A stretch of DNA of 64,000 bases from NCBI GenBank assembly GCA_002256385.1, contig NKJD01000004.1, forward strand, positions 1 through 64,000. Reading direction: 5' to 3'. Source of the stretch: Flavobacterium sp. BFFFF2. Its GTDB lineage: Bacteria > Bacteroidota > Bacteroidia > Flavobacteriales > Flavobacteriaceae. Below the pieces are notes generated by a model that had not been told where the DNA came from, ran no database searches, and saw only the letters and a list, made by a program, of their open reading frames with translations. The stretch's first letter is position 1. Every line of letters starts with the position of its first letter. Both the position numbers and the translations under genes were made by a program. Below are positions 1-64,000 of this stretch, piece after piece.

Positions 1-2
1 TA

Positions 3-116
3 TGGAAATTTATGATCAAACAACTAAAATCAGTTTTTATAAAAGCTAACCTAGAACTAAACAGCGGAAAATATCTCAGCAAAGAAGCATTCATCAATCA
101 ATTAAATGTTGCTTGA
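3..116 (+). CDS. possible C-terminal fragment of a CDS entering from the left edge (WKFMIKQLKSVFIKANLELNSGKYLSKEAFINQLNVA*)
   Basis: Open frame from the window edge to TGA at 114-116; too short to assign. Confidence 0.3.
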   Translation, partial: WKFMIKQLKSVFIKANLELNSGKYLSKEAFINQLNVA

Positions 117-287
117 GTTTTTCAGCAGACCCTAAATAGGGAATATGCTATTATTTTCTCTCCCCAATCTAAATGGCCATTTGGACCCAACTTTAAGGAT
201 TGAAACAGAATGTGAAAAAAGCACAAGCCCAACTCAGAAAGCAACATTCCACCTTTCCTCTTTCAAACATTCCAACTCAGAAAAAAT

Positions 288-1007
288 CTACCCCAAAAAC
301 AGAAACATACAAGGTCGCTTATGCAAATCCATGTTCCTCGATTTCCAGACAGATATGGGGTGCATTTCAATTTGTTCGGTAGGTAAACTGATGTCAACGG
401 CCACACACAAGCGCGTTTGAGGCTGCAACATTTGGCACAAATCGGCTAAAAGCGCATTGTTGCGATAGGGCGTTTCAATAAACAATTGGGTTTGGTTCTC
501 CTCAATGGAGCGGCGTTCCAATTGTTTTAAAGTGTGCTTTTTCTCAGCCTTGTCTATGGGTAAATACCCATGAAAAGCAAACTGCTGCCCGTTGAGGCCA
601 GAGGCCATCAAAGCCAGTAAAATGGAGGAAGGCCCCACCAAAGGAATGACACGTATGCCCAATTTGTGCGCCATGGCGACCACTTCGGCACCCGGATCGG
701 CTACGCCTGGACAACCTGCTTCGCTCATCAGACCCACAGAAACACCTTGCATACAAGCGGCAAGCATGGCTGGAATCGAAGCGGCTTCGGTGTGTTTATT
801 GAGTGGATATAAAATCAAATCCGCTTGTACCACAGTCGGATTCATCGCTTTGATAAATCGGCGGGCCGTTTTTTCTTGTTCCACCACAAAATGCGTCAAT
901 TGACACACTATATGCGACACCCACTCTGGAAAAACATGGCTGATTTCAGAAGGCCCTAAAAAAGTAGGAATTAGATAGAGGTGTCCTTTATTTGGAGAAA
1001 CAATCAT
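288..1007 (-). CDS. SAM-dependent methyltransferase, tetrapyrrole methylase/RsmI family
   Basis: GLMSEAGCPGVADPGAEVV and PLVGPSSILLALMASGLNGQQFAFHGYLP motifs typical of RsmI-like enzymes; TAATG overlap with the upstream gene. Confidence 0.88.
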   Translation of the reverse strand: MIVSPNKGHLYLIPTFLGPSEISHVFPEWVSHIVCQLTHFVVEQEKTARRFIKAMNPTVVQADLILYPLNKHTEAASIPAMLAACMQGVSVGLMSEAGCPGVADPGAEVVAMAHKLGIRVIPLVGPSSILLALMASGLNGQQFAFHGYLPIDKAEKKHTLKQLERRSIEENQTQLFIETPYRNNALLADLCQMLQPQTRLCVAVDISLPTEQIEMHPISVWKSRNMDLHKRPCMFLFLG

Positions 1008-1483
1008 TAAACTGATTTATTGTCTGCAGTTAATTCATTGGCAATGAGTTCGCACGCTTCGTTGAGCATGTGATAAACAGCCTCAAAGTCGCGCATTTCA
1101 CCAAAATATGGATCGGGGACTTCGGCATTTTCACCGGGAAAAATTTCGTCTAAAATCAACTGGACTTTGGCCTTGTCTTGGTCGGTACGCGCCATATACA
1201 GTACATCTGATTTATTGGCACAATCCATGACATAGATGCGGTCAAATCGGTCAAAATCAGCTGGTTCAAATTGACGGCCTCTTAATGTGGAAATGTCTAC
1301 ACCATACTTTTTGGCAACTTTTATAGAGCGTGGATCGGGTGCATCATTGATGTGATAGCCTGACGTTCCAGCCGAATCGATTCTAAATCCAGTGGCTGGT
1401 AAATGATGACGTAAAATACCTTCGGCCAAAGGCGACCGGCAAATATTTCCCAAACAAACCATCAACACCGAATAAGGCTTCAT
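1007..1483 (-). CDS. low molecular weight protein-tyrosine phosphatase
   Basis: N-terminal VCLGNICRSPLAEG P-loop (CX5R) and C-terminal VPDPYFG motif. Confidence 0.93.
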   Translation of the reverse strand: MKPYSVLMVCLGNICRSPLAEGILRHHLPATGFRIDSAGTSGYHINDAPDPRSIKVAKKYGVDISTLRGRQFEPADFDRFDRIYVMDCANKSDVLYMARTDQDKAKVQLILDEIFPGENAEVPDPYFGEMRDFEAVYHMLNEACELIANELTADNKSV

Positions 1484-2910
1484 TACAGTGAAAGCTTCTT
1501 GTTGATGTCTTCCACAAATTTCTTGAATTGCTTGTCGGTTGAAACCAAATTATCGACTGTCTTGCAAGCATGCAACACCGTAGCGTGGTCACGGTCACCT
1601 ATTTGTGAACCGATGTTTGCCAATGAAGCTTTGGTGTATTTTTTGGCAAAAAACATGGCCAATTGCCGCGCTTGCACCACATGGCGTTTGCGGGTTTTTG
1701 ACTGCAAGGTATCTACGTCCAATTGGAAATATTCAGAAACCACTTTTTGGATGTAGTCGATGGAAATTTCGCGTTTGATGTTGCGCACAAATTTTTCAAC
1801 GACACTTTTGGCCAACTCAAGATTCACCTCTTTTTTGTTGAAAGAGGATTGGGCAATGAGTGAAATAATAGCCCCTTCCAGTTCCCGCACATTCGACTTG
1901 ATGTTGCGGGCCACGTATTCAATAATTTCGTCGGCCATTTCAACCCCATCTCTATAAAGAATGTTGTTGAGAATGGAAATACGCGTTTCATAATCGGGTT
2001 GGTGCAATTCGGCAGACAATCCCCATTTAAAACGTGACAGCAAACGTTGTTCTATGTCTTGCATGTCAACCGGTGCTTTGTCAGAGGTTAAAATGACTTG
2101 CTTTCCGTTTTGATGTAAGTGGTTAAAAATGTGGAAAAACACATCTTGGGTACCCGATTTACCTGATAAAAATTGGACGTCATCAATGATGAGTACGTCA
2201 ATTAATTGGTAAAAATGGATGAAATCGTTGCGGTTGTTCTTTTTGACAGAGTCAATGTACTGTTGAGTAAAAACCTCTGCAGAAATATATAAAACGGTTT
2301 TTTCTGGATATTTATCTTTGATTTCAACCCCAATGGCATGCGCCAAATGGGTTTTTCCTAAACCAACACCACCAAAAATAAGCAGCGGATTAAACGAAGT
2401 GCCTCCAGGCTTATTGGCCACCGCCAAACCTGCCGATCGGGCTAAGCGATTGGAATCGCCTTCAAGGAAATTGTCAAAACTATAATTGGGATTGAGTTGG
2501 GATTCAATTTTCAGGTTGCGGATGCCCGGAATCACAAACGGATTCTTTACTTCAGGGTTTAAATTTCTGAAAGGCGCATCTACTTCTTGCGACTTGATGG
2601 GGCTTCGGTGGGCACTTGGCAATTGCTCCGTAAAAGGCTGCTTATTCCCATACGTGTTCTCCATCTTGATTCGATAAAGCAATTTGGCATTTTTCCCCAG
2701 TTCACGCGTGAGTGCCACTTTAAGCAACTTTACATAATGTTCTTCGAGCCATTCGTAGAAAAATTTGCTAGGTACTTGAATGTAAAGGGCATTGTCCGTG
2801 AGTTCAACCGATCGTATGGGCTCGAACCAGGTCTTGAAAGCCTGTTCTTGAATGTTGTCTTGAATAAACAACAGACAGTTATCCCAAACTGATTGCGCAG
2901 TTTTACTCAT
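1483..2910 (-). CDS. dnaA: chromosomal replication initiator protein DnaA
   Basis: Walker A GGVGLGKTHL, IDDVQFLSGK, C-terminal IGDRDHATVLHACK DnaA-box binding signature. Confidence 0.98.
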   Translation of the reverse strand: MSKTAQSVWDNCLLFIQDNIQEQAFKTWFEPIRSVELTDNALYIQVPSKFFYEWLEEHYVKLLKVALTRELGKNAKLLYRIKMENTYGNKQPFTEQLPSAHRSPIKSQEVDAPFRNLNPEVKNPFVIPGIRNLKIESQLNPNYSFDNFLEGDSNRLARSAGLAVANKPGGTSFNPLLIFGGVGLGKTHLAHAIGVEIKDKYPEKTVLYISAEVFTQQYIDSVKKNNRNDFIHFYQLIDVLIIDDVQFLSGKSGTQDVFFHIFNHLHQNGKQVILTSDKAPVDMQDIEQRLLSRFKWGLSAELHQPDYETRISILNNILYRDGVEMADEIIEYVARNIKSNVRELEGAIISLIAQSSFNKKEVNLELAKSVVEKFVRNIKREISIDYIQKVVSEYFQLDVDTLQSKTRKRHVVQARQLAMFFAKKYTKASLANIGSQIGDRDHATVLHACKTVDNLVSTDKQFKKFVEDINKKLSL

Positions 2911-3082
2911 ATTGGTATTGTTAGTAATAAAAAATAATTAATTTTGAAGTAGAGATTGGGGGAGTCCTCCACTCGTTTTTTTGTACGTGCAAATTTGTGA
3001 ACAAAAAAATGTAAAAAAAAATCAAATAGGGGTTGATTATTTAAAAATAAAAGTATATAAACCATTTTACAGTTTCGATTAA

Positions 3083-3523
3083 ATGTCTAAAACACCGCTT
3101 AATTACCACCAGATTTCATTTCGAGTAAGGTATTCAGAAACCGACCAAATGGGGGTGGTTTACCACGGCAGTTACATTCCCTATTTTGAAATGGCACGGG
3201 TCGAATGGCTTAGAAACAAAGGTGTTTCATATAAAGAGCTTGAAGAACAAGGCTTTGCCCTCCCAATTGTTTCCATGAAAATTGACTATAAAAAACCGGC
3301 CCGTTATGACGACCTTATTACGGTAACCGCCCGTATGCTCAATTATGCGGGGGTAAAGCTGTCTTTTGAGTGCGAAATCTATAACGAAGCCAATGACTTA
3401 TTAACAACTTCGCATTTTTTGTTGGTTTTTGTATCGACTTCAACAGGCAAACCATGCCTGCCTCCTGATGAAATTCAGCAATTTTTGACTGACATTTTAA
3501 CCCAAAAAGAGAACACCAATTAA
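3083..3523 (+). CDS. acyl-CoA thioesterase, YbgC/FadM hotdog family
   Basis: VRYSETDQMGVVYHGSYIPYFEMARVEWLR hotdog signature. Confidence 0.9.
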   Translation: MSKTPLNYHQISFRVRYSETDQMGVVYHGSYIPYFEMARVEWLRNKGVSYKELEEQGFALPIVSMKIDYKKPARYDDLITVTARMLNYAGVKLSFECEIYNEANDLLTTSHFLLVFVSTSTGKPCLPPDEIQQFLTDILTQKENTN

Positions 3524-4590
3524 AACCACCTTTTTCTTTTAAAATACCAAAACATCAAAGCCAACAGCAAGCCCATTCCGAACATAACAATGTAATAACC
3601 ATTGACCCAATGCAATTCGGGCATGTTGTCAAAATTCATTCCATAAATGCCCACGACAAAAGTAAGTGGCATAAAAAATACCGAAACCACCGTGAGCGTT
3701 TTCATGACTTCGTTCATTTTATGGCTTTGGGTTGAAAAGTAAAAATTGCCAACCCCTTCTAAAGTTTGCATGTCGTAATCAATTTGATCGAGCAATTCCA
3801 GGCTTTTTTGGTGCAAGCGGTCAAAGAAGCAAAATGTTTGCCGGTCAACTCCAATATGGGGGTGCTCTTCGCCCAAGGTTTTCAACGAATACAACGAATC
3901 GCGCAACGGCAAAATAGACCGTTTCAGCAAGTGAAAATGGTCGCGGTGCAATTCGACCAACTCCAACACCCTCGGAGAACCGTTGGTTTTTGCCAAGTTG
4001 ATCAATTCTTCGACATGGTTTTCTTCGGTTTCAATGGTGATGTAAAAGTTTTCCATCACGGCATCGAGGAGCAAGTACAACAAATAATCCGTTTTCTTGT
4101 CACGAACCAAGCCCGCATGGGTGCGCAGGCGCTCGCGGATGTGGGTGAAAAAATCGCTTTTCTTTTCTTGAAACGACACCAACAACCCATCTTTCAAAAA
4201 AAAACTAATTTGCTCCACCTCCATACATTCTGAATTTTCGTGAGGCAAAATAGATTTGATGGAAAAAAACAACGCATCGTGGTATTCCTCCAACTTTGGG
4301 CGGCGCGTAGTATTCATGACATCGGTGAGTAAAAAGGTGTCCATTCCTACTTTTTCACCAATAACTTTCACCAACTCAACGTCGGTGAGTCCATGTAAAT
4401 TGAGCCATTTTTGGGTGGGCTGATGCAAAATAGCATCCAGCTTTTCGGGAACTACATGGGTAATTTCGGTAAGCAACTCGGCATTGTACACAAAAAGTTG
4501 CAAATCGGGAACCACTTTATGATGAAGCCCAGTGTATTCTAACAAGCCCGGATTTACCTTGCGTGTTTTTTTATAATGAATTTTTCTCAT
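3520..4590 (-). CDS. corA: magnesium/cobalt transporter CorA
   Basis: C-terminal FMPLTFVVGIYGMNF (GMN motif) and TM pair; start placed at MRKIHYKKTRK because the longer ORF overlaps pepT. Confidence 0.93.
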   Translation of the reverse strand: MRKIHYKKTRKVNPGLLEYTGLHHKVVPDLQLFVYNAELLTEITHVVPEKLDAILHQPTQKWLNLHGLTDVELVKVIGEKVGMDTFLLTDVMNTTRRPKLEEYHDALFFSIKSILPHENSECMEVEQISFFLKDGLLVSFQEKKSDFFTHIRERLRTHAGLVRDKKTDYLLYLLLDAVMENFYITIETEENHVEELINLAKTNGSPRVLELVELHRDHFHLLKRSILPLRDSLYSLKTLGEEHPHIGVDRQTFCFFDRLHQKSLELLDQIDYDMQTLEGVGNFYFSTQSHKMNEVMKTLTVVSVFFMPLTFVVGIYGMNFDNMPELHWVNGYYIVMFGMGLLLALMFWYFKRKRWF

Positions 4591-4645
4591 GGCAACGAAA
4601 GCCCACTTTTGGGACAAATGATATCTTTGCTCAAAAATAGACAAA

Positions 4646-5896
4646 ATGCAACACCTGATCGATCGTTTTGTTCGGTATGTTAAAATAGATACCGAATCGG
4701 ACCCAAACTCAAACACCACTCCTAGCACTGAAAAGCAATGGAATATGGCCCATTTATTGGTGCAAGAACTCACAGACATGGGGCTTCAAGACGTGAGCAT
4801 TGACGAACATGCTTATGTCATGGCCACTTTGCCACCAAATGTGGATCATGCAGTGCCCACCATTGGGTTCATTTCGCATTTTGACACCACCCCCGATTTT
4901 ACGGGTGCCAACATTCAACCACAAGTGGTGCCCAATTATGATGGTGGCGATATTGTATTAAATGCGGAACATCACATTGTGCTGTCGCCCAACTATTTTC
5001 CCGATTTATTGCAATACAAAGGCCAAACTTTAATTACCACCAACGGCCTCACCTTGCTGGGAGCTGATGACAAAGCGGGCATTACTGAAATTATGGCCGC
5101 GATGGAATACCTGGTGGCGCATCCAGAAATTAAGCATGGGACCATACGCGTTGGCTTTACCCCAGACGAAGAAATTGGCCGCGGCGCCCATAAATTTGAT
5201 GTTGAAAAATTTGGTTGCGATTGGGCTTATACCATGGATGGCAGCCAAGTGGGCGAATTGGAATATGAAAATTTTAATGCAGCTGGCGCTAAAATTGTGA
5301 TTCAAGGCAAAAGCGTGCACCCAGGCTATGCCAAAGGCAAATTAATCAATGCCATGCGATTGGCCACTGAATTGGTGCACCAAATTCCAGCGCAAGAATC
5401 GCCTGAACACACCAGCGGTTACGAAGGTTTTTATCATATTACGGGGCTCGAAGGGCAATTGGAAGAAATGACCGTTTCGTTGATTATCCGCGACCACGAC
5501 AAAGCCTTGTTTGAACAACGCAAACAGTTCATTAGCCAATTGGTAGCCAATTTAAACGAACAATATGCGAAGGCTTTTGGCGGACCCATTGCCACGCTGA
5601 CCATGAACGACCAATATTACAACATGAAAGAAAAGGTGGAACCTGTTTTTCATATTGTTGACATTGCCGAACAAGCCATGAAAGACTTGGGTATTGAACC
5701 CCTTATTAAACCCATTCGTGGCGGAACCGATGGTTGTCAATTGTCGTACAAAGGCCTCCCCTGCCCCAACATTTTTGCCGGGGGCCACAATTTCCATGGC
5801 AAATACGAATACGTGCCTGTTGAAAGCATTCAAAAAGCGGTGGACGTTATTGTACGAATTGTTGAACTAACCGCGGAACGTGAAAAACAGGCCTAG
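4646..5896 (+). CDS. pepT: peptidase T (tripeptide aminopeptidase)
   Basis: [70 protein letters not shown] motifs. Confidence 0.96.
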
Positions 5897-5971
5897 TTAT
5901 TGCCGTGAAATGACGAACAAATCTTAAAAATTTTAAATGATTTTCACGGTAAAAAACTATCTACGAAATCG

Positions 5972-6002
5972 TTTGAAATAAGCAAACAAACTGCTACATT
6001 TG
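5972..6002 (+). promoter_or_regulatory. Bacteroidetes-type promoter upstream of the acyl-CoA dehydrogenase
   Basis: TTTG-N19-TACATTTG, matching the Bacteroidetes -33 TTTG / -7 TAnnTTTG consensus, about 20 nt upstream of the ATG at 6024. Confidence 0.6.
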
Positions 6003-6023
6003 TGCCACTAAAATAGTCCCTCT

Positions 6024-7163
6024 ATGGATTTTAATTTGACTGAAGAGCATTTGATGATTCAACAAGCTGCTCGTGATTTTGCCCAAAACGAATTGTTGCC
6101 AGGCGTTATCGAGCGCGATGAATTTTCAAAATTTCCTGCCGAGCAGGTAAAAATGATGGCCGAAATGGGCTTCATGGGAATGATGGTTGACCCCAAATAC
6201 GGCGGCGCTGGTTTAGACAGCATCTCGTATGTGTTGGCCATGACCGAAATTTCAAAAGTTGATGCTTCCGCAGCCGTAGTCATGTCAGTGAATAACTCAT
6301 TGGTTTGCGCAGGCATGGAAAGATATTGTTCCGAAGAGCAGAAAATGAAATACTTGGTTCCTTTGGCCAAAGGCGAAGTGATTGGTGCCTTTTGTTTATC
6401 AGAACCAGAAGCGGGCAGCGATGCCACTTCGCAAAAAACCACTGCCATTGATAAAGGAGATCATTATTTGTTAAATGGCACCAAAAACTGGATCACCAAC
6501 GGAAACACTGCCTCTACTTACTTGGTCATGGCGCAAACCGATGTTGAAAAAGGGCACAAAGGCATCAATGCCTTTATTGTGGAAAGAAGTTGGGCAGGTT
6601 TTGAAATTGGCCCAAAAGAAAAAAAGATGGGCATCCGTGGAAGCGACACCCATTCCTTGATGTTTACCGATGTAAAAGTCCCGAAAGAAAACCGCATAGG
6701 GGAAGACGGATTCGGATTTAGTTTTGCCATGAATGTGTTGAACGGCGGACGAATCGGTATTGCTTCTCAAGCCTTAGGCATTGCCACCGGCGCCTACGAA
6801 TTGGCCTTAAAATATGCCCAAGAACGAAAAGCCTTTGGCAAAGAAATCATCAAGCACCAAGTGATCGCCTTTAAATTGGCCGATATGTTTACCCAAATTA
6901 CGGCTGCTAAAATGTTGATTTTTAAAGCAGCTTGCGAAAAAGACGAAGGCAAAGACATTGCGCACAGTGGCGCAATGGCCAAATTATATGCTTCAGAAAC
7001 GGCTATGTTTGTAACCACCGAAGCAGTACAAATTCATGGCGGGAATGGCTACGTAGCCGAGTACCATGTTGAGCGCATGATGCGTGATGCGAAGATTACC
7101 CAAATTTACGAAGGTACTTCTGAAATTCAGCGAATTGTTATTTCGCGTGGATTAACCGCCTAA
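6024..7163 (+). CDS. acyl-CoA dehydrogenase
   Basis: GAFCLSEPEAGSDA and QIHGGNGYVAEYHVERMMRDAKITQIYEGTSEIQRIVI signatures. Confidence 0.96.
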   Translation: MDFNLTEEHLMIQQAARDFAQNELLPGVIERDEFSKFPAEQVKMMAEMGFMGMMVDPKYGGAGLDSISYVLAMTEISKVDASAAVVMSVNNSLVCAGMERYCSEEQKMKYLVPLAKGEVIGAFCLSEPEAGSDATSQKTTAIDKGDHYLLNGTKNWITNGNTASTYLVMAQTDVEKGHKGINAFIVERSWAGFEIGPKEKKMGIRGSDTHSLMFTDVKVPKENRIGEDGFGFSFAMNVLNGGRIGIASQALGIATGAYELALKYAQERKAFGKEIIKHQVIAFKLADMFTQITAAKMLIFKAACEKDEGKDIAHSGAMAKLYASETAMFVTTEAVQIHGGNGYVAEYHVERMMRDAKITQIYEGTSEIQRIVISRGLTA

Positions 7164-7187
7164 TGAAGTTTTAATTATTAGTTCATC

Positions 7188-7215
7188 AAAACCCTCCGAA
7201 AAGAGGGTTTTTTTT
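7188..7215 (+). terminator. intrinsic terminator after the acyl-CoA dehydrogenase
   Basis: AAAACCCTC-CGAAAA-GAGGGTTTT followed by a T tract. Confidence 0.8.
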
Positions 7216-7306
7216 ATGATGAAAAACTGCCAGCCTGTCAGTTGTTTGCGTTTGGCGCATGCTTTGATATTCCATTTGTCATCAATCAAATCATCAATTT
7301 TTAAGT

Positions 7307-8005
7307 ATGTTAGGATATTATGTGCTTCTTGGACTCATTGGCATTGTCAGCTTTGCTGTGAGTTCTAAATTAAAAAGTAAATTCGAGTTCTATTCAAAAG
7401 TCAGGCTTCAAAACGGCATGAGTGGGGCTGAAATTGCCCAAAAAATGTTGGCAGACAATGGCATTTACGATGTAAAAGTGATGGCTGTTGAAGGCCAATT
7501 GACCGATCATTACAACCCAGCCAACAAAACGGTGAATTTGAGTGAGGCCGTGTATCATGAACGCAACGCGGCAGCCGCGGCAGTAGCTGCACACGAATGC
7601 GGACATGCGGTGCAACATGCGCAAGCCTATTCGATGTTGCAATTAAGATCGAATATGGTTCCGTTGGTTTCCATTTCATCAAGCTTGTCGCAATGGCTCA
7701 TCATTGGTGGCTTAATTTTGGGGGCAGCCGCTCATATTGGCTTTGGGTTTATCATTGCTGTCATTGGGTTGGTATTAATGGCCGTAGCTACTACCTTTAG
7801 TTTAATCACCTTACCCGTTGAATATGATGCCAGCAACCGAGCATTGGCTTGGTTAAAAAGCGAAAGAATGCTCACACCTTCAGAATATGAGGGTGCCGAA
7901 GACGCCTTAAAGTGGGCAGCACGCACCTATTTAGTAGCCGCCATTGGCGCATTGGCCAGTTTGCTGTATTGGGCCTTGCAAGTGTTTGGCTCACGCGAAG
8001 AGTAA
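7307..8005 (+). CDS. neutral zinc metallopeptidase, YugP-like membrane protein
   Basis: AAHECGHAVQHAQAY zinc motif, NPANKTVNLSEAVYHERNAAAAAVAAHE, several TM segments. Confidence 0.9.
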   Translation: MLGYYVLLGLIGIVSFAVSSKLKSKFEFYSKVRLQNGMSGAEIAQKMLADNGIYDVKVMAVEGQLTDHYNPANKTVNLSEAVYHERNAAAAAVAAHECGHAVQHAQAYSMLQLRSNMVPLVSISSSLSQWLIIGGLILGAAAHIGFGFIIAVIGLVLMAVATTFSLITLPVEYDASNRALAWLKSERMLTPSEYEGAEDALKWAARTYLVAAIGALASLLYWALQVFGSREE

Positions 8006-8025
8006 ACTTGATAAAAATTCCCTTG

Positions 8026-8523
8026 CTATGGCTGGGGAATTTTCTTTTTAAGGGCTTCGACTACCTCATAAGCTGCTGGGCAAATGGACCGGTTCAGCAT
8101 CGTGAGTTTGTTGATTTGGTAGAATTTTTTTCGGTCGGTGTGTGGGTACTCCCGACAAGCTTTTGGCCGTACTTCATAGACCAAACAATGGTTGTCATCG
8201 GCCAAAAAGGCACAGGGCACTTGCTTGAGCACTTTGTCGCCTTCCTCGTCAACACGTAAGTATTGGGCTTCAAAAGCGGCGGGTTTCATTTTCAAAAATT
8301 TAGACAAGCGTTCCACGTCGGCATCGGTAAATAATGGGCCTGTCGTTTTGCAGCAATTGGCACAATCCAAACAATTGACGCGTTTGAATACCGCATCATG
8401 CAGGTCTTGCATCAGGTAATCAAGTTGTTTGGGCGGCTTTTTCTTGAGCTTTTCCAAATAACTGGCAGTTTCCTTTTCAGTATCTTTGGCCAAAGTGCCC
8501 AATTCTTTTATTGAAATATTCAT
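8026..8523 (-). CDS. YkgJ-family cysteine cluster protein
   Basis: NCLDCANCCKTTGPLFTDADVERLSKFL and YEVRPKACREYPHTD; start at MNISIKELG is more plausible than the ORF start because of the divergent neighbour. Confidence 0.88.
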   Translation of the reverse strand: MNISIKELGTLAKDTEKETASYLEKLKKKPPKQLDYLMQDLHDAVFKRVNCLDCANCCKTTGPLFTDADVERLSKFLKMKPAAFEAQYLRVDEEGDKVLKQVPCAFLADDNHCLVYEVRPKACREYPHTDRKKFYQINKLTMLNRSICPAAYEVVEALKKKIPQP

Positions 8524-9271
8524 GATGCAGCAAAAGCCCAAAGATACACAAGCCCACTCAATGTCCAACGACCTTTGGGGCAAAGCCCTGCTCGAATTTT
8601 TTGAAGGGACAGGCGACGGCCTCATTGAAACAGAAACCACGCACTCGGAGCCAGAACCCTTTTCAATGGCATATTTGTTTAGGAATTTGGAGCAATTACC
8701 CAAAGTGGAGCAAGTGGCACTTCAACTTGCGCAGGGAAGCATACTCGACATCGGTTGTGGCGCCGGAGCCCATTTGCAGATTTTACAAAACCTTCAAAAA
8801 GAAGCCTGGGGCATTGACACCTCAGCGGCTTCGATTAAAGTTTGTCAAGAAAGAGGGTTTCACAACACCGATTGCCGGTCGTTTGCTACCGAAAAAAGAA
8901 CTTTTGATACCCTTTTATTACTCATGAACGGGAGCGGCATTTTAGCTCCTATTACTAGATTGGTTGGTACGCTTAAACAATTAGGAACATTATTGAATCC
9001 GGGCGGATGCATCTTGCTTGATTCAACAGATATTGCCTATTTATTTCCCAATAAAATTCCTGAAAGAAAGCGTAAAATGAACAACAACTACTATGGGGAA
9101 GTGTCATTTACAGTGCGTTACAAAAACAAGAAACAAACCATGCCCTGGTTATATTTAGATGCAAAAACAGCCAAACAAGCTTTTGAAGAAGCTGGTTTTG
9201 AGGTAGTTTTTCCATGCGTCGATGGTGATTCGTACTTATTAAAAGCTACGATAAAAGAGCCTGCTCTTTAA
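8522..9271 (+). CDS. class I SAM-dependent methyltransferase
   Basis: ILDIGCGAGAHLQILQ motif I; CILLDSTD and LYLDAKTAKQAFEEAGFEVVF. Confidence 0.85.
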   Translation: MMQQKPKDTQAHSMSNDLWGKALLEFFEGTGDGLIETETTHSEPEPFSMAYLFRNLEQLPKVEQVALQLAQGSILDIGCGAGAHLQILQNLQKEAWGIDTSAASIKVCQERGFHNTDCRSFATEKRTFDTLLLLMNGSGILAPITRLVGTLKQLGTLLNPGGCILLDSTDIAYLFPNKIPERKRKMNNNYYGEVSFTVRYKNKKQTMPWLYLDAKTAKQAFEEAGFEVVFPCVDGDSYLLKATIKEPAL

Positions 9272-9542
9272 CAATTTATAATCCCCTCAGAAAATCCATT
9301 GTTAAAAAAGAGCAGGACTCTACACGGCACAAAATGTAATTTGGATGAAATTTTGGCGCGTAAAAGCTAAATAATGGATGTCATTTAGCTTTTACAAATG
9401 TAAGTTTTTTACATAAATAAAATTGTATTCTCAACTTTTAATCGGCTTAAAATCAATTTAAAATTGGCTTAATTTTTAAATTCAAGAAAAATAAATCTAC
9501 ATTAAAGCAAAAGCAATCAAGTATATATTTATACCTAATGAA

Positions 9543-10280
9543 CTATTGTTTTTCCGTTAAATGCCGATAATCATTCAGCACGGTTTCAATGAAAGTACGC
9601 CGACTTGGCAGGGTGTTCACGATTCCGGTAATGGCGCACACTTTTTCTTCTAACAAACGCAATAAGATGGCATCCGATTTACTAATAGCTTCTTCAAATG
9701 ACACCTGAATAATTTGCACATCGCGGTCTGAAAGCCTTACCACCAACGGAAATTGCGGAATATATTCGTCATTAGTCTCATGAATTTTTGAACTTAAATA
9801 GGCCGATTGAGTGGGCAATTTCACGACCAATGTACCAGCCGCCAAGTCGCCAAGTCGTTTTGATTTGGACGAAATCAACATACAAATGACGCCGGCCATG
9901 CCCGAGCCAATGCCGAAATCAATGAATAAAAAAATCCATCTGCTCACACAATGAATAAAGTTTAATGGCAATCCGTCTTCACTGATGACACGGATGCGAA
10001 GCGCTTTTTTGCCAAACGTTTGGCCTTTAAAAAACAATTCCATGTATAGGGCATAAAACAAGGCGGGCAAGTTGAACAAACTAACCAAACCTACTACCGA
10101 CCAAGTATCTAACTGGTCCATTACGCCTTTTAACAAACCAAAAAGACAATAATTTGCTACCAGCAAATAAGCGATGATGATCAGCACATCAATCATATAC
10201 GCCAATATTCGTTCGCCAATGGATGCCAATTGAAGCTCCAAAGCCACATTTTGTGTAGTAGTAAGTTGTACTGTAGCCAT
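9543..10280 (-). CDS. RDD family membrane protein
   Basis: ASIGERILAYMIDVLIIIAYLLVANY, GQTFGKKALRIRVISEDG, SKSKRLGDLAAGTLVV. Confidence 0.92.
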   Translation of the reverse strand: MATVQLTTTQNVALELQLASIGERILAYMIDVLIIIAYLLVANYCLFGLLKGVMDQLDTWSVVGLVSLFNLPALFYALYMELFFKGQTFGKKALRIRVISEDGLPLNFIHCVSRWIFLFIDFGIGSGMAGVICMLISSKSKRLGDLAAGTLVVKLPTQSAYLSSKIHETNDEYIPQFPLVVRLSDRDVQIIQVSFEEAISKSDAILLRLLEEKVCAITGIVNTLPSRRTFIETVLNDYRHLTEKQ

Positions 10281-10302
10281 ATTTTTTTACATTAGCAGAG
10301 TC

Positions 10303-11268
10303 ATGAGAGAATTTGCCTTTATCCGACAAAATAAAGCAAAATGGCTCGAAATCGAGCAAGCTTTAACTGAATTTGATGCGCATCCATCAGATGTTTGGAG
10401 TGCGCACTATATTCAATTATTGAATGACTTGGCTTTTTCACAATCGTTGTACCCCAAAAGCCGCACCACTACTTACCTAAATGCGTTGACCGTGCAATTG
10501 CACCAAAAGGTGTACAAACTGAAACAAGAGAACCGACATGCCATTAGAAACTTCTTTGCAGACGAAGTGCCGCGCATTGCCTTTACATACCGCCGCCAGA
10601 TTGGCTACAGCTTTCTGATTTTCTTTATTAGTGTACTTATTGGCATTATTTCTTCAAGCCAAGACCAGGCATTTGTACGCTTAATTCTGGGCGATTCGTA
10701 TGTCAACATGACCTTGGAAAACATCAAAAAAGGCGATCCGGTAGCCGTGTACCAACAAGGCAGCAACTGGGGCGGTTTTTTGGCCATCACCATTAACAAT
10801 TTAATGGTAGGTATGAAATGTTACATTTCGGGCATTTTGGCAGGCTTGGGAACGGGATATATTTTATTTCAAAATTCACTCATGTTGGGCTCATTCCAAT
10901 ACTTTTTTTATGAACAAGGCGTTTTATGGGAAAGTGTCCGCGGCATTTGGATTCATGGCTGCATGGAAATTTTTGGCATGGTCATTGAATCAGCCTGCGG
11001 ATTTATTTTGGCCGCCTCCTTTTTATTCCCCGGTACCCTACCCCGCTTGCAATCACTCAAAATCGGATTTAAAGACAGCTTGAAATTGTTTTTAAGCACC
11101 ATGCCTTTTACCATCATGGCGGGTATTTTAGAGGGTTTCATTACACGTTATTCCAAGGCAATGCCCCTGTTTTTATCTGTATTTTTAATTATCACCACCT
11201 TAACATTAATTTCATTTTATTATTTGGTGTATCCAAAGTGGCTGCATCAAAAACAAGTTCAATTATAA
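10303..11268 (+). CDS. stage II sporulation protein M-like membrane protein (SpoIIM/DUF95)
   Basis: Multi-TM protein; NNLMVGMKCYISGILAGLGTGYILFQNSLMLGSF and WIHGCMEIFGMVIESACGFIL; divergent from RDD as in the common Bacteroidetes cluster. Confidence 0.88.
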   Translation: MREFAFIRQNKAKWLEIEQALTEFDAHPSDVWSAHYIQLLNDLAFSQSLYPKSRTTTYLNALTVQLHQKVYKLKQENRHAIRNFFADEVPRIAFTYRRQIGYSFLIFFISVLIGIISSSQDQAFVRLILGDSYVNMTLENIKKGDPVAVYQQGSNWGGFLAITINNLMVGMKCYISGILAGLGTGYILFQNSLMLGSFQYFFYEQGVLWESVRGIWIHGCMEIFGMVIESACGFILAASFLFPGTLPRLQSLKIGFKDSLKLFLSTMPFTIMAGILEGFITRYSKAMPLFLSVFLIITTLTLISFYYLVYPKWLHQKQVQL

Positions 11269-11277
11269 CCCTTTTCT

Positions 11278-12204
11278 ATGGCAACTGTATTATTTAAAGA
11301 CAGAGTATTCGGCGACTATTTAACAGATACTTTCCAATTTTTTCGCGAACGCAAAAAACACTTTTTTGGCTTGTTTTTTAAGTTTGCTTTTCCAGCTATT
11401 TTACTGGCATTAGTGTTGATTTTTGGGTATTCGTATGAGTACAATTCGTTTATGTTTTCCAATAATATTCTAGTAAACAAACCAAATATAATCGACGCAT
11501 CTTCGATGTTGATTTTGCGCATTGTCGGCTATTTATTTGGCGTTTTTTTATTGTCCATTTTCATTTTTTCATTCCCGATTATCTATTTTAAAATTTACGA
11601 AAGAAATCCGGACGAACTATTTGGCATGCCAGAAGTTTGGGCTGAATGGAAATTGCGCTGGAAGCGCATCGTCAGTTTTTACTTGATTTCAATAGTGACA
11701 CTTTTTCCGTTAATGGGGATTTTGATTGGCCTAAACATTTTATTGATTTTCATACTCATTGGCTTGCCGTTATTAATGGTCACCATTCCAATGATGATTT
11801 TATTGTTTTACCAAATCATGCTGATGTATGTGTGTGAGGAATACACCTTTTCAACCAGCTTTGGCGAAGGCATTCAGGTGGTGAAACGTCAATTTTGGCC
11901 TTTGGTAGGCGCCACACTCATTATGATGATTGTGCAGTATATGGTTCAAATGATTTTTTCTATTATTCCGATGTTGTATGGATTTTTCAAACTTTTTACT
12001 TCTTTAAAAGACGGAAGTCAAGAGGGCATGGAGGCCGTTGCCATGTCGACCACCATTAGCACCATGCTTTCCATGTTGGCCAGTTTTTTTGTTTTCAACA
12101 TTATTTATACCCAACAGTTATTGATGCATTATTCGTATAGAGAAAGTACCGAAAGCAAGAGTACATACGAAGCTTTGGACGAACTCGGCAAAACGGATGC
12201 GTAA
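11278..12204 (+). CDS. hypothetical multi-TM membrane protein of the RDD/SpoIIM cluster
   Basis: Long ORF with at least five hydrophobic segments, 10 nt after the SpoIIM gene. Confidence 0.8.
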   Translation: MATVLFKDRVFGDYLTDTFQFFRERKKHFFGLFFKFAFPAILLALVLIFGYSYEYNSFMFSNNILVNKPNIIDASSMLILRIVGYLFGVFLLSIFIFSFPIIYFKIYERNPDELFGMPEVWAEWKLRWKRIVSFYLISIVTLFPLMGILIGLNILLIFILIGLPLLMVTIPMMILLFYQIMLMYVCEEYTFSTSFGEGIQVVKRQFWPLVGATLIMMIVQYMVQMIFSIIPMLYGFFKLFTSLKDGSQEGMEAVAMSTTISTMLSMLASFFVFNIIYTQQLLMHYSYRESTESKSTYEALDELGKTDA

Positions 12205-12228
12205 AACTGTATACTCACATTTACAACA

Positions 12229-12876
12229 ATGAACACCGCACTTCCCGACACGCTTGCAAAGCGCAAAGTTCGTTTGGGCGAACTGTCTGAATACCGCAAT
12301 GACAGGGCTTTTCAATACGAAGGAAAAGAGGGTGTTTCGGCATGGGATCGATTCATTCATTCGTTGAGTGAATGGTTGCGCCAAACGCTGGGAATTCCGG
12401 ATCATCTGATAAGCACTGAAACGGTTGAGTGGATTATTAGAGGCATCGCTATTTTGATTGTATTAGTTATTGCTTTTAAATTGTATCAATTATACCGCAA
12501 AAAACAAAAAGACACTTTACTGGGCTCCACAGATGAATCATGGGAAAAGTTTGGAGAATTGTTTGCCGTGCAACAAGAAGAACCGTACGAAAAACGGTTG
12601 CGCAAAGCCCTAAGTGAAGGCGACCAACGAGGCGCCATTCGGTTTTATTACTTATGGGTATTGTATGAATTGTCCGTGCGGGGTCAAATCACTTGGCACC
12701 TCGACAAAACGAACACCGATTATATTCAAGAAATTAAAAACCAAGACATTAGACAGCTATTTGCCGACATTTCTTATTGGTATGCTTATGTTTGGTATGG
12801 AGAATACCCTGTAACAGACGAATTGTTTGGCCGGGTTGAAACGCAGTGTGTAACCTTGATGAAACAGTTGCCATGA
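12229..12876 (+). CDS. DUF4129-like membrane protein
   Basis: One TM plus C-terminal region RGAIRFYYLWVLYELSVRGQITWHLDKTNTDYIQEI resembling DUF4129; position in the cluster. Confidence 0.7.
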   Translation: MNTALPDTLAKRKVRLGELSEYRNDRAFQYEGKEGVSAWDRFIHSLSEWLRQTLGIPDHLISTETVEWIIRGIAILIVLVIAFKLYQLYRKKQKDTLLGSTDESWEKFGELFAVQQEEPYEKRLRKALSEGDQRGAIRFYYLWVLYELSVRGQITWHLDKTNTDYIQEIKNQDIRQLFADISYWYAYVWYGEYPVTDELFGRVETQCVTLMKQLP

Positions 12877-14060
12877 GCCGAACGAATTGGACATACCTCA
12901 TATTGTTTGTGCTTGCCATGAGTGCCATGATGTGGCTGGAAATGAACAAGCCCGTCCCCTTTAGTTGGGAACCGCAATGCCGCATTGACGGCAAACAGCC
13001 CTTTGATTTATTTATTTTAAAAGACCGACTCAAGCAATGGCAACCAGGACCTGTCAGTCAAATACAAATTACGCCTTATCAATATTTTACTGGTTCCAAA
13101 ATCAAGACGTCAAAGTCCAAAACCTATTTGTACATTTCGTATGATTTTCAGCTCGACCAAGCATCGATGGACCAATTATTGTACCGCGTGCAGCAAGGCG
13201 ATCAATTGTTTATCAGCGCACGGACTTTTCCACAAAAATTGCTAGACACACTTGCACTTAAACAAAAAAACGAACTTGACTTAGACCAAAAGTTATCCAT
13301 ATTTTTGGACACCTTACATAAAAACACCCCTCGTTTTTCGCAAATAATCAGCAGTGAACCCACTTATTTTAATGAATGGCATCCAAAAAAAACCCGCCTA
13401 TTGGGGTTTCAGACTGACGCGGAAGGCAGCAACCATTGTAACTTTGTTTGTCAATCATTTGGAAAAGGAAAAATTTGGCTCCATTCCGCGCCATTGGCTT
13501 TTACCAATTTTGAATTATTGCACGCCCCCAACCACCTCTATGCCGAAGAAGTATTGTCGTTTTTGCCCAAACAACCGCTGCAATGGATTGTGTATCAGCA
13601 AGCAGACAACCACCAATCGAACTCCATTTTCCGAATCATTTTGACCAACCCAGGGCTAAAATGGTCGTTTTGGATCTTGCTTTTATTGGTGTTAAGTTTA
13701 TTTGTGTTTCAAACCAAACGGAAGCAGCGGGCTATTCCTTTGCTCATGCCTTTAAAAAATGAATCGCGCGAATGGATAGGCATCTTGAGCAGTTTGTATT
13801 TGCAAGCGGCCGATTATGACCGCTTGGCCAAACAAAAAGCTTTGTTGGTGCATGAAATGTTGCGAAAAGAATACGGCATAGAACCGCACTTGCCAAGCGA
13901 CGAATGGATCACACTTTTACATCGCCGCAGTGGCCTTACTTTAAATCAATGCCAACAAATAGCAAGCAGTCTTGAAGATGGCAAAAAAGAAGGTAAAAAA
14001 TGGACCACCAAAGATTGGCAGGCGTTTCACGAAACTTTAGATGTATTGTATCAACATTAA
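12873..14060 (+). CDS. DUF4350-like protein
   Basis: ATGA overlap with the previous gene; N-terminal TM, central domain, TM at WSFWILLLLVLSLFVF; cluster position. Confidence 0.7.
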   Translation: MSRTNWTYLILFVLAMSAMMWLEMNKPVPFSWEPQCRIDGKQPFDLFILKDRLKQWQPGPVSQIQITPYQYFTGSKIKTSKSKTYLYISYDFQLDQASMDQLLYRVQQGDQLFISARTFPQKLLDTLALKQKNELDLDQKLSIFLDTLHKNTPRFSQIISSEPTYFNEWHPKKTRLLGFQTDAEGSNHCNFVCQSFGKGKIWLHSAPLAFTNFELLHAPNHLYAEEVLSFLPKQPLQWIVYQQADNHQSNSIFRIILTNPGLKWSFWILLLLVLSLFVFQTKRKQRAIPLLMPLKNESREWIGILSSLYLQAADYDRLAKQKALLVHEMLRKEYGIEPHLPSDEWITLLHRRSGLTLNQCQQIASSLEDGKKEGKKWTTKDWQAFHETLDVLYQH

Positions 14061-14126
14061 TTTATTGAATGCTGAGAAATATCATAGTTACTCGTTCCAA
14101 AGCGATGTACCTTCGTGAAAAATTAA

Positions 14127-15407
14127 ATGATGGGCCGTTATGTTACCGCAGCCAAGGCTGTACAAGTTATTTCATCGCATGCCAGAGTATATGTTCAGGC
14201 TGCCGCTGCCACCCCAACCGTGTTAACCCAAGCCTTAACTGATCGGGCGGCTGAGCTAAAAAATGTAGAAATTTGCCATTTGCACACCGAAGGGCCTGCC
14301 TCTTATGCCAACCCCGAATTGCGCGATTCGTTTCATGTGAATTCCTTTTTTTTAGGAGCCAATGTGCGCCATACCCTTGCGGCTGGTAACGGTTCGTATA
14401 CGCCTGTTTTTTTGAGTGAATTGCCTTTGTTATTCCGTAAAAATGTACTACCGCTTGATGTGGCTTTTATTCATGTGTCGGTGCCAGATGACCATGGCTA
14501 TTGTTCATTGGGTGTGTCGGTGGAAGCCTCCGTGGCTGCCATCGAAATGGCGCGCATCGTTATTGCCCAAGTGAATCCACAAATGCCGCGCACCTTTGGT
14601 GACGGCCTGATTCACGTGTCACAAATAGACTATTTGGTTGAGGTAAACACCCCAATTTTTAGCCACGAACCAGAAGGAATTACCCCCGAAGAAGAAAAAA
14701 TAGGGACGTTAATTGCCTCGTTAATTGAGGACAAAAGCACGCTACAGATGGGCATTGGCTCCATACCCAATGCGGCATTGGCCCACCTAAAAAACCACCA
14801 ACATTTGGGCTTACACACCGAAATGTTTTCTGACGGCGTCATTGACCTCATTGAAAAGCAAGTAATTGACTGTCAATTTAAAGGCACCACCCGCGGCAGG
14901 GTGTTGGCCACCTTTATCATGGGCTCAAAAAGGCTGTACGATTTTGTCGATGACAACCCTTTCATTGAACTCAAAGAATCATCGGCGGTTAATGACACGG
15001 CCCGCATTAGGAAAAACCCGAAAATGGTGGCCATCAATTCGGCCATCGAAGTAGATGTAACGGGCCAAGTGTGCGCCGATTCTATAGGATTTAAAATGTA
15101 TTCAGGCGTGGGCGGTCAAATGGATTTTATCCGTGGGGCTTCCTTAAGCGAGGGCGGCAAAGCCATTATAGCCTTGCCTTCGGTAACCAAAAAAGGCGAG
15201 AGTCGCATTGTGCCGTTCTTAAAACAAGGCGCTGGCGTAGTGACCACCCGTGCACATACCCACTATGTAATAACCGAATACGGCATCGCCGATTTGTATG
15301 GCAAAACATTGAAACAACGGGTAAATGCTTTGGTCAACATTGCCCATCCAACCCATCGGGAATCAGTTGAAAAGGCGTATTTTGAAGCAGCGAAATATCT
15401 CTTTTAA
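14127..15407 (+). CDS. acetyl-CoA hydrolase/transferase family protein (4-hydroxybutyrate CoA-transferase-like)
   Basis: LQMGIGSIPNAAL, LGLHTEMFSDGVIDL, GVVTTRAHTHYVITEYGIADLYGKT signatures. Confidence 0.93.
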   Translation: MMGRYVTAAKAVQVISSHARVYVQAAAATPTVLTQALTDRAAELKNVEICHLHTEGPASYANPELRDSFHVNSFFLGANVRHTLAAGNGSYTPVFLSELPLLFRKNVLPLDVAFIHVSVPDDHGYCSLGVSVEASVAAIEMARIVIAQVNPQMPRTFGDGLIHVSQIDYLVEVNTPIFSHEPEGITPEEEKIGTLIASLIEDKSTLQMGIGSIPNAALAHLKNHQHLGLHTEMFSDGVIDLIEKQVIDCQFKGTTRGRVLATFIMGSKRLYDFVDDNPFIELKESSAVNDTARIRKNPKMVAINSAIEVDVTGQVCADSIGFKMYSGVGGQMDFIRGASLSEGGKAIIALPSVTKKGESRIVPFLKQGAGVVTTRAHTHYVITEYGIADLYGKTLKQRVNALVNIAHPTHRESVEKAYFEAAKYLF

Positions 15408-15433
15408 TTGGCGAAAATTTTACCGTTTACCAC

Positions 15434-16396
15434 TTAAAAAAACCGCACCAAATACAAATACAAAGGCATTCCAATAGTAATGTTTAATGGAAAGGTAATG
15501 GCCAAAGCCATCGGCAAAAACAAGCCTGGATTGGCTTTAGGAACCGCCATTTTCATGGCAGCTGGCACCGCTATATAAGAAGCACTGGCAGCCAACACCG
15601 ACAACACAAATCGGTTGCCCAAATCTTGGACAAAATACCCACTCAAACAGGCCACGACACAGCCATTTACTAAAGGGATAAAAATGGAAAATGCGACGGC
15701 GAACCACCCATTTTTAATGAAATCTTGCATTTTTTTGCCACTCACCAAGCCCATGTCGAGCAAGAAAATGGCCAAAAATCCTTTAAACAAATCGTTGGTA
15801 AACGGCCGAATGCCCTCGGCTTGTTGTTCGTTGGCCATAAAACCAATGCACAAACTCCCCAAAATAAGCAACACACTGCCATTGGTGACCGAATGTTTGA
15901 GCACATGCGACATGGATCCGATGGCGTTTTTTTCGGTGGCAAATTTGCGAATGAGAATAACACCCACAATAATGGCGGGCACTTCCATGAGTGCCATGAC
16001 CGCCACCATGTGTCCGCTGTAATGCAATTGTTGGGCTTCTAAAAAGCTGCCAGCAGTAACAAAAGTAACGGCACTCACCGAACCATAGGCAGCGGCCACT
16101 GCGCCCGCATCATAGACCGTAAATTTTCGGCGAAGGATAAAAAAGGTATAAAACGGGATGCACACAGCGGTAGCAATTCCCAAAGCAACAGAACCCAAAA
16201 TTTCAGCTGAAAACGAACTGTGCGCCAATTCTTGCCCGCCCTTAAAACCGATGGACAACAACAGATATAACGAAATGAATTTGGCAGACGAGGGCGGAAT
16301 TTCCAAGTCGCTTTTACATTGCACGGCGATGACGCCCAACAAAAAAAACAGCAACGCTGGATTGGTCAAATTATCGGTAAGGAGTTGTAAATTCAT
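15434..16396 (-). CDS. SbtA-like sodium-dependent bicarbonate transport family permease
   Basis: NPALLFFLLGVIAVQCKSDLEIPPSSAKFISLYLLLSIGFKGG; multi-TM. Confidence 0.88.
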   Translation of the reverse strand: MNLQLLTDNLTNPALLFFLLGVIAVQCKSDLEIPPSSAKFISLYLLLSIGFKGGQELAHSSFSAEILGSVALGIATAVCIPFYTFFILRRKFTVYDAGAVAAAYGSVSAVTFVTAGSFLEAQQLHYSGHMVAVMALMEVPAIIVGVILIRKFATEKNAIGSMSHVLKHSVTNGSVLLILGSLCIGFMANEQQAEGIRPFTNDLFKGFLAIFLLDMGLVSGKKMQDFIKNGWFAVAFSIFIPLVNGCVVACLSGYFVQDLGNRFVLSVLAASASYIAVPAAMKMAVPKANPGLFLPMALAITFPLNITIGMPLYLYLVRFF

Positions 16397-16425
16397 GGTT
16401 TTTTACTATAAAAATGAGTTGAAAT

Positions 16426-17379
16426 TTATTGCGATGCGCGGGTTAGACGATCATTAATAGCGCGTCCCAAATCAACATCGGGGGCGCGTTCGGCAATGAT
16501 GAGATCTAACTGAGCGGCATCAAATTGATGTAATTTTTGGTACAATTGTTCGGCGGCTTCAGCATAGTTTCCAGAAGCAGAAAGCGGCTCACTTCGATGT
16601 ATTGCAGCATGCAAATAGTGCTCACTAAATGACAGCACCCCTATTTTTTTGCCCGCATATTGTTGCACGATATCCATGACCTGATCGGTACAAATCAACG
16701 GGGTTCTGGGCGAATAATGCTTGTAGTGCATCCCAGGTGCTTGCGGGATTTTGCTCGAGGTGTTTTTTATGGAAATTGGCCCCAACTTACTTTCGAGGGC
16801 TTCCAAGGAAATGCTTCCCAAACGATACAAAACCGGCGCCCCGTTTTCAAACCCAACAATGGTTGATTCAAGGCCGGCTTGACAAGGTCCACCATCAACT
16901 ATGAGTGGTAGCTCGGTGCCAAAATAAGCGCGAACATGGTCGGCCGTGGTGGGGCTAATGTGGGTAAATGGATTGGCACTCGGCGCCGCCAATGGACTCC
17001 CTGCAGCTTCAATGATTTGCAAAGCGATTAGGTGATTGGGCATCCGCAAAGCCACGGTAGGTTGGCCACCCGTTACCCAATCGGGAACTTTTTCGTTTTT
17101 GGGCACGATCAATGTAAGTGGTCCCGGCCAAAACGCATCCATCAGCCTTTCTAGCTGTTCTGAACACCGAGCCATCAGGTTTTTGGCTTGCTCTTTTGAA
17201 GCAACATGCACAATCAGCGGATGATTCAGCGGCCTGTTTTTCAACGCATAAATCCGTGAAATCGCCCTTTCACTATGCATATTGGCGGCTAAACCATACA
17301 CGGTTTCGGTTGGAAACCCAATTACTTCGCCATTTTGTAGCAAATGTGCTGCTTGTTGTATCGTTGAATCTATTGTCAT
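16426..17379 (-). CDS. L-threonylcarbamoyladenylate synthase (Sua5/YwlC)
   Basis: GEVIGFPTETVYGLAANM, KNRPLNHPLIVHV, SPLAAPSANPFTHISPTTADHV, APGMHYKHYSP (Sua5 domain). Confidence 0.94.
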   Translation of the reverse strand: MTIDSTIQQAAHLLQNGEVIGFPTETVYGLAANMHSERAISRIYALKNRPLNHPLIVHVASKEQAKNLMARCSEQLERLMDAFWPGPLTLIVPKNEKVPDWVTGGQPTVALRMPNHLIALQIIEAAGSPLAAPSANPFTHISPTTADHVRAYFGTELPLIVDGGPCQAGLESTIVGFENGAPVLYRLGSISLEALESKLGPISIKNTSSKIPQAPGMHYKHYSPRTPLICTDQVMDIVQQYAGKKIGVLSFSEHYLHAAIHRSEPLSASGNYAEAAEQLYQKLHQFDAAQLDLIIAERAPDVDLGRAINDRLTRASQ

Positions 17380-17380
17380 A

Positions 17381-18226
17381 TTAAGGGTTACAGTGTGAAC
17401 AATACATGGGATCTTCGGTTGTTTTATTCACGTGAAAAGGTTTGTTTTCTTGGTAATCACAAGCCATACATTGCCAAACAGCTTCTAAGGGCGATTCGGT
17501 GGGAAACCCACACCAAGCGCAGGGCAATCCGCGAATGACGCCGGTTTTTTGAAAACCTGGATGGGCACAATGTGGACAACTAGATAAAACCGCTTCCACC
17601 AATTGCTGGGTTAATTGCCCGATGACTGCTTGCCTTTTTGGATTCAGGTGCGCGCGCATGTCGGTTTCAACATAGACTTTTCCATATTTATCATGGATTG
17701 TCTTGTAATTGGCCCACAGGCTTTTTTCGTCTTGTATGCCTTTATACATATCTGTGTATATGTCATTGGCTGGCCTAAGAATGAGGGCGTGCGACGGAAA
17801 ATGAATCCTTTCACAAAAAGCCTCCAAATCGGAAAATGATTTCAGCGACTCGGCCGCAAAATTAGTATCTGTTGAAAGTGTTTGCACCACCACCTCCAAA
17901 TTTATGGCCTTGTATTGTAACATCAAATACTCCTGATTGGCCGCCATAAATGGAATCCGTGGATGCGGTCCAAAGGAACCTTCACTGGCAATAGCGATCT
18001 CGGCCGAACTTGCGTCCAAGCCAAGCTGGCATTTGGCCCGCAGCACCTCTAAAATGGTCCCGTTACGCGGTTTTTCGCCCGAAAACGTGCCCAATTGATC
18101 GGTATCAATAGTTGTCGGCACGACACACTGCACCCCTAAATTCGCTTCCAAAATGGGTGCCATGATGGTTTCTTTTTGATGCTTGGTGGCAATGACACAG
18201 CGTTTTTGATCAAAAAGTATACTCAT
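17381..18226 (-). CDS. DUF6671-like protein with C-terminal CxxC zinc-ribbon-like segment
   Basis: ATKHQKETIMAPILEANLGV N-terminus; C-terminal CPHC...CAWC...CMAC...CSHC. Confidence 0.75.
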   Translation of the reverse strand: MSILFDQKRCVIATKHQKETIMAPILEANLGVQCVVPTTIDTDQLGTFSGEKPRNGTILEVLRAKCQLGLDASSAEIAIASEGSFGPHPRIPFMAANQEYLMLQYKAINLEVVVQTLSTDTNFAAESLKSFSDLEAFCERIHFPSHALILRPANDIYTDMYKGIQDEKSLWANYKTIHDKYGKVYVETDMRAHLNPKRQAVIGQLTQQLVEAVLSSCPHCAHPGFQKTGVIRGLPCAWCGFPTESPLEAVWQCMACDYQENKPFHVNKTTEDPMYCSHCNP

Positions 18227-18378
18227 AATTGAATCTTTGACTTTGATTGGGTTTTAAACAACACCAAAGCCATGACAATGCCCACGGCACTGCAAATATA
18301 TCCTTCGTCTTTATAGTTTTCGGAGCAGGCCATCAACAGTCCAGCTACTAATATCAAAATAGAAATAATTCGGAACAT
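18223..18378 (-). CDS. 51-aa hydrophobic small protein, possible lipoprotein (MFRIISILILVAGLLMACSENYKDEGYICSAVGIVMALVLFKTQSKSKIQL)
   Basis: Read directly; stop overlaps the DUF6671 start as ATGA; lipobox-like LLMAC. Below the length cut-off of the ORF track. Confidence 0.55.
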   Translation of the reverse strand: MFRIISILILVAGLLMACSENYKDEGYICSAVGIVMALVLFKTQSKSKIQL

Positions 18379-18389
18379 GTTTTAAAATT

Positions 18390-18632
18390 TTATTGAATGA
18401 AAGCTTTCAGCTCAAGAGAAACATTCACGGGCTGGCTTCGGAGCGATTTTTGCAATGCGCTCCATTGGTTTTGCAATTGCTTGATGTTATTTTCCCTAAA
18501 GGAGATGGTTTCTTCTTCGGTAGTCGTGTCAATTTTTGACTCTTGATAACGAATCAGGTGCGCAAAATTGAGTTCGAATAATTCAAGCAGCACCTCTGGG
18601 GTGTACGTGCCATTTACAAGTTCTAGTTCCAT
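18390..18632 (-). CDS. hypothetical small protein
   Basis: Codons read MELELVNGTYTPEVLLELFELNFAHLIRYQESKIDTTTEEETISFRENNIKQL; start moved from 18722 because the upstream part lies in a repeat element. Confidence 0.55.
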   Translation of the reverse strand: MELELVNGTYTPEVLLELFELNFAHLIRYQESKIDTTTEEETISFRENNIKQLQNQWSALQKSLRSQPVNVSLELKAFIQ

Positions 18633-18651
18633 CGTTTTTATTATTAGAAGT

Positions 18652-18799
18652 GGTTTAAACTTTTTTGATTGAAGCGAAAAATGAGGATTTTTGTTCCAGA
18701 TTTTAACTTTTTTGCATTGCATAGCAGCGCTACGGAATAATAAAAAGCTAAAATATGGGGCGAAAAGACCATTTTGCAGCCAATTGAAAAAAGCTTAAA
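18652..18799 (-). repeat. dispersed repeat, copy 1 (hairpin-bearing family also at 35.7-36.35 kb)
   Basis: Reverse complement matches 35815-35912 (CAATTGGCTGCAAAATGGTCTTTTCGCCCCATAT...CCGTAGCGCTGCTATGCA) and 36087-36132 (AATCTGGAACCAAAATCCTCATTTTTCGCTTCAATCAAAAAAGT). Confidence 0.85.
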
Positions 18800-18817
18800 T
18801 CACTTCATCGTTAAAAA

Positions 18818-20254
18818 TTATTCTCCTTGACCTTTTGAAAACCCTTCTTTGCCATCAAAGGTGTACAGGTTTTCCGTTTTAATGACGTCCAAACCAACAG
18901 CCGCTGCTTGGGTCAGCAACGAAACAAGCACCGCAGGCGTAAAGTTTTCATCGCTTGCCATTTTAAATCGACAACGCCAATGGTCGGTGCACAATGTTTC
19001 TTTAAAACCATTGGGCCACACTTTGATGCCGCGGTTGGTAATCATGCTTAAAGCCGCTTGGGTCGTGTTTATTTTCTGTAAAATCAGAGCCAATTCATTG
19101 GCATCGCTTCCTGACCAGTGTACAAATAAATCTGTGCCAATCCATGCTTTTGCTTGGGCTTGTTTGCGGACATAAGGCACTTGCTTAATCGGTTGCAAAT
19201 CGGCATAATGTACTGGCGCAAACGACTGCGGTTTTTGGCCCAAGCGGGCAATAATGGCAGCAGCAAATTCGCGGGTTCCCACTTGTTCTTTGCTCAATCC
19301 TTCTTTGAAAATGTCGTAGGTATGAATGCCGTCTTCTAAGGTTTTAAGCCACGCATTTTGAATGGATTCTGCTACTTGGTGTTGGCCAATGTGCACCAAC
19401 ATCTGCACCGCTCCTTGCAACAAGCCAGACGGATTGGCTTTGTTTTGACCTGCTCTGCGTGGCGCCGATCCGTGAATGGCCTCAAACATCGCGCAGTGTT
19501 CCCCAATATTTGACGAACCTGATAGGCCAACCGAGCCCGCAATTTGCGCGGTGATGTCCGATAAAATATCGCCATATAAATTCAAGGTAACAATGACATC
19601 AAATTGCTCTGGGGTGTCGGCCACTTTGGCGGCTCCTATATCAACAATCCAATGTTCGTTTTCAATTTCTGGATACTCCACGGCTATTTCGTCAAACACT
19701 TTGTGAAACAAGCCGTCGGTTTGCTTCATGATGTTGTCTTTGGTCAGGCAAGTCACTTTTTTGCGGCCGTTTGATTTTGCATATTCAAAAGCGTACCGAA
19801 CAATGCGCTCGCAACCAGGACGACTTATCAACTTTAGACATTGCACCACCTCATCGGTCTGTTGGTGCTCGATGCCTGCGTACAAATCTTCTTCGTTTTC
19901 ACGGATAATGACCAAATCCATATTCGGATGCTTGGTGTCCACAAACGGATGCAAGCTCATGCATGGACGCACGTTGGCATACAAGCCTAAAAATTTGCGG
20001 GTGGTTACATTCAAGCTTTTGTAGCCTCCACCTTGTGGCGTGGTAATCGGCGCTTTCAAAAACACTTTGTTTTTGCGGATGACATCCCACGATTCAGATG
20101 AAATACCAGCCGTGTTGCCTGCCAAATATAATTTTTCACCAATTTCAATTTCTTCAAATGCCACATCGGCACCTGCTGCCTTTAGAATATCAATGGTGGC
20201 ATCCATAATTTCTGGGCCAATGCCATCGCCCTTTGCAATTGTAATTGTTGTCAT
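18818..20254 (-). CDS. isocitrate dehydrogenase, long C-terminally extended form
   Basis: AKGDGIGPEIMDATIDIL, VIIRENEEDLYAGIEH, NLYGDILSDITAQIAGSVGLSGSSNIG, ARRAGQNKANPSG-type segment. Confidence 0.93.
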   Translation of the reverse strand: MTTITIAKGDGIGPEIMDATIDILKAAGADVAFEEIEIGEKLYLAGNTAGISSESWDVIRKNKVFLKAPITTPQGGGYKSLNVTTRKFLGLYANVRPCMSLHPFVDTKHPNMDLVIIRENEEDLYAGIEHQQTDEVVQCLKLISRPGCERIVRYAFEYAKSNGRKKVTCLTKDNIMKQTDGLFHKVFDEIAVEYPEIENEHWIVDIGAAKVADTPEQFDVIVTLNLYGDILSDITAQIAGSVGLSGSSNIGEHCAMFEAIHGSAPRRAGQNKANPSGLLQGAVQMLVHIGQHQVAESIQNAWLKTLEDGIHTYDIFKEGLSKEQVGTREFAAAIIARLGQKPQSFAPVHYADLQPIKQVPYVRKQAQAKAWIGTDLFVHWSGSDANELALILQKINTTQAALSMITNRGIKVWPNGFKETLCTDHWRCRFKMASDENFTPAVLVSLLTQAAAVGLDVIKTENLYTFDGKEGFSKGQGE

Positions 20255-20340
20255 TTGTTTCAGATTTTATTTTGCAAAGGTTAAACGAATGATTCATTTA
20301 TTTTTATTTATATTTGCAATGATTTGCATTAAAAAATTTT

Positions 20341-21264
20341 ATGAATTATACCCTGCACCAACTTCAAGTATTTTTAAAAATAGCAGAAACCAAAAGCGTT
20401 ACCAAAGCAGCAAATGAATTGTTTCTGACCCAACCTGCTGTGTCTATTCAATTGAAAAACCTGCAAGATCAATTTGATATTCCGTTGACAGAGGTAGTCG
20501 GACGAAAACTGTACATTACCGATTTTGGCGCAGAAATTGCCCAAGCCGCCGAAAACATCCTGAACGAGGTGCATGCCATTAATTACAAAACGCAAGCATA
20601 CAAAGGCACCTTGACGGGTAAATTAAAAATCAGTGTGGTGTCAACGGGTAAGTATGTGATTCCATATTTGCTCACCGATTTCATCAAAATGAATCCGGGG
20701 GTAGAATTGCAATTGGATGTAGCCAACAAAAACAGGGTCATTGACAGTTTGGAGAAAAACGAAGTCGATTTTTGTTTGGTGTCGGTGATGCCCGAACACT
20801 TGAAGCTCGAGCGCATTCCACTAATGGACAACCAATTATATTTGGTGGCCAATCAAGATTTTAAAATGCCGAAAACACCGCTTACACCAAAAGAATTGCC
20901 CCAATTGCCGCTTATTTATCGGGAGCCAGGCTCGGGAACCAGATCGGTGATGGAATTATTTTTAAACAAGCAGCGGGTGAACATCCGCAAAAAAATGGAA
21001 CTTGCCACGAATGAAGCAGTCAAGCAAGCCATAATAGCGGGCTTAGGTTGTTCCATTATGCCCCTAATTGGCATCAAAAATGAATTGCAAAACGGCGACC
21101 TACAAATCATTCCGGTGCAGGGTATGCCCATTCAATCGCAATGGAATTTAATATGGTTATCGAGCAAAAGATTGTCGCCCGCGGCCGAAGCCTATCGGGC
21201 GTATGTCGTGGAACACCACCAAGACATTATTAACCGCCACTTTGGGTGGTGTCGGGAGTGGTAG
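20341..21264 (+). CDS. LysR family transcriptional regulator (CbbR-like)
   Basis: N-terminal HTH YTLHQLQVFLKIAETKSVTKAANELFLTQPAVSIQLKNLQ; LysR substrate-binding region. Confidence 0.93.
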   Translation: MNYTLHQLQVFLKIAETKSVTKAANELFLTQPAVSIQLKNLQDQFDIPLTEVVGRKLYITDFGAEIAQAAENILNEVHAINYKTQAYKGTLTGKLKISVVSTGKYVIPYLLTDFIKMNPGVELQLDVANKNRVIDSLEKNEVDFCLVSVMPEHLKLERIPLMDNQLYLVANQDFKMPKTPLTPKELPQLPLIYREPGSGTRSVMELFLNKQRVNIRKKMELATNEAVKQAIIAGLGCSIMPLIGIKNELQNGDLQIIPVQGMPIQSQWNLIWLSSKRLSPAAEAYRAYVVEHHQDIINRHFGWCREW

Positions 21265-21378
21265 GGGGATTGTTGTTTTTAGTATTGGGCTCTGGTTTAA
21301 AACAAATCAGTTTTAGAATACATTTCAATGATTTGGCAGTTCTTTTTTAATAACACACATCGCGTGGCAAGCAAAAAG

Positions 21379-21804
21379 TTAATACCTACCCGCTTCATTT
21401 TTTAAATACATTTCCGGACTGAACACCGCTAATTTGCTATGTTGAAAATCCTTCATGTTTCTGGTCAGGATGATTGATATCTCAGCATTATTTTCTGCTG
21501 CAAAATTTTGCAAAGCATCTTCAAAGTCTTTAAAATTTGAATGTAAAGATTCAATAATGACAGCCTTGTCAATGTTTACAACTTCAATGATATTAAGTAA
21601 TTGTTTTAACTTTTCAACAATCACCTCATGCTTAGCCATCTTCCTCAATAAATAATACACATTGCTAACAATGACTGGGGTTGTATAGCCTTTTATCTTA
21701 TTATTTTCGCACAACACAAAGACTGCCGTTGCGTGTTCTGCAAAAGGTGCTCTGTCAAAAAAGAAATCGAGAACGACATCTGTATCAATTAAAACATGAT
21801 CCAT
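21379..21804 (-). CDS. PIN domain toxin
   Basis: MDHVLIDTDVVLDFFFDRAPF and downstream acidic positions; abuts the antitoxin ORF. Confidence 0.88.
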   Translation of the reverse strand: MDHVLIDTDVVLDFFFDRAPFAEHATAVFVLCENNKIKGYTTPVIVSNVYYLLRKMAKHEVIVEKLKQLLNIIEVVNIDKAVIIESLHSNFKDFEDALQNFAAENNAEISIILTRNMKDFQHSKLAVFSPEMYLKNEAGRY

Positions 21805-22056
21805 TTAAAGATGTTTCTTTTCTAAGGCAGTTACCAATTCTTTTTTGTAATCAAAATCTGTCGGAGCTATAAACGAACCTCGTAATGATTTTACTAGTGG
21901 ACTCATATTAACGGCTTCTTTCTTAGGGGTTTCTGCGGTTAATGACTTTAAATAATTCTCAATGATATTTGACAAACTGCGGTTGTTTTGCTTCGCGTAG
22001 TCTTTCGCATTTTGAATTACATCTTGTTCTATAACCAATGTCAATTTTGTGTTCAT
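21805..22056 (-). CDS. DUF6364-like ribbon-helix-helix antitoxin
   Basis: MNTKLTLVIEQDVIQNAKDYAKQNNRSLSNIIENYLKSL; directly upstream of the PIN gene. Confidence 0.85.
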   Translation of the reverse strand: MNTKLTLVIEQDVIQNAKDYAKQNNRSLSNIIENYLKSLTAETPKKEAVNMSPLVKSLRGSFIAPTDFDYKKELVTALEKKHL

Positions 22057-22236
22057 GCCAAAATAATTTAGCACAAATGTAAAAAAAGAAAACGGTACAC
22101 GTGTGATTTTGTTAAATTTTAAACGTGTAAAATGAATTGTATGCTAGTTTATAAATCCAAAAAAATTACTCACTATATCTTACCAATTTAACATTCAAAC
22201 AAACCTAGGGGAGCAATGTTTTGAATCATTATCCTT

Positions 22237-23118
22237 TTACCCCTTCTTCCCCTTAATCATCGCTTCTAGCATGTCCCACATTTCGGGGGTAATTTCTTTG
22301 AGCATGCTAAATTGGCCGCCGCCTGTCAGCCATTGTCCGCCGTCTAAGGTCACGACTTCGCCGTTCATGTAGGCTGAAAAATCGGACACCATATAAGCCG
22401 CCAAATTGGCCAATTCTTGGTGTTCGCCCATGCGGCCAACGGGTACGCTATGTTGCACGTCAAATTTTTTCGCCAAGTCGCCAGGCAATAACCGATCCCA
22501 AGCGCCTTTGGTTGGAAACGGGCCCGGAGCCAAGGCATTTAAGCGAATGCCATACTGCGCCCATTCGACAGCCAAACTGCGGGTTAGGGCCAACACCCCT
22601 GCTTTGGCCGTGGCGCTGGGCACGACATAGGCCGAACCCGTCCATGAATAGGTGGTTACAATGCTTAAAATGACTTTGTTGCGCTCGCCTTTGTCAATCC
22701 AATGTTTGCCCAAAGCCAAGGTGCAATTTTTACTGCCTTTCAGCACAATATCTAAAACAGTGTCAAAAGCCCTAGACGACAAGCGTTCGGTGGGTGCAAT
22801 AAAATTGCCTGCCGCATTGTTCACCAAGCCATCAATAGTCCCAAAACGACTGAGGGTTTGTGCAATGAGGTGTTCCACTTGGTCGTATTCGCGCACATCG
22901 CAGGCCAAAGGCAAGCAAGTGCCGCCCGTAGGTTGCTGCAAGTCGAGGGCCGCTTGTTGTAATTTGTCAAAATTGCGCGAGGCAATGACGACATTGGCGC
23001 CCAGTTCAAGCAAATAACGGCTCATGGAAAATCCCAAGCCGCTTCCGCCGCCTGTAACGATGTATGTTTTTCCTTCTAATGCGTTGTCACGCAACATTTT
23101 TTGGGTGTACGGATTCAT
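22237..23118 (-). CDS. SDR family oxidoreductase, 2,4-dienoyl-CoA reductase-like
   Basis: YIVTGGGSGLGFSMSRYLLELGANV, VNNAAGNF, A-K-A-G-V region, LDGGQWL. Confidence 0.9.
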   Translation of the reverse strand: MNPYTQKMLRDNALEGKTYIVTGGGSGLGFSMSRYLLELGANVVIASRNFDKLQQAALDLQQPTGGTCLPLACDVREYDQVEHLIAQTLSRFGTIDGLVNNAAGNFIAPTERLSSRAFDTVLDIVLKGSKNCTLALGKHWIDKGERNKVILSIVTTYSWTGSAYVVPSATAKAGVLALTRSLAVEWAQYGIRLNALAPGPFPTKGAWDRLLPGDLAKKFDVQHSVPVGRMGEHQELANLAAYMVSDFSAYMNGEVVTLDGGQWLTGGGQFSMLKEITPEMWDMLEAMIKGKKG

Positions 23119-23121
23119 AGT

Positions 23122-24276
23122 TTATGTGTTCTTTAGGTTTAGATTACTCCATTGTTGCAATTTTTCAATGGCAGCTTGGAGGGTTTGGTCGGTTTTGGCA
23201 AAACAAAAACGGACGCGTTTTAGATCGAGGCGGTCTTCATAAAAGACCGAAAGGGGAATGCAAGCTACGCCCGCTTCTTCAATTAAACGGGTACAAAAAG
23301 CCCGATCAGGTTCGGCTGAAAAGGCTTGGTAAGAGGCCACCTGAAAATAACTGCCTTCGCAGGACAGTAATTCCCAGCCCGTATCTTGGAGGCCTGCTCT
23401 AAACAAATCGCGTTTGGGTTGGTATAGGGCAGCCGCCGAGCCCAATGGCTTCTGATCGAGGTAAGCCGAGAGCGTGTGTTGTCCCAAACTATTTACGCTA
23501 AACACCATAAATTGGTGCACTTTTTTAATTTCGGCCATGAGCGATGCGGCAGCGGCAACGTAGCCAATTTTCCAACCTGTAATGTGCAAGCTTTTGCCAA
23601 ACGACGACACCACGACCAACCGATTTTGTAATTGTTCGAGCTGGTGACCCGAAAGGTGCGGCTTGTTAAAGGTGATGAATTCATAGACCTCATCAAACAA
23701 AAAATGCAGTTGCGGATGCTTTTCGGCCAAAGCCAAAAGTTCGGTAAAATCGGCCGCTGTCCACACATAACCTGACGGATTATGCGGATTATTAATGACC
23801 ATCCATTTGGTCTTTGGACTTATTTTTCGGTAAATCAATTCCCAGTCAGGCGCAAAGTCATGGGCCAATGGGATATGAATGGGTTTGGCACCGCACAATA
23901 TAATGGGGGTTTCGTAGCAATCGTAAGCCGGATCAAACAACACCACTTCATCGCCTTGATGTACCAGCGCGGTTAGGGTGGCAAACAAGCCTTGGGTGGC
24001 ACCCGCTGTGACCAACAATTCGGTGGCTGGCTGCAACTTTCGGCCATAATGACGCTGAATGGTATCGGCCAATTGGTCGAGCAATTTGGGCAAACCCGAC
24101 ATGGGTGTATATTGGTGGCAGTTTTGGTGCAGCACCTCTTGGTGCATTTCAACCAGCAAAGGATCAACGGGAAAATCGGGAAAACCCTGCGACAAATTAA
24201 TGGCTCCTGCGGCTTGGGCCTGTTGCGAGATCAGCGTAAAAATGCTGGTTTCCAAATGCGGGAGTTTTGAAGTCAT
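23122..24276 (-). CDS. pyridoxal phosphate-dependent aminotransferase, methionine aminotransferase-like
   Basis: NLSQGFPDFPVDPLL, NPHNPSGYVW, VSSFGKSLHITGWKIGYVAA (PLP lysine). Confidence 0.92.
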   Translation of the reverse strand: MTSKLPHLETSIFTLISQQAQAAGAINLSQGFPDFPVDPLLVEMHQEVLHQNCHQYTPMSGLPKLLDQLADTIQRHYGRKLQPATELLVTAGATQGLFATLTALVHQGDEVVLFDPAYDCYETPIILCGAKPIHIPLAHDFAPDWELIYRKISPKTKWMVINNPHNPSGYVWTAADFTELLALAEKHPQLHFLFDEVYEFITFNKPHLSGHQLEQLQNRLVVVSSFGKSLHITGWKIGYVAAAASLMAEIKKVHQFMVFSVNSLGQHTLSAYLDQKPLGSAAALYQPKRDLFRAGLQDTGWELLSCEGSYFQVASYQAFSAEPDRAFCTRLIEEAGVACIPLSVFYEDRLDLKRVRFCFAKTDQTLQAAIEKLQQWSNLNLKNT

Positions 24277-24491
24277 GGTCAAATTTTCAACTGTTCTGAA
24301 ACAAATAAGCAGTCCGATGGCTACCTATCAATGGCACCAAAGATAATGGATTATATCGATTTCGCGGTGGATCCCATTTTTGTCAAGACGGTTTATTTCT
24401 CGGTAAAAAATATCATAAAATGGAATGTACCAAGTAATTTTCCATTCATTTAATCTATTTTTGTTAAAGTCCAAAAAGAGCGATTCGAATT

Positions 24492-25073
24492 ATGAAAAAC
24501 ATTGACAGAGAAAGCCTTGAAAAAGCATATCAATTGTTTGAATCAAATGACATTGATCAAATGGCAATTGGTACTACCAACGGTTTGATGCAAATTCATC
24601 GGTACTTGTTTGATGGCCTCTATGACTTTGCTGGACAAATTAGAAAACTAAACATTTCAAAAGGCGGTTTCCGATTTGCGACTGCACTATATCTCCCTGA
24701 AATTTTAGTAAAAATTGAACAAATGCCCGAAACGACCTTTGAGGAGATTATAGCAAAATATGTCGAAATGAATATTGCGCATCCGTTTATGGAAGGAAAT
24801 GGCCGCTCTATGAGAATTTGGCTGGATCAAATTTTAAAAAACCGACTCCAAAAAGTGGTCAATTGGCAATTTGTCGACAAAATAGGGCACTTACAAGCCA
24901 TGGAAAGAAGCCCGATCAACGACTTGGAATTGAGAACGTTGCTCAAAGACAACCTGACGAGCGACGTGAATAACCGGGAAATTATTTTCAAAGGAATTGA
25001 GCAATCGTACTATTACGAAGGGTATAAAAAAGAAGATGATTCCTCATTTTATGGAGACGGGCAAGGGCTATAA
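24492..25073 (+). CDS. fic: Fic family protein, class III (NmFic-like)
   Basis: Catalytic [12 protein letters not shown] and C-terminal SYYYEG matching the class III inhibitory (S/T)xxxE(G/N). Confidence 0.94.
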
Positions 25074-25128
25074 AACTATCTATGCACGTGATTGCTTTTT
25101 GTGAAACGAAGTAAAATTAACAGCTATT

Positions 25129-25908
25129 TTAAAAATCTTTAAAAGCAGCCAAAAAAGGAGCACCAATCAAGCTTTGCAACACGGCGGGTTCATGGTTGGT
25201 GTAAAAGTCGAAAGTTGGCGAGTACGAAGGATCGCGAAAACCAGACGTTTCTGCAATAATTGCCTGCGTTTGACGGGCTACGGCCTCGCCCGAATCAATG
25301 ATGCGCACCTGGGGCGGCAACAACTTCTTTAATATAGGAATCAAATACGGATAATGGCTGCAACCCAACACCAAATGATCAATGTGGGCGGCCAACATAG
25401 GCGCAAGGTACTGTTCCAACAATTTTACCATTTCAGGGCTGTCTATTTTACCAGCTTCAATAAGCGGCACCAAACCATGACCAATTTGCTCAATGCGCTG
25501 AATACCTGTAAACTGGCCTGCTGTTTGGTGAAAAAGGGCGCTGCTTAACGTGCCTTGCGTGGCCAATATGCCAATAGCTTTGGTGCTCGACTGCAACGCT
25601 GCTGGCTTAATGGCGGGTTCAATGCCAATGAACGGCACCTTATATTGGGTGCGCAATTCGGCAATGGCATTGGTTGTGGCGGTATTGCACGCCACTACTA
25701 TGATTTTACAACCCAAATCAAGCAACAACTCGGTGTTTTTCTGGCTCAATTTTACAATCTCTTCCTTTGACTTTTCGCCATAAGGGGCATGTTTACTATC
25801 GGCCAAATAGATGGTGCTTTCGCCAGGCATGAGGGCATGCACTTCGCGCCAAATGGAGGTGCCGCCTACCCCTGAGTCAAATAATCCGATGGGTTGATTG
25901 TGGTACAT
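25129..25908 (-). CDS. murI: glutamate racemase
   Basis: IGLFDSGVGGTSIWREV, VVACNTATTNAI, LVLGCSHYPYLIP. Confidence 0.96.
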   Translation of the reverse strand: MYHNQPIGLFDSGVGGTSIWREVHALMPGESTIYLADSKHAPYGEKSKEEIVKLSQKNTELLLDLGCKIIVVACNTATTNAIAELRTQYKVPFIGIEPAIKPAALQSSTKAIGILATQGTLSSALFHQTAGQFTGIQRIEQIGHGLVPLIEAGKIDSPEMVKLLEQYLAPMLAAHIDHLVLGCSHYPYLIPILKKLLPPQVRIIDSGEAVARQTQAIIAETSGFRDPSYSPTFDFYTNHEPAVLQSLIGAPFLAAFKDF

Positions 25909-26173
25909 CAGACAAAGGTAATCGATTTGGCTATAATTTGTAAATGAGAATTTTACGGAAGATCAGGTTGGATGCAATTAGCTGCGACCACGTGGCATGA
26001 AATTATTTTCACATGTAAAATATATTTTTAGTTTTTACATTTTTTTGTAAGTTAGCATCGCAAAATACAGTTTTATCATATTTGTTATGACAAAATAACA
26101 GATTATTATATAGTGACCACGCCTAATTTCGGAACCATTTAAATCAATTATACTCAACTAAAATGTAAAAACC

Positions 26174-27343
26174 ATGAGAACTATTTGCCTACTTTTATTA
26201 TTGATGACCACCCTAACTTGGGGTCAAGACAACAAAATTCGAGGTGTTATTAAGGATGCTGAAACCCATCAGCCCATTCCTTATGTAAATATCTATAGTG
26301 AAAACGAACTAAAAAACAACAACACTGGCTCTATTTCAAACGATTATGGAGAATTTGCAGTAGTCAATAATCACACTAAAATTATTTTTAGTCATATCAA
26401 CTACGAAACATTTACTTTAGAATCAGACGGAAAGCTTAAAGAAGTTTTATTGAAACCTAAAAATTATGTGTTGGATGAAATTGTGATTTCCAATGAGGAC
26501 CCGAGAGATTATTTGAAAAGAATACTAAAATTATCAAATAATAAAATAGAGAAAAACACCCTGTTGAAGGGGTACTGCAGAGAAATAGTAAAAGTCAACA
26601 ACGAATACACTAAATTCTCGGATGCGCTGGTGGACTATTACATCAAAAAAGGGAATGGAAAATCCAATCTAATATTGGGCCAGCATCGGGCCTTAAAAAG
26701 CAAAAAAATAGACAATGAAGACGACAAAAAGATTGACAACATCAATACCGCTTTCAATGTAAAAGACTATGTAAAAGCCGCTTATAAATTTGAGGCCGTT
26801 GAAAAATTGCTAAAATCCGATAATTATGAATTTGAGAGAAAAATCAAGAAAGAAGCAAATGGCGCCGAATACGAATATGTTGAAATTATTCCCAAGATGG
26901 ACAGCGATGAAATGCTAAACAAAGGCTATATCATTATTGATCCAACATCGAAGAGCATACTCGAGTTTAAAATTTACAGTGCCGAAACTCATTTAAAAAA
27001 TGCCAAAATGATCAATTTCTGGATTGCAAAAGGAAAACTTAACAAGGGATTAGTTTGGTCAAAATTTAAATTGATTAACAACCAATATATTTTAACTTAC
27101 AATAAAAGACAGGCAGATGTTTACATTAAAATGGGAAGTAAAATTGATCATAACTTTGACTTTTCAAGCGACATTTTCGTGTATGAATTTAAGAACAATG
27201 TTGAAATTCCAGAAAACGGATACAAAAAGAAGACCCTTTTTGAAGCTGGAACCAACTATACAGATCAGTTTTGGACGAAGTACAACGTGTTTCCACTCAG
27301 TGAAGCAGAAGAACGATTTATTAATTCTGTGCAAGAGAAATAG
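26174..27343 (+). CDS. secreted protein with carboxypeptidase-like regulatory domain
   Basis: Signal peptide; IRGVIKDAETHQPIPYVNIYSENE...GSISNDYGEFAV. Confidence 0.85.
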   Translation: MRTICLLLLLMTTLTWGQDNKIRGVIKDAETHQPIPYVNIYSENELKNNNTGSISNDYGEFAVVNNHTKIIFSHINYETFTLESDGKLKEVLLKPKNYVLDEIVISNEDPRDYLKRILKLSNNKIEKNTLLKGYCREIVKVNNEYTKFSDALVDYYIKKGNGKSNLILGQHRALKSKKIDNEDDKKIDNINTAFNVKDYVKAAYKFEAVEKLLKSDNYEFERKIKKEANGAEYEYVEIIPKMDSDEMLNKGYIIIDPTSKSILEFKIYSAETHLKNAKMINFWIAKGKLNKGLVWSKFKLINNQYILTYNKRQADVYIKMGSKIDHNFDFSSDIFVYEFKNNVEIPENGYKKKTLFEAGTNYTDQFWTKYNVFPLSEAEERFINSVQEK

Positions 27344-27413
27344 GGTATTGACTTTGAATAAATATTAGTAGTAATTACTGTTCCAACAAAGTAAATTTTA
27401 GATAGTCATTAAG

Positions 27414-27447
27414 AACCTCGTTTAACAGGATTAAACGAGGTTTTTTT
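27414..27447 (+). terminator. intrinsic terminator
   Basis: AACCTCGTTTAA-CAGGA-TTAAACGAGGTT followed by T tract. Confidence 0.8.
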
Positions 27448-27815
27448 GCGACAACCTGAAAATAGAGGAGGTTGCATCTGGCAATAACTAGCTATTAATG
27501 TAGGTTTATATAAGTCAGACACAGGGTAAAATGCAGCGTTAAATTAGGCTGTAATTATCACATTTTATTCTGGCTGCAATATGGCATAAAGCTGATTAAC
27601 AGACAATTAAATCCCCGAACTTACCCACTGCTACAATACTTTATTTTATAACAAAAAGTATAATAATTTAACAATTTATACCTATTTCCAATATAATAAT
27701 CAGATTTTTCAATTTATTTTTGAAAAATAATATTAATGGAATCAAAACAGAAATCACATGCTGATTTGGCCATTTGACAAAGCATTTCATTGGATAAATT
27801 TAAAACATACACAAT

Positions 27816-28217
27816 ATGAAATCATTCATTTTATACCTCATGTTGGTGCTGCTTTCAAGTAGCCTTTTAGTTGCGCAAAGCGATTTGAACAATGTACTCA
27901 AAGGAGGCGAATTGCTGCTAAGCGGAATTTCCATTCTTAAATCAAAAAAAGGAACAAACCCGACTAGCAATGTGGTGACTTCGGTGTGTGTGAAAAACAA
28001 AATGGACAGCAAAATAATTTACAGGCTTACAGGAAAATCTGAGCAAGGAACTGATATCACTAAAGAACTAATTATTCAGAACGACAGCAAGGAATGCTAC
28101 ATTGATTTGCCCAAAGGTGTATACTCCTATGAAGTGGAGTTGCCGAACAAGGAGATTTATAGGAAAGGCGAATATAATTTTGATGCAGAAGTTGTCATCA
28201 CCATTAAAAAGGAATGA
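27816..28217 (+). CDS. hypothetical secreted protein
   Basis: Signal peptide MKSFILYLMLVLLSSSLLVAQ; no recognised domain. Confidence 0.65.
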   Translation: MKSFILYLMLVLLSSSLLVAQSDLNNVLKGGELLLSGISILKSKKGTNPTSNVVTSVCVKNKMDSKIIYRLTGKSEQGTDITKELIIQNDSKECYIDLPKGVYSYEVELPNKEIYRKGEYNFDAEVVITIKKE

Positions 28218-28467
28218 TTAGCTGCAGGGCAAATTGTTTTGAAGAGTAGCTTTGAATTGTGACTTGACAGCCGTAAAATGCAATACTTAGGTTAAACCAG
28301 GTGGAATACCGGTTCCGACCAACTGGATTCGGCATCCGAACCCACTTGCTGTCATTAAAAAGCAAGTGGCTCGATTTACCTTGCCATTAATGTATAGGTT
28401 GGTTTAATATTGAAATTTAAATAGTGGGTATAACGATGTTAATCAACACGATTCGGGAAAATCATGT

Positions 28468-28851
28468 TTACGGCGCGCTTCTTTCATATTGGCAACAACC
28501 ATGCAAATGATCATACACTTCTTGGGTGGATTTGGCGGTGTCAGAATCATGTCCTACTTTGGCAATGGCTTCTTTCACTTGCTGAAGGGTGGTTTTGGTT
28601 TCATTGATAATGACATCTAACTGGTGTGTGTCAATATTCCAAACAGCCATTTTTACTCCTTTCACTTGATAAGCGGCCTTTTCAATGCGCTTTTTACACA
28701 TTTCGCAATTGCCTTTTACTTCAAATGAATAATTGGCATTGGTCGATAAACTGGGAGCTGGAGCCGTTTGTGAAAAGCCAATGATTGGCATTAAAAAAAT
28801 CATGATTGCCCATAGAAGGGGTTGGGTGAATTGTGGGTGAATTGTTTTCAT
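28468..28851 (-). CDS. secreted heavy-metal-associated (HMA) domain protein
   Basis: Signal peptide; VKGNCEMCKKRIEKAAYQVKGVKMAVWNIDTHQLDV (CxxC HMA); C-terminal HLHGCCQY. Confidence 0.9.
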   Translation of the reverse strand: MKTIHPQFTQPLLWAIMIFLMPIIGFSQTAPAPSLSTNANYSFEVKGNCEMCKKRIEKAAYQVKGVKMAVWNIDTHQLDVIINETKTTLQQVKEAIAKVGHDSDTAKSTQEVYDHLHGCCQYERSAP

Positions 28852-28863
28852 ATAGTATAATTT

Positions 28864-28924
28864 GAGATTAAAAAATTAAAAGATTGAAAAATTGAAGGAT
28901 GGAAGGATTGAAGGATTGAAAAAA
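28864..28924. repeat. low-complexity purine-rich degenerate repeat (GATTGAARG-like units)
   Basis: aagattgaaaaattgaaggatggaaggattgaaggattgaaaa read directly. Confidence 0.7.
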
Positions 28925-29112
28925 TAACTGAATTTAAAAGGCTTCCCTAGCTCTTGTCCAAAGAATAGGGAAACAATTTTATTAACAATTGAACTTTAAA
29001 CAAATAAACTGTTGCCTAATGGCTATTGCCTTCTCTCGCCTTTAGACTTTAGCTTCGCTCCGTTCGAACCATTCGTTCCGATGGTTCTCGGGTCGACTTT
29101 CGACTCCTTTGA

Positions 29113-31128
29113 TTAATAGAATTTTTGTCGAAAACCGATGTACGTCATTCTGCCAAATAATGGACCATAAACCAGCGTTGGGTCAAAATAAGGGCCAAAT
29201 GGCTGCGAACTGCCTACGATGGCTTTGTCTTGTTGGTAATTAAATGCATTTTCGATGCCGGCATACAGCTCTGTTTTTTTGGAAAACAATTTTGTGATTT
29301 GCGCATTGACCACTGAAAATGAAGGCGAAAAAGAAGGAAGCTGCTCGTTGGCAGGGTTTTGCTGTGTGCTTGGCAAACGCTGCGGCCCTAAAGCATTCCA
29401 TGTTGCATCTGCTCTCCAAGACCCACCCACTGAATTGGCTGTTGAATGCCATTCAACGTTTACAAAATACCGATCTTGTGCCTGCAAAGGTTGTTGAAAT
29501 GTGCCAGCCAAATAATCTGTCGATAAAGCATATTTTTTATATGCCATCCGCACATTGGTATTTCTGATGGGCGAAACAGTGGCTTCGACCTGAAAACTGA
29601 CCGCGTATGATTGGCCTTTTAAATTATACACTTCCACCTTACGGGCATCTGACAACACATCTACCACTACCTGATTCAAAAAACGGGTATAATAAACATC
29701 GGTTGACAATTCGGCTTTGCGGCCAAAAAGGATGAATTGTTGGGAGAAACTTACACCCGTATTCCAAGCTTTTTCTGGGTTCAAGCCATAAGTGCTACCC
29801 TTTGCTGCTTCTAGTTGCCATTGTCTGCTGCTGGCCAAATAACCTTGATTTTCGGCAAATACATTCGCCAAGCGTTGACCCCGACCAAGCGAATAGCGCA
29901 ATGCAGCCCCTTTCCAAGGAATATAACGCAAATGAAACCTTGGTGTAATAAATCCGCCCATGCGGTTGTGGTAATCTGACCGAATTCCCACACTAAGCAT
30001 TAGGTTGTCTTGGTTGTTAAAGGTGTATTCCGCATACACCCCAGCACCGTTATCAGAACGGCTCCAGTCAGTTGCACCGAGCCATTCGGTATACTGATCA
30101 AAATTGGCCTGTAAACCCACGGTGTAATGGTGTTTGATAGACCCTAAAATAGATTGAAACACACCATTTAGAAATCCACTTCGCTGGCGAATGTAATACG
30201 TTTGAAGCCCAAAATAACTATCTTGTTCATGCGAACTCAAATTTGTTTGAATACCAACACTTTGAAAAGGACGCCCTTTAAAAATATACCCTAGCTTTTG
30301 CGACCATTCCATGCGGTTGGTTTGCGTTTCAGAACCCCAATAATTGGTAGTGCCTCTGTCTTTTGACGGGTCAAAATCCATTTGACCAGCCAATTTCTGA
30401 TCACGCAAAGCCTTAACAGTCATAAAAGCCACCCAACCCGTTTTGGGATTTTCATAGTGCCACCGATTCATTACATTAATTTGCCGACCAACTGGACTGT
30501 CCATAAACCCATCACCATTCATGTCAAAACGCGTAAAGCGGGCATTTGAATGCACATACAACGAAGTAGCCCAGTTGGTTGAAACAACCTGACTCCACTG
30601 CAAATTAAGTTCGGAGCGCGTATCGTTGGCAGCATACATATTTACATAAAAAGGGATGTCCTGTTTAGGTTTAATAAGCTCGGTATTAATTTGTCCAGAA
30701 ATACTTTCATAGCCATTAACCACACTGCCCATTCCTTTGGTAATTTGGATGCTTTCAATCCAAGACCCAGGCACAAACGACATGCCATAAACCTGCGAGG
30801 CACCGCGAACAGATGGAATATTTTCTTCTGAGTTTAAAATATAAGGACTCGAAAGCCCTAATAACTTAATTTGTCTGGTCCCTGAAACGGCATCCGGATA
30901 ATTGACATCGACCGCCGGATTGGTCTCAAAACTTTCAGCCAAGTTGCAACATGCCGCTTTTAGTAACTCTTTGCGTGAAACGACCGAAGTATTGGTTGTT
31001 ACATTTAATGGTTTTTGTATGCTGCGTTGGTTTGGATCAATTTTTACTTCGTTCAATTGAGTCTGTCCCCTACCCGATTGATGAAATAAAACAAACCCCA
31101 GCACTAGGAAATAATGTGGTTTATTCAT
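29113..31128 (-). CDS. TonB-dependent receptor
   Basis: Plug region SRKELLKAACCNLAESFETNPAVDVNYPDAVSGTRQIKLLGL, GSVVNGYESISGQIN, C-terminal GRMTYIGFRQKFY. Confidence 0.93.
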   Translation of the reverse strand: MNKPHYFLVLGFVLFHQSGRGQTQLNEVKIDPNQRSIQKPLNVTTNTSVVSRKELLKAACCNLAESFETNPAVDVNYPDAVSGTRQIKLLGLSSPYILNSEENIPSVRGASQVYGMSFVPGSWIESIQITKGMGSVVNGYESISGQINTELIKPKQDIPFYVNMYAANDTRSELNLQWSQVVSTNWATSLYVHSNARFTRFDMNGDGFMDSPVGRQINVMNRWHYENPKTGWVAFMTVKALRDQKLAGQMDFDPSKDRGTTNYWGSETQTNRMEWSQKLGYIFKGRPFQSVGIQTNLSSHEQDSYFGLQTYYIRQRSGFLNGVFQSILGSIKHHYTVGLQANFDQYTEWLGATDWSRSDNGAGVYAEYTFNNQDNLMLSVGIRSDYHNRMGGFITPRFHLRYIPWKGAALRYSLGRGQRLANVFAENQGYLASSRQWQLEAAKGSTYGLNPEKAWNTGVSFSQQFILFGRKAELSTDVYYTRFLNQVVVDVLSDARKVEVYNLKGQSYAVSFQVEATVSPIRNTNVRMAYKKYALSTDYLAGTFQQPLQAQDRYFVNVEWHSTANSVGGSWRADATWNALGPQRLPSTQQNPANEQLPSFSPSFSVVNAQITKLFSKKTELYAGIENAFNYQQDKAIVGSSQPFGPYFDPTLVYGPLFGRMTYIGFRQKFY

Positions 31129-31275
31129 GTCATATTTTTTAGCCGGTCACAGGCAAAAAGCCCGACCTATCAAATTGAAATTGTCTTAAAACTAATTGCA
31201 CAGCAGAAACATCAATAAATGAAGTCGTATAAACTGAAAGCCAATTAGCTATTGAAAGGGAATCTCAATATAATT

Positions 31276-31692
31276 TCAGGCATAAAAAATAAGCTTGCTA
31301 AATAGGATGTAGGGTGGAGGTGCGTGACTTTGTTTTGGTCTAAGTGGATAAATGGACCTAAAAGACAGGTTGGTGTTTTCTGAAACAGGTATAAACTCAG
31401 ATGAATTGGGCACGCAGGCAACCCATTCCATGGCTAAAACATGCTGGTGAAACCAGTGTGGGCTTTGCTGCTTCCATTCCAAATGTTCATTGTGACAACA
31501 CTTATTTGAGGTCTCTTCTTCACCACAACAAGCATTGTCCGTACCTTTTTGATTGCTTGAATAAGAAGGCTTAATCTCTGCAATTTCTCCTCCACACCAA
31601 TGCACCTCAATATGGAAACCCGCCATGACAACAAGCAAAAGCAGGCTCAATTGAATCGCTATAATTTTGGTGAAAACAGTACGTGCAATCAT
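31276..31692 (-). CDS. HYC_CC_PP family-like small protein
   Basis: GFHIEVHWCGGEI ... NACCGEEETSNKCCHNEHLEW ... PPPYI: HWC, CC and PP motifs. Confidence 0.8.
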   Translation of the reverse strand: MIARTVFTKIIAIQLSLLLLVVMAGFHIEVHWCGGEIAEIKPSYSSNQKGTDNACCGEEETSNKCCHNEHLEWKQQSPHWFHQHVLAMEWVACVPNSSEFIPVSENTNLSFRSIYPLRPKQSHAPPPYILFSKLIFYA

Positions 31693-32004
31693 GATGCAAA
31701 GGTACGTTGTACTATTTTAAAGAAAATGATTGTTTGAAATTATTTAACATGTAGGCTGAAAACCCTTGCAGAAAGCCGGAGTTGTTCAACTCAAAATTCA
31801 TTTTTCCCGAAATAGGATAGATGAAAAATGGAGAAATATTAGATGTGAAAAAATGTAATTCTCACCAAATAGGTCATGATACTCATAGAATGAGGGCAAC
31901 CACACAAAAGCATCTTATTTATAATTCAATATTATTGAACACCAGTACATTTGTCCTGCAAATAAGTAAAAACAATATTTTTTTTAACAAATATAAACAA
32001 AATC

Positions 32005-32196
32005 ATGAAAAAAACAATTTTATCATTAGCTTTTCTTTCTTTATCATTTTTAGCTGTAACTTCTTCATGTCGTGAAATTGGTGGCGCACAATCAACTGGC
32101 GGCTCTCAGACGTTAAAGCCTAAAAATGAAGCGAGCATTGTTAGCTTTAAAGGATCGCAATGTTTATACACCAATGCACCTAAAATCAAAGCATAA
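32005..32196 (+). CDS. 63-aa putative lipoprotein/secreted peptide
   Basis: MKKTILSLAFLSLSFLAVTSSC lipobox-like N-terminus; followed by a strong terminator. Confidence 0.65.
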   Translation: MKKTILSLAFLSLSFLAVTSSCREIGGAQSTGGSQTLKPKNEASIVSFKGSQCLYTNAPKIKA

Positions 32197-32224
32197 ACAA
32201 GTGTTTTAAAAAAATTAAATATAG

Positions 32225-32249
32225 AGAGGCTCATTGAGCCTCTTTTTTT
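32225..32249 (+). terminator. intrinsic terminator
   Basis: AGAGGCTC-ATT-GAGCCTCT + T tract. Confidence 0.85.
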
Positions 32250-32281
32250 ATATTTAAGACCGAATAATAACGAGAATAAAT

Positions 32282-34672
32282 ATGGCTTTGTTGTCTGTTT
32301 TTAATCGAATACTGCATTGGATTAAGCAATGGCATCTACAAATTGTTTCATCACCTGTAAAATACACTTTGTTCTTTACGAGTATATTTATCTTTTACGC
32401 AGCACTACCTGAACCATTGTTTCAATCAAATTATGCAACTGTGGTCTTTGATGAAAACAACCAACTCTTAGGTGCCAAAATTGCATCTGATGGCCAATGG
32501 CGTGCTCCAGCGGCTGACTCGGTGCCCATTAAGTTTAAAACATGCTTGCTGCAGTTTGAAGACCGCTATTTTTACACACATCCTGGCATAAACCCGTGGT
32601 CTATGACCAAAGCCATTTTACATAACATACAAAGCAAAAAGAATAAACGAGGCGGAAGTACTATTTCGCAACAATTAATTCGTTTATCAAGACAAGGAAA
32701 AGCGCGTACTTATGTCGAAAAAGGGATCGAAAGCGTACTAGCTGTTCGGCTAGAATGTCGCTATTCCAAAGAACAAATCCTTAATTTGTATGCCGCCCAT
32801 GCCCCGTTTGGCGGAAACGTGGTTGGTTTAGAAATGGCATCATGGCGCTATTATGGTATAGCACCGCATCAATTGTCGTGGGCCGAATCGGCTTTGCTAG
32901 CCGTGTTGCCCAATGCTCCCAAAAAAATATACCCCGGCAAAAACCAGCAAACTTTGCTCCACAAACGCAATCAATTATTACAACGTTTAAATAGAACAGG
33001 TAAAATAGATGAACTAACCTATAAGCTGGCAATGCAAGAACCATTGCCCAAAAAACCATTTCCACTGCCTACCCTAGCCCCTCATTTTGTTTCTTTTTTA
33101 GCCAAAAAATCACCCGGTCAACGCATTACAAGCACCCTTCAATTAAGTGTCCAAGATCGCATAAACCAATTGGTGCGCATGTATCATGCCCATTTTATGC
33201 AAAACGAAGTACACAATGCCGGTGTGGTGGTCATTGATGTAAAAAAACACAGTGTAGTGGGTTATGTAGGGAATACGCCAACCGACGCAGTGCATTGCAA
33301 AGCGGTCGATATGATTCAAGCTGCTCGGAGCACTGGAAGTATTTTAAAACCATTTTTATTGGCCTCACTATTAGATCAAGGTCAATTGCTGCCACACGCT
33401 TTGGTACCAGATATCCCCGTTCAAATTTCAGGTTTTGTACCCCAAAATTACGACCCACATTTTGATGGCGCAGTCCCTGCCGACAGGGCATTGGCACGTT
33501 CGTTAAACATTCCAGCCGTGTTGGAATTGCAACAATTTGGCGTACATCCATTTTATGCCCGTTTAAAAAATGACTTTAAAATGACTACACTCAACCAACA
33601 CCCCGATCATTACGGTTTGTCATTGATATTGGGCGGTGCCGAATGTACCCTATGGGATTTAGCACGCATCTACGCCGGTTGGGCACAAACACTGACATGT
33701 TATACGGCTATTAAAAAATACCCGAAGGCACCTTACGCGCCATTGATTTGGGAAAAGGCAAAAAGTAAAATCCAGTCTGCAACAACAAAACAAAAACCGA
33801 TATTGAGTGTGGGTTCGCTTTATGCCACTTTACAAGCCATGCAAGAAGTGAACCGCCCCGAAGGGGATGAAGCCTGGCGGTATTTTGATTCTTCGCTCCC
33901 CATTTCGTGGAAAACAGGAACCAGCTTTGGCAATCGTGATGCGTGGGCCGTCGGCATTAGTTCCGATTTTGTAGTAGCCGTTTGGGTCGGAAATGCTTCT
34001 GGTGAAGGCCGTCCCGAACTAACTGGCGTTGGGTATGCAGCTCCGCTCCTTTTTGATGTATTTCGATCATTGCCCCGATCCAATCCTTTTGAGGCACCCA
34101 TCAACGACATGGAAAACGTGCGAGTATGCACCCAAAGTGGGTATTTGGCGCAAGCAATTTGTCCGCAAAAAACAGAAAGGGTTCCCAAAAGAGGAAGCCA
34201 ATCTGCCGTTTGTCCGTACCACAAATGGACACATCTTGATGTTTCAAAACAATGGCGGGTAAATAGCAGTTGTGTATCGCCCACTGAAATGATCAACCAA
34301 AGTTGGTTTGTTTTACCGCCCGTAATGGCCTATTATTTCCAGAATAACCATGCCGACTACCGCGCGCTGCCACCATGGCGCGCTGGTTGTCATCAAGATG
34401 AAAATCAATTTTTTGACTTCATTTACCCAAAAACAAATGGTAAAATATATTTGACCCGAAATCAGGAAGGCCAATTTCAAGCCTTTGTTTGTAAAGTGGC
34501 GTGTTCTGAGACCAAAAGCACCTTGTTTTGGTATTTGGATCGAAAATATTTAGGCCAAACCTCTGATTTTCATGAGCTCCCCATTCAAGCCCCTACTGGG
34601 ATTCATCGGTTGGTAGTGGTACATGAAAATGGACAAGAAATTCACCGCACTATTGAGATCATCCGCGATTGA
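32282..34672 (+). CDS. pbpC: penicillin-binding protein 1C
   Basis: EDRYFYTHPGINPWSMTKA, KRGGSTISQQLIRL (transglycosylase); RSTGSILKPFLLA, SWKTGTSFGNRDAWAVG (transpeptidase); C-terminal BiPBP_C-like region. Confidence 0.95.
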   Translation: MALLSVFNRILHWIKQWHLQIVSSPVKYTLFFTSIFIFYAALPEPLFQSNYATVVFDENNQLLGAKIASDGQWRAPAADSVPIKFKTCLLQFEDRYFYTHPGINPWSMTKAILHNIQSKKNKRGGSTISQQLIRLSRQGKARTYVEKGIESVLAVRLECRYSKEQILNLYAAHAPFGGNVVGLEMASWRYYGIAPHQLSWAESALLAVLPNAPKKIYPGKNQQTLLHKRNQLLQRLNRTGKIDELTYKLAMQEPLPKKPFPLPTLAPHFVSFLAKKSPGQRITSTLQLSVQDRINQLVRMYHAHFMQNEVHNAGVVVIDVKKHSVVGYVGNTPTDAVHCKAVDMIQAARSTGSILKPFLLASLLDQGQLLPHALVPDIPVQISGFVPQNYDPHFDGAVPADRALARSLNIPAVLELQQFGVHPFYARLKNDFKMTTLNQHPDHYGLSLILGGAECTLWDLARIYAGWAQTLTCYTAIKKYPKAPYAPLIWEKAKSKIQSATTKQKPILSVGSLYATLQAMQEVNRPEGDEAWRYFDSSLPISWKTGTSFGNRDAWAVGISSDFVVAVWVGNASGEGRPELTGVGYAAPLLFDVFRSLPRSNPFEAPINDMENVRVCTQSGYLAQAICPQKTERVPKRGSQSAVCPYHKWTHLDVSKQWRVNSSCVSPTEMINQSWFVLPPVMAYYFQNNHADYRALPPWRAGCHQDENQFFDFIYPKTNGKIYLTRNQEGQFQAFVCKVACSETKSTLFWYLDRKYLGQTSDFHELPIQAPTGIHRLVVVHENGQEIHRTIEIIRD

Positions 34673-34683
34673 GCATCCAAATA

Positions 34684-35400
34684 TTAAACATGCCTTATTT
34701 CAGAAGGATCCAATAACGCTTCACGTCTTAATTTCAACCAAACTTGCGCCACGGCTATGACGTCTTTTTCACAATAAACAATGATGCGGTCCACGTCTTT
34801 TTCTACATAATAAACGTGCGCCACCTGGCTGCCATCAATGTCATCTTTTGACGATGGAATCCCCAATACTTTGGTGAGTAATTTGAGGGAGGTAAAATGT
34901 TTATAGTCGCCAAATTTCCAAAGTTCTAAAGTGTCTAAATGCGGTATTTCCCATGGCTTTTTACCAAACAATTGAATGGGCTTAGGCAATGCCACCCCAT
35001 GAATTAACATCCGACGTGCCATAAAAGGGATGTCAAATTCTTTGATGTTGTGGCCACATAACAGATGTTGAGGGCCTGAAAAATGCGTGTTTAACAAATC
35101 GGAAAATTCAATTAATAAGGTACGTTCTTCTCCAAAAAAAGAAGTTACTCTAAATTGACGATCTGCCCGATTGTCAGTAAAATAGCCAACCGAAATGCAG
35201 ACAATTTTACCAAATTCGGCCCAAATACCTGCCCGTTCATAAAAGTCGGCTGCCGAAAAGTCGTCACGGCGTTGGTAGGCCGTTTTTTGTTCCCAAAGCG
35301 CTTGCCAGTCTGGGTCCAATTGCGTGTAGTTTTCCTGCTCTGGAACGGTTTCAATGTCGATGAACAACACCGAAGACAAAGGAATTTTTTCAAAGTTCAT
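34684..35400 (-). CDS. 3'-5' exonuclease, PolB exonuclease-like
   Basis: LFIDIETVPEQ, GHNIKEFDIPFMARR, YCEKDVIAVAQVWL exonuclease motifs. Confidence 0.88.
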   Translation of the reverse strand: MNFEKIPLSSVLFIDIETVPEQENYTQLDPDWQALWEQKTAYQRRDDFSAADFYERAGIWAEFGKIVCISVGYFTDNRADRQFRVTSFFGEERTLLIEFSDLLNTHFSGPQHLLCGHNIKEFDIPFMARRMLIHGVALPKPIQLFGKKPWEIPHLDTLELWKFGDYKHFTSLKLLTKVLGIPSSKDDIDGSQVAHVYYVEKDVDRIIVYCEKDVIAVAQVWLKLRREALLDPSEIRHV

Positions 35401-35726
35401 GGGCTTATAATTGAAAGTGATTAAAATATGGCGTATAAAAATTTAAAAGCAAGTTAGCCTTTTTTTTTTAATTTGAAGCAGGTAAAATTAGAAAAATTGA
35501 CGCATCAATACTGTTGTGAACTCATTGGGTATTGCCCTTATTTTTAACAGAAATTGCGGTTTGCTTGCGTCCAAAAACAGTTTTATAAAGTCGATAATAA
35601 AAATAACAAAGCATGCTGTGTACTCAAAAAAACGGGACATTCGTGGCTTGAATTTTGAAGACGCTGGCTGAATCCACTGCCACGATAACATAAAAAAAGG
35701 CTGCCTGTCCGGCCAACCTTTTTGGG

Positions 35727-36352
35727 GGAAATTTAAACCCAAATTACGCATTAGAAATTTATTACATGGAAAAATGACTGCAAATCTGGTAATGTACCGA
35801 GAATTGATTTAAACTTTTTTCAATTGGCTGCAAAATGGTCTTTTCGCCCCATATTGCCCCTTTTTTTTACTCCGTAGCGCTGCTATGCAGTGCAAAAAAG
35901 TTTAAACCCAAATAATGTATTAGAATTTTATTACAAGTAAAAATGACTGCAAATCTGGAAATGTACTCCTTTTTTTGTCCTCAATGTAGCTTAGCTACAT
36001 CTGCGGTAAAAAAAGTCCGTGCACTCCCAGCTTTTTTGTCCTTTTCCCTTTCATCACAAAGTCCAATACATCATTTGGGTTGCAATCTGGAACCAAAATC
36101 CTCATTTTTCGCTTCAATCAAAAAAGTCTAAATCAATTCAGTTTTGTATCCTCGATGTAGCGCTGCTACACCTGCGGTAAAAAAAGTCCGTGCACTCCCA
36201 GCTTTTTTGTCCTTTTCCCATTTTAATGGCGTTAATATTTGTTTTTAAATGGGTCATTAAGAACCAACTTTTTTTAATTGGAGTTTGCAAATGCAAACTT
36301 TTTGTAAGTGTTGGTTTCATTACAAAGTCTAATGCATAATCTGGGTTAAACA
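35727..36352. repeat. mosaic of dispersed repeat modules in both orientations, with three hairpins
   Basis: TTTAAACCCAAATnA(T/C)G(T/C)ATTAGAA module at ~35733 and ~35901 (+) and ~36051 and ~36322 (-); CTGCGGTAAAAAAAGTCCGTGCACTCCCAGCTTTTTTGTCCTTTTCCC near-identical at 36001 and 36172. Confidence 0.85.
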
Positions 36353-36358
36353 TGTCAA

Positions 36359-36616
36359 TTATTTGTCAATGGAGCTTAACACTCTTTGCATAAACTGATT
36401 AAGTGCCTCTTTGGGCGCAACCCCACTTTTTATTAATTTTTGCACTTCAAGCGCGCCGTGCAAATTAGAATTCAATTCGCCCAACACATCCAATTCTTCT
36501 GGTTTTAATGAAGAAACTTCGGTTAATGCTTCTAGTACCTCAATGGTTTCAATGAGGTAGTCTTGGTCGTTTTGCTCAATAAATTGAACCAAATGTTTAA
36601 TAACAGGTAACTTCAT
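36359..36616 (-). CDS. DUF6952-like small protein
   Basis: MKLPVIKHLVQFIEQNDQDYLIETIEVLEALTEVSSLKPEELDVLGEL; next to thioredoxin and peroxiredoxin as typical in Bacteroidetes. Confidence 0.8.
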   Translation of the reverse strand: MKLPVIKHLVQFIEQNDQDYLIETIEVLEALTEVSSLKPEELDVLGELNSNLHGALEVQKLIKSGVAPKEALNQFMQRVLSSIDK

Positions 36617-36625
36617 AGCATATAT

Positions 36626-36937
36626 TTATGATGCAAATTTTTGAACTAAATCTGCCAAAATATCTGCTTTGTTGGTTTGCACCTCATCTTTCAGTTGGCC
36701 ATTTTCAAAAGATGCAAATGTGGGCAAATTACTGACGTTGGCCAATTTTCGCGACTCAGGAAATTGTTCTGCATCAACAATAACAAAAGTTAACTCTGGA
36801 TGTTCTTGCGCCATCAATTTAAATTTTGGTTTCATAATGCGGCAATTGCCACACCAAGAAGCTGAAAATTGCACCACCGTTTTGGGGTTTTGGGCAAGTG
36901 TTTGGGCCAAATTATCTTCGGTAAGTTCTACTAGCAT
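36626..36937 (-). CDS. thioredoxin family protein
   Basis: VVQFSASWCGNCRIMKPKF (WCGNC active site). Confidence 0.92.
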   Translation of the reverse strand: MLVELTEDNLAQTLAQNPKTVVQFSASWCGNCRIMKPKFKLMAQEHPELTFVIVDAEQFPESRKLANVSNLPTFASFENGQLKDEVQTNKADILADLVQKFAS

Positions 36938-36946
36938 AGGGAATTA

Positions 36947-37585
36947 TTAATGATTGCTCAAATACGAAGCCGTGCTTTTGCGGTCGGCACTCATGGCATC
37001 TTTTCCTTCTTCCCAATTGGCTGGACAAACTTCTCCTTTTGTTTGCACATGGGTGTAGGCATCAATCAAACGCAAAAATTCGTGCACGTTGCGGCCTAAT
37101 GGCATATCATTCACACTTTCGTGGAAAATTTTACCCGTTTCGTCAATTAAATAAGTGGCACGGTAAGTCACATTTGACCCAACCAACATTAATGAATCGG
37201 TGTCGTCATTGTATTCGCCAGCTTCGATGTCTAGAATACCCAAAGCAGATGACAAATTGCGCGTGGTATCAGCCAAAATCGGATACGTAACGCCTTCAAT
37301 ACCGCCTTGGTTTTTAGGGGTATTTAACCATGCAAAATGCACTTCATTGGTGTCGCATGATGCGCCAATTACTGTGGTGTTGCGTTTTTCGAACTCGCCC
37401 AAAGCCTCTTGAAATGCGTGTAATTCAGTCGGACATACAAAAGTGAAATCTTTTGGATACCAAAACAAGATTACTTTTTTAGCGTTTTCAATTGCTTCGT
37501 CCAAAATGTTGACGCGCATGTTATCGCCCATAAATGAAATCGCATCTACCGCAATGTTTGGAAATTGTTTGCCTACTAAAGCCAT
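36947..37585 (-). CDS. peroxiredoxin (AhpC/TSA)
   Basis: FWYPKDFTFVCPTELHAF and C-terminal EVCPANWEEGKDAM. Confidence 0.95.
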   Translation of the reverse strand: MALVGKQFPNIAVDAISFMGDNMRVNILDEAIENAKKVILFWYPKDFTFVCPTELHAFQEALGEFEKRNTTVIGASCDTNEVHFAWLNTPKNQGGIEGVTYPILADTTRNLSSALGILDIEAGEYNDDTDSLMLVGSNVTYRATYLIDETGKIFHESVNDMPLGRNVHEFLRLIDAYTHVQTKGEVCPANWEEGKDAMSADRKSTASYLSNH

Positions 37586-37702
37586 ATTTTAAGTTTTAAG
37601 TGTTTTTTGATGGGGCAAAGATAAGGCCTACTTTCAGCCTTAAGTATTACTTTTGATTATTATTTATTATTTAATCATTGGTTTTAGCAATGGTTCTCAG
37701 GC

Positions 37703-38785
37703 TTATTTATTGGCTCGATATCGCTCAATAAGCTGTTGTGCCGCGCTAAATGGCGAAATGACACCCAACTCAACTTGCTGTTCCAGTTGGCTCACCTGTT
37801 CTTGAACTGCAGGGTGCGTCATAAATGATTGAAAAAGTTGATCTTGAATGGTTTGCCGCATCCATTGCTGGTTTTGCTGTCGGCGGCGTTGCTCAAAATG
37901 CCCGTTTTGTTTTTGTTCAGTTTCAAATTGTTGAATGAGTTGCCACACCTCATTTACACCAGCGCCTTCAATGGCACTACAACACTGCACCTTCGGAATC
38001 CAACCTGTTTCTTTGGGAGGAAAATAATGCAAGGCCCGCTGAAATTCAGTTTTGGCCAAACGGGCTTTATTGATGTTGTCGCCATCGGCTTTATTGATAA
38101 TCACGGCATCGGCCATTTCCATAATGCCGCGTTTAATGCCTTGCAGTTCATCACCCGCACCAGCTAACTTAAGCAACAAGAAAAAATCGACCATTTGGTG
38201 CACCAAGGTTTCGCTTTGGCCCACCCCAACGGTTTCTACCAAAATAACATCAAAGCCGAATGCTTCACACAACATCATGGCTTCGCGTGTTTTACGGGCC
38301 ACTCCTCCTAGCGTAGTTCCTGAAGCCGAAGGCCTGATAAATGCCAACGGATCATTGACCAAAGTTTCCATACGTGTTTTATCGCCCAAAATACTTCCTC
38401 TTGACAGCGAACTACTTGGGTCAATGGCCAACACGGCCACTTTGAGTCCTTGTTGGGTAAGTAAAGTGCCGAAAGTTTCAATAAAAGTGCTTTTGCCCAC
38501 GCCAGGCACCCCAGTAATACCGATCCGCAAACAGGGACGTGCCCACATCAAACAAAATTGAATGAGTTGTTCTGCTTCTGTCGCCCAATCGGGCAAAGTA
38601 CTTTCAACCAAAGTGATGGCCCTACTTAGGGCTACCCGGTTATGCTGCTTGATGCCTTCTATGAGTGCGGCTGCGGTTGGACGCGCCCCCTTATTTTGCT
38701 GCCACAGCGCCACAGCCCTCGGGTTAATCGAAGGTTGGGGTGTTACTCCAGCTTGTTCTGTAAGCGCGGTTTTGATTGGTTTCAC
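37703..38785 (-). CDS. meaB: methylmalonyl-CoA mutase-associated GTPase MeaB
   Basis: GITGVPGVGKSTFIETFG, LAIDPSSSLSRGSILGDKTRM, VETVGVGQSE, INKADGDN. Confidence 0.95.
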   Translation of the reverse strand: MKPIKTALTEQAGVTPQPSINPRAVALWQQNKGARPTAAALIEGIKQHNRVALSRAITLVESTLPDWATEAEQLIQFCLMWARPCLRIGITGVPGVGKSTFIETFGTLLTQQGLKVAVLAIDPSSSLSRGSILGDKTRMETLVNDPLAFIRPSASGTTLGGVARKTREAMMLCEAFGFDVILVETVGVGQSETLVHQMVDFFLLLKLAGAGDELQGIKRGIMEMADAVIINKADGDNINKARLAKTEFQRALHYFPPKETGWIPKVQCCSAIEGAGVNEVWQLIQQFETEQKQNGHFEQRRRQQNQQWMRQTIQDQLFQSFMTHPAVQEQVSQLEQQVELGVISPFSAAQQLIERYRANK

Positions 38786-38943
38786 AACGTTATAACAAAG
38801 GGTAAATGTACAAATTTGTCGGGGGTTTTTTCAGCGAAATCAAATCAATTGGATGTTAAATTGTTGCAAAATGACAAACTAGGATCACGCATGTAGGCCT
38901 TTTTACGTTCCTTTGCAGACCAATTTAAAAATCACAAATAAGG

Positions 38944-40155
38944 ATGTCGACCAAAGTAACGCAAGCTGCCGAAAAAACTTTGTATAGCGTGTTGGTTGCC
39001 ATTGCTGCTGCCCATTTTTTAAACGATTGGATTCAGGCACTGGTTCCATCCATGTATCCTATTTTTAAGGACGAATACCACCTTACTTTTAGTCAAATTG
39101 GCTGGCTTACTTTTGTTTTTCAATGCACAGCTTCCTTATTACAACCGCTTATTGGTTTTTATACCGACAAATATCCAAAACCATTTTCACAAGTAATTGG
39201 CATGTTTTTTTCGCTGAGCGGCATTGTCATGCTGGCTTATACCCATTCGTATGGAGGGCTTTTGGTCGCTGTTAGTTTAATCGGAATGGGGTCTGCGGTA
39301 TTTCATCCAGAGTCAGCTCGGGTTTCATTTATTGCTGCTGGAAAACGCAGGGGTTTGGCCCAATCTATTTTTCAAATCGGGGGCAACCTCGGAACGGCCT
39401 TTGGCCCTTTAACCATTGCTTGGTTTGTGGTGGGTCATGGCCAGCGGCAAGTATTGGTTTTTATATGGGTGGCATTGGCTGGGATGGCGCTGCTTACACG
39501 AATTGCCTTTTGGTACCGCCACCACATTGTTCGAAATACCATCCAGCAACGTTCCGTTCAATTTGAACACCATTTAAGTAAAAAACAGGTCAAAGGCGCC
39601 GTGTTTCTTTTGCTGGTCATCATCTTTTCAAAATTCTTTTACACAGCCAGCATATCAAGTTATTACACCTTTTATTTGATGGATCAGTTTTCATTAACGA
39701 TCCAACAAGCACAGTTTCACTTGTTTTTGTATTTAGCGGCTTATGCAGTGGGCACCATGCTCGGTGGGCCTTTAGGCGATCGGTTTGGGCGCAAGTGGGT
39801 GATTGGATTTTCGGTTTTTGGCGCCGCGCCGTTTACTTTACTGCTGCCTTACGTAAACTTATGGTGGACCGATGCTTTGATGATTGCCATTGGACTGATT
39901 ATTTCATCCGCCTTTCCGGCCATTTTGGTATATGCCCAAGAATTAATGCCTAAAAAATTAGGCATGGTTTCTGGATTATTTTACGGTTTGGCATTTGGCA
40001 TGGCGGCTATGGGTTCTGCCATCATGGGGCATTTGGCCGATATGTATTCTATTGAAATGGTATACCGCATGGCGGCATTCTTCCCGTTAATTGGGGGTGT
40101 GTTCTATTTTTTACCCAATTTAAAAGCGGCAAAAAAAGAAGTTACAGCCGCTTAG
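38944..40155 (+). CDS. MFS transporter, fosmidomycin resistance-like
   Basis: 12-TM pattern; AHFLNDWIQALVPSMYPIFKDEYHLTFSQIGWLTF and GGPLGDRFGRKWV. Confidence 0.9.
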   Translation: MSTKVTQAAEKTLYSVLVAIAAAHFLNDWIQALVPSMYPIFKDEYHLTFSQIGWLTFVFQCTASLLQPLIGFYTDKYPKPFSQVIGMFFSLSGIVMLAYTHSYGGLLVAVSLIGMGSAVFHPESARVSFIAAGKRRGLAQSIFQIGGNLGTAFGPLTIAWFVVGHGQRQVLVFIWVALAGMALLTRIAFWYRHHIVRNTIQQRSVQFEHHLSKKQVKGAVFLLLVIIFSKFFYTASISSYYTFYLMDQFSLTIQQAQFHLFLYLAAYAVGTMLGGPLGDRFGRKWVIGFSVFGAAPFTLLLPYVNLWWTDALMIAIGLIISSAFPAILVYAQELMPKKLGMVSGLFYGLAFGMAAMGSAIMGHLADMYSIEMVYRMAAFFPLIGGVFYFLPNLKAAKKEVTAA

Positions 40156-41536
40156 CATTGTTAAATTTGAGTGTAAATGTGGTGCCTTCTCCTTCGGTAC
40201 TGTGCACATTGAGCGAAATATTCAACATCACTGACAAACGTTTTACAATGGAAAGTCCCAAGCCCGTTCCTTTGATTTCGGGGTGGTTGTTTTCATTGGA
40301 TCGGTAAAACATTTCAAAAATTTTATCCATGTCTTGGACTGAAATCCCGAACCCTTCATCAATTACTTGGCAAAATAATTCTTGGTTATATTCAAATAAA
40401 CGAACCTTTATGGTGGTGTATTCTTGCGAATATTTAAGCGAGTTGGACAACAAATTACTAAAAATAATACTCAGCAAATAGTTGTCTGAAAGCAGGTAAA
40501 AATCAGTTTCTGCGTCCAAAACCATCTCAATGTGTTGGCTGTTGCTTTTGGGGGCAAAACGCAAAATAATTTCCTGAATGATGCCGTTCAAATACACCTC
40601 CTCATTCAGCATATTGCGTTGCTGGTTTTCAAAACGCGCCAACAACAGCAATTCCTCGACCAACGTATTTAACCGATCCACTTCTGAAATGCTGTGGCGA
40701 ATTTTATCTTCGTATTCTTCGCGGGTTCTTGGTTTGCGAATTAACACTTCTAAGGTACCTTTGATCACAGCCAAAGGCGTTCGCAATTCATGGGAGGCGT
40801 CAGAAGTAAAACGCTTTTCGCGTTCCACCGCCGACTGAATCCGGTCGAGCAATTTATTAATGGTATCTGAAAGGGTATATAATTCGTCTTTGTTTTTAGG
40901 CAATTCAATACGCTCATCCAAGTTTTCTTGGGTAATGGCGTTGGAGGTTCTAATGATGTTCCGAATGGGCATAATACTTTGACCCGCAATAAAACGAGCC
41001 GCTACAAACAAAAAGATCAACGCAATGGGATAAATAACCAACAAGTTTTGTTGGAGTTTGGTCATTACCGCGCGGGCTTCTTCTAAGGAAACAGCTACAT
41101 TCAAATAGCCTACAATTTTACCAGAATTAATGACCAACGGCTTTTGAATTTGCCGAATGAGCTGCCCCGATAAACGCCATTCAGTGAAAACAGGCTTTTG
41201 GGCATTCGCTTCAAAATTAAGGCGGTACACTTTTAAGTTTTCGGAGCTTTCAAGCACGACCCCATCGGCATCGGTCAATTCAAGAAACTTTGGGTTTACG
41301 CTTACTTCATTGTGTTCGCGTTGCCGCAACTCTTCGCGGCCTCGCAAATGAACTGAGGTATTAAAGTACACCTTGTTCATGTACTCTTTGAGCTCGTAAT
41401 TGATGTCGTCGTTTACCCGTTTGTTTACCGTAAAACTAACGATCGAATAAATCCCCACAAACACCGCAGCGATAAGCAATGCGGTCATGATGATGTAGTA
41501 AAATGCGATGCGGTTTTTTAACGAAAACTCAAACAT
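40142..41536 (-). CDS. HAMP-domain sensor histidine kinase
   Basis: FTSDASHELRTPLAVIKGTLEVL H-box, FSNLLSNSLKYS, GTGLGLSIVKRL. Confidence 0.95.
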   Translation of the reverse strand: MFEFSLKNRIAFYYIIMTALLIAAVFVGIYSIVSFTVNKRVNDDINYELKEYMNKVYFNTSVHLRGREELRQREHNEVSVNPKFLELTDADGVVLESSENLKVYRLNFEANAQKPVFTEWRLSGQLIRQIQKPLVINSGKIVGYLNVAVSLEEARAVMTKLQQNLLVIYPIALIFLFVAARFIAGQSIMPIRNIIRTSNAITQENLDERIELPKNKDELYTLSDTINKLLDRIQSAVEREKRFTSDASHELRTPLAVIKGTLEVLIRKPRTREEYEDKIRHSISEVDRLNTLVEELLLLARFENQQRNMLNEEVYLNGIIQEIILRFAPKSNSQHIEMVLDAETDFYLLSDNYLLSIIFSNLLSNSLKYSQEYTTIKVRLFEYNQELFCQVIDEGFGISVQDMDKIFEMFYRSNENNHPEIKGTGLGLSIVKRLSVMLNISLNVHSTEGEGTTFTLKFNNAKRL

Positions 41537-41657
41537 GAATGGGCGGATTAATTAGAAGGAATTCAAACTTTTTGTGCTGCTGAAAAATAACGCAGCGCAA
41601 AAAAAGTGGCCATGTCCAATGACCTTTTACAGCCATTAAACAATTTAATTGTGCTGC

Positions 41658-42323
41658 TTAATCTTGCGCAATATAACCCACACCACGGATGGTTTTAATG
41701 AAATCTTTTTCTTTGGTCAAATTAAGTTTTTTGCGCAGTGAATTCATAAACACGTCAATAACGCCCGTGTCATAATCAAAATGAATGTCCCATACATCGG
41801 CGATAATATTGGTTCGGGTACAAACTTTTCCTTTGTTGGTAATTAAATACTCCAACAAACTAAATTCCTTTTGCGTTAAAATAACCTCGCGCTTGGACTC
41901 AAATACTTGGTGCGAATTGCGGTTGATTTCAATGGTTCCCAAACGCAGCACGTCGGGCATGGTCCCTTGGGTTGTGCGCTGTACTTTGATGCGCAGCAAC
42001 AGTTCTTCAAATGAGAATGGCTTTTTGATATAGTCATTGGCACCTGCCTTGAGCCCTTCAATGGTTTCTTGGATGGTGTCTTTGGCTGTTAAAAAAATGA
42101 TCGGCGTTTTGGTATCACGGGCACGAATGGCTTTGCACACATCAATGCCTAACATTTTGGGCAAAATCCAGTCTAAAAGTATTAAATCGGGCAATTCTTT
42201 GCGGGCAATATCATGGCCCATTTGACCGTCTGATGCGGTAATAACCTGAAAACCTTCTTCTTCAAGACCTTGTTTTAAAAAATCTGAAATTCCAGCCTCA
42301 TCCTCTACAATTAATATTTTCAT
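41658..42323 (-). CDS. OmpR-family response regulator
   Basis: MKILIVEDEAGISDFLKQGLEEEGF, LLDWILPKM, C-terminal winged helix ending DFIKTIRGVGYIAQD. Confidence 0.95.
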   Translation of the reverse strand: MKILIVEDEAGISDFLKQGLEEEGFQVITASDGQMGHDIARKELPDLILLDWILPKMLGIDVCKAIRARDTKTPIIFLTAKDTIQETIEGLKAGANDYIKKPFSFEELLLRIKVQRTTQGTMPDVLRLGTIEINRNSHQVFESKREVILTQKEFSLLEYLITNKGKVCTRTNIIADVWDIHFDYDTGVIDVFMNSLRKKLNLTKEKDFIKTIRGVGYIAQD

Positions 42324-42565
42324 ATGGCAAGCAACTTAATTTAAATGATTAAAAATCACATCCAAATTTAACGAAAACCTCATTAATACGGGTATTTTTT
42401 TGCAAATTAATGAAGTATTAAGCCTTGACAAGAATAGGCATTGCGCCACAAAACAACTTATCGCCCGATTGAATTAAACATGGCTGGTTTTGGTCTCGAT
42501 TATTTTTTGAATAAAATAAAACATTTCACAATCGATTTCATAAAGCAAAACGTTTGTGGGCACGC

Positions 42566-43021
42566 TTATGCAGCTGTACTTCCCTTTTTATTGCTAAAAA
42601 AGAAATAGCCCAAAACGCCTGCGACTATGGGCTCCATAAATGTAAGCAATTGGCCTTCAGACTCAAACGCTTCATTCAACAGGACTGCTGGCGTTTTACC
42701 ATTCAAATCAATCGATGGTATTGTACTTGGCACAGCAAACAAGCAATACGAGATGATCGCTAAGTAGAGGATTGATGCGCCCAATGCTACATACAAAAAT
42801 AAGGTAGATTTTAGCTCTTCCTGAAACCATTCTCTTTTAAAGAATGAACTTGAAAACATCAAACTAAATACTGGCCCCAAATACAAGGCCACCCATTTGA
42901 TCACCATGGCCGAAATAGGCTTGAAATCGCCTAAAATTTCGTTGAATAAAAACAAAACAATGACGCCAGTCCATAAGAACCAAAGCGTCATGAGTGTTTT
43001 TTGTGCTGTAAAAAAGGTCAT
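42566..43021 (-). CDS. hypothetical multi-TM membrane protein
   Basis: Hydrophobic segments in an ORF co-oriented with neighbours. Confidence 0.65.
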   Translation of the reverse strand: MTFFTAQKTLMTLWFLWTGVIVLFLFNEILGDFKPISAMVIKWVALYLGPVFSLMFSSSFFKREWFQEELKSTLFLYVALGASILYLAIISYCLFAVPSTIPSIDLNGKTPAVLLNEAFESEGQLLTFMEPIVAGVLGYFFFSNKKGSTAA

Positions 43022-43031
43022 CTTCTACCAT

Positions 43032-43949
43032 TTAAGATTTAAAAAACGTTTTAATTTTTGACTTAAAATTATAAGTCGATTGTATAATGCGCGGTTCCCC
43101 AAATTTTGATTCTTTGAAAAACTCAATGTGTTTCACCACCACGTTGTATTCTTTTGTCAATTTCTTCGACGGGTCTGAAAACAAGCTGGCAAGTTGTTCG
43201 TTCTGAAATGGGTTGTTGCTTAGCGCATCATTTTCATACATGTCCATTAATGCTGACTGACTGATGTCGATGAACTGGTTTCCCACTTCTTTTTTCACCA
43301 CCAAAAACACAAACAGCAGCGAGTAACCTTGATGCACGCAAAAGAAATTCGAAAACTTACAAGTTTCTTGGATGCAGCCCGCGCCTTTAAAAGGCTTTCC
43401 GTCTTTAGAAATGCATTCATTGGCCGTTACGATGCCAAACGAATCACCATTGATGGCAAAATATTTATAATTTTCTGGTTCCACATTTAATTTTGAAACA
43501 ACCACATTTTCTATTTTTTTCCGGCACTGATCAAGTGTGTATGCATCGTTAAAATACTGTTTTAAAGACACTTTGCTTGACGGAATGAGCCTTTGAAAGA
43601 ATGAAATGGCCGAATTCTTATTCGTGCTCTTAGTTGTCTCTGCAGGACTGCTCCCTAATTTAATGCCAATCATTGCGTCTAAGTACCGTTCAATGTGGTC
43701 AGAAACCCCATTACTATTTAAATCAATCATCTGTCCAAATCCATTCACCTCAGTTCCTGGCATTGAGTTGAGTTCTTTGTCCATAAAATTGGGAACCCCA
43801 TCACTATCGCCGTCTTTCAACGAGGCTACAATGGAGTCCAATTTTACCGAAAGTCTGGCATTTTCAGCTTTCAAATCGTTCACTTGCTTGCGTGTGGCGC
43901 AGGAACTACTCAACGCCAACATCAGGAGGGATAAAAAGATTTTTTTCAT
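43032..43949 (-). CDS. putative lipoprotein with thrombospondin type 3-like Asp-rich repeats
   Basis: Lipobox MLALSSSC; KDGDSDGVPNFMDKE and DLNSNGVSDHIERY. Confidence 0.75.
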   Translation of the reverse strand: MKKIFLSLLMLALSSSCATRKQVNDLKAENARLSVKLDSIVASLKDGDSDGVPNFMDKELNSMPGTEVNGFGQMIDLNSNGVSDHIERYLDAMIGIKLGSSPAETTKSTNKNSAISFFQRLIPSSKVSLKQYFNDAYTLDQCRKKIENVVVSKLNVEPENYKYFAINGDSFGIVTANECISKDGKPFKGAGCIQETCKFSNFFCVHQGYSLLFVFLVVKKEVGNQFIDISQSALMDMYENDALSNNPFQNEQLASLFSDPSKKLTKEYNVVVKHIEFFKESKFGEPRIIQSTYNFKSKIKTFFKS

Positions 43950-44047
43950 GTAAAAAATGAATTAACATTGAATGCTGCCAACAGATTGAACTACCTTATT
44001 ATAAATCATATATATCAATACAAGAACTCGAATGACACCCAAAAATG

Positions 44048-44686
44048 CTAGGGCATCAAGTCGTAGCCCAATTTGGTTTTTAATTCATCGAGTGGGATTT
44101 CGGTGAAGCTGTTGCTGTTGTCGTTTGGAAACAGCAAGCAATGCATCACTTCTTTGGTGTTTGAATCTAGTACAATTTTATAGCAATAATCGGGTACGCC
44201 GATGTTGTTTTTGCCCAGCGTTTTGTTTGTGCTATAAATATTGCCCGCTATAATAAACAAGGGCTTGCTTTGTGATTCATCGCGGATGCTCGTTTCCCAC
44301 TTTTTCCAAATGCCCCGATTGAGTTTTTTGGTTTGAGGCACACAATTATAATAACAAAAGGTTTTTTCGTCAGCTTCGCAATCGTTGGCAAAATCTTCCG
44401 CATTGGCCAAATGCCCTTTGTCATAAGGACTGCCCGCATAATCAGATCCGGAGGCCGAAATAATGCCGCATTTTTTAAAAGAAAAACCTTTGCGGTCGCA
44501 ATCGCCACCCCCTTTGTATAAGGTGTAGGTCACGTACAACGGTTCTTTTAGCTGATAATTAAAATAAGACTTGTAAGCGCCAACATCAATGATGGTGTCG
44601 GTTTTAAATGTTTGCCCAAGGGCAAAGGAGCAACATATAAGGAAGGCTAATGCGAGGTGTTTTTTCATAAATAAAGTGATACGCAT
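44048..44686 (-). CDS. DNA/RNA non-specific endonuclease (secreted)
   Basis: Signal peptide MKKHLALAFLICCSFALGQ; SPYDKGHLANAEDFANDCEADEKTFCYYNCVPQTKKLNRGIWKKWE, DRGH-like motif as DKGH. Start could be 44668. Confidence 0.88.
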   Translation of the reverse strand: MRITLFMKKHLALAFLICCSFALGQTFKTDTIIDVGAYKSYFNYQLKEPLYVTYTLYKGGGDCDRKGFSFKKCGIISASGSDYAGSPYDKGHLANAEDFANDCEADEKTFCYYNCVPQTKKLNRGIWKKWETSIRDESQSKPLFIIAGNIYSTNKTLGKNNIGVPDYCYKIVLDSNTKEVMHCLLFPNDNSNSFTEIPLDELKTKLGYDLMP

Positions 44687-45273
44687 TAAACATTAGCCGC
44701 AATGTGACTGATACTGGCATAGTACTTTTGGGCATAATCTTTAATAAGATCGGCCTTGTCCAGTCCATTAATGATTCGGCGCGCATTGGTCCAATCTTCG
44801 GTGGTTCCAGCAAAGTAATTTGACAGTTTTTTGCCCGTAAACCAGCCTTCCATCATGCCCAAAAACATGATTTTAGTAGCATTGGGCAATTCCATGACGC
44901 CAGCCGCATGATGAATAAAATCTTTCTTTAATTCTTTGCCCGCTCTTTCATAGTTTTCGTACCATGTTAACTGAACAAATCCACGGCCATAAAACACCTC
45001 GTTGGTGTCGGTGTAGGGCTTTTTGTTCTGTTTTACTTTGCCCCCATAAATCAGGTTTTTTCCCTTGCCCCATTCTTCAATGGGTTGCATGGTACGCCCC
45101 GTTTCGTGGTGTGCTGTGGCGAACATATAAGCCAACCAACGCTCGTCTTGACGTGAATAGTTGGCCTCCCATTCATCAAGAATGGCTGACACGCCTTGCA
45201 CCTGCTTGGTGCTCATTGACCCGCTAAAAAGCGTCAATTTAATTTGATCGAAGAAGAATTTACGATTAATCAT
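44686..45273 (-). CDS. GH19 chitinase/lysozyme-like protein
   Basis: AYMFATAHHETGRTMQPIEEWGKG and FYGRGFVQLTWYENYERAG; TAATG overlap with the nuclease ORF. Confidence 0.78.
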   Translation of the reverse strand: MINRKFFFDQIKLTLFSGSMSTKQVQGVSAILDEWEANYSRQDERWLAYMFATAHHETGRTMQPIEEWGKGKNLIYGGKVKQNKKPYTDTNEVFYGRGFVQLTWYENYERAGKELKKDFIHHAAGVMELPNATKIMFLGMMEGWFTGKKLSNYFAGTTEDWTNARRIINGLDKADLIKDYAQKYYASISHIAANV

Positions 45274-45348
45274 AATTCATAGTTTTTATTATCGGTTATG
45301 AAAAATTTTAAAATTATGGGCTGCTCTTGGAAGGAAGTAAAGTAAAAA

Positions 45349-46278
45349 CTACCCTTTTTTGTTTTGTGAAGGTTCCGTTTTTTTTGACCCACGCAATTGC
45401 ATCATTTTACTCAACAAATCGAACCAAAAGGGCGCGCCCAATGAAATGGCCAGGGCAGTTAACATACAACCAAATACACTGTAAAGGATGTTAATACCAG
45501 AAATGCCTTGCCAACCCAATCCCAACACGGCATTGGCTTCATGAAGTTCACTTTGATCGGCCAGCATCAGTTGGGCCTGCTGCAAGGAGGCTTGGAGTTG
45601 TTCGTCAGCCTCCCTATTTTCGGGTTGACTGCTGTTTTGCTTAGTTTTCAAGTATTGATCGGCAATGCTTGCCAACTGTGCGGCCTGTTGCGGATTATAG
45701 GACAGGTTTTTAACAATTTGAATGGTGTCCGCATTAAAGGACAATGCCACGGTGAACGCAACCAAAAGAGTAATTTTTTGGGTCTGCTTTTTATACCAAC
45801 CCGTTGCCCTGTCCATGGTTTCGTTAAACCAATTTTCGGCCAATTGCTGAAAATGCGCCAGTTTGCCATCGGCTTCTTGATATAGGATTTCCAAGTATTT
45901 CCCTGTTTCGGGATTCACTTTCTTTATTTCTTGAATGCCGTCGAGCAATTGTTGTTCCGGATGGACGCTGCCTGCTGACAAGTCTTTACACAAATGCACC
46001 AAAGCACTTGAAAACGAACCGCTGCTCATGTAAGAGGGCTTCTTCTTGTTGCTTTCACCCAAATATTTAATTACAGGCTGCTGGTAAAATTGCGCCACAA
46101 TGGCATTCGGCCGGTCGTCCAAATCGGTTAACATTCTTCGGATTCCTTTTTCGAGGGTTTTGGCCCTTAAATTTAAAAAAGAAGCAACGATTTCGTTGAG
46201 CGTTGTTACCAACAAACTATATAGTGAGTAAATAAACACCAAGCCAATGACTACGTTTATTGCTGTTGAATTGAACAT
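45349..46278 (-). CDS. hypothetical membrane protein
   Basis: N-terminal TM INVVIGLVFIYSLYSLLVTTLNEIVASFLNLRAKTLEKGIRRML and further TM segments. Confidence 0.75.
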   Translation of the reverse strand: MFNSTAINVVIGLVFIYSLYSLLVTTLNEIVASFLNLRAKTLEKGIRRMLTDLDDRPNAIVAQFYQQPVIKYLGESNKKKPSYMSSGSFSSALVHLCKDLSAGSVHPEQQLLDGIQEIKKVNPETGKYLEILYQEADGKLAHFQQLAENWFNETMDRATGWYKKQTQKITLLVAFTVALSFNADTIQIVKNLSYNPQQAAQLASIADQYLKTKQNSSQPENREADEQLQASLQQAQLMLADQSELHEANAVLGLGWQGISGINILYSVFGCMLTALAISLGAPFWFDLLSKMMQLRGSKKTEPSQNKKG

Positions 46279-46965
46279 CTTTTACCAGGTATTTCTGAGT
46301 GATTTCCTTTTTTTCGATAGACTAATTTAAATAAAATTATTGAAATCAATTTCATTTAAAACAAAATGACTATTTGAATGCCGTAAAACTAAAGGTATAA
46401 AAGACGCTTGTCAATACGTATAAATACGTATTCAGTGAAAGAAGTTAAATCGCAAAAGTTGCTGTATTTAATTAAAACAACCAATTGAAAATGACTATTT
46501 TAAACCATTAAAATACACATTAACAGCCAGTTAAAAAACACAAATCAATTAAGTTAAGTGACACGAACTGACTGCACCACATAGGCAGACATGTATGGAG
46601 CTAAAAAAAATGGCTGACGGGGGAAGTGGGTTTGGGCTGCTCTAAAATATGGAAAGCAAATTGTGGAAGCGAACCAATAAACATGTTTTGATGGCTGCGT
46701 TAATGTATAACCTCACTAACTAGCAGAAACTCATCACCCGAAAACCCAAATCATAAGATGGTATTTTTGCCTCAATGATAGAAAAACACAAACCAATATA
46801 GAAACGGCTTGCGACAACTTGAACAACTTGTGTTTAAGCACCACAACTTCAATGCAAAAATGAACCTCGCTGAAATGGCCTTAAACGAGATTGTTTTTAA
46901 ACTTATTTTTTATCTACTTTTTGACTGGGGTTGCGGAAGTGCTAGGGTTGTTGGGTGAAGTGTTT

Positions 46966-48309
46966 TTATTCCACATTTTTGAATTGAAACTCATATGTAT
47001 AAAGTTCAATATTCGGCTTCGTTTTAATTAATTCAACTAATTTTTTGTCAGGTTTATGTAAACTTATTATTCCTTTAACTTCTCTTCTTAATTCTGCTGT
47101 TAAACCATTGATATAATTTTCAATTTGTTCAACCACTTCAATTCCTGCTTCATTTCTCTTTAGTTCTACAACATATAAAATATCTTTTGTTTTATCAATT
47201 AGGAGCAAATCCAAAATTCCATTTACGCTTTGAATGTAATATTGGCGACCGAATATTTTTTCATCTTGATAAACTTCAAGTTTCTTACCAAAGACCTCGT
47301 ATCCATATTTTATTTGTTCTAAAATCATATCTTCGAGAATCTTTTCTTTAGATAGTAATTTTGCTTCTTGGAACGAAGACAAGTTAAAAGGCTTTTTAAT
47401 TCTGAAAATACTATTAATTAATTGATTTGCAAATTGCTGATTTTCACTAATTCGTGATAATTCTTTCAGTTTTTCTTTTCTGCTTTTATAGTAAGAATTA
47501 TGTGGGTATTTCAAAATAAGAAATTCTAAAACTTCAAAAAAATTATCTGTGTTTCTAGTTTTCTCAAGCGAGTAAAGGTAATTATTTGCGAAAATATTAA
47601 AATCGTCAAGTTCTCTATCTATTTCTATTTTATGCCTTATTTGATATGCTTCTTCAAGTGAAAATATTTCTAAACTTTTTTTATAAAATCTTAAAGCATT
47701 TTCAAATTCAGAAATTCTATTGTAAGCGTATCCTAAATCATTAAAGACATTCCATTTAAATATTTGAAAATCCTCTAACAATAACTGAAAATCTTTTTCG
47801 TTTTCAATTAAATCTTCCAATTCATTCATGAATAAAAGGTTTTGTTTAATTGAATTTTCAAAATTGCCAGTTTCTAGATAACATAATCCAATGAAATAGC
47901 TTGCAACGTAATCATCAATTCTATTAAATTGATAAAGTGCAATTTCGAAATTATCACTATCAAGATAAATCAAACCATTTATATAATCCGCTGCATCAGT
48001 ATTATTTGCAATTTCCAATGAACAATTATAAAACTGCTTTTTTGTGGTTTCATCGAAAAAAGTGAGAAGCGGCTCCCAGATTAAAAAATACATTTCTGGA
48101 AAATCATTTAAATCTCCCACAAAATCTAATGCCAATTCTTGGTAAAAATCATCAACTTGTCCATTAATAGCCAATTTAGTTTTTTCGAATTCTTTGTACA
48201 AATCGTCAATACTTATTTCGTTTCTGAAACAATTTAAAGTATCATGTAATATTTGACTTGTATAATTGTTTTTTAATTCTTCAAGTAAGAATAGTACTTT
48301 GTCAGTCAT
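46966..48309 (-). CDS. TPR-like protein with C-terminal DUF91/NucS-like PD-(D/E)XK nuclease domain
   Basis: Helical repeats (YASYFIGLCYLETGNFENSIKQN; YNRISEFENALRFYKKSLEIF); C-terminal NGILDLLLIDKTKDILYVVELKRNEAGIEVVEQIENYI. Confidence 0.8.
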   Translation of the reverse strand: MTDKVLFLLEELKNNYTSQILHDTLNCFRNEISIDDLYKEFEKTKLAINGQVDDFYQELALDFVGDLNDFPEMYFLIWEPLLTFFDETTKKQFYNCSLEIANNTDAADYINGLIYLDSDNFEIALYQFNRIDDYVASYFIGLCYLETGNFENSIKQNLLFMNELEDLIENEKDFQLLLEDFQIFKWNVFNDLGYAYNRISEFENALRFYKKSLEIFSLEEAYQIRHKIEIDRELDDFNIFANNYLYSLEKTRNTDNFFEVLEFLILKYPHNSYYKSRKEKLKELSRISENQQFANQLINSIFRIKKPFNLSSFQEAKLLSKEKILEDMILEQIKYGYEVFGKKLEVYQDEKIFGRQYYIQSVNGILDLLLIDKTKDILYVVELKRNEAGIEVVEQIENYINGLTAELRREVKGIISLHKPDKKLVELIKTKPNIELYTYEFQFKNVE

Positions 48310-48355
48310 TTTTAATTTTTTATTCTGTTTTATAGATTATCCGGGTAGAGTATCG

Positions 48356-48498
48356 CACAACATTAGTTAGACCGCTTCACGAAGTTGCCGATCAAAGCGG
48401 GCTTAGTTCTCTCTGCCAAGATAATATTTATCGTGAAAACGAAAGATCTGGGTACCGAAATCTCGGCAATTTTGTGAAACGGCAGTTTGTTGTTGTAA
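48356..48498 (-). repeat. long imperfect inverted-repeat element (attC-like or REP-like)
   Basis: Outer arms ACAACATTAGTTAGACCGCTTCACGAAGTTGCCGA and TCGGCAATTTTGTGAAACGGCAGTTTGTTGTTGT pair imperfectly. Confidence 0.7.
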
Positions 48499-49095
48499 CT
48501 ATTTGTTATTTTTAATTTCTTGAACCCTTTTAATAAGTAAATTATCAAGGTCAATTTCATATTCAACGCTTCTTATGACTATCTGATCTTCATCATTTTT
48601 TACCTTTATGACAGTATCTAAAAAAATAGTCTCGATAATTTTTCCTCTTCTTGATAGAACTTTACTATAGTTTGAAATCTTTCCGTTTTCTCTGAAAAAT
48701 GTCGAGTCGAGTTTCAGTTTTTCGAAATTACTAAAGTCAGGTTTAATATATTTATTCCCGATATATTGAGCATACCTTTTCTTTGGAATTGGATATTTGC
48801 TATCATAAATTGATCGAAAGTATAAATCTTTTCCTCTCACTTCTAAAAAAGCGCTTTTTGAATAATCAATTTTACCATTTGGTAAAAATGCAATTTTCTC
48901 TCTCATTACTTTTTTGTCACCGTTTGAAAATCTATAAACAGAAGTGATTTTGTCATTTTTATCAAGCTCAATAATTATACTATCATTTGACTTTTCTCTA
49001 ATAATTGGCATATGTACAACATCCTTGTTACTGACCTCTTTGGCACATGAAAACACTAATAATATCGAGATTAAAAATGTTAAATATTTCGTCAT
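48499..49095 (-). CDS. hypothetical lipoprotein
   Basis: MTKYLTFLISILLVFSCAKEVSNKD lipobox; no recognised domain. Confidence 0.7.
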   Translation of the reverse strand: MTKYLTFLISILLVFSCAKEVSNKDVVHMPIIREKSNDSIIIELDKNDKITSVYRFSNGDKKVMREKIAFLPNGKIDYSKSAFLEVRGKDLYFRSIYDSKYPIPKKRYAQYIGNKYIKPDFSNFEKLKLDSTFFRENGKISNYSKVLSRRGKIIETIFLDTVIKVKNDEDQIVIRSVEYEIDLDNLLIKRVQEIKNNK

Positions 49096-49130
49096 TGTGT
49101 TGGTGTTGTTCTGTTATAGCAACTAACCCC

Positions 49131-49210
49131 GCTCCGCAAAGTCTCCCGACTTTGCGGCCACAGCCAAAGTTGAATTTCTGGATATAAATCTAAGAAGTTT
49201 TCGGATTTCT
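49131..49210 (-). repeat. cassette-boundary repeat, copy a
   Basis: GCTCCGCAAAGTCTCCCGACTTTGCGGCCACAGCCAAAGTTGAATTTCTGGATATAAATCTAAGAAGTTTTCGGATTTC; contains stem CCGCAAAGTC/GACTTTGCGG. Confidence 0.9.
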
Positions 49211-49293
49211 TCGTGAAAAAAAAAAGTAAGGTTACCTGAGAGAGCAACATTACCACTTTTAACATTCCAACTTTAAAACTCATAGTGCAAGCT

Positions 49294-49399
49294 GCTCCGC
49301 AAAGTCTCCCGACTTTTCGGCAAAAACCAAAATCGATTTTCAGGATCGAAATCTAAGAAGTTTTCGGATTTCGTGGGGCAATAAAAATAAAATTAACTG
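49294..49399 (-). repeat. cassette-boundary repeat, copy b
   Basis: Same family; 163 bp from copy a. Confidence 0.9.
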
Positions 49400-49429
49400 C
49401 CGAGCAACTTTCAAACTTTCAACTTAGCT

Positions 49430-49525
49430 TTGGGCGTGCCCCGCCTGCCTAAGGCGAGGCGGGTCGGGCTGTCCGTTATATCTTTTGCTAAAGCAAAAGG
49501 ATGCCACTGCCATCCCTCACGCGAT
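49430..49525. repeat. GGGCG...GGCGGGTCGGGCTGTCCG...CTTTTGC...GCAAAAGGATGCC...CACGCGAT element, copy 1
   Basis: Modular match with 59067-59168. Confidence 0.75.
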
Positions 49526-49762
49526 TTTAGTTTAAAGTTTCAGGTTTAAAGTTTCAGATTTTTTACGAACAGCACCTACTAAAACCAGGCACTTAGTTCC
49601 CGCCGGGCTGGTCTAAAGTCAATATTTCCTTGCGTTTAAAAGTTTTTCAACGCTTGAAATGTCAAGTGATAACATTTGTTGCTGCATTAATTTTATTGCT
49701 GATTTTCAGGTGGTTTATTGGTTAAAGTGCTTCGCCATAAACTTTGATTGATTGTAAAAGTC

Positions 49763-50032
49763 TCATTTATTAAGAACAAATCTTCTAAACATGCATACAA
49801 GATAAAAAGATAAAAATACCGCAGCCATTATTGCGATAAATATCTGGTGTTTTGATATACAAGGTGGGCAATCTTCATTACCAATGCATGGCTCGCAACT
49901 TGGTTTAAGGTAATAAAATATTAGACCTAAGATTACTTCTAAAACAATTAGTTGTAAAAATTTAATTTTACAAAATCTCTTAATCTCATGGATTTGCATC
50001 ATCAATTTTTTATTTAATTTTTTTAAGCGCAA
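49763..50032 (-). CDS. hypothetical two-TM small protein
   Basis: KFLQLIVLEVILGLIFYYLKPSCEPCIGNEDCPPCISKHQIFIAIMAAVFLSFYLVCMF. Confidence 0.6.
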   Translation of the reverse strand: MRLKKLNKKLMMQIHEIKRFCKIKFLQLIVLEVILGLIFYYLKPSCEPCIGNEDCPPCISKHQIFIAIMAAVFLSFYLVCMFRRFVLNK

Positions 50033-50079
50033 TTGGATTTTTGTAATTCTTACATTATGTACTGATATACTTCACCCCA

Positions 50080-50200
50080 CTCCGCAATCCTGATGACTAT
50101 CCGAACCCAACTTTGCGGCCACAGCCAAAGTCGAATTTCTGGCTATAAATCTAAGAAGTTTTCGGGTTTCGTGGGGCAATAAAAATAAAATTAACTGGCG
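50080..50200 (-). repeat. cassette-boundary repeat, copy c (diverged stem)
   Basis: ACTTTGCGGCCACAGCCAAAGTCGAATTTCTGGCTATAAATCTAAGAAGTTTTCGGGTTTCGTGGGGCAATAAAAATAAAATTAACTGG. Confidence 0.9.
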
Positions 50201-50351
50201 CGCAACTTTCCAACTTTCAACATTCCAACTTTAAAACTCATAGTGCAAGCTAAAGCTTGCGTACCTGAAGCCCACTGGCCTTTTATTACGCTAACGCTCC
50301 ATACAATTCGGCCTTTGGCCTCGGGTCTCCTCTATGTATCGTATACCCATG

Positions 50352-50855
50352 TTACCTTAGTGTTTTATGTTCAAAATCTAATTTAAAATCATTGTATTTT
50401 TTCCCATTATATATACAATTTTCGATGGTGACAAAATATGCACAATACTCTGGGGTAGTAGTTCCAAGTGGATTTAGTGCAGGTTTGATTTTAGATAATT
50501 TATGCTCTTCTTTACTACCATTTTTATCAATAATCAAAAAACATATGTCATTTTTGTAGTTTATATTATCTACTGTAATGCTGAAGTCACCGTCATCCCA
50601 AACCAGAATACGATCTATGTTAAATGTTAATGACCGTATTTTTTTGTCAAAATTTCCGTTGTTCAAATACTCTATATAAATTATTTTTTCGACACTCATA
50701 CCATTCCCGTTGAAATTCACAATTTTTATTTTATCAATATAGGGATCTGTATATGCTTTTTTTTCCGGTTTTTTTTTACAACAAATAAGCAATATCACCA
50801 CAAAAAGCACTTTAACCGCAATTCTAATCTTTTTTATCTGAGCCATAGACTGCAT
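50352..50855 (-). CDS. hypothetical protein with N-terminal TM/lipobox-like segment
   Basis: IRIAVKVLFVVILLICCKKKPEKK; no recognised domain. Confidence 0.65.
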   Translation of the reverse strand: MQSMAQIKKIRIAVKVLFVVILLICCKKKPEKKAYTDPYIDKIKIVNFNGNGMSVEKIIYIEYLNNGNFDKKIRSLTFNIDRILVWDDGDFSITVDNINYKNDICFLIIDKNGSKEEHKLSKIKPALNPLGTTTPEYCAYFVTIENCIYNGKKYNDFKLDFEHKTLR

Positions 50856-50890
50856 TGTAAATTGTTTTACTTATTTCACTTTCTGTCGCC

Positions 50891-50995
50891 GCTCCGCAAA
50901 GTCTCCCGACTTTGCGGCCACAGCCAAAGTTGAATTTCTGGATATAAATCTAAGAAGTTTTCGGATTTCGTTATGCAAAAAAACAAAATTAACTG
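50891..50995 (-). repeat. cassette-boundary repeat, copy d
   Basis: Same family as copy a, near-identical over the first 75 bp. Confidence 0.9.
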
Positions 50996-51050
50996 AGGGA
51001 AGAACTTTCCAACTTTCAACATTCCAACTTTAAAACTCATAGTGCAACCT

Positions 51051-51158
51051 GCTCCGCAAAGTCTCCCGACTTTGCGGCAAAAACCAAAGTAGATTTTCTG
51101 GATATAAATCTATTAAGTTTTCTGGTTTCGTGGGGCAATAAAAATAAAATTAACTGGC
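51051..51158 (-). repeat. cassette-boundary repeat, copy e
   Basis: Same family; 160 bp from copy d. Confidence 0.9.
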
Positions 51159-51272
51159 GAGCAACTTTCCAACTTTCAACATTCCAACGTTATTACTGGC
51201 AAAGCAAGCTAAAGCTTGCGTACCTGAAGCCCACTGGGCTTCCTCCTCTATATCTCATATGCTTTGCTCGTG

Positions 51273-51519
51273 TGATCCCATTTTGCTCCATTTTGAACAT
51301 TTCAACTTTCAAACAAAAATGGGATTACACTTCGCTTCGCTTGCGTGATCCCATTTTGCTCCGTTTTGAACATTTCAACTTTCAAACAAAAATGGGATTA
51401 CACTTCGCTTCGCTTGCGTGATCCCATTTTGCTCCGTTCTGAACATTTCAACTTTCAAACAAAAATGGGATTACACTTCGCTTCGCTTGCGTGATCCCAT
51501 TTTGCTCCGTTCTGAACAT
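51273..51519. repeat. 73-bp tandem repeat, about 3.4 copies, each with an inverted repeat
   Basis: GAACAT anchor at 51295, 51368, 51441, 51514 (73-bp period); arms AAAATGGGAT / ATCCCATTTT. Confidence 0.95.
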
Positions 51520-51604
51520 GCCATAAAAGCAACGCAACCAAGGTTGCGTTACCTTTTTATTTTTTTAGCCGCTTACAAAAGCAAGCTTTTGACGCTTTAA
51601 AAAA

Positions 51605-51636
51605 ATAAAAACGGCACCGTTAGGTGCCGTTTTATA
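51605..51636 (-). terminator. intrinsic terminator downstream of the tRNA genes
   Basis: ACGGCACC-GTTA-GGTGCCGT with T tract on the minus strand. Confidence 0.8.
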
Positions 51637-51646
51637 CATGCATTCG

Positions 51647-51728
51647 TGACCACGATGGGATTCGAACCCATACGCCTTGCAGCACCACCCCCTCAAGATG
51701 GCGAGTCTACCAATTTCTCCACGTGGCC
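51647..51728 (-). tRNA. tRNA-Leu (GAG)
   Basis: Acceptor GGCCACG/CGTGGTC, anticodon stem CCATC/GGTGG, loop TTGAGGG, long variable arm, T arm ATGGGTTCGAATCCCAT. Confidence 0.93.
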
Positions 51729-51767
51729 TCAAAAAAAAAGTTATCCGAAAAACGAACAACTTTTTTG

Positions 51768-51840
51768 TGACCCGACTGGGGCTCGAACCCAGGACCCCAA
51801 CATTAAAAGTGTTGTGCTCTACCAGCTGAGCTATCGAGTC
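51768..51840 (-). tRNA. tRNA-Lys (TTT)
   Basis: Acceptor GACTCGA/TCGGGTC, anticodon loop CTTTTAA, T arm CTGGGTTCGAGCCCCAG. Confidence 0.95.
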
Positions 51841-51862
51841 TAATAAATAAGCAAAAAAAAAG

Positions 51863-51935
51863 TGACCCGACTGGGGCTCGAACCCAGGACCCCAACATTA
51901 AAAGTGTTGTGCTCTACCAACTGAGCTATCGAGTC
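51863..51935 (-). tRNA. tRNA-Lys (TTT), second copy
   Basis: Near-identical to 51768-51840; D-arm GCTCAGTTGGTAGAGC versus GCTCAGCTGGTAGAGC. Confidence 0.95.
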
Positions 51936-52046
51936 TGACTTTTGTAATGCGGGTGCAAATATAGTGTGTTATTGCGTATATTTCAAAGCAATTTAGGCTT
52001 AAATTTACCATTCAATTTACCTTGAATATAAACAATTGAAAAACAG

Positions 52047-52589
52047 ATGTTTAATAATAAAAAACACGTGGTTTTAGTGGGTTACATGGCGGCTGGGAAA
52101 AGCGAAGTGGGCAAAAAGTTGGCCGAAATTACGCACTTGCCCTTCGTGGATCTCGATGAACACATTGAAAAACAGACGGGTTTAAGCCCAGCCGAGTGGA
52201 TCGTCAATCGGGGCGATATTGCCTTTCGGAGGGTGGAACACACACTTTTTACTGAACTTTGTCAAGGTTTGGTGCCAACTATCATTTCAACGGGCGGCGG
52301 CACGCCTTGCTATGCCCAAAACGACTTGTGGTTGCAGCACCCTCACTGTATATCTTTTTATTTAAAAGCAGCGCCTGCTACGCTTTTAGGTCGGCTCCAG
52401 AAATCAGCCAGTATTAGGCCTTTAAAACCCAGTGCGCATACGGACGAGGAAGCACTAGAACACCTTGCCAAACACCTCTTTGAAAGGGTTCCCTACTATA
52501 CAAAAGCGAAACATACCATTGCAACGGATGGAAAAAATATTGATGCAGTGGTGGCTGAGTTGGTTAAAATATTGGAGACGGATCAATAA
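52047..52589 (+). CDS. aroK: shikimate kinase
   Basis: VLVGYMAAGKSEVGKKLAE, FVDLDEHIEKQTG, IISTGGGTP, LLGRLQKSASIRPL. Confidence 0.93.
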   Translation: MFNNKKHVVLVGYMAAGKSEVGKKLAEITHLPFVDLDEHIEKQTGLSPAEWIVNRGDIAFRRVEHTLFTELCQGLVPTIISTGGGTPCYAQNDLWLQHPHCISFYLKAAPATLLGRLQKSASIRPLKPSAHTDEEALEHLAKHLFERVPYYTKAKHTIATDGKNIDAVVAELVKILETDQ

Positions 52590-52621
52590 GTAGATTCATC
52601 ACTTAATTACCCCATTTTTCC

Positions 52622-52653
52622 AAACAAAAACGGCCCGAAGGCCGCTTGTTTTA
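52622..52653 (+). terminator. terminator between aroK and the aminopeptidase P gene, possibly bidirectional
   Basis: AAACAAAAACGGCC-CGAA-GGCCGCTTGTTTT. Confidence 0.7.
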
Positions 52654-53943
52654 TGAATTCATGAGGTGTTCAATTTCCTCTGCTTCAATCGGAATGTTCG
52701 CCATTAAATTGATGGGCGCTCCCTGCGGCTGAATCACCATGTCGTCTTCGAGGCGAATGCCAAAGCCTTCTTCGGGGATGTAAATGCCTGGTTCAACAGT
52801 AAAAACCATGTTGGCTTGCATGGGTTCGTGCAACAATCCATAATCGTGGGTGTCTAAGCCCATGTGATGCGAAGTGCCGTGCATAAAATATTTTTTATAG
52901 GCGGGCCAATCTGGGTTTTCGTTTTGTACATCGGGGGGGGTTAACAAGCCCAAGTCAAGCAAGGCACTGGTCATAATTTTACCCACTTCCAAATGGTATT
53001 CTTTCCACAACGTGCCAGGCGTCAACAATTGAGCGGCTTCGTTTTTCACTTTTAACACCGCGTTGTACACCTCTTTTTGACGGGCATTAAAACGCCCCGA
53101 AACAGGAATGGTGCGGCTCAAATCACTGGAATAATTGGCGTATTCGGCCCCCACATCAAGCAAAATGAGATCGCCAGCCAAACAAGCTCGGTTGTTTTCA
53201 ATATAATGCAACACGTTGGCATTTTTACCCGATGCTATAATAGGCGTGTAAGCAAATCCTTTTGACCGATTGCGCACAAATTCGTGAATCAATTCGGCTT
53301 CAATTTCGTACTCCATAACGCCCGGTTTCACAAAAGGCAAAATGCGGCGAACGCCTTTTTCCGTAATGTCGCAGGCATGTTTAATGAGGGCCAATTCTTC
53401 GGCTTCTTTCACGGAGCGCAACCTTTGCAAAATCGGATTGGATCGTTCCACCTTGTGCGCTGGATAAGTCGCTTTAAACCATTTGATAAAACGGTCTTCG
53501 CGCGTTTCGGTTTCTACGCTGGCGCGGTAATGTTCATTGGTATTCAAATACGCCGTGTCCGCATAGGTCATCACCTCTTTCAAAATTTTATGAAAGTCGC
53601 TCAGCCAATACACCGTCCGAACGCCCGACACCTCAAAAGCGCGTTCTTTGGTCAGTTTTTCACCTTCCCAAATGGCAATGTGCTCATTGGTTTCACGCAA
53701 AAACAACACTTCGCGCAAATGCGCATAAGGGGCGTCTGGAAAAATAAGTAATACACTTTCTTCTTGGTCTACGCCGCTCAAATAAAAGATATCGCGGTGT
53801 TGGGCAAAAGGCAAAGTGCTGTCGGCACTTACTGGGTAAATGTCGTTTGAATTAAACAAAGCGACACTATTGGGTTTCATTTGACTGGCAAATTTGGCCC
53901 GGTTTTTAATAAATAACTGGCTGTTTATGGGTAAATATTTCAT
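52651..53943 (-). CDS. Xaa-Pro aminopeptidase (aminopeptidase P)
   Basis: LLDVGAEYANYSSDLSRTIPVSGRF, HGTSHHMGLDTHD, FTVEPGIYIPEEGFGIRLEDDMV. Confidence 0.95.
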   Translation of the reverse strand: MKYLPINSQLFIKNRAKFASQMKPNSVALFNSNDIYPVSADSTLPFAQHRDIFYLSGVDQEESVLLIFPDAPYAHLREVLFLRETNEHIAIWEGEKLTKERAFEVSGVRTVYWLSDFHKILKEVMTYADTAYLNTNEHYRASVETETREDRFIKWFKATYPAHKVERSNPILQRLRSVKEAEELALIKHACDITEKGVRRILPFVKPGVMEYEIEAELIHEFVRNRSKGFAYTPIIASGKNANVLHYIENNRACLAGDLILLDVGAEYANYSSDLSRTIPVSGRFNARQKEVYNAVLKVKNEAAQLLTPGTLWKEYHLEVGKIMTSALLDLGLLTPPDVQNENPDWPAYKKYFMHGTSHHMGLDTHDYGLLHEPMQANMVFTVEPGIYIPEEGFGIRLEDDMVIQPQGAPINLMANIPIEAEEIEHLMNS

Positions 53944-53976
53944 CTTATATTTTTATGTGAGCAGTCGTGAACCGCG

Positions 53977-55578
53977 TTACAGATTAGCAAAAAAATCGTT
54001 CCCCTTGTCGTCGGTGATAATGAAGGCGGGGAAATCTTTCACCGTAATTTTACGGATGGCTTCCATGCCCAATTCTTCAAAATCGACCAATTCCACACTC
54101 AAAATATTTTCTTGGGCCAAAATAGCGGCGGGGCCACCAATGGATCCAAGGTAGAATCCACCAAATTGTTGACAGGCTTCGCGCACCTCGTTGCTGCGGT
54201 TTCCTTTGGCCAACATAATCATACTGCCGCCCGCTTTCTGAAAAGCATTGACATACACATCCATGCGGCCTGCGGTGGTGGGCCCAAAGCTTCCCGATGG
54301 CATGCCGTCGGGTGTTTTGGCTGGGCCAGCATAGTAAATCGGGTGGTTTTTAAAGTACTCAGGCATCGGTTTGCCTGCATCCAGCAATTCTTGGATTTTG
54401 GCATGCGCAATGTCACGCGCCACAATAAGCGTTCCGTTCAGTTTTAAACGGGTCTTAATCGGATATTTGCTCAATTCGGCTAAAATGTCCGCCATCGGAC
54501 GGTTCAAATCAACCACAACGGGTTCATCTAAATGCGGTGCCACTTCAGGCAAAAACCGTGCTGGGTTGGTTTCTAGTTGTTCCAAAAACAAGCCATCAGC
54601 CGTGATTTTGGCCTTGATGTTTCGGTCGGCCGAACAAGACACGCCCATGCCAACTGGACACGAAGCTGCATGTCGTGGCAACCGAATGACCCGCACATCA
54701 TGGGTTAAATATTTTCCGCCAAATTGCGCACCAATGGCACTTTCTTGGCAAATTTGGTGCACTTTGGCTTCCCATTCCTTGTCTCTGAAAGCCTGTCCGG
54801 CCATATTGCCAGAAGTGGGTAAATGGTCATAATAACCAGCTGATGCTTTTTTGACCGCTGACAAATTCGCCTCGGCCGAAGTACCACCAATGACTATGGC
54901 CAAATGGTAGGGTGGGCAAGCCGAGGTGCCCAAATCTTTGATTCTTTCTTGGATAAAGGCCTCTAACGATTTTTCATTAAGCAGCGATTTCGTTTTTTGG
55001 TATAAAAAGGTTTTGTTGGCAGAACCGCCGCCTTTGGCCAAAAATAAAAACTCATATTGGTTGCCCTTGGTGGCATAAATGTCAATTTGAGCGGGCAAGT
55101 TGGAACCCGAATTTTTCTCTTCAAACATGCTGATGGGCACAATTTGTGAATAACGCAAATTGCGTTTTTGATAAGTGTCAAAAATGCCGCGCGACAAACA
55201 TTCCGCGTCATCGGCGCCGGTATATACATTTTCGCCTTTTTTGGCCATCACAATGGCAGTTCCCGTGTCTTGGCACGAAGGCAATTGCCCACGAACCGCC
55301 ACTTCGGCATTTTGTAATAAATTGTAAGCTACAAACCGGTCGTTGTCGGTGGCTTCTGGGTCGTCAATGATGTTGCGCAGTTGTTGCAGATGTCCTGGAC
55401 GCAGCATAAAAGATACGTCGTTCATGGCGTGTTCCGCCAACAAAGCAATGCCTTCTGGGTCCACCATTAAAATGTCACGGTCGCCCATGCGCTCGACCCG
55501 CACATAGTCAGCACTAATTTTTTTATAAGGGGTTTCATCCTTTAAAATCGGATAAGGATTTTGATATATAAATTCCAT
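53977..55578 (-). CDS. class I fumarate hydratase
   Basis: [37 protein letters not shown]-terminal [32 protein letters not shown]. Confidence 0.95.
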
Positions 55579-55611
55579 GTCTGTAAAATTGAAGCGTAAA
55601 GGTATGAATTC

Positions 55612-55680
55612 GGGAATAGAAAATAGAGCAAAGAGAAAAGAGCAAAGAGAAAAGAGAAAAGAAGAAAGAGAAAAAGTAAA
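55612..55680. repeat. purine-only low-complexity tract (AGAGCAAAGAGAAAAG units)
   Basis: Read directly upstream of the HTH/AbiEii module. Confidence 0.8.
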
Positions 55681-55727
55681 CGCAATAGCATTTTCCGCTT
55701 ATAAACAAATTTGCTTACATTTGAACT

Positions 55728-56216
55728 ATGAATACCTATTTAGAGAAATATAAAGGCATACATCCTGGCGTTGTTTTGGCGCGAGAATTAAAGAAAAGAG
55801 CCCTCCACCAAAGGCCTTTTGCCATAGCTGTTGGGGAGCATCCACAAACCCTGAATGCCATTACGAAAGGAAAAAGAAAATTAAACACGGAACTAGCTTT
55901 AAAAATCGAGGAAAAACTTGGTTTGGAAGAAGGTACTTTAGCATTGCTCCAAACATATTTTGATATAAATGAACACAAAAAGAAAATGACCCAGCGCACA
56001 CCCAATCTCACTTGTGTAAGAAAATCATTATTCTGGGATACGGACATCAACAAAATCGACTGGGAGAAACAATATAAAGCAGTGATTCAGCGAGTCTTTG
56101 AAAGGGGTAATGACACTGAAAAAAGTGAAATTATTGGTTTTTATGGCCAGAAAAAAATAGCAATAGCTTTAGCGCAAATGAATGCGCCGTACATTGTTCA
56201 TAATCAAGATTTTTAA
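55728..56216 (+). CDS. HigA/XRE-like helix-turn-helix antitoxin-type regulator
   Basis: IHPGVVLARELKKRALHQRPFAIAVGEHPQTLNAITKGKRKLNTELALKIEEKLGLEEG HTH. Confidence 0.85.
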   Translation: MNTYLEKYKGIHPGVVLARELKKRALHQRPFAIAVGEHPQTLNAITKGKRKLNTELALKIEEKLGLEEGTLALLQTYFDINEHKKKMTQRTPNLTCVRKSLFWDTDINKIDWEKQYKAVIQRVFERGNDTEKSEIIGFYGQKKIAIALAQMNAPYIVHNQDF

Positions 56217-56237
56217 CCACTTCCGAAAGTAAAAAAG

Positions 56238-56876
56238 ATGTACTTAAATACCGTAAATCACCAGCTGAAGAACGCTTTAACTATTTTAATGAAAGCAGCC
56301 GTGTTCTCCTCATTCAGACTGGTAGGCGGAACGGCATTAAGCTTACAATTAGGACATAGAGAATCGATTGATATTGATTTATTTAGTGATGTTTCGTATG
56401 GTTCCATAGACTTTAATGAGATAGAATATTTTTTGAAAAGAAATTTTGAATATGTTGATTTTTTAAACGTGCCTCCAGCATTTGGACGATCTTATTTTAT
56501 TGGGGAAAGCCCCAACAATTCAATAAAATTAGATGTGTTTTATACGGATGCTTTTATCCAACCATTTATCGAGAAAGAAGGCATCAGAATGGCTACTGTC
56601 GCCGAAATTATTGCCATGAAACTGGATGTTGTTCAAAGAGTAGGACGAAAAAAAGACTTTTGGGATTTGCATGAGCTTTTGAATGCTTTCACCATCAATC
56701 AAATGATTGAACTTCACAAACAGCGCTATCCATTTTCCCATGACAGCACGTTGATTATTCAACATTTCACCAATTTCACCCGCGCTGACGATGATTTTGA
56801 CCCCATTTGCTACAAAGGAAAATACTGGGAATTTATAAAAGATGATTTTGAAGACGCCATCAAAAACGGATTTTAA
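56238..56876 (+). CDS. AbiEii/AbiGii-like nucleotidyltransferase toxin
   Basis: FSSFRLVGGTALSLQLGHRESIDIDLFSD and MATVAEIIAMKLDVVQRVGRKKDFWDLHEL. Confidence 0.9.
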   Translation: MYLNTVNHQLKNALTILMKAAVFSSFRLVGGTALSLQLGHRESIDIDLFSDVSYGSIDFNEIEYFLKRNFEYVDFLNVPPAFGRSYFIGESPNNSIKLDVFYTDAFIQPFIEKEGIRMATVAEIIAMKLDVVQRVGRKKDFWDLHELLNAFTINQMIELHKQRYPFSHDSTLIIQHFTNFTRADDDFDPICYKGKYWEFIKDDFEDAIKNGF

Positions 56877-56988
56877 ACCTACCAAAAAATCTGGCCTCGC
56901 CTTAACTAACTGGGAATTGGATCATTTGGGAAACAAAGAGCAAAGAAGCTATTTAATGCCTTACCGTCCAACAAATCATCGAACAAAA

Positions 56989-57016
56989 AAAATCCCGAAC
57001 CAACGTCCGGGATTTC
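56989..57016 (+). terminator. terminator between the AbiEii gene and htpG
   Basis: AAATCCCG-AACCAACGTC-CGGGATTT. Confidence 0.65.
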
Positions 57017-57058
57017 TTGTAGCCTCTTTATTCTTGGCTCTTTTCTCTTTCTTCGGGC

Positions 57059-58942
57059 CTAAAGCCTTTCAAAACTGCGTTTCACAAAAGCGGTCAGCTC
57101 TTCGCCTTTAAGCAAACCTTGGCCAATTTTGGCCAAATCAAGGGCTGCTTGAATGTGTTGTTCACGCACGGCTTCGTCAGTGGTTTGCAACAACCGATTG
57201 GCCAAATCTGAATTGGTGTTCACCACCAAATTATACATATCAGGGAAATTGCCCATCGCAAACATGCCGCCGCCACCCGACTGGCTCATTTCTTTCATGC
57301 GGCGCATAAATTCGGGTTGGGTAATGACGAATGGGGCTGCATGGCTATCCAGCGCTTCCATTTGCACGGTATACGTCGATTTTGGCACAATTTTTTCAAT
57401 GAACTCTTGCAAGTTTTTGGTTTCCTCTTCGCTTAATTTTGAAGGCAAACTGTCTTCTTTGGCAATCAATTTATCAATGTGATCAGCATCGACACGGGCA
57501 AAAGTGAGGTTTTCATTTTCACCCTCCAACTTCTGAATCAAGTGCGACACAATCGGACTATCTAACAACAACACCTCGTAGCCTTTTTCGTGGGCAATGT
57601 CAATGTAACTGTGTTGGTTTTCGGCATTTGAAGCATATAACAATACCAATTTGCCGTCTTTGTCGGTTTGCGTGGCCGCAAATTTTTCTTTCAATTCATC
57701 CAAGGTGTAAAAGTCGCCTTTCACGGTGGGGTACAACATAAAAGCACCCGCCTTTTCAGAGAACTTCGGTTCCGACAACATGCCATATTCGAGTACAATT
57801 TTAATGTCGTTCCACTTGGCTTCAAAGTCGGCACGGTTGTCGGTAAACAACGACTTAAGCTTGTCGGCTACCTTGCGGGTAATGTAATTGGAAATCTTTT
57901 TCACGTTGCCATCGGCTTGCAAATACGAGCGCGACACATTCAACGGAATATCGGGTGAATCAATCACGCCGCGCAACATCACCAAAAATTCGGGTACAAT
58001 TCCCTCCACATTATCGGTGACATACACTTGATTTTGGTACAACTGAATCTTGTCTTTTTGCACCTGCAATTGCGCATCAAGCTTAGGAAAATAGAGAATC
58101 CCCGTTAAGTTAAACGGATAATCGACATTCAAATGAATGTTAAAAAGCGGCTCCTCAAACTGCATCGGATACAGTTCGCGGTAAAAACTTTTATAATCTT
58201 CGTCGCTGAGGTCCGCAGGTTGACGCGTCCAAGCCGGATTCGGGTTGTTGATGACGTTTTCTACCTCTTCATACTCGGTTTTATAATCTTCAGGGGCATC
58301 TTCTGGTTTCGGAAGCGCCACTTTTTTGGTGCCAAATACGATGGGCACCGGCATGAATTTATTGTATTTTTTTAGTAATTCCGAAATTTTCGATTCCTCC
58401 AAAAACTCTTCCGAATCTTCGGCTATGTGCAACACAATTTCCGAACCGCGCTCGGTTTTGTCGTGCGCCACCAACGTAAATTCAGGGCTGCCATCGCAAG
58501 TCCAATGGGCGGCTGGTGCGTCCTGATATGATTTGGTGATGATTTCAACCTTCGAAGCCACCATAAAAGCCGAGTAAAACCCAAGCCCAAAATGGCCAAT
58601 AATGCCGCTGTCTTTGGCGCTGTCTTTGTATTTTTCAAGGAACTCTTCGGCCCCCGAAAATGCAATTTGGTTAATGTATTTCTCTACTTCTTCCAGCGTC
58701 ATACCCAAACCTTGGTCAATAATGCTCAGGGTTTTGGCCTCCTTGTCAATTTTAATGTGAATTTTCGGATCGCCATATTCCACCTTGGCCTCCCCAAGAC
58801 TGGTTAAATGCTTTAATTTCAGCGTGGCATCGGTGGCATTCGACACCAATTCGCGCAAAAAGATTTCGTGGTCGCTGTATAAAAACTTTTTAATGAGTGG
58901 GAAAATGTTTTCGACCGAAACATTAATTTTTCCAGTGGACAT
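57059..58942 (-). CDS. htpG: molecular chaperone HtpG (Hsp90)
   Basis: FLRELVSNATDATLKL, DQGLGMTLEEV, GIIGHFGLGFYSAFMVA, EGIVPEFLVMLRGVIDSPDIPLNVSRSYLQ. Confidence 0.97.
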   Translation of the reverse strand: MSTGKINVSVENIFPLIKKFLYSDHEIFLRELVSNATDATLKLKHLTSLGEAKVEYGDPKIHIKIDKEAKTLSIIDQGLGMTLEEVEKYINQIAFSGAEEFLEKYKDSAKDSGIIGHFGLGFYSAFMVASKVEIITKSYQDAPAAHWTCDGSPEFTLVAHDKTERGSEIVLHIAEDSEEFLEESKISELLKKYNKFMPVPIVFGTKKVALPKPEDAPEDYKTEYEEVENVINNPNPAWTRQPADLSDEDYKSFYRELYPMQFEEPLFNIHLNVDYPFNLTGILYFPKLDAQLQVQKDKIQLYQNQVYVTDNVEGIVPEFLVMLRGVIDSPDIPLNVSRSYLQADGNVKKISNYITRKVADKLKSLFTDNRADFEAKWNDIKIVLEYGMLSEPKFSEKAGAFMLYPTVKGDFYTLDELKEKFAATQTDKDGKLVLLYASNAENQHSYIDIAHEKGYEVLLLDSPIVSHLIQKLEGENENLTFARVDADHIDKLIAKEDSLPSKLSEEETKNLQEFIEKIVPKSTYTVQMEALDSHAAPFVITQPEFMRRMKEMSQSGGGGMFAMGNFPDMYNLVVNTNSDLANRLLQTTDEAVREQHIQAALDLAKIGQGLLKGEELTAFVKRSFERL

Positions 58943-59066
58943 ACTACACAATTTAAGGTTATGCTCCAGCAGCTACAAAACCAATACCAAACCGCGCTGG
59001 CTGACAAATTGACGGATGCACCCCCGCCTATAGCAGACAAGCTGTCATTTAGCAGGCGCTTTTTTC

Positions 59067-59168
59067 TTTTGGGCGCCCCCCGCCCAGGCGGGTCAGGCTG
59101 TCGGGCGTCGCTCTTTTGGCCTAAGGCGCAAAAGGAGCTTCGGCAAGCCCGCCATCCTTGGCGCGATC
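59067..59168. repeat. GGGCG...GCGCGAT element, copy 2
   Basis: GGGCGCCCCCCGCCCAGGCGGGTCAGGCTGTCGGGCG...CTTCGGCAAGCCCGCCATCCTTGGCGCGATC; last 31 bp identical to 62082-62112. Confidence 0.85.
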
Positions 59169-59549
59169 TGCCAGTTAACGACGCCATTATTTGTAAGTGT
59201 ATGAATGGTGCACACTTCAACGAGCTTGGGTAATTTTGGTTGTTTCATGTATTACCGAGCTATGAAAAGCAGTAGTGTATAAGTAATCCAGACATTGATA
59301 GTAAACTTTCTTGTATTTGTACGCTTATGTAACAAATTAACAAATAATTAACAAAAAAAAAAAAAACAAGTCAATACCCAATTTAAATATATTTGCAACA
59401 ATAAAAATAGTAAACAGCTTACAAAAGAGCTTGGCGCGCTCACATGAACCAAACAAAAAGCAGTTGGTTTTTTGGTATACAATAATTATAAATAGGGCAA
59501 GCTGGATTTGAACTGGGTTGTACAGCGGGCCAAACGAACCAAACCCCAT

Positions 59550-59593
59550 AAAAAACTCCCCTTCAGCTAAAGTGGAAAGAAGCTTCGGGGGAG
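59550..59593 (-). terminator. large GC-rich hairpin; minus-strand terminator-like
   Basis: CTCCCC...GGGGAG outer stem with AGCT/AGCT inner pairing; on the minus strand followed by TTTTTT. Confidence 0.5.
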
Positions 59594-59618
59594 CGAAATC
59601 AAAAAAATTTTAACAAAG

Positions 59619-60953
59619 ATGAAAAAATTTATTTTAACCGCATTATTACTGGTCACTTATGTGTCCTTTTCGCAAGTATCACTCATCCGACAAGAAGCAG
59701 AAACCAAGGGTGTGGTGCTTTTTGATATGGAACGAGCCATTTTAGACAAAGCGGAGCAAATTGAGGCTCGCTTTAACACTTTGAAAACCTATTCTAAGGA
59801 ATACAACCTCAAAACCTTAGCTTGTCAGTTGGACTCTGATGACTTCAATTCATTTATCTTTAATTTGAATGTACTAAACGACATTTACACAAATGACATC
59901 AGTGATGCCTCATCTACTTCGTTTGACTACTTGAAAAGCTACTGGGGGCTCACCGATGCCGACAAAGCAGCCCTTTCTGCTTTGTACGTAAATCAATTGA
60001 ACAAATCGCAATTGCCTTTGGTTTATTTAACGGATGACCAATATAATGACAAATGCAATTTGCAAGAAGTAATAGGCTTATACGTTGCAGATGGGAAGAT
60101 TTATAAAACTGCGGTAAAAGACCTATTCCCGTCTTCTGTGGAGCAATCAGGCAACGAAGTGTTTTTAAATTTGGCTTTGGCAAGTATTTATAATCGAATT
60201 TCTTCGCCATCCGACCACGCAGCAATTGACTATGTTTCATTAAACGCCACAGACAATATTTATGTAGGATGTATTAAAAACGCATGGAGCAGTTTTGTGA
60301 CTGATTTTGTCAATTCAAAAGGAGCTACTATCGGCATGGGAACTTTTTCGTATGTTTGTGATGGGTGTACTACGCTTTCATTGTGGAAAAGCGATGATCA
60401 ATTAGCGGCACAGAAATTGAGTGATGGTTATGCGAAATGTGTATTAAACGCGGAGAAAAAAGCGTCATGGAAAGCAATGATAGATACATTTTCAAATTCA
60501 TTAAACGCAGAGTTACAATCTGTATGTCCTAGCAACATTGATTTAAACACTTTCAAGAGAGGAATATTAGATGGAACTTATACAGTGCCGGCAAATACAG
60601 TTTCAAAAATAGAGCAATTAGCATTGCCATTAAAAAACTATGCAAATTCATTTATTGTCGATAACAATTTAGTTCTTGAAAATGGGGAAGATTCAGTTAT
60701 TTATGCTGGTTTTCCGCCAAACATTCCCATTGAAACTTATGATCTAACTGCAGCAGAAATTGCTGGTTGCGTTATTGGCACTGTTATTGGTGGTTTTGGA
60801 TTGCTGAGTGGAATTGCTCACATAAAGGAAAAAGGAATACAGTTTATTTGCAAATGGGTTACTAAAAATTTGATTCGATTTGCTACTCCTCTTGGGAATA
60901 TTTTTATGGCTGCAATGTTAGCAGCTTGTTTGTACAATAATTACTACGATTAA
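59619..60953 (+). CDS. secreted protein of unknown function with Gly-rich hydrophobic C-terminus
   Basis: Signal peptide MKKFILTALLLVTYVSFSQ; C-terminal AGCVIGTVIGGFGLLSGIAHIKEKGIQFICKWVTKNLIRFATPLGNIFMAAMLAACLYNNYYD. Confidence 0.8.
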   Translation: MKKFILTALLLVTYVSFSQVSLIRQEAETKGVVLFDMERAILDKAEQIEARFNTLKTYSKEYNLKTLACQLDSDDFNSFIFNLNVLNDIYTNDISDASSTSFDYLKSYWGLTDADKAALSALYVNQLNKSQLPLVYLTDDQYNDKCNLQEVIGLYVADGKIYKTAVKDLFPSSVEQSGNEVFLNLALASIYNRISSPSDHAAIDYVSLNATDNIYVGCIKNAWSSFVTDFVNSKGATIGMGTFSYVCDGCTTLSLWKSDDQLAAQKLSDGYAKCVLNAEKKASWKAMIDTFSNSLNAELQSVCPSNIDLNTFKRGILDGTYTVPANTVSKIEQLALPLKNYANSFIVDNNLVLENGEDSVIYAGFPPNIPIETYDLTAAEIAGCVIGTVIGGFGLLSGIAHIKEKGIQFICKWVTKNLIRFATPLGNIFMAAMLAACLYNNYYD

Positions 60954-60956
60954 ATT

Positions 60957-61160
60957 ATGAAAACTTTGTCTACGTATGTCGTTTTTTTGATTATTGCGTC
61001 AAAATTTGGATACATGATTTGCCAAGCATTTTTTAAAGTAAAAAATGATAATTTAGAACTTCTTATTGAACTCGCTTACTTGTTGGTAGCAGTTTATATA
61101 ATATACGATAACAAATACTTAAGAAAAGAAAACATAAAATTAAAGAATGAGGAAAAGTAA
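60957..61160 (+). CDS. small two-TM membrane protein (67 aa)
   Basis: Starts 3 nt after the previous stop; two hydrophobic helices, Lys-rich tail. Confidence 0.7.
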   Translation: MKTLSTYVVFLIIASKFGYMICQAFFKVKNDNLELLIELAYLLVAVYIIYDNKYLRKENIKLKNEEK

Positions 61161-61169
61161 TTTATTGCT

Positions 61170-61355
61170 ATGATTACCGCTGTCGATATCATCATATTCC
61201 CTGTTGTTTTTTTATCTGGTATTTTTGTTTCTGTCTATTTAGTAAACGGAAACAAAAACAGAAGATTGCCGCTAATTTTAATTGGTGTCTTAGGTTGGTT
61301 TTATGTTGCCTTTCATTTTACAGAAAAAGCAGCTCGAAAATACTTGAAAAAATAA
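61170..61355 (+). CDS. small two-TM membrane protein (61 aa)
   Basis: Starts 9 nt after the previous stop; two hydrophobic helices, basic tail. Confidence 0.65.
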   Translation: MITAVDIIIFPVVFLSGIFVSVYLVNGNKNRRLPLILIGVLGWFYVAFHFTEKAARKYLKK

Positions 61356-61563
61356 ACAAATGAGGCTGCTGGAAACGGCAGCCGCATTGTGTTTTTACAT
61401 TTTTATCAACTATGCGATCTAGATTACATAGCACTAATTTTTTTTAGCTATGTGTGTTTTCAATTGATATGCTTATTTATTTTTATCTTAACTATTTAAA
61501 AACCAAAAACAAGTCGTCATAAAAAGCAAGTCAAATAATGTCTAAAATATGGAAGATTGACCC

Positions 61564-61767
61564 ATGAAAGAAAAAGTTCTAAGCATCCTTTTTGTCGTTG
61601 TTTTTCTAATTTACTTGGTGGCAAGGATATTACACCATTACTATCAAATTCGATATCAAAAAGAATATTGGATTATTGAAGAAATCGATGATTCTTGCGT
61701 TACTTTCATGTTTTTATTCTTGGCAATAAAGTATGTTCTTGATAAAAAGAAAAGAGTAAATAGGTAG
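61564..61767 (+). CDS. small two-TM membrane protein (67 aa)
   Basis: Same length and architecture as the 60957 ORF. Confidence 0.6.
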   Translation: MKEKVLSILFVVVFLIYLVARILHHYYQIRYQKEYWIIEEIDDSCVTFMFLFLAIKYVLDKKKRVNR

Positions 61768-61865
61768 TGTAATGGATTGGTTTTCTTTGTGCTATTCCTT
61801 AGATTGAAAGAACAAAGGGATTTTAACAAAGTCAATGAGCAAACCACCATCACGGTCAAAGAGTA

Positions 61866-61904
61866 ACTCAAATAGGCTGTCTTCAATAGGCAGCCTTTTT
61901 CTTT
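61866..61904 (+). terminator. intrinsic terminator-like hairpin
   Basis: AGGCTG-TCTTCAATAGG-CAGCCT followed by TTTTTC. Confidence 0.65.
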
Positions 61905-62081
61905 ATATCTTTTCAAGATTAACTACACATAATGGTAGGACATTTTACCATTCTCCCAACAGCAATTTAGATCCAGTTAAATAACACTGGTTCTTGCAGC
62001 GGAACGGATAAAAAACCGAGGTATTTAAAAATGCGCTTCAAAACAAGCCCGACGCAGCCGCCATTCAAATGGTTATTCATT

Positions 62082-62112
62082 CTTCGGCAAGCCCGCCATC
62101 CTTGGCGCGATC
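62082..62112. repeat. 31-bp perfect direct repeat of 59138-59168 (partial copy 3 of the GGGCG element)
   Basis: CTTCGGCAAGCCCGCCATCCTTGGCGCGATC identical in both places, same orientation. Confidence 0.95.
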
Positions 62113-62244
62113 CCTATTATTACCATTAAAATCCACCCAGTGTAGAAGCCTAAAATTTTACATTTCGTTAACATTTGTTATCTTATTTATAATTTGTCTA
62201 AATAAAAATAAGCTATTATTTTTGCACCCAAATTAAAAATAATC

Positions 62245-64000
62245 ATGTTCATTCTTCGATACTCATTCTTGCTTTTGCTTGTTGTTCAAGTCCAAGCCCA
62301 AACTTCCACCGACTCCATGCGTGTCAACACCTTAGACACAGTGCATATCAAAGCCAAATCGCAAACAATGTATGTGTTACCCGAACAAGCGCAAGGCATA
62401 TTATTTGCTGGCAAAAAAACGCAACAAGTAAACCTACACGACAAACCCTTTGTGTCAGCTACCAACCAAATGCGACAAGCTTTGGCAGCGGTGCCCGGCG
62501 TTTCCATTTGGGAAAGCGATGGCTCGGGCGTGCAAATCAATATTGGATTTAGGGGCCTAAGCCCCAACCGCAGCTGGGAACTCAACACCCGCCAAAACGG
62601 CTACGACATTGCCGCCGATGTGTTTGGCTATCCAGAAGCCTATTACAACCCACCCCTCGATGCCGTCGAATCCATTCAGTTGGTGCGTGGCGGGTCTGCC
62701 TTGGCATTTGGCCCGCAAATTGGCGGTTCCCTCAATTATGTACTCAAAAGAGAAACCGAAAAGCCATTCGCCATTGAAGCCAATACGAGTATTGGTTCGT
62801 TTAATATGTTGAGTCATTTTATGGCGGTGGGTGGCAAAAAATCAAAATGGACGTATTATGGCTACCACCATCTGCGCAAAGGCGATGGCTGGCGCAGCAA
62901 CAACGGCTATCAGGTGCGGCACTTGCATGGCTATTTGGCTTATCAAATCAACCCAGCCCACCAATTATCCGCCGAAATTACCCGCATGGACTACCAAGTG
63001 CAACAACCCGGCGGATTAACCGATCTGCAATTTGCCCAAAACCCAAGGCAATCCAATCGGGCGCGCAATTGGTTTGGCGTGCAGTGGCACATTGCTCAAC
63101 TCAAATATACGGCCCAGTGGAACCAAGCGTTTTCGTCGCATTTTCAGCTTACCGGCCTGCTGGCCGACCGCAACAGCGTGGGCTTTACCGACGCCATCAC
63201 CAAACCCGATGTCATTGACCCGGCCACCAACAACTATGCCCCACGCCGCGTCGACATTGACGAATATGAAAACCTGACCTTTGAAAACCGCCAGTTGTGG
63301 CAATTCAAATTAGGCCAGCAAAAACAGCAATGGGCATTCGGGTTTCGTTTGTATCAGGCGCACACTTTTCGCCGCCAAAAAGGCGTGGGCAGCAGCAACT
63401 GGGACATGGATTTTGCCGCCACCAACGATTTCTTTAAAACAGCCATGGATTACCGCACCCGCAACATGGCCTATTTTACAGAATGGATTTTCAAACCTTC
63501 CGCCAATTGGCGCATCGTGCCGGGCATCCGCCATGAAACGGTGCAGTCTTTGGCCGAAGGAAACATCGACACAAACACACCGATTAATCAGCTGAAACAA
63601 ACCCGTCAAAAAACATTGGTAGGTTTAGGCATTCAATGGCAGCACAAGCAGTGGAATTATATGGCCAATGTGTCCCAGTCATTCCGGCCTGTGTTGTTCT
63701 CTGACCTCACGCCCGCCGCCCCCACCGATGTCGTTGATCCGCAATTAAAAGATGCCACCGCCGTTTCAGCAGAATTGGGAGCCCGAGGCAACCTTACCAA
63801 GTGGTTCCAACTCGACATCACCCTGTTTTACATGCAATACAACAACCGCATTGGTACACTTACCCAATGGACCAACCCCAACCAACCGAGTTTGGGCACC
63901 TATCTGTACCGCACCAATGTGGGCACTTCCATTCACCAAGGCATCGAATTAGGCACCGAACTACAACTTCATAAACTGTTCAAATGGCCCGCAAAAACGG
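62245..64000 (+). CDS. TonB-dependent receptor, FecA-like, truncated by the right window edge
   Basis: Translated directly: MFILRYSFLLLLLVVQVQAQTSTDSMRVNTLDTVHIKAKS...ATNQMRQALAAVPGVSIWESDGSGVQINIGFRGLSPNRSWELNTRQNGYDIAADVFGYPEAYYNPPLDAVESIQLVRGGSALAFGPQIGGSLNYV; absent from the ORF track because it has no stop in the window. Confidence 0.92.
   Translation, partial: MFILRYSFLLLLVVQVQAQTSTDSMRVNTLDTVHIKAKSQTMYVLPEQAQGILFAGKKTQQVNLHDKPFVSATNQMRQALAAVPGVSIWESDGSGVQINIGFRGLSPNRSWELNTRQNGYDIAADVFGYPEAYYNPPLDAVESIQLVRGGSALAFGPQIGGSLNYVLKRETEKPFAIEANTSIGSFNMLSHFMAVGGKKSKWTYYGYHHLRKGDGWRSNNGYQVRHLHGYLAYQINPAHQLSAEITRMDYQVQQPGGLTDLQFAQNPRQSNRARNWFGVQWHIAQLKYTAQWNQAFSSHFQLTGLLADRNSVGFTDAITKPDVIDPATNNYAPRRVDIDEYENLTFENRQLWQFKLGQQKQQWAFGFRLYQAHTFRRQKGVGSSNWDMDFAATNDFFKTAMDYRTRNMAYFTEWIFKPSANWRIVPGIRHETVQSLAEGNIDTNTPINQLKQTRQKTLVGLGIQWQHKQWNYMANVSQSFRPVLFSDLTPAAPTDVVDPQLKDATAVSAELGARGNLTKWFQLDITLFYMQYNNRIGTLTQWTNPNQPSLGTYLYRTNVGTSIHQGIELGTELQLHKLFKWPAKT

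Follow-up and report, generated by a model that had tools for sequence, protein, structure and literature searches.

The window analysed here, the whole 64,000-nt stretch of DNA at the start of contig NKJD01000004.1 of Flavobacterium sp. BFFFF2, contains near its right end a segment bracketed by two copies of a 31-mer, CTTCGGCAAGCCCGCCATCCTTGGCGCGATC, with htpG to the left and the gene for a TonB-dependent receptor to the right (Table 1). A preliminary description of this DNA had placed both of these conserved genes outside the repeats, which was confirmed by Pfam, and the open reading frames (ORFs) that it had indicated between 59619 and 61767 are present as the four bracketed genes listed in the table. 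The bracketed genes are AT-rich, with GC contents of 0.26-0.37, lower than the 0.41 of the window and the 0.51 of the TonB receptor gene.

Table 1. Features of the bracketed locus and its surroundings (window coordinates unless a contig is named)
Feature	Position	Strand	Evidence or remarks
Same-family element copy in the window	49424..49527	-	Rfam Flavo-1 (RF01705) at 49458-49530, 52.5 bits, above cut-off
htpG, left neighbour	57059..58939	-	Pfam HSP90; all 60 genus genomes examined have an orthologue
Copy 1, full element	59063..59169	-	model R1, 127.5 bits (by construction, as a seed)
Left 31-mer	59138..59168	+	terminal part of copy 1 (an arm of the closing stem, an arm of the lower second stem) with 3 flanking nt
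444-aa protein, predicted to be an exported toxin-like precursor	59619..60953	+	hydrophobic stretches at aa 5-23 (signal-like) and aa 381-399; no family match
Conserved C-terminal domain of about 68 aa, two conserved cysteines	60747..60950	+	matched in two genomes of the order at E 8e-9 and 8e-6; alignments A6, A7; BLASTP
67-aa protein, two hydrophobic helices, predicted immunity protein	60957..61160	+	small protein of this type at this place in all four loci
61-aa protein with a pair of hydrophobic segments, perhaps an additional immunity protein	61170..61355	+	
Terminator-like hairpin after the 61-aa gene	61364..61383	+	consensus scan only
67-aa protein, one or more hydrophobic segments, perhaps an additional immunity protein	61564..61767	+	
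Terminator-like hairpin and T run, end of the bracketed genes	61874..61896	+	consensus scan only
Right 31-mer	62082..62112	+	element fragment without pairing partners; private bases in common with copy 1
TonB receptor promoter region	62183..62226	+	conserved DNA upstream of TonB orthologues; undisrupted beyond the right 31-mer
TonB-dependent receptor gene, right neighbour	62245..64000, on to C50:64452	+	Pfam; orthologues about 49% identical

The bracket coincides with a gene-order junction that is private to this lineage. In none of 40 loci from relatives (20 around htpG and 20 around the TonB receptor gene) are the two genes neighbours. On the side concerned, the usual neighbours of htpG in 20 relatives are genes for lipocalin-like, OmpA-like and ABC ATPase proteins (names assigned by reading the sequences), and in most of 20 relatives the TonB receptor gene comes after a FeoB-like gene, with ZupT-like, MntR-like and lycopene cyclase-like genes behind it. 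In the present genome, feoB resides on another contig and the lycopene cyclase gene (65377-66513) is still near the TonB receptor gene; a search around the genome's own feoB for a remnant of the junction found no repeat in common within 20 kb. The best same-genus HtpG identity is 82%, and comparing the htpG-TonB junction as proposed in the preliminary description shows that the pair is not adjacent in the relatives, none of which, at such distance, offers an empty site for comparison. The promoter region of the TonB receptor gene is up to 93% conserved upstream of its orthologues in many genus genomes and, judged by eye, looks like a metal (Fur-type) box with a Bacteroidota TAnnTTTG promoter. 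DNA matches to this region were considered as candidate relatives of the bracketed segment and rejected, as they represent the promoter itself, which these genomes carry ahead of their TonB orthologues. Beside htpG, at 55728-56876 on the plus strand, a HigA-like HTH/DUF6922 gene is followed by an AbiEii-type nucleotidyltransferase gene, likely a toxin-antitoxin pair.

The 31-mers and a Flavo-1-related structured element

The two 31-mers are, as described previously, perfect direct repeats in the same orientation, with zero mismatches. With up to three mismatches allowed, they are the sole matches in the window, where shuffled sequences predict 0, and the only two copies in the genome (3.72 Mb in 118 contigs); their identity breaks off abruptly on either side. 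The 31-mer is the end of a structured, mostly intergenic repeat element of about 107 nt that is of the Flavo-1 kind, which bears out the earlier suggestion that the repeats are copies of a dispersed element. With the left repeat and its surroundings (181 bp) as query, longer relatives were identified at C50:64457-64560 (96% over 104 nt), C1:33209-33272 (89%) and C96:5645-5717 (72%). The first of these (copy 3, also delimited as C50:64458-64564) is located just beyond the end of the window, downstream of the TonB receptor gene.

A minus-strand alignment of five seed copies, namely copies 1 and 3, those on C1 and C96 and the one at 49.4 kb, reveals a common architecture with a single fold, in which the closing stem covaries (GCGCC/GGCGC, GCGTT/AACGC, GGGTT/AACCC, GCGTG/CACGC). 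The covariance model built from these seeds (R1) yields 29 matches in this genome and, at E<=1e-5, also hits 123 of the 148 genus genomes searched; 26 of the 28 copies that were checked lie between ORFs of at least 120 aa. Across 40 distinct sequences, aligned by fitting to the model, which biases the result in favour of the structure, pairing in the closing stem reaches 99.5%, and four of its five pairs have changed on both sides; for the whole structure, 90.8% of the cells are paired versus 34-51%, a level that none of the 500 shuffles and none of the slid versions attains. Free folding of the two repeat regions (z of -1.5 and -1.2 relative to shuffles) is uninformative because the signal of the element is covariation, not energy.

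The Flavo-1 match at 49.4 kb aligns end to end with copies 1 and 3, and one model finds both kinds; the Flavo-1 cut-off is passed at 19 sites in the genome, most of which are also R1 matches. The Rfam Flavo-1 model does not match copy 1 at E up to 10, or copy 3 and the copies on C1 and C96 at E up to 5. Because the model misses them, copies 1 and 3 are classified as relatives of Flavo-1, not as formal members by the criterion of the Rfam model. The element shares with Flavo-1 the same long imperfect hairpin, whereas the unit described here, at about 107 nt, is longer by a closing stem and a second hairpin. Flavo-1 itself has been listed only as a probable non-cis-regulatory RNA of Bacteroidetes (Weinberg et al. 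2010, PMC2864571). If our assignment is right, sequences of the Flavo-1 type continue into a larger repeat with covariation that is frequent in the genus and able to mark rearrangement junctions.

Within this family, the two 31-mers have features in common that set them apart. The reading CCAAGGATGG is found only in these two, copy 3 has CCAGGGATGG and the remaining copies differ at this position; among the element copies, the flanking trinucleotide GAT is found only in copies 1 and 2, the left and the right one. Probably, then, one 31-mer derives from the other. The private base together with the GAT flank, unique to both, suggests that the terminal part of copy 1 was duplicated to give the right 31-mer, an argument from one substitution and three flanking bases that we grade as modest evidence.

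A predicted toxin-immunity unit

The preliminary description saw only uncharacterised genes between the repeats; by their look, the first two would instead encode an exported toxin-like precursor and a small membrane partner. The bracketed proteins match no named toxin family, and the C-terminal domain of the 444-aa protein belongs to no Pfam or NCBIfam family. No homologue of the whole 444-aa protein was found in the genome collection, viral contigs, phages, plasmids or PDB sequences, and a tblastn search of the plasmid collection with the bracketed proteins gave no match. The profile of the domain found nothing in PDB, and structure predictions are too poor for use (pLDDT of 36 for the whole protein and 50 for the domain).

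The homology that was detected is confined to the C-terminus (aa ~355-444), which matches a 238-aa lipoprotein-like protein in one genome (G629; E 8e-9) and a short ORF of Tenacibaculum (G593; E 8e-6), both E values being per genome with 392 searched; the Tenacibaculum genome belongs, by kinship, to the same family as the source genome. A profile of the three sequences finds a 259-aa protein elsewhere in the class with an E of 8e-4 (per genome, among 389), which is not significant alone; for this fourth homologue, hhalign gives 5e-6 in a single comparison. Seven columns are invariant in all four domains, including two cysteines, a glycine and a P-x-G motif, and the three homologues have differing N-terminal parts. 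The distribution of the domain is very rare and patchy. The Tenacibaculum ORF (L214:4968-5423), which lies with its two-helix gene between genes for ribosomal protein S1-like and phosphomutase-like proteins, has no in-frame ATG and may be a remnant; a TTG start is possible and the two-helix gene is still behind it. Two further hits were taken as chance, one (L017) inside a quinone oxidoreductase-like gene and the other (L217) antisense to another gene. Weak matches to aa 154-234, interrupted by one in-frame stop, were observed at two loci (L201 and L202; G735:C8 and G717:C7; E 9e-5 and 1e-3), and these are either chance or remnants of the N-terminal part of the 444-aa protein.

In all four loci, the gene directly after the one for the domain protein encodes a small two-helix protein (67, 87, 71 and 59 aa), overlapping it or starting within 10 nt; in the DNA analysed, a small two-helix ORF follows only 1 of 427 other genes. 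The four small proteins are unlike each other in sequence; immunity proteins often differ in this way. Pfam reports for the 67-aa protein at 60957..61160 a marginal match to DUF6500 (24.3 bits against a cut-off of 23.7). We infer from the C-terminal homology, the two-helix gene next to it in four Bacteroidota loci and the signal-like N-terminus that the 444-aa protein and the adjoining 67-aa protein could be a bacteriocin-like precursor and its immunity protein. Under such a mechanism, the precursor would be exported, and the hydrophobic C-terminal domain of about 68 aa, with its presumed disulphide, would be released or displayed; it might then insert into and permeabilise the membrane of related competitors, while the small two-helix protein would block the toxin in the producer, which the two further small membrane genes may also protect. 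If this is right, a toxin-like C-terminal domain with a two-helix partner occurs across several Bacteroidota lineages outside the coverage of Pfam and NCBIfam.

Alternatively, the 444-aa protein could be a surface protein with its small neighbours as membrane partners in assembly, anchoring or sensing, in which case no toxin and no immunity protein would be involved. The lack of matches to known toxin families is compatible with such a role, as is the fact that nothing related was found for most of the 444 residues. However, the rare, patchy distribution, a single C-terminal domain attached to differing N-terminal parts and the dissimilarity of the small membrane partners are the usual properties of toxin-immunity loci, and we regard a surface protein as rather unlikely.

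Among known bacteriocins, two systems serve as working analogies, compared here by description. In BcpT/BcpI of Bacteroidales, an exported precursor of 499 aa yields an active C-terminal fragment and a small immunity gene lies just downstream (PMC9308784); this precursor, from the same phylum, is near in size to the 444-aa protein, and the small gene has the same position. In contrast to the present locus, BcpI is a 57-aa lipoprotein (PMC9308784), whereas the partner here is a two-helix membrane protein; BcpT, too, is a lipoprotein, and its cleavage takes place at two LTR sites. The Cdz glycine-zipper bacteriocins of Caulobacter, CdzC/D (84-86 aa), are small hydrophobic killers that are type I secreted, with secretion genes alongside, and are accompanied by the inner-membrane protein CdzI with three predicted helices (PMC5380434). 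The predicted unit resembles them in combining a hydrophobic killing protein with a small membrane immunity protein; unlike in Cdz, no secretion genes are seen beside the bracketed genes.

Origin of the bracketed segment

The repeats and the genes are two separate things that meet at one spot, and the content of the segment is more interesting than the repeats. The view of the preliminary description, that this looks like a 2.9-kb accessory cassette brought in, or able to be removed, by recombination between element copies, is upheld in part: the segment is lineage-specific, with no relatives of its DNA found in 397 genus genomes, is low in GC, lies at a break in gene order and ends in a right-hand copy that carries the private bases of the left one. 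Speaking against a simple cassette, no integrase, transposase or recombinase is encoded among the four genes, and a longer bracket exists that includes the TonB receptor gene. Insertion of the segment into the htpG-TonB junction is plausible. Duplication during an insertion or rearrangement would give the left and right copies their common private bases, and most likely the right-hand 31-mer would have been made when a lineage-specific segment of about 2.9 kb entered, or was rearranged into, the junction. Under insertion, the empty site would be a single intact element, CAAAAGGAG-31mer-CCTATTATT, without the bracketed genes; under excision, the circle would be joined as GGTTATTCATT-31mer-TGCCAGTTAACG. 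The combined proposal, that the end of an element of the Flavo-1 kind was duplicated at insertion or rearrangement and that the segment carries a predicted antibacterial toxin-immunity unit, has in our estimate an even chance of being correct.

A possible alternative, to which we assign a considerable probability that nevertheless falls short of even, is that a rearrangement breakpoint here happens to hold ordinary lineage-specific DNA, the bracketing having no mechanistic meaning and the 31-nt fragment being a decayed element or a product of gene conversion. Dispersed elements often sit at rearrangement junctions, htpG and the TonB receptor gene are both parted from their ancestral partners, the genome holds 29 element copies and the presence of copy 3 beyond the TonB receptor gene shows that elements cluster here regardless of the bracketed genes. 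The DNA beside the right fragment also has weak further similarity to the element, with a score that 2.8% of shuffles reach. Yet the private base and the GAT flank occur in copies 1 and 2 only, which independent copies would not be expected to have in common. Quite unlikely, in our judgement, is a larger mobile or duplicated unit in which the bracketed genes and the TonB receptor gene were moved jointly by homologous recombination between the full elements. Copies 1 and 3, which bracket all of these genes, are indeed the longest repeat pair in the region, and the TonB receptor gene exceeds the rest in GC content and is away from its FeoB-ZupT-MntR neighbours; but it is near the lycopene cyclase gene, as in most relatives, and so looks native to the right flank, and the flanks of copies 1 and 3 are unrelated.

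A further, more far-reaching reading would make Flavo-1-like elements the places where small toxin-immunity cassettes without an integrase land, with the 31-mers as left and right attachment sites and a recombinase acting from elsewhere. As with the attachment-site repeats of integrative elements, short co-oriented repeats edge an accessory segment; in contrast to them, the segment is devoid of an integrase and is not known to form a circle, and the repeat belongs to a multicopy element. We consider this reading highly improbable; if true, the elements scattered over these genomes would be docks for accessory cassettes. Many element copies in this genome (L174, L176, L179-L191) are preceded by short tandem runs, e.g. 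CCTGAAACTTTAAACCTGAAAC and GTTCGTAAAAAA, which gives the impression of a repeat unit that reaches past its structured part. At L019:7827-7868 (C1), a match to group II intron D1-D4 (36.3 bits) begins and is truncated by the end of the contig.
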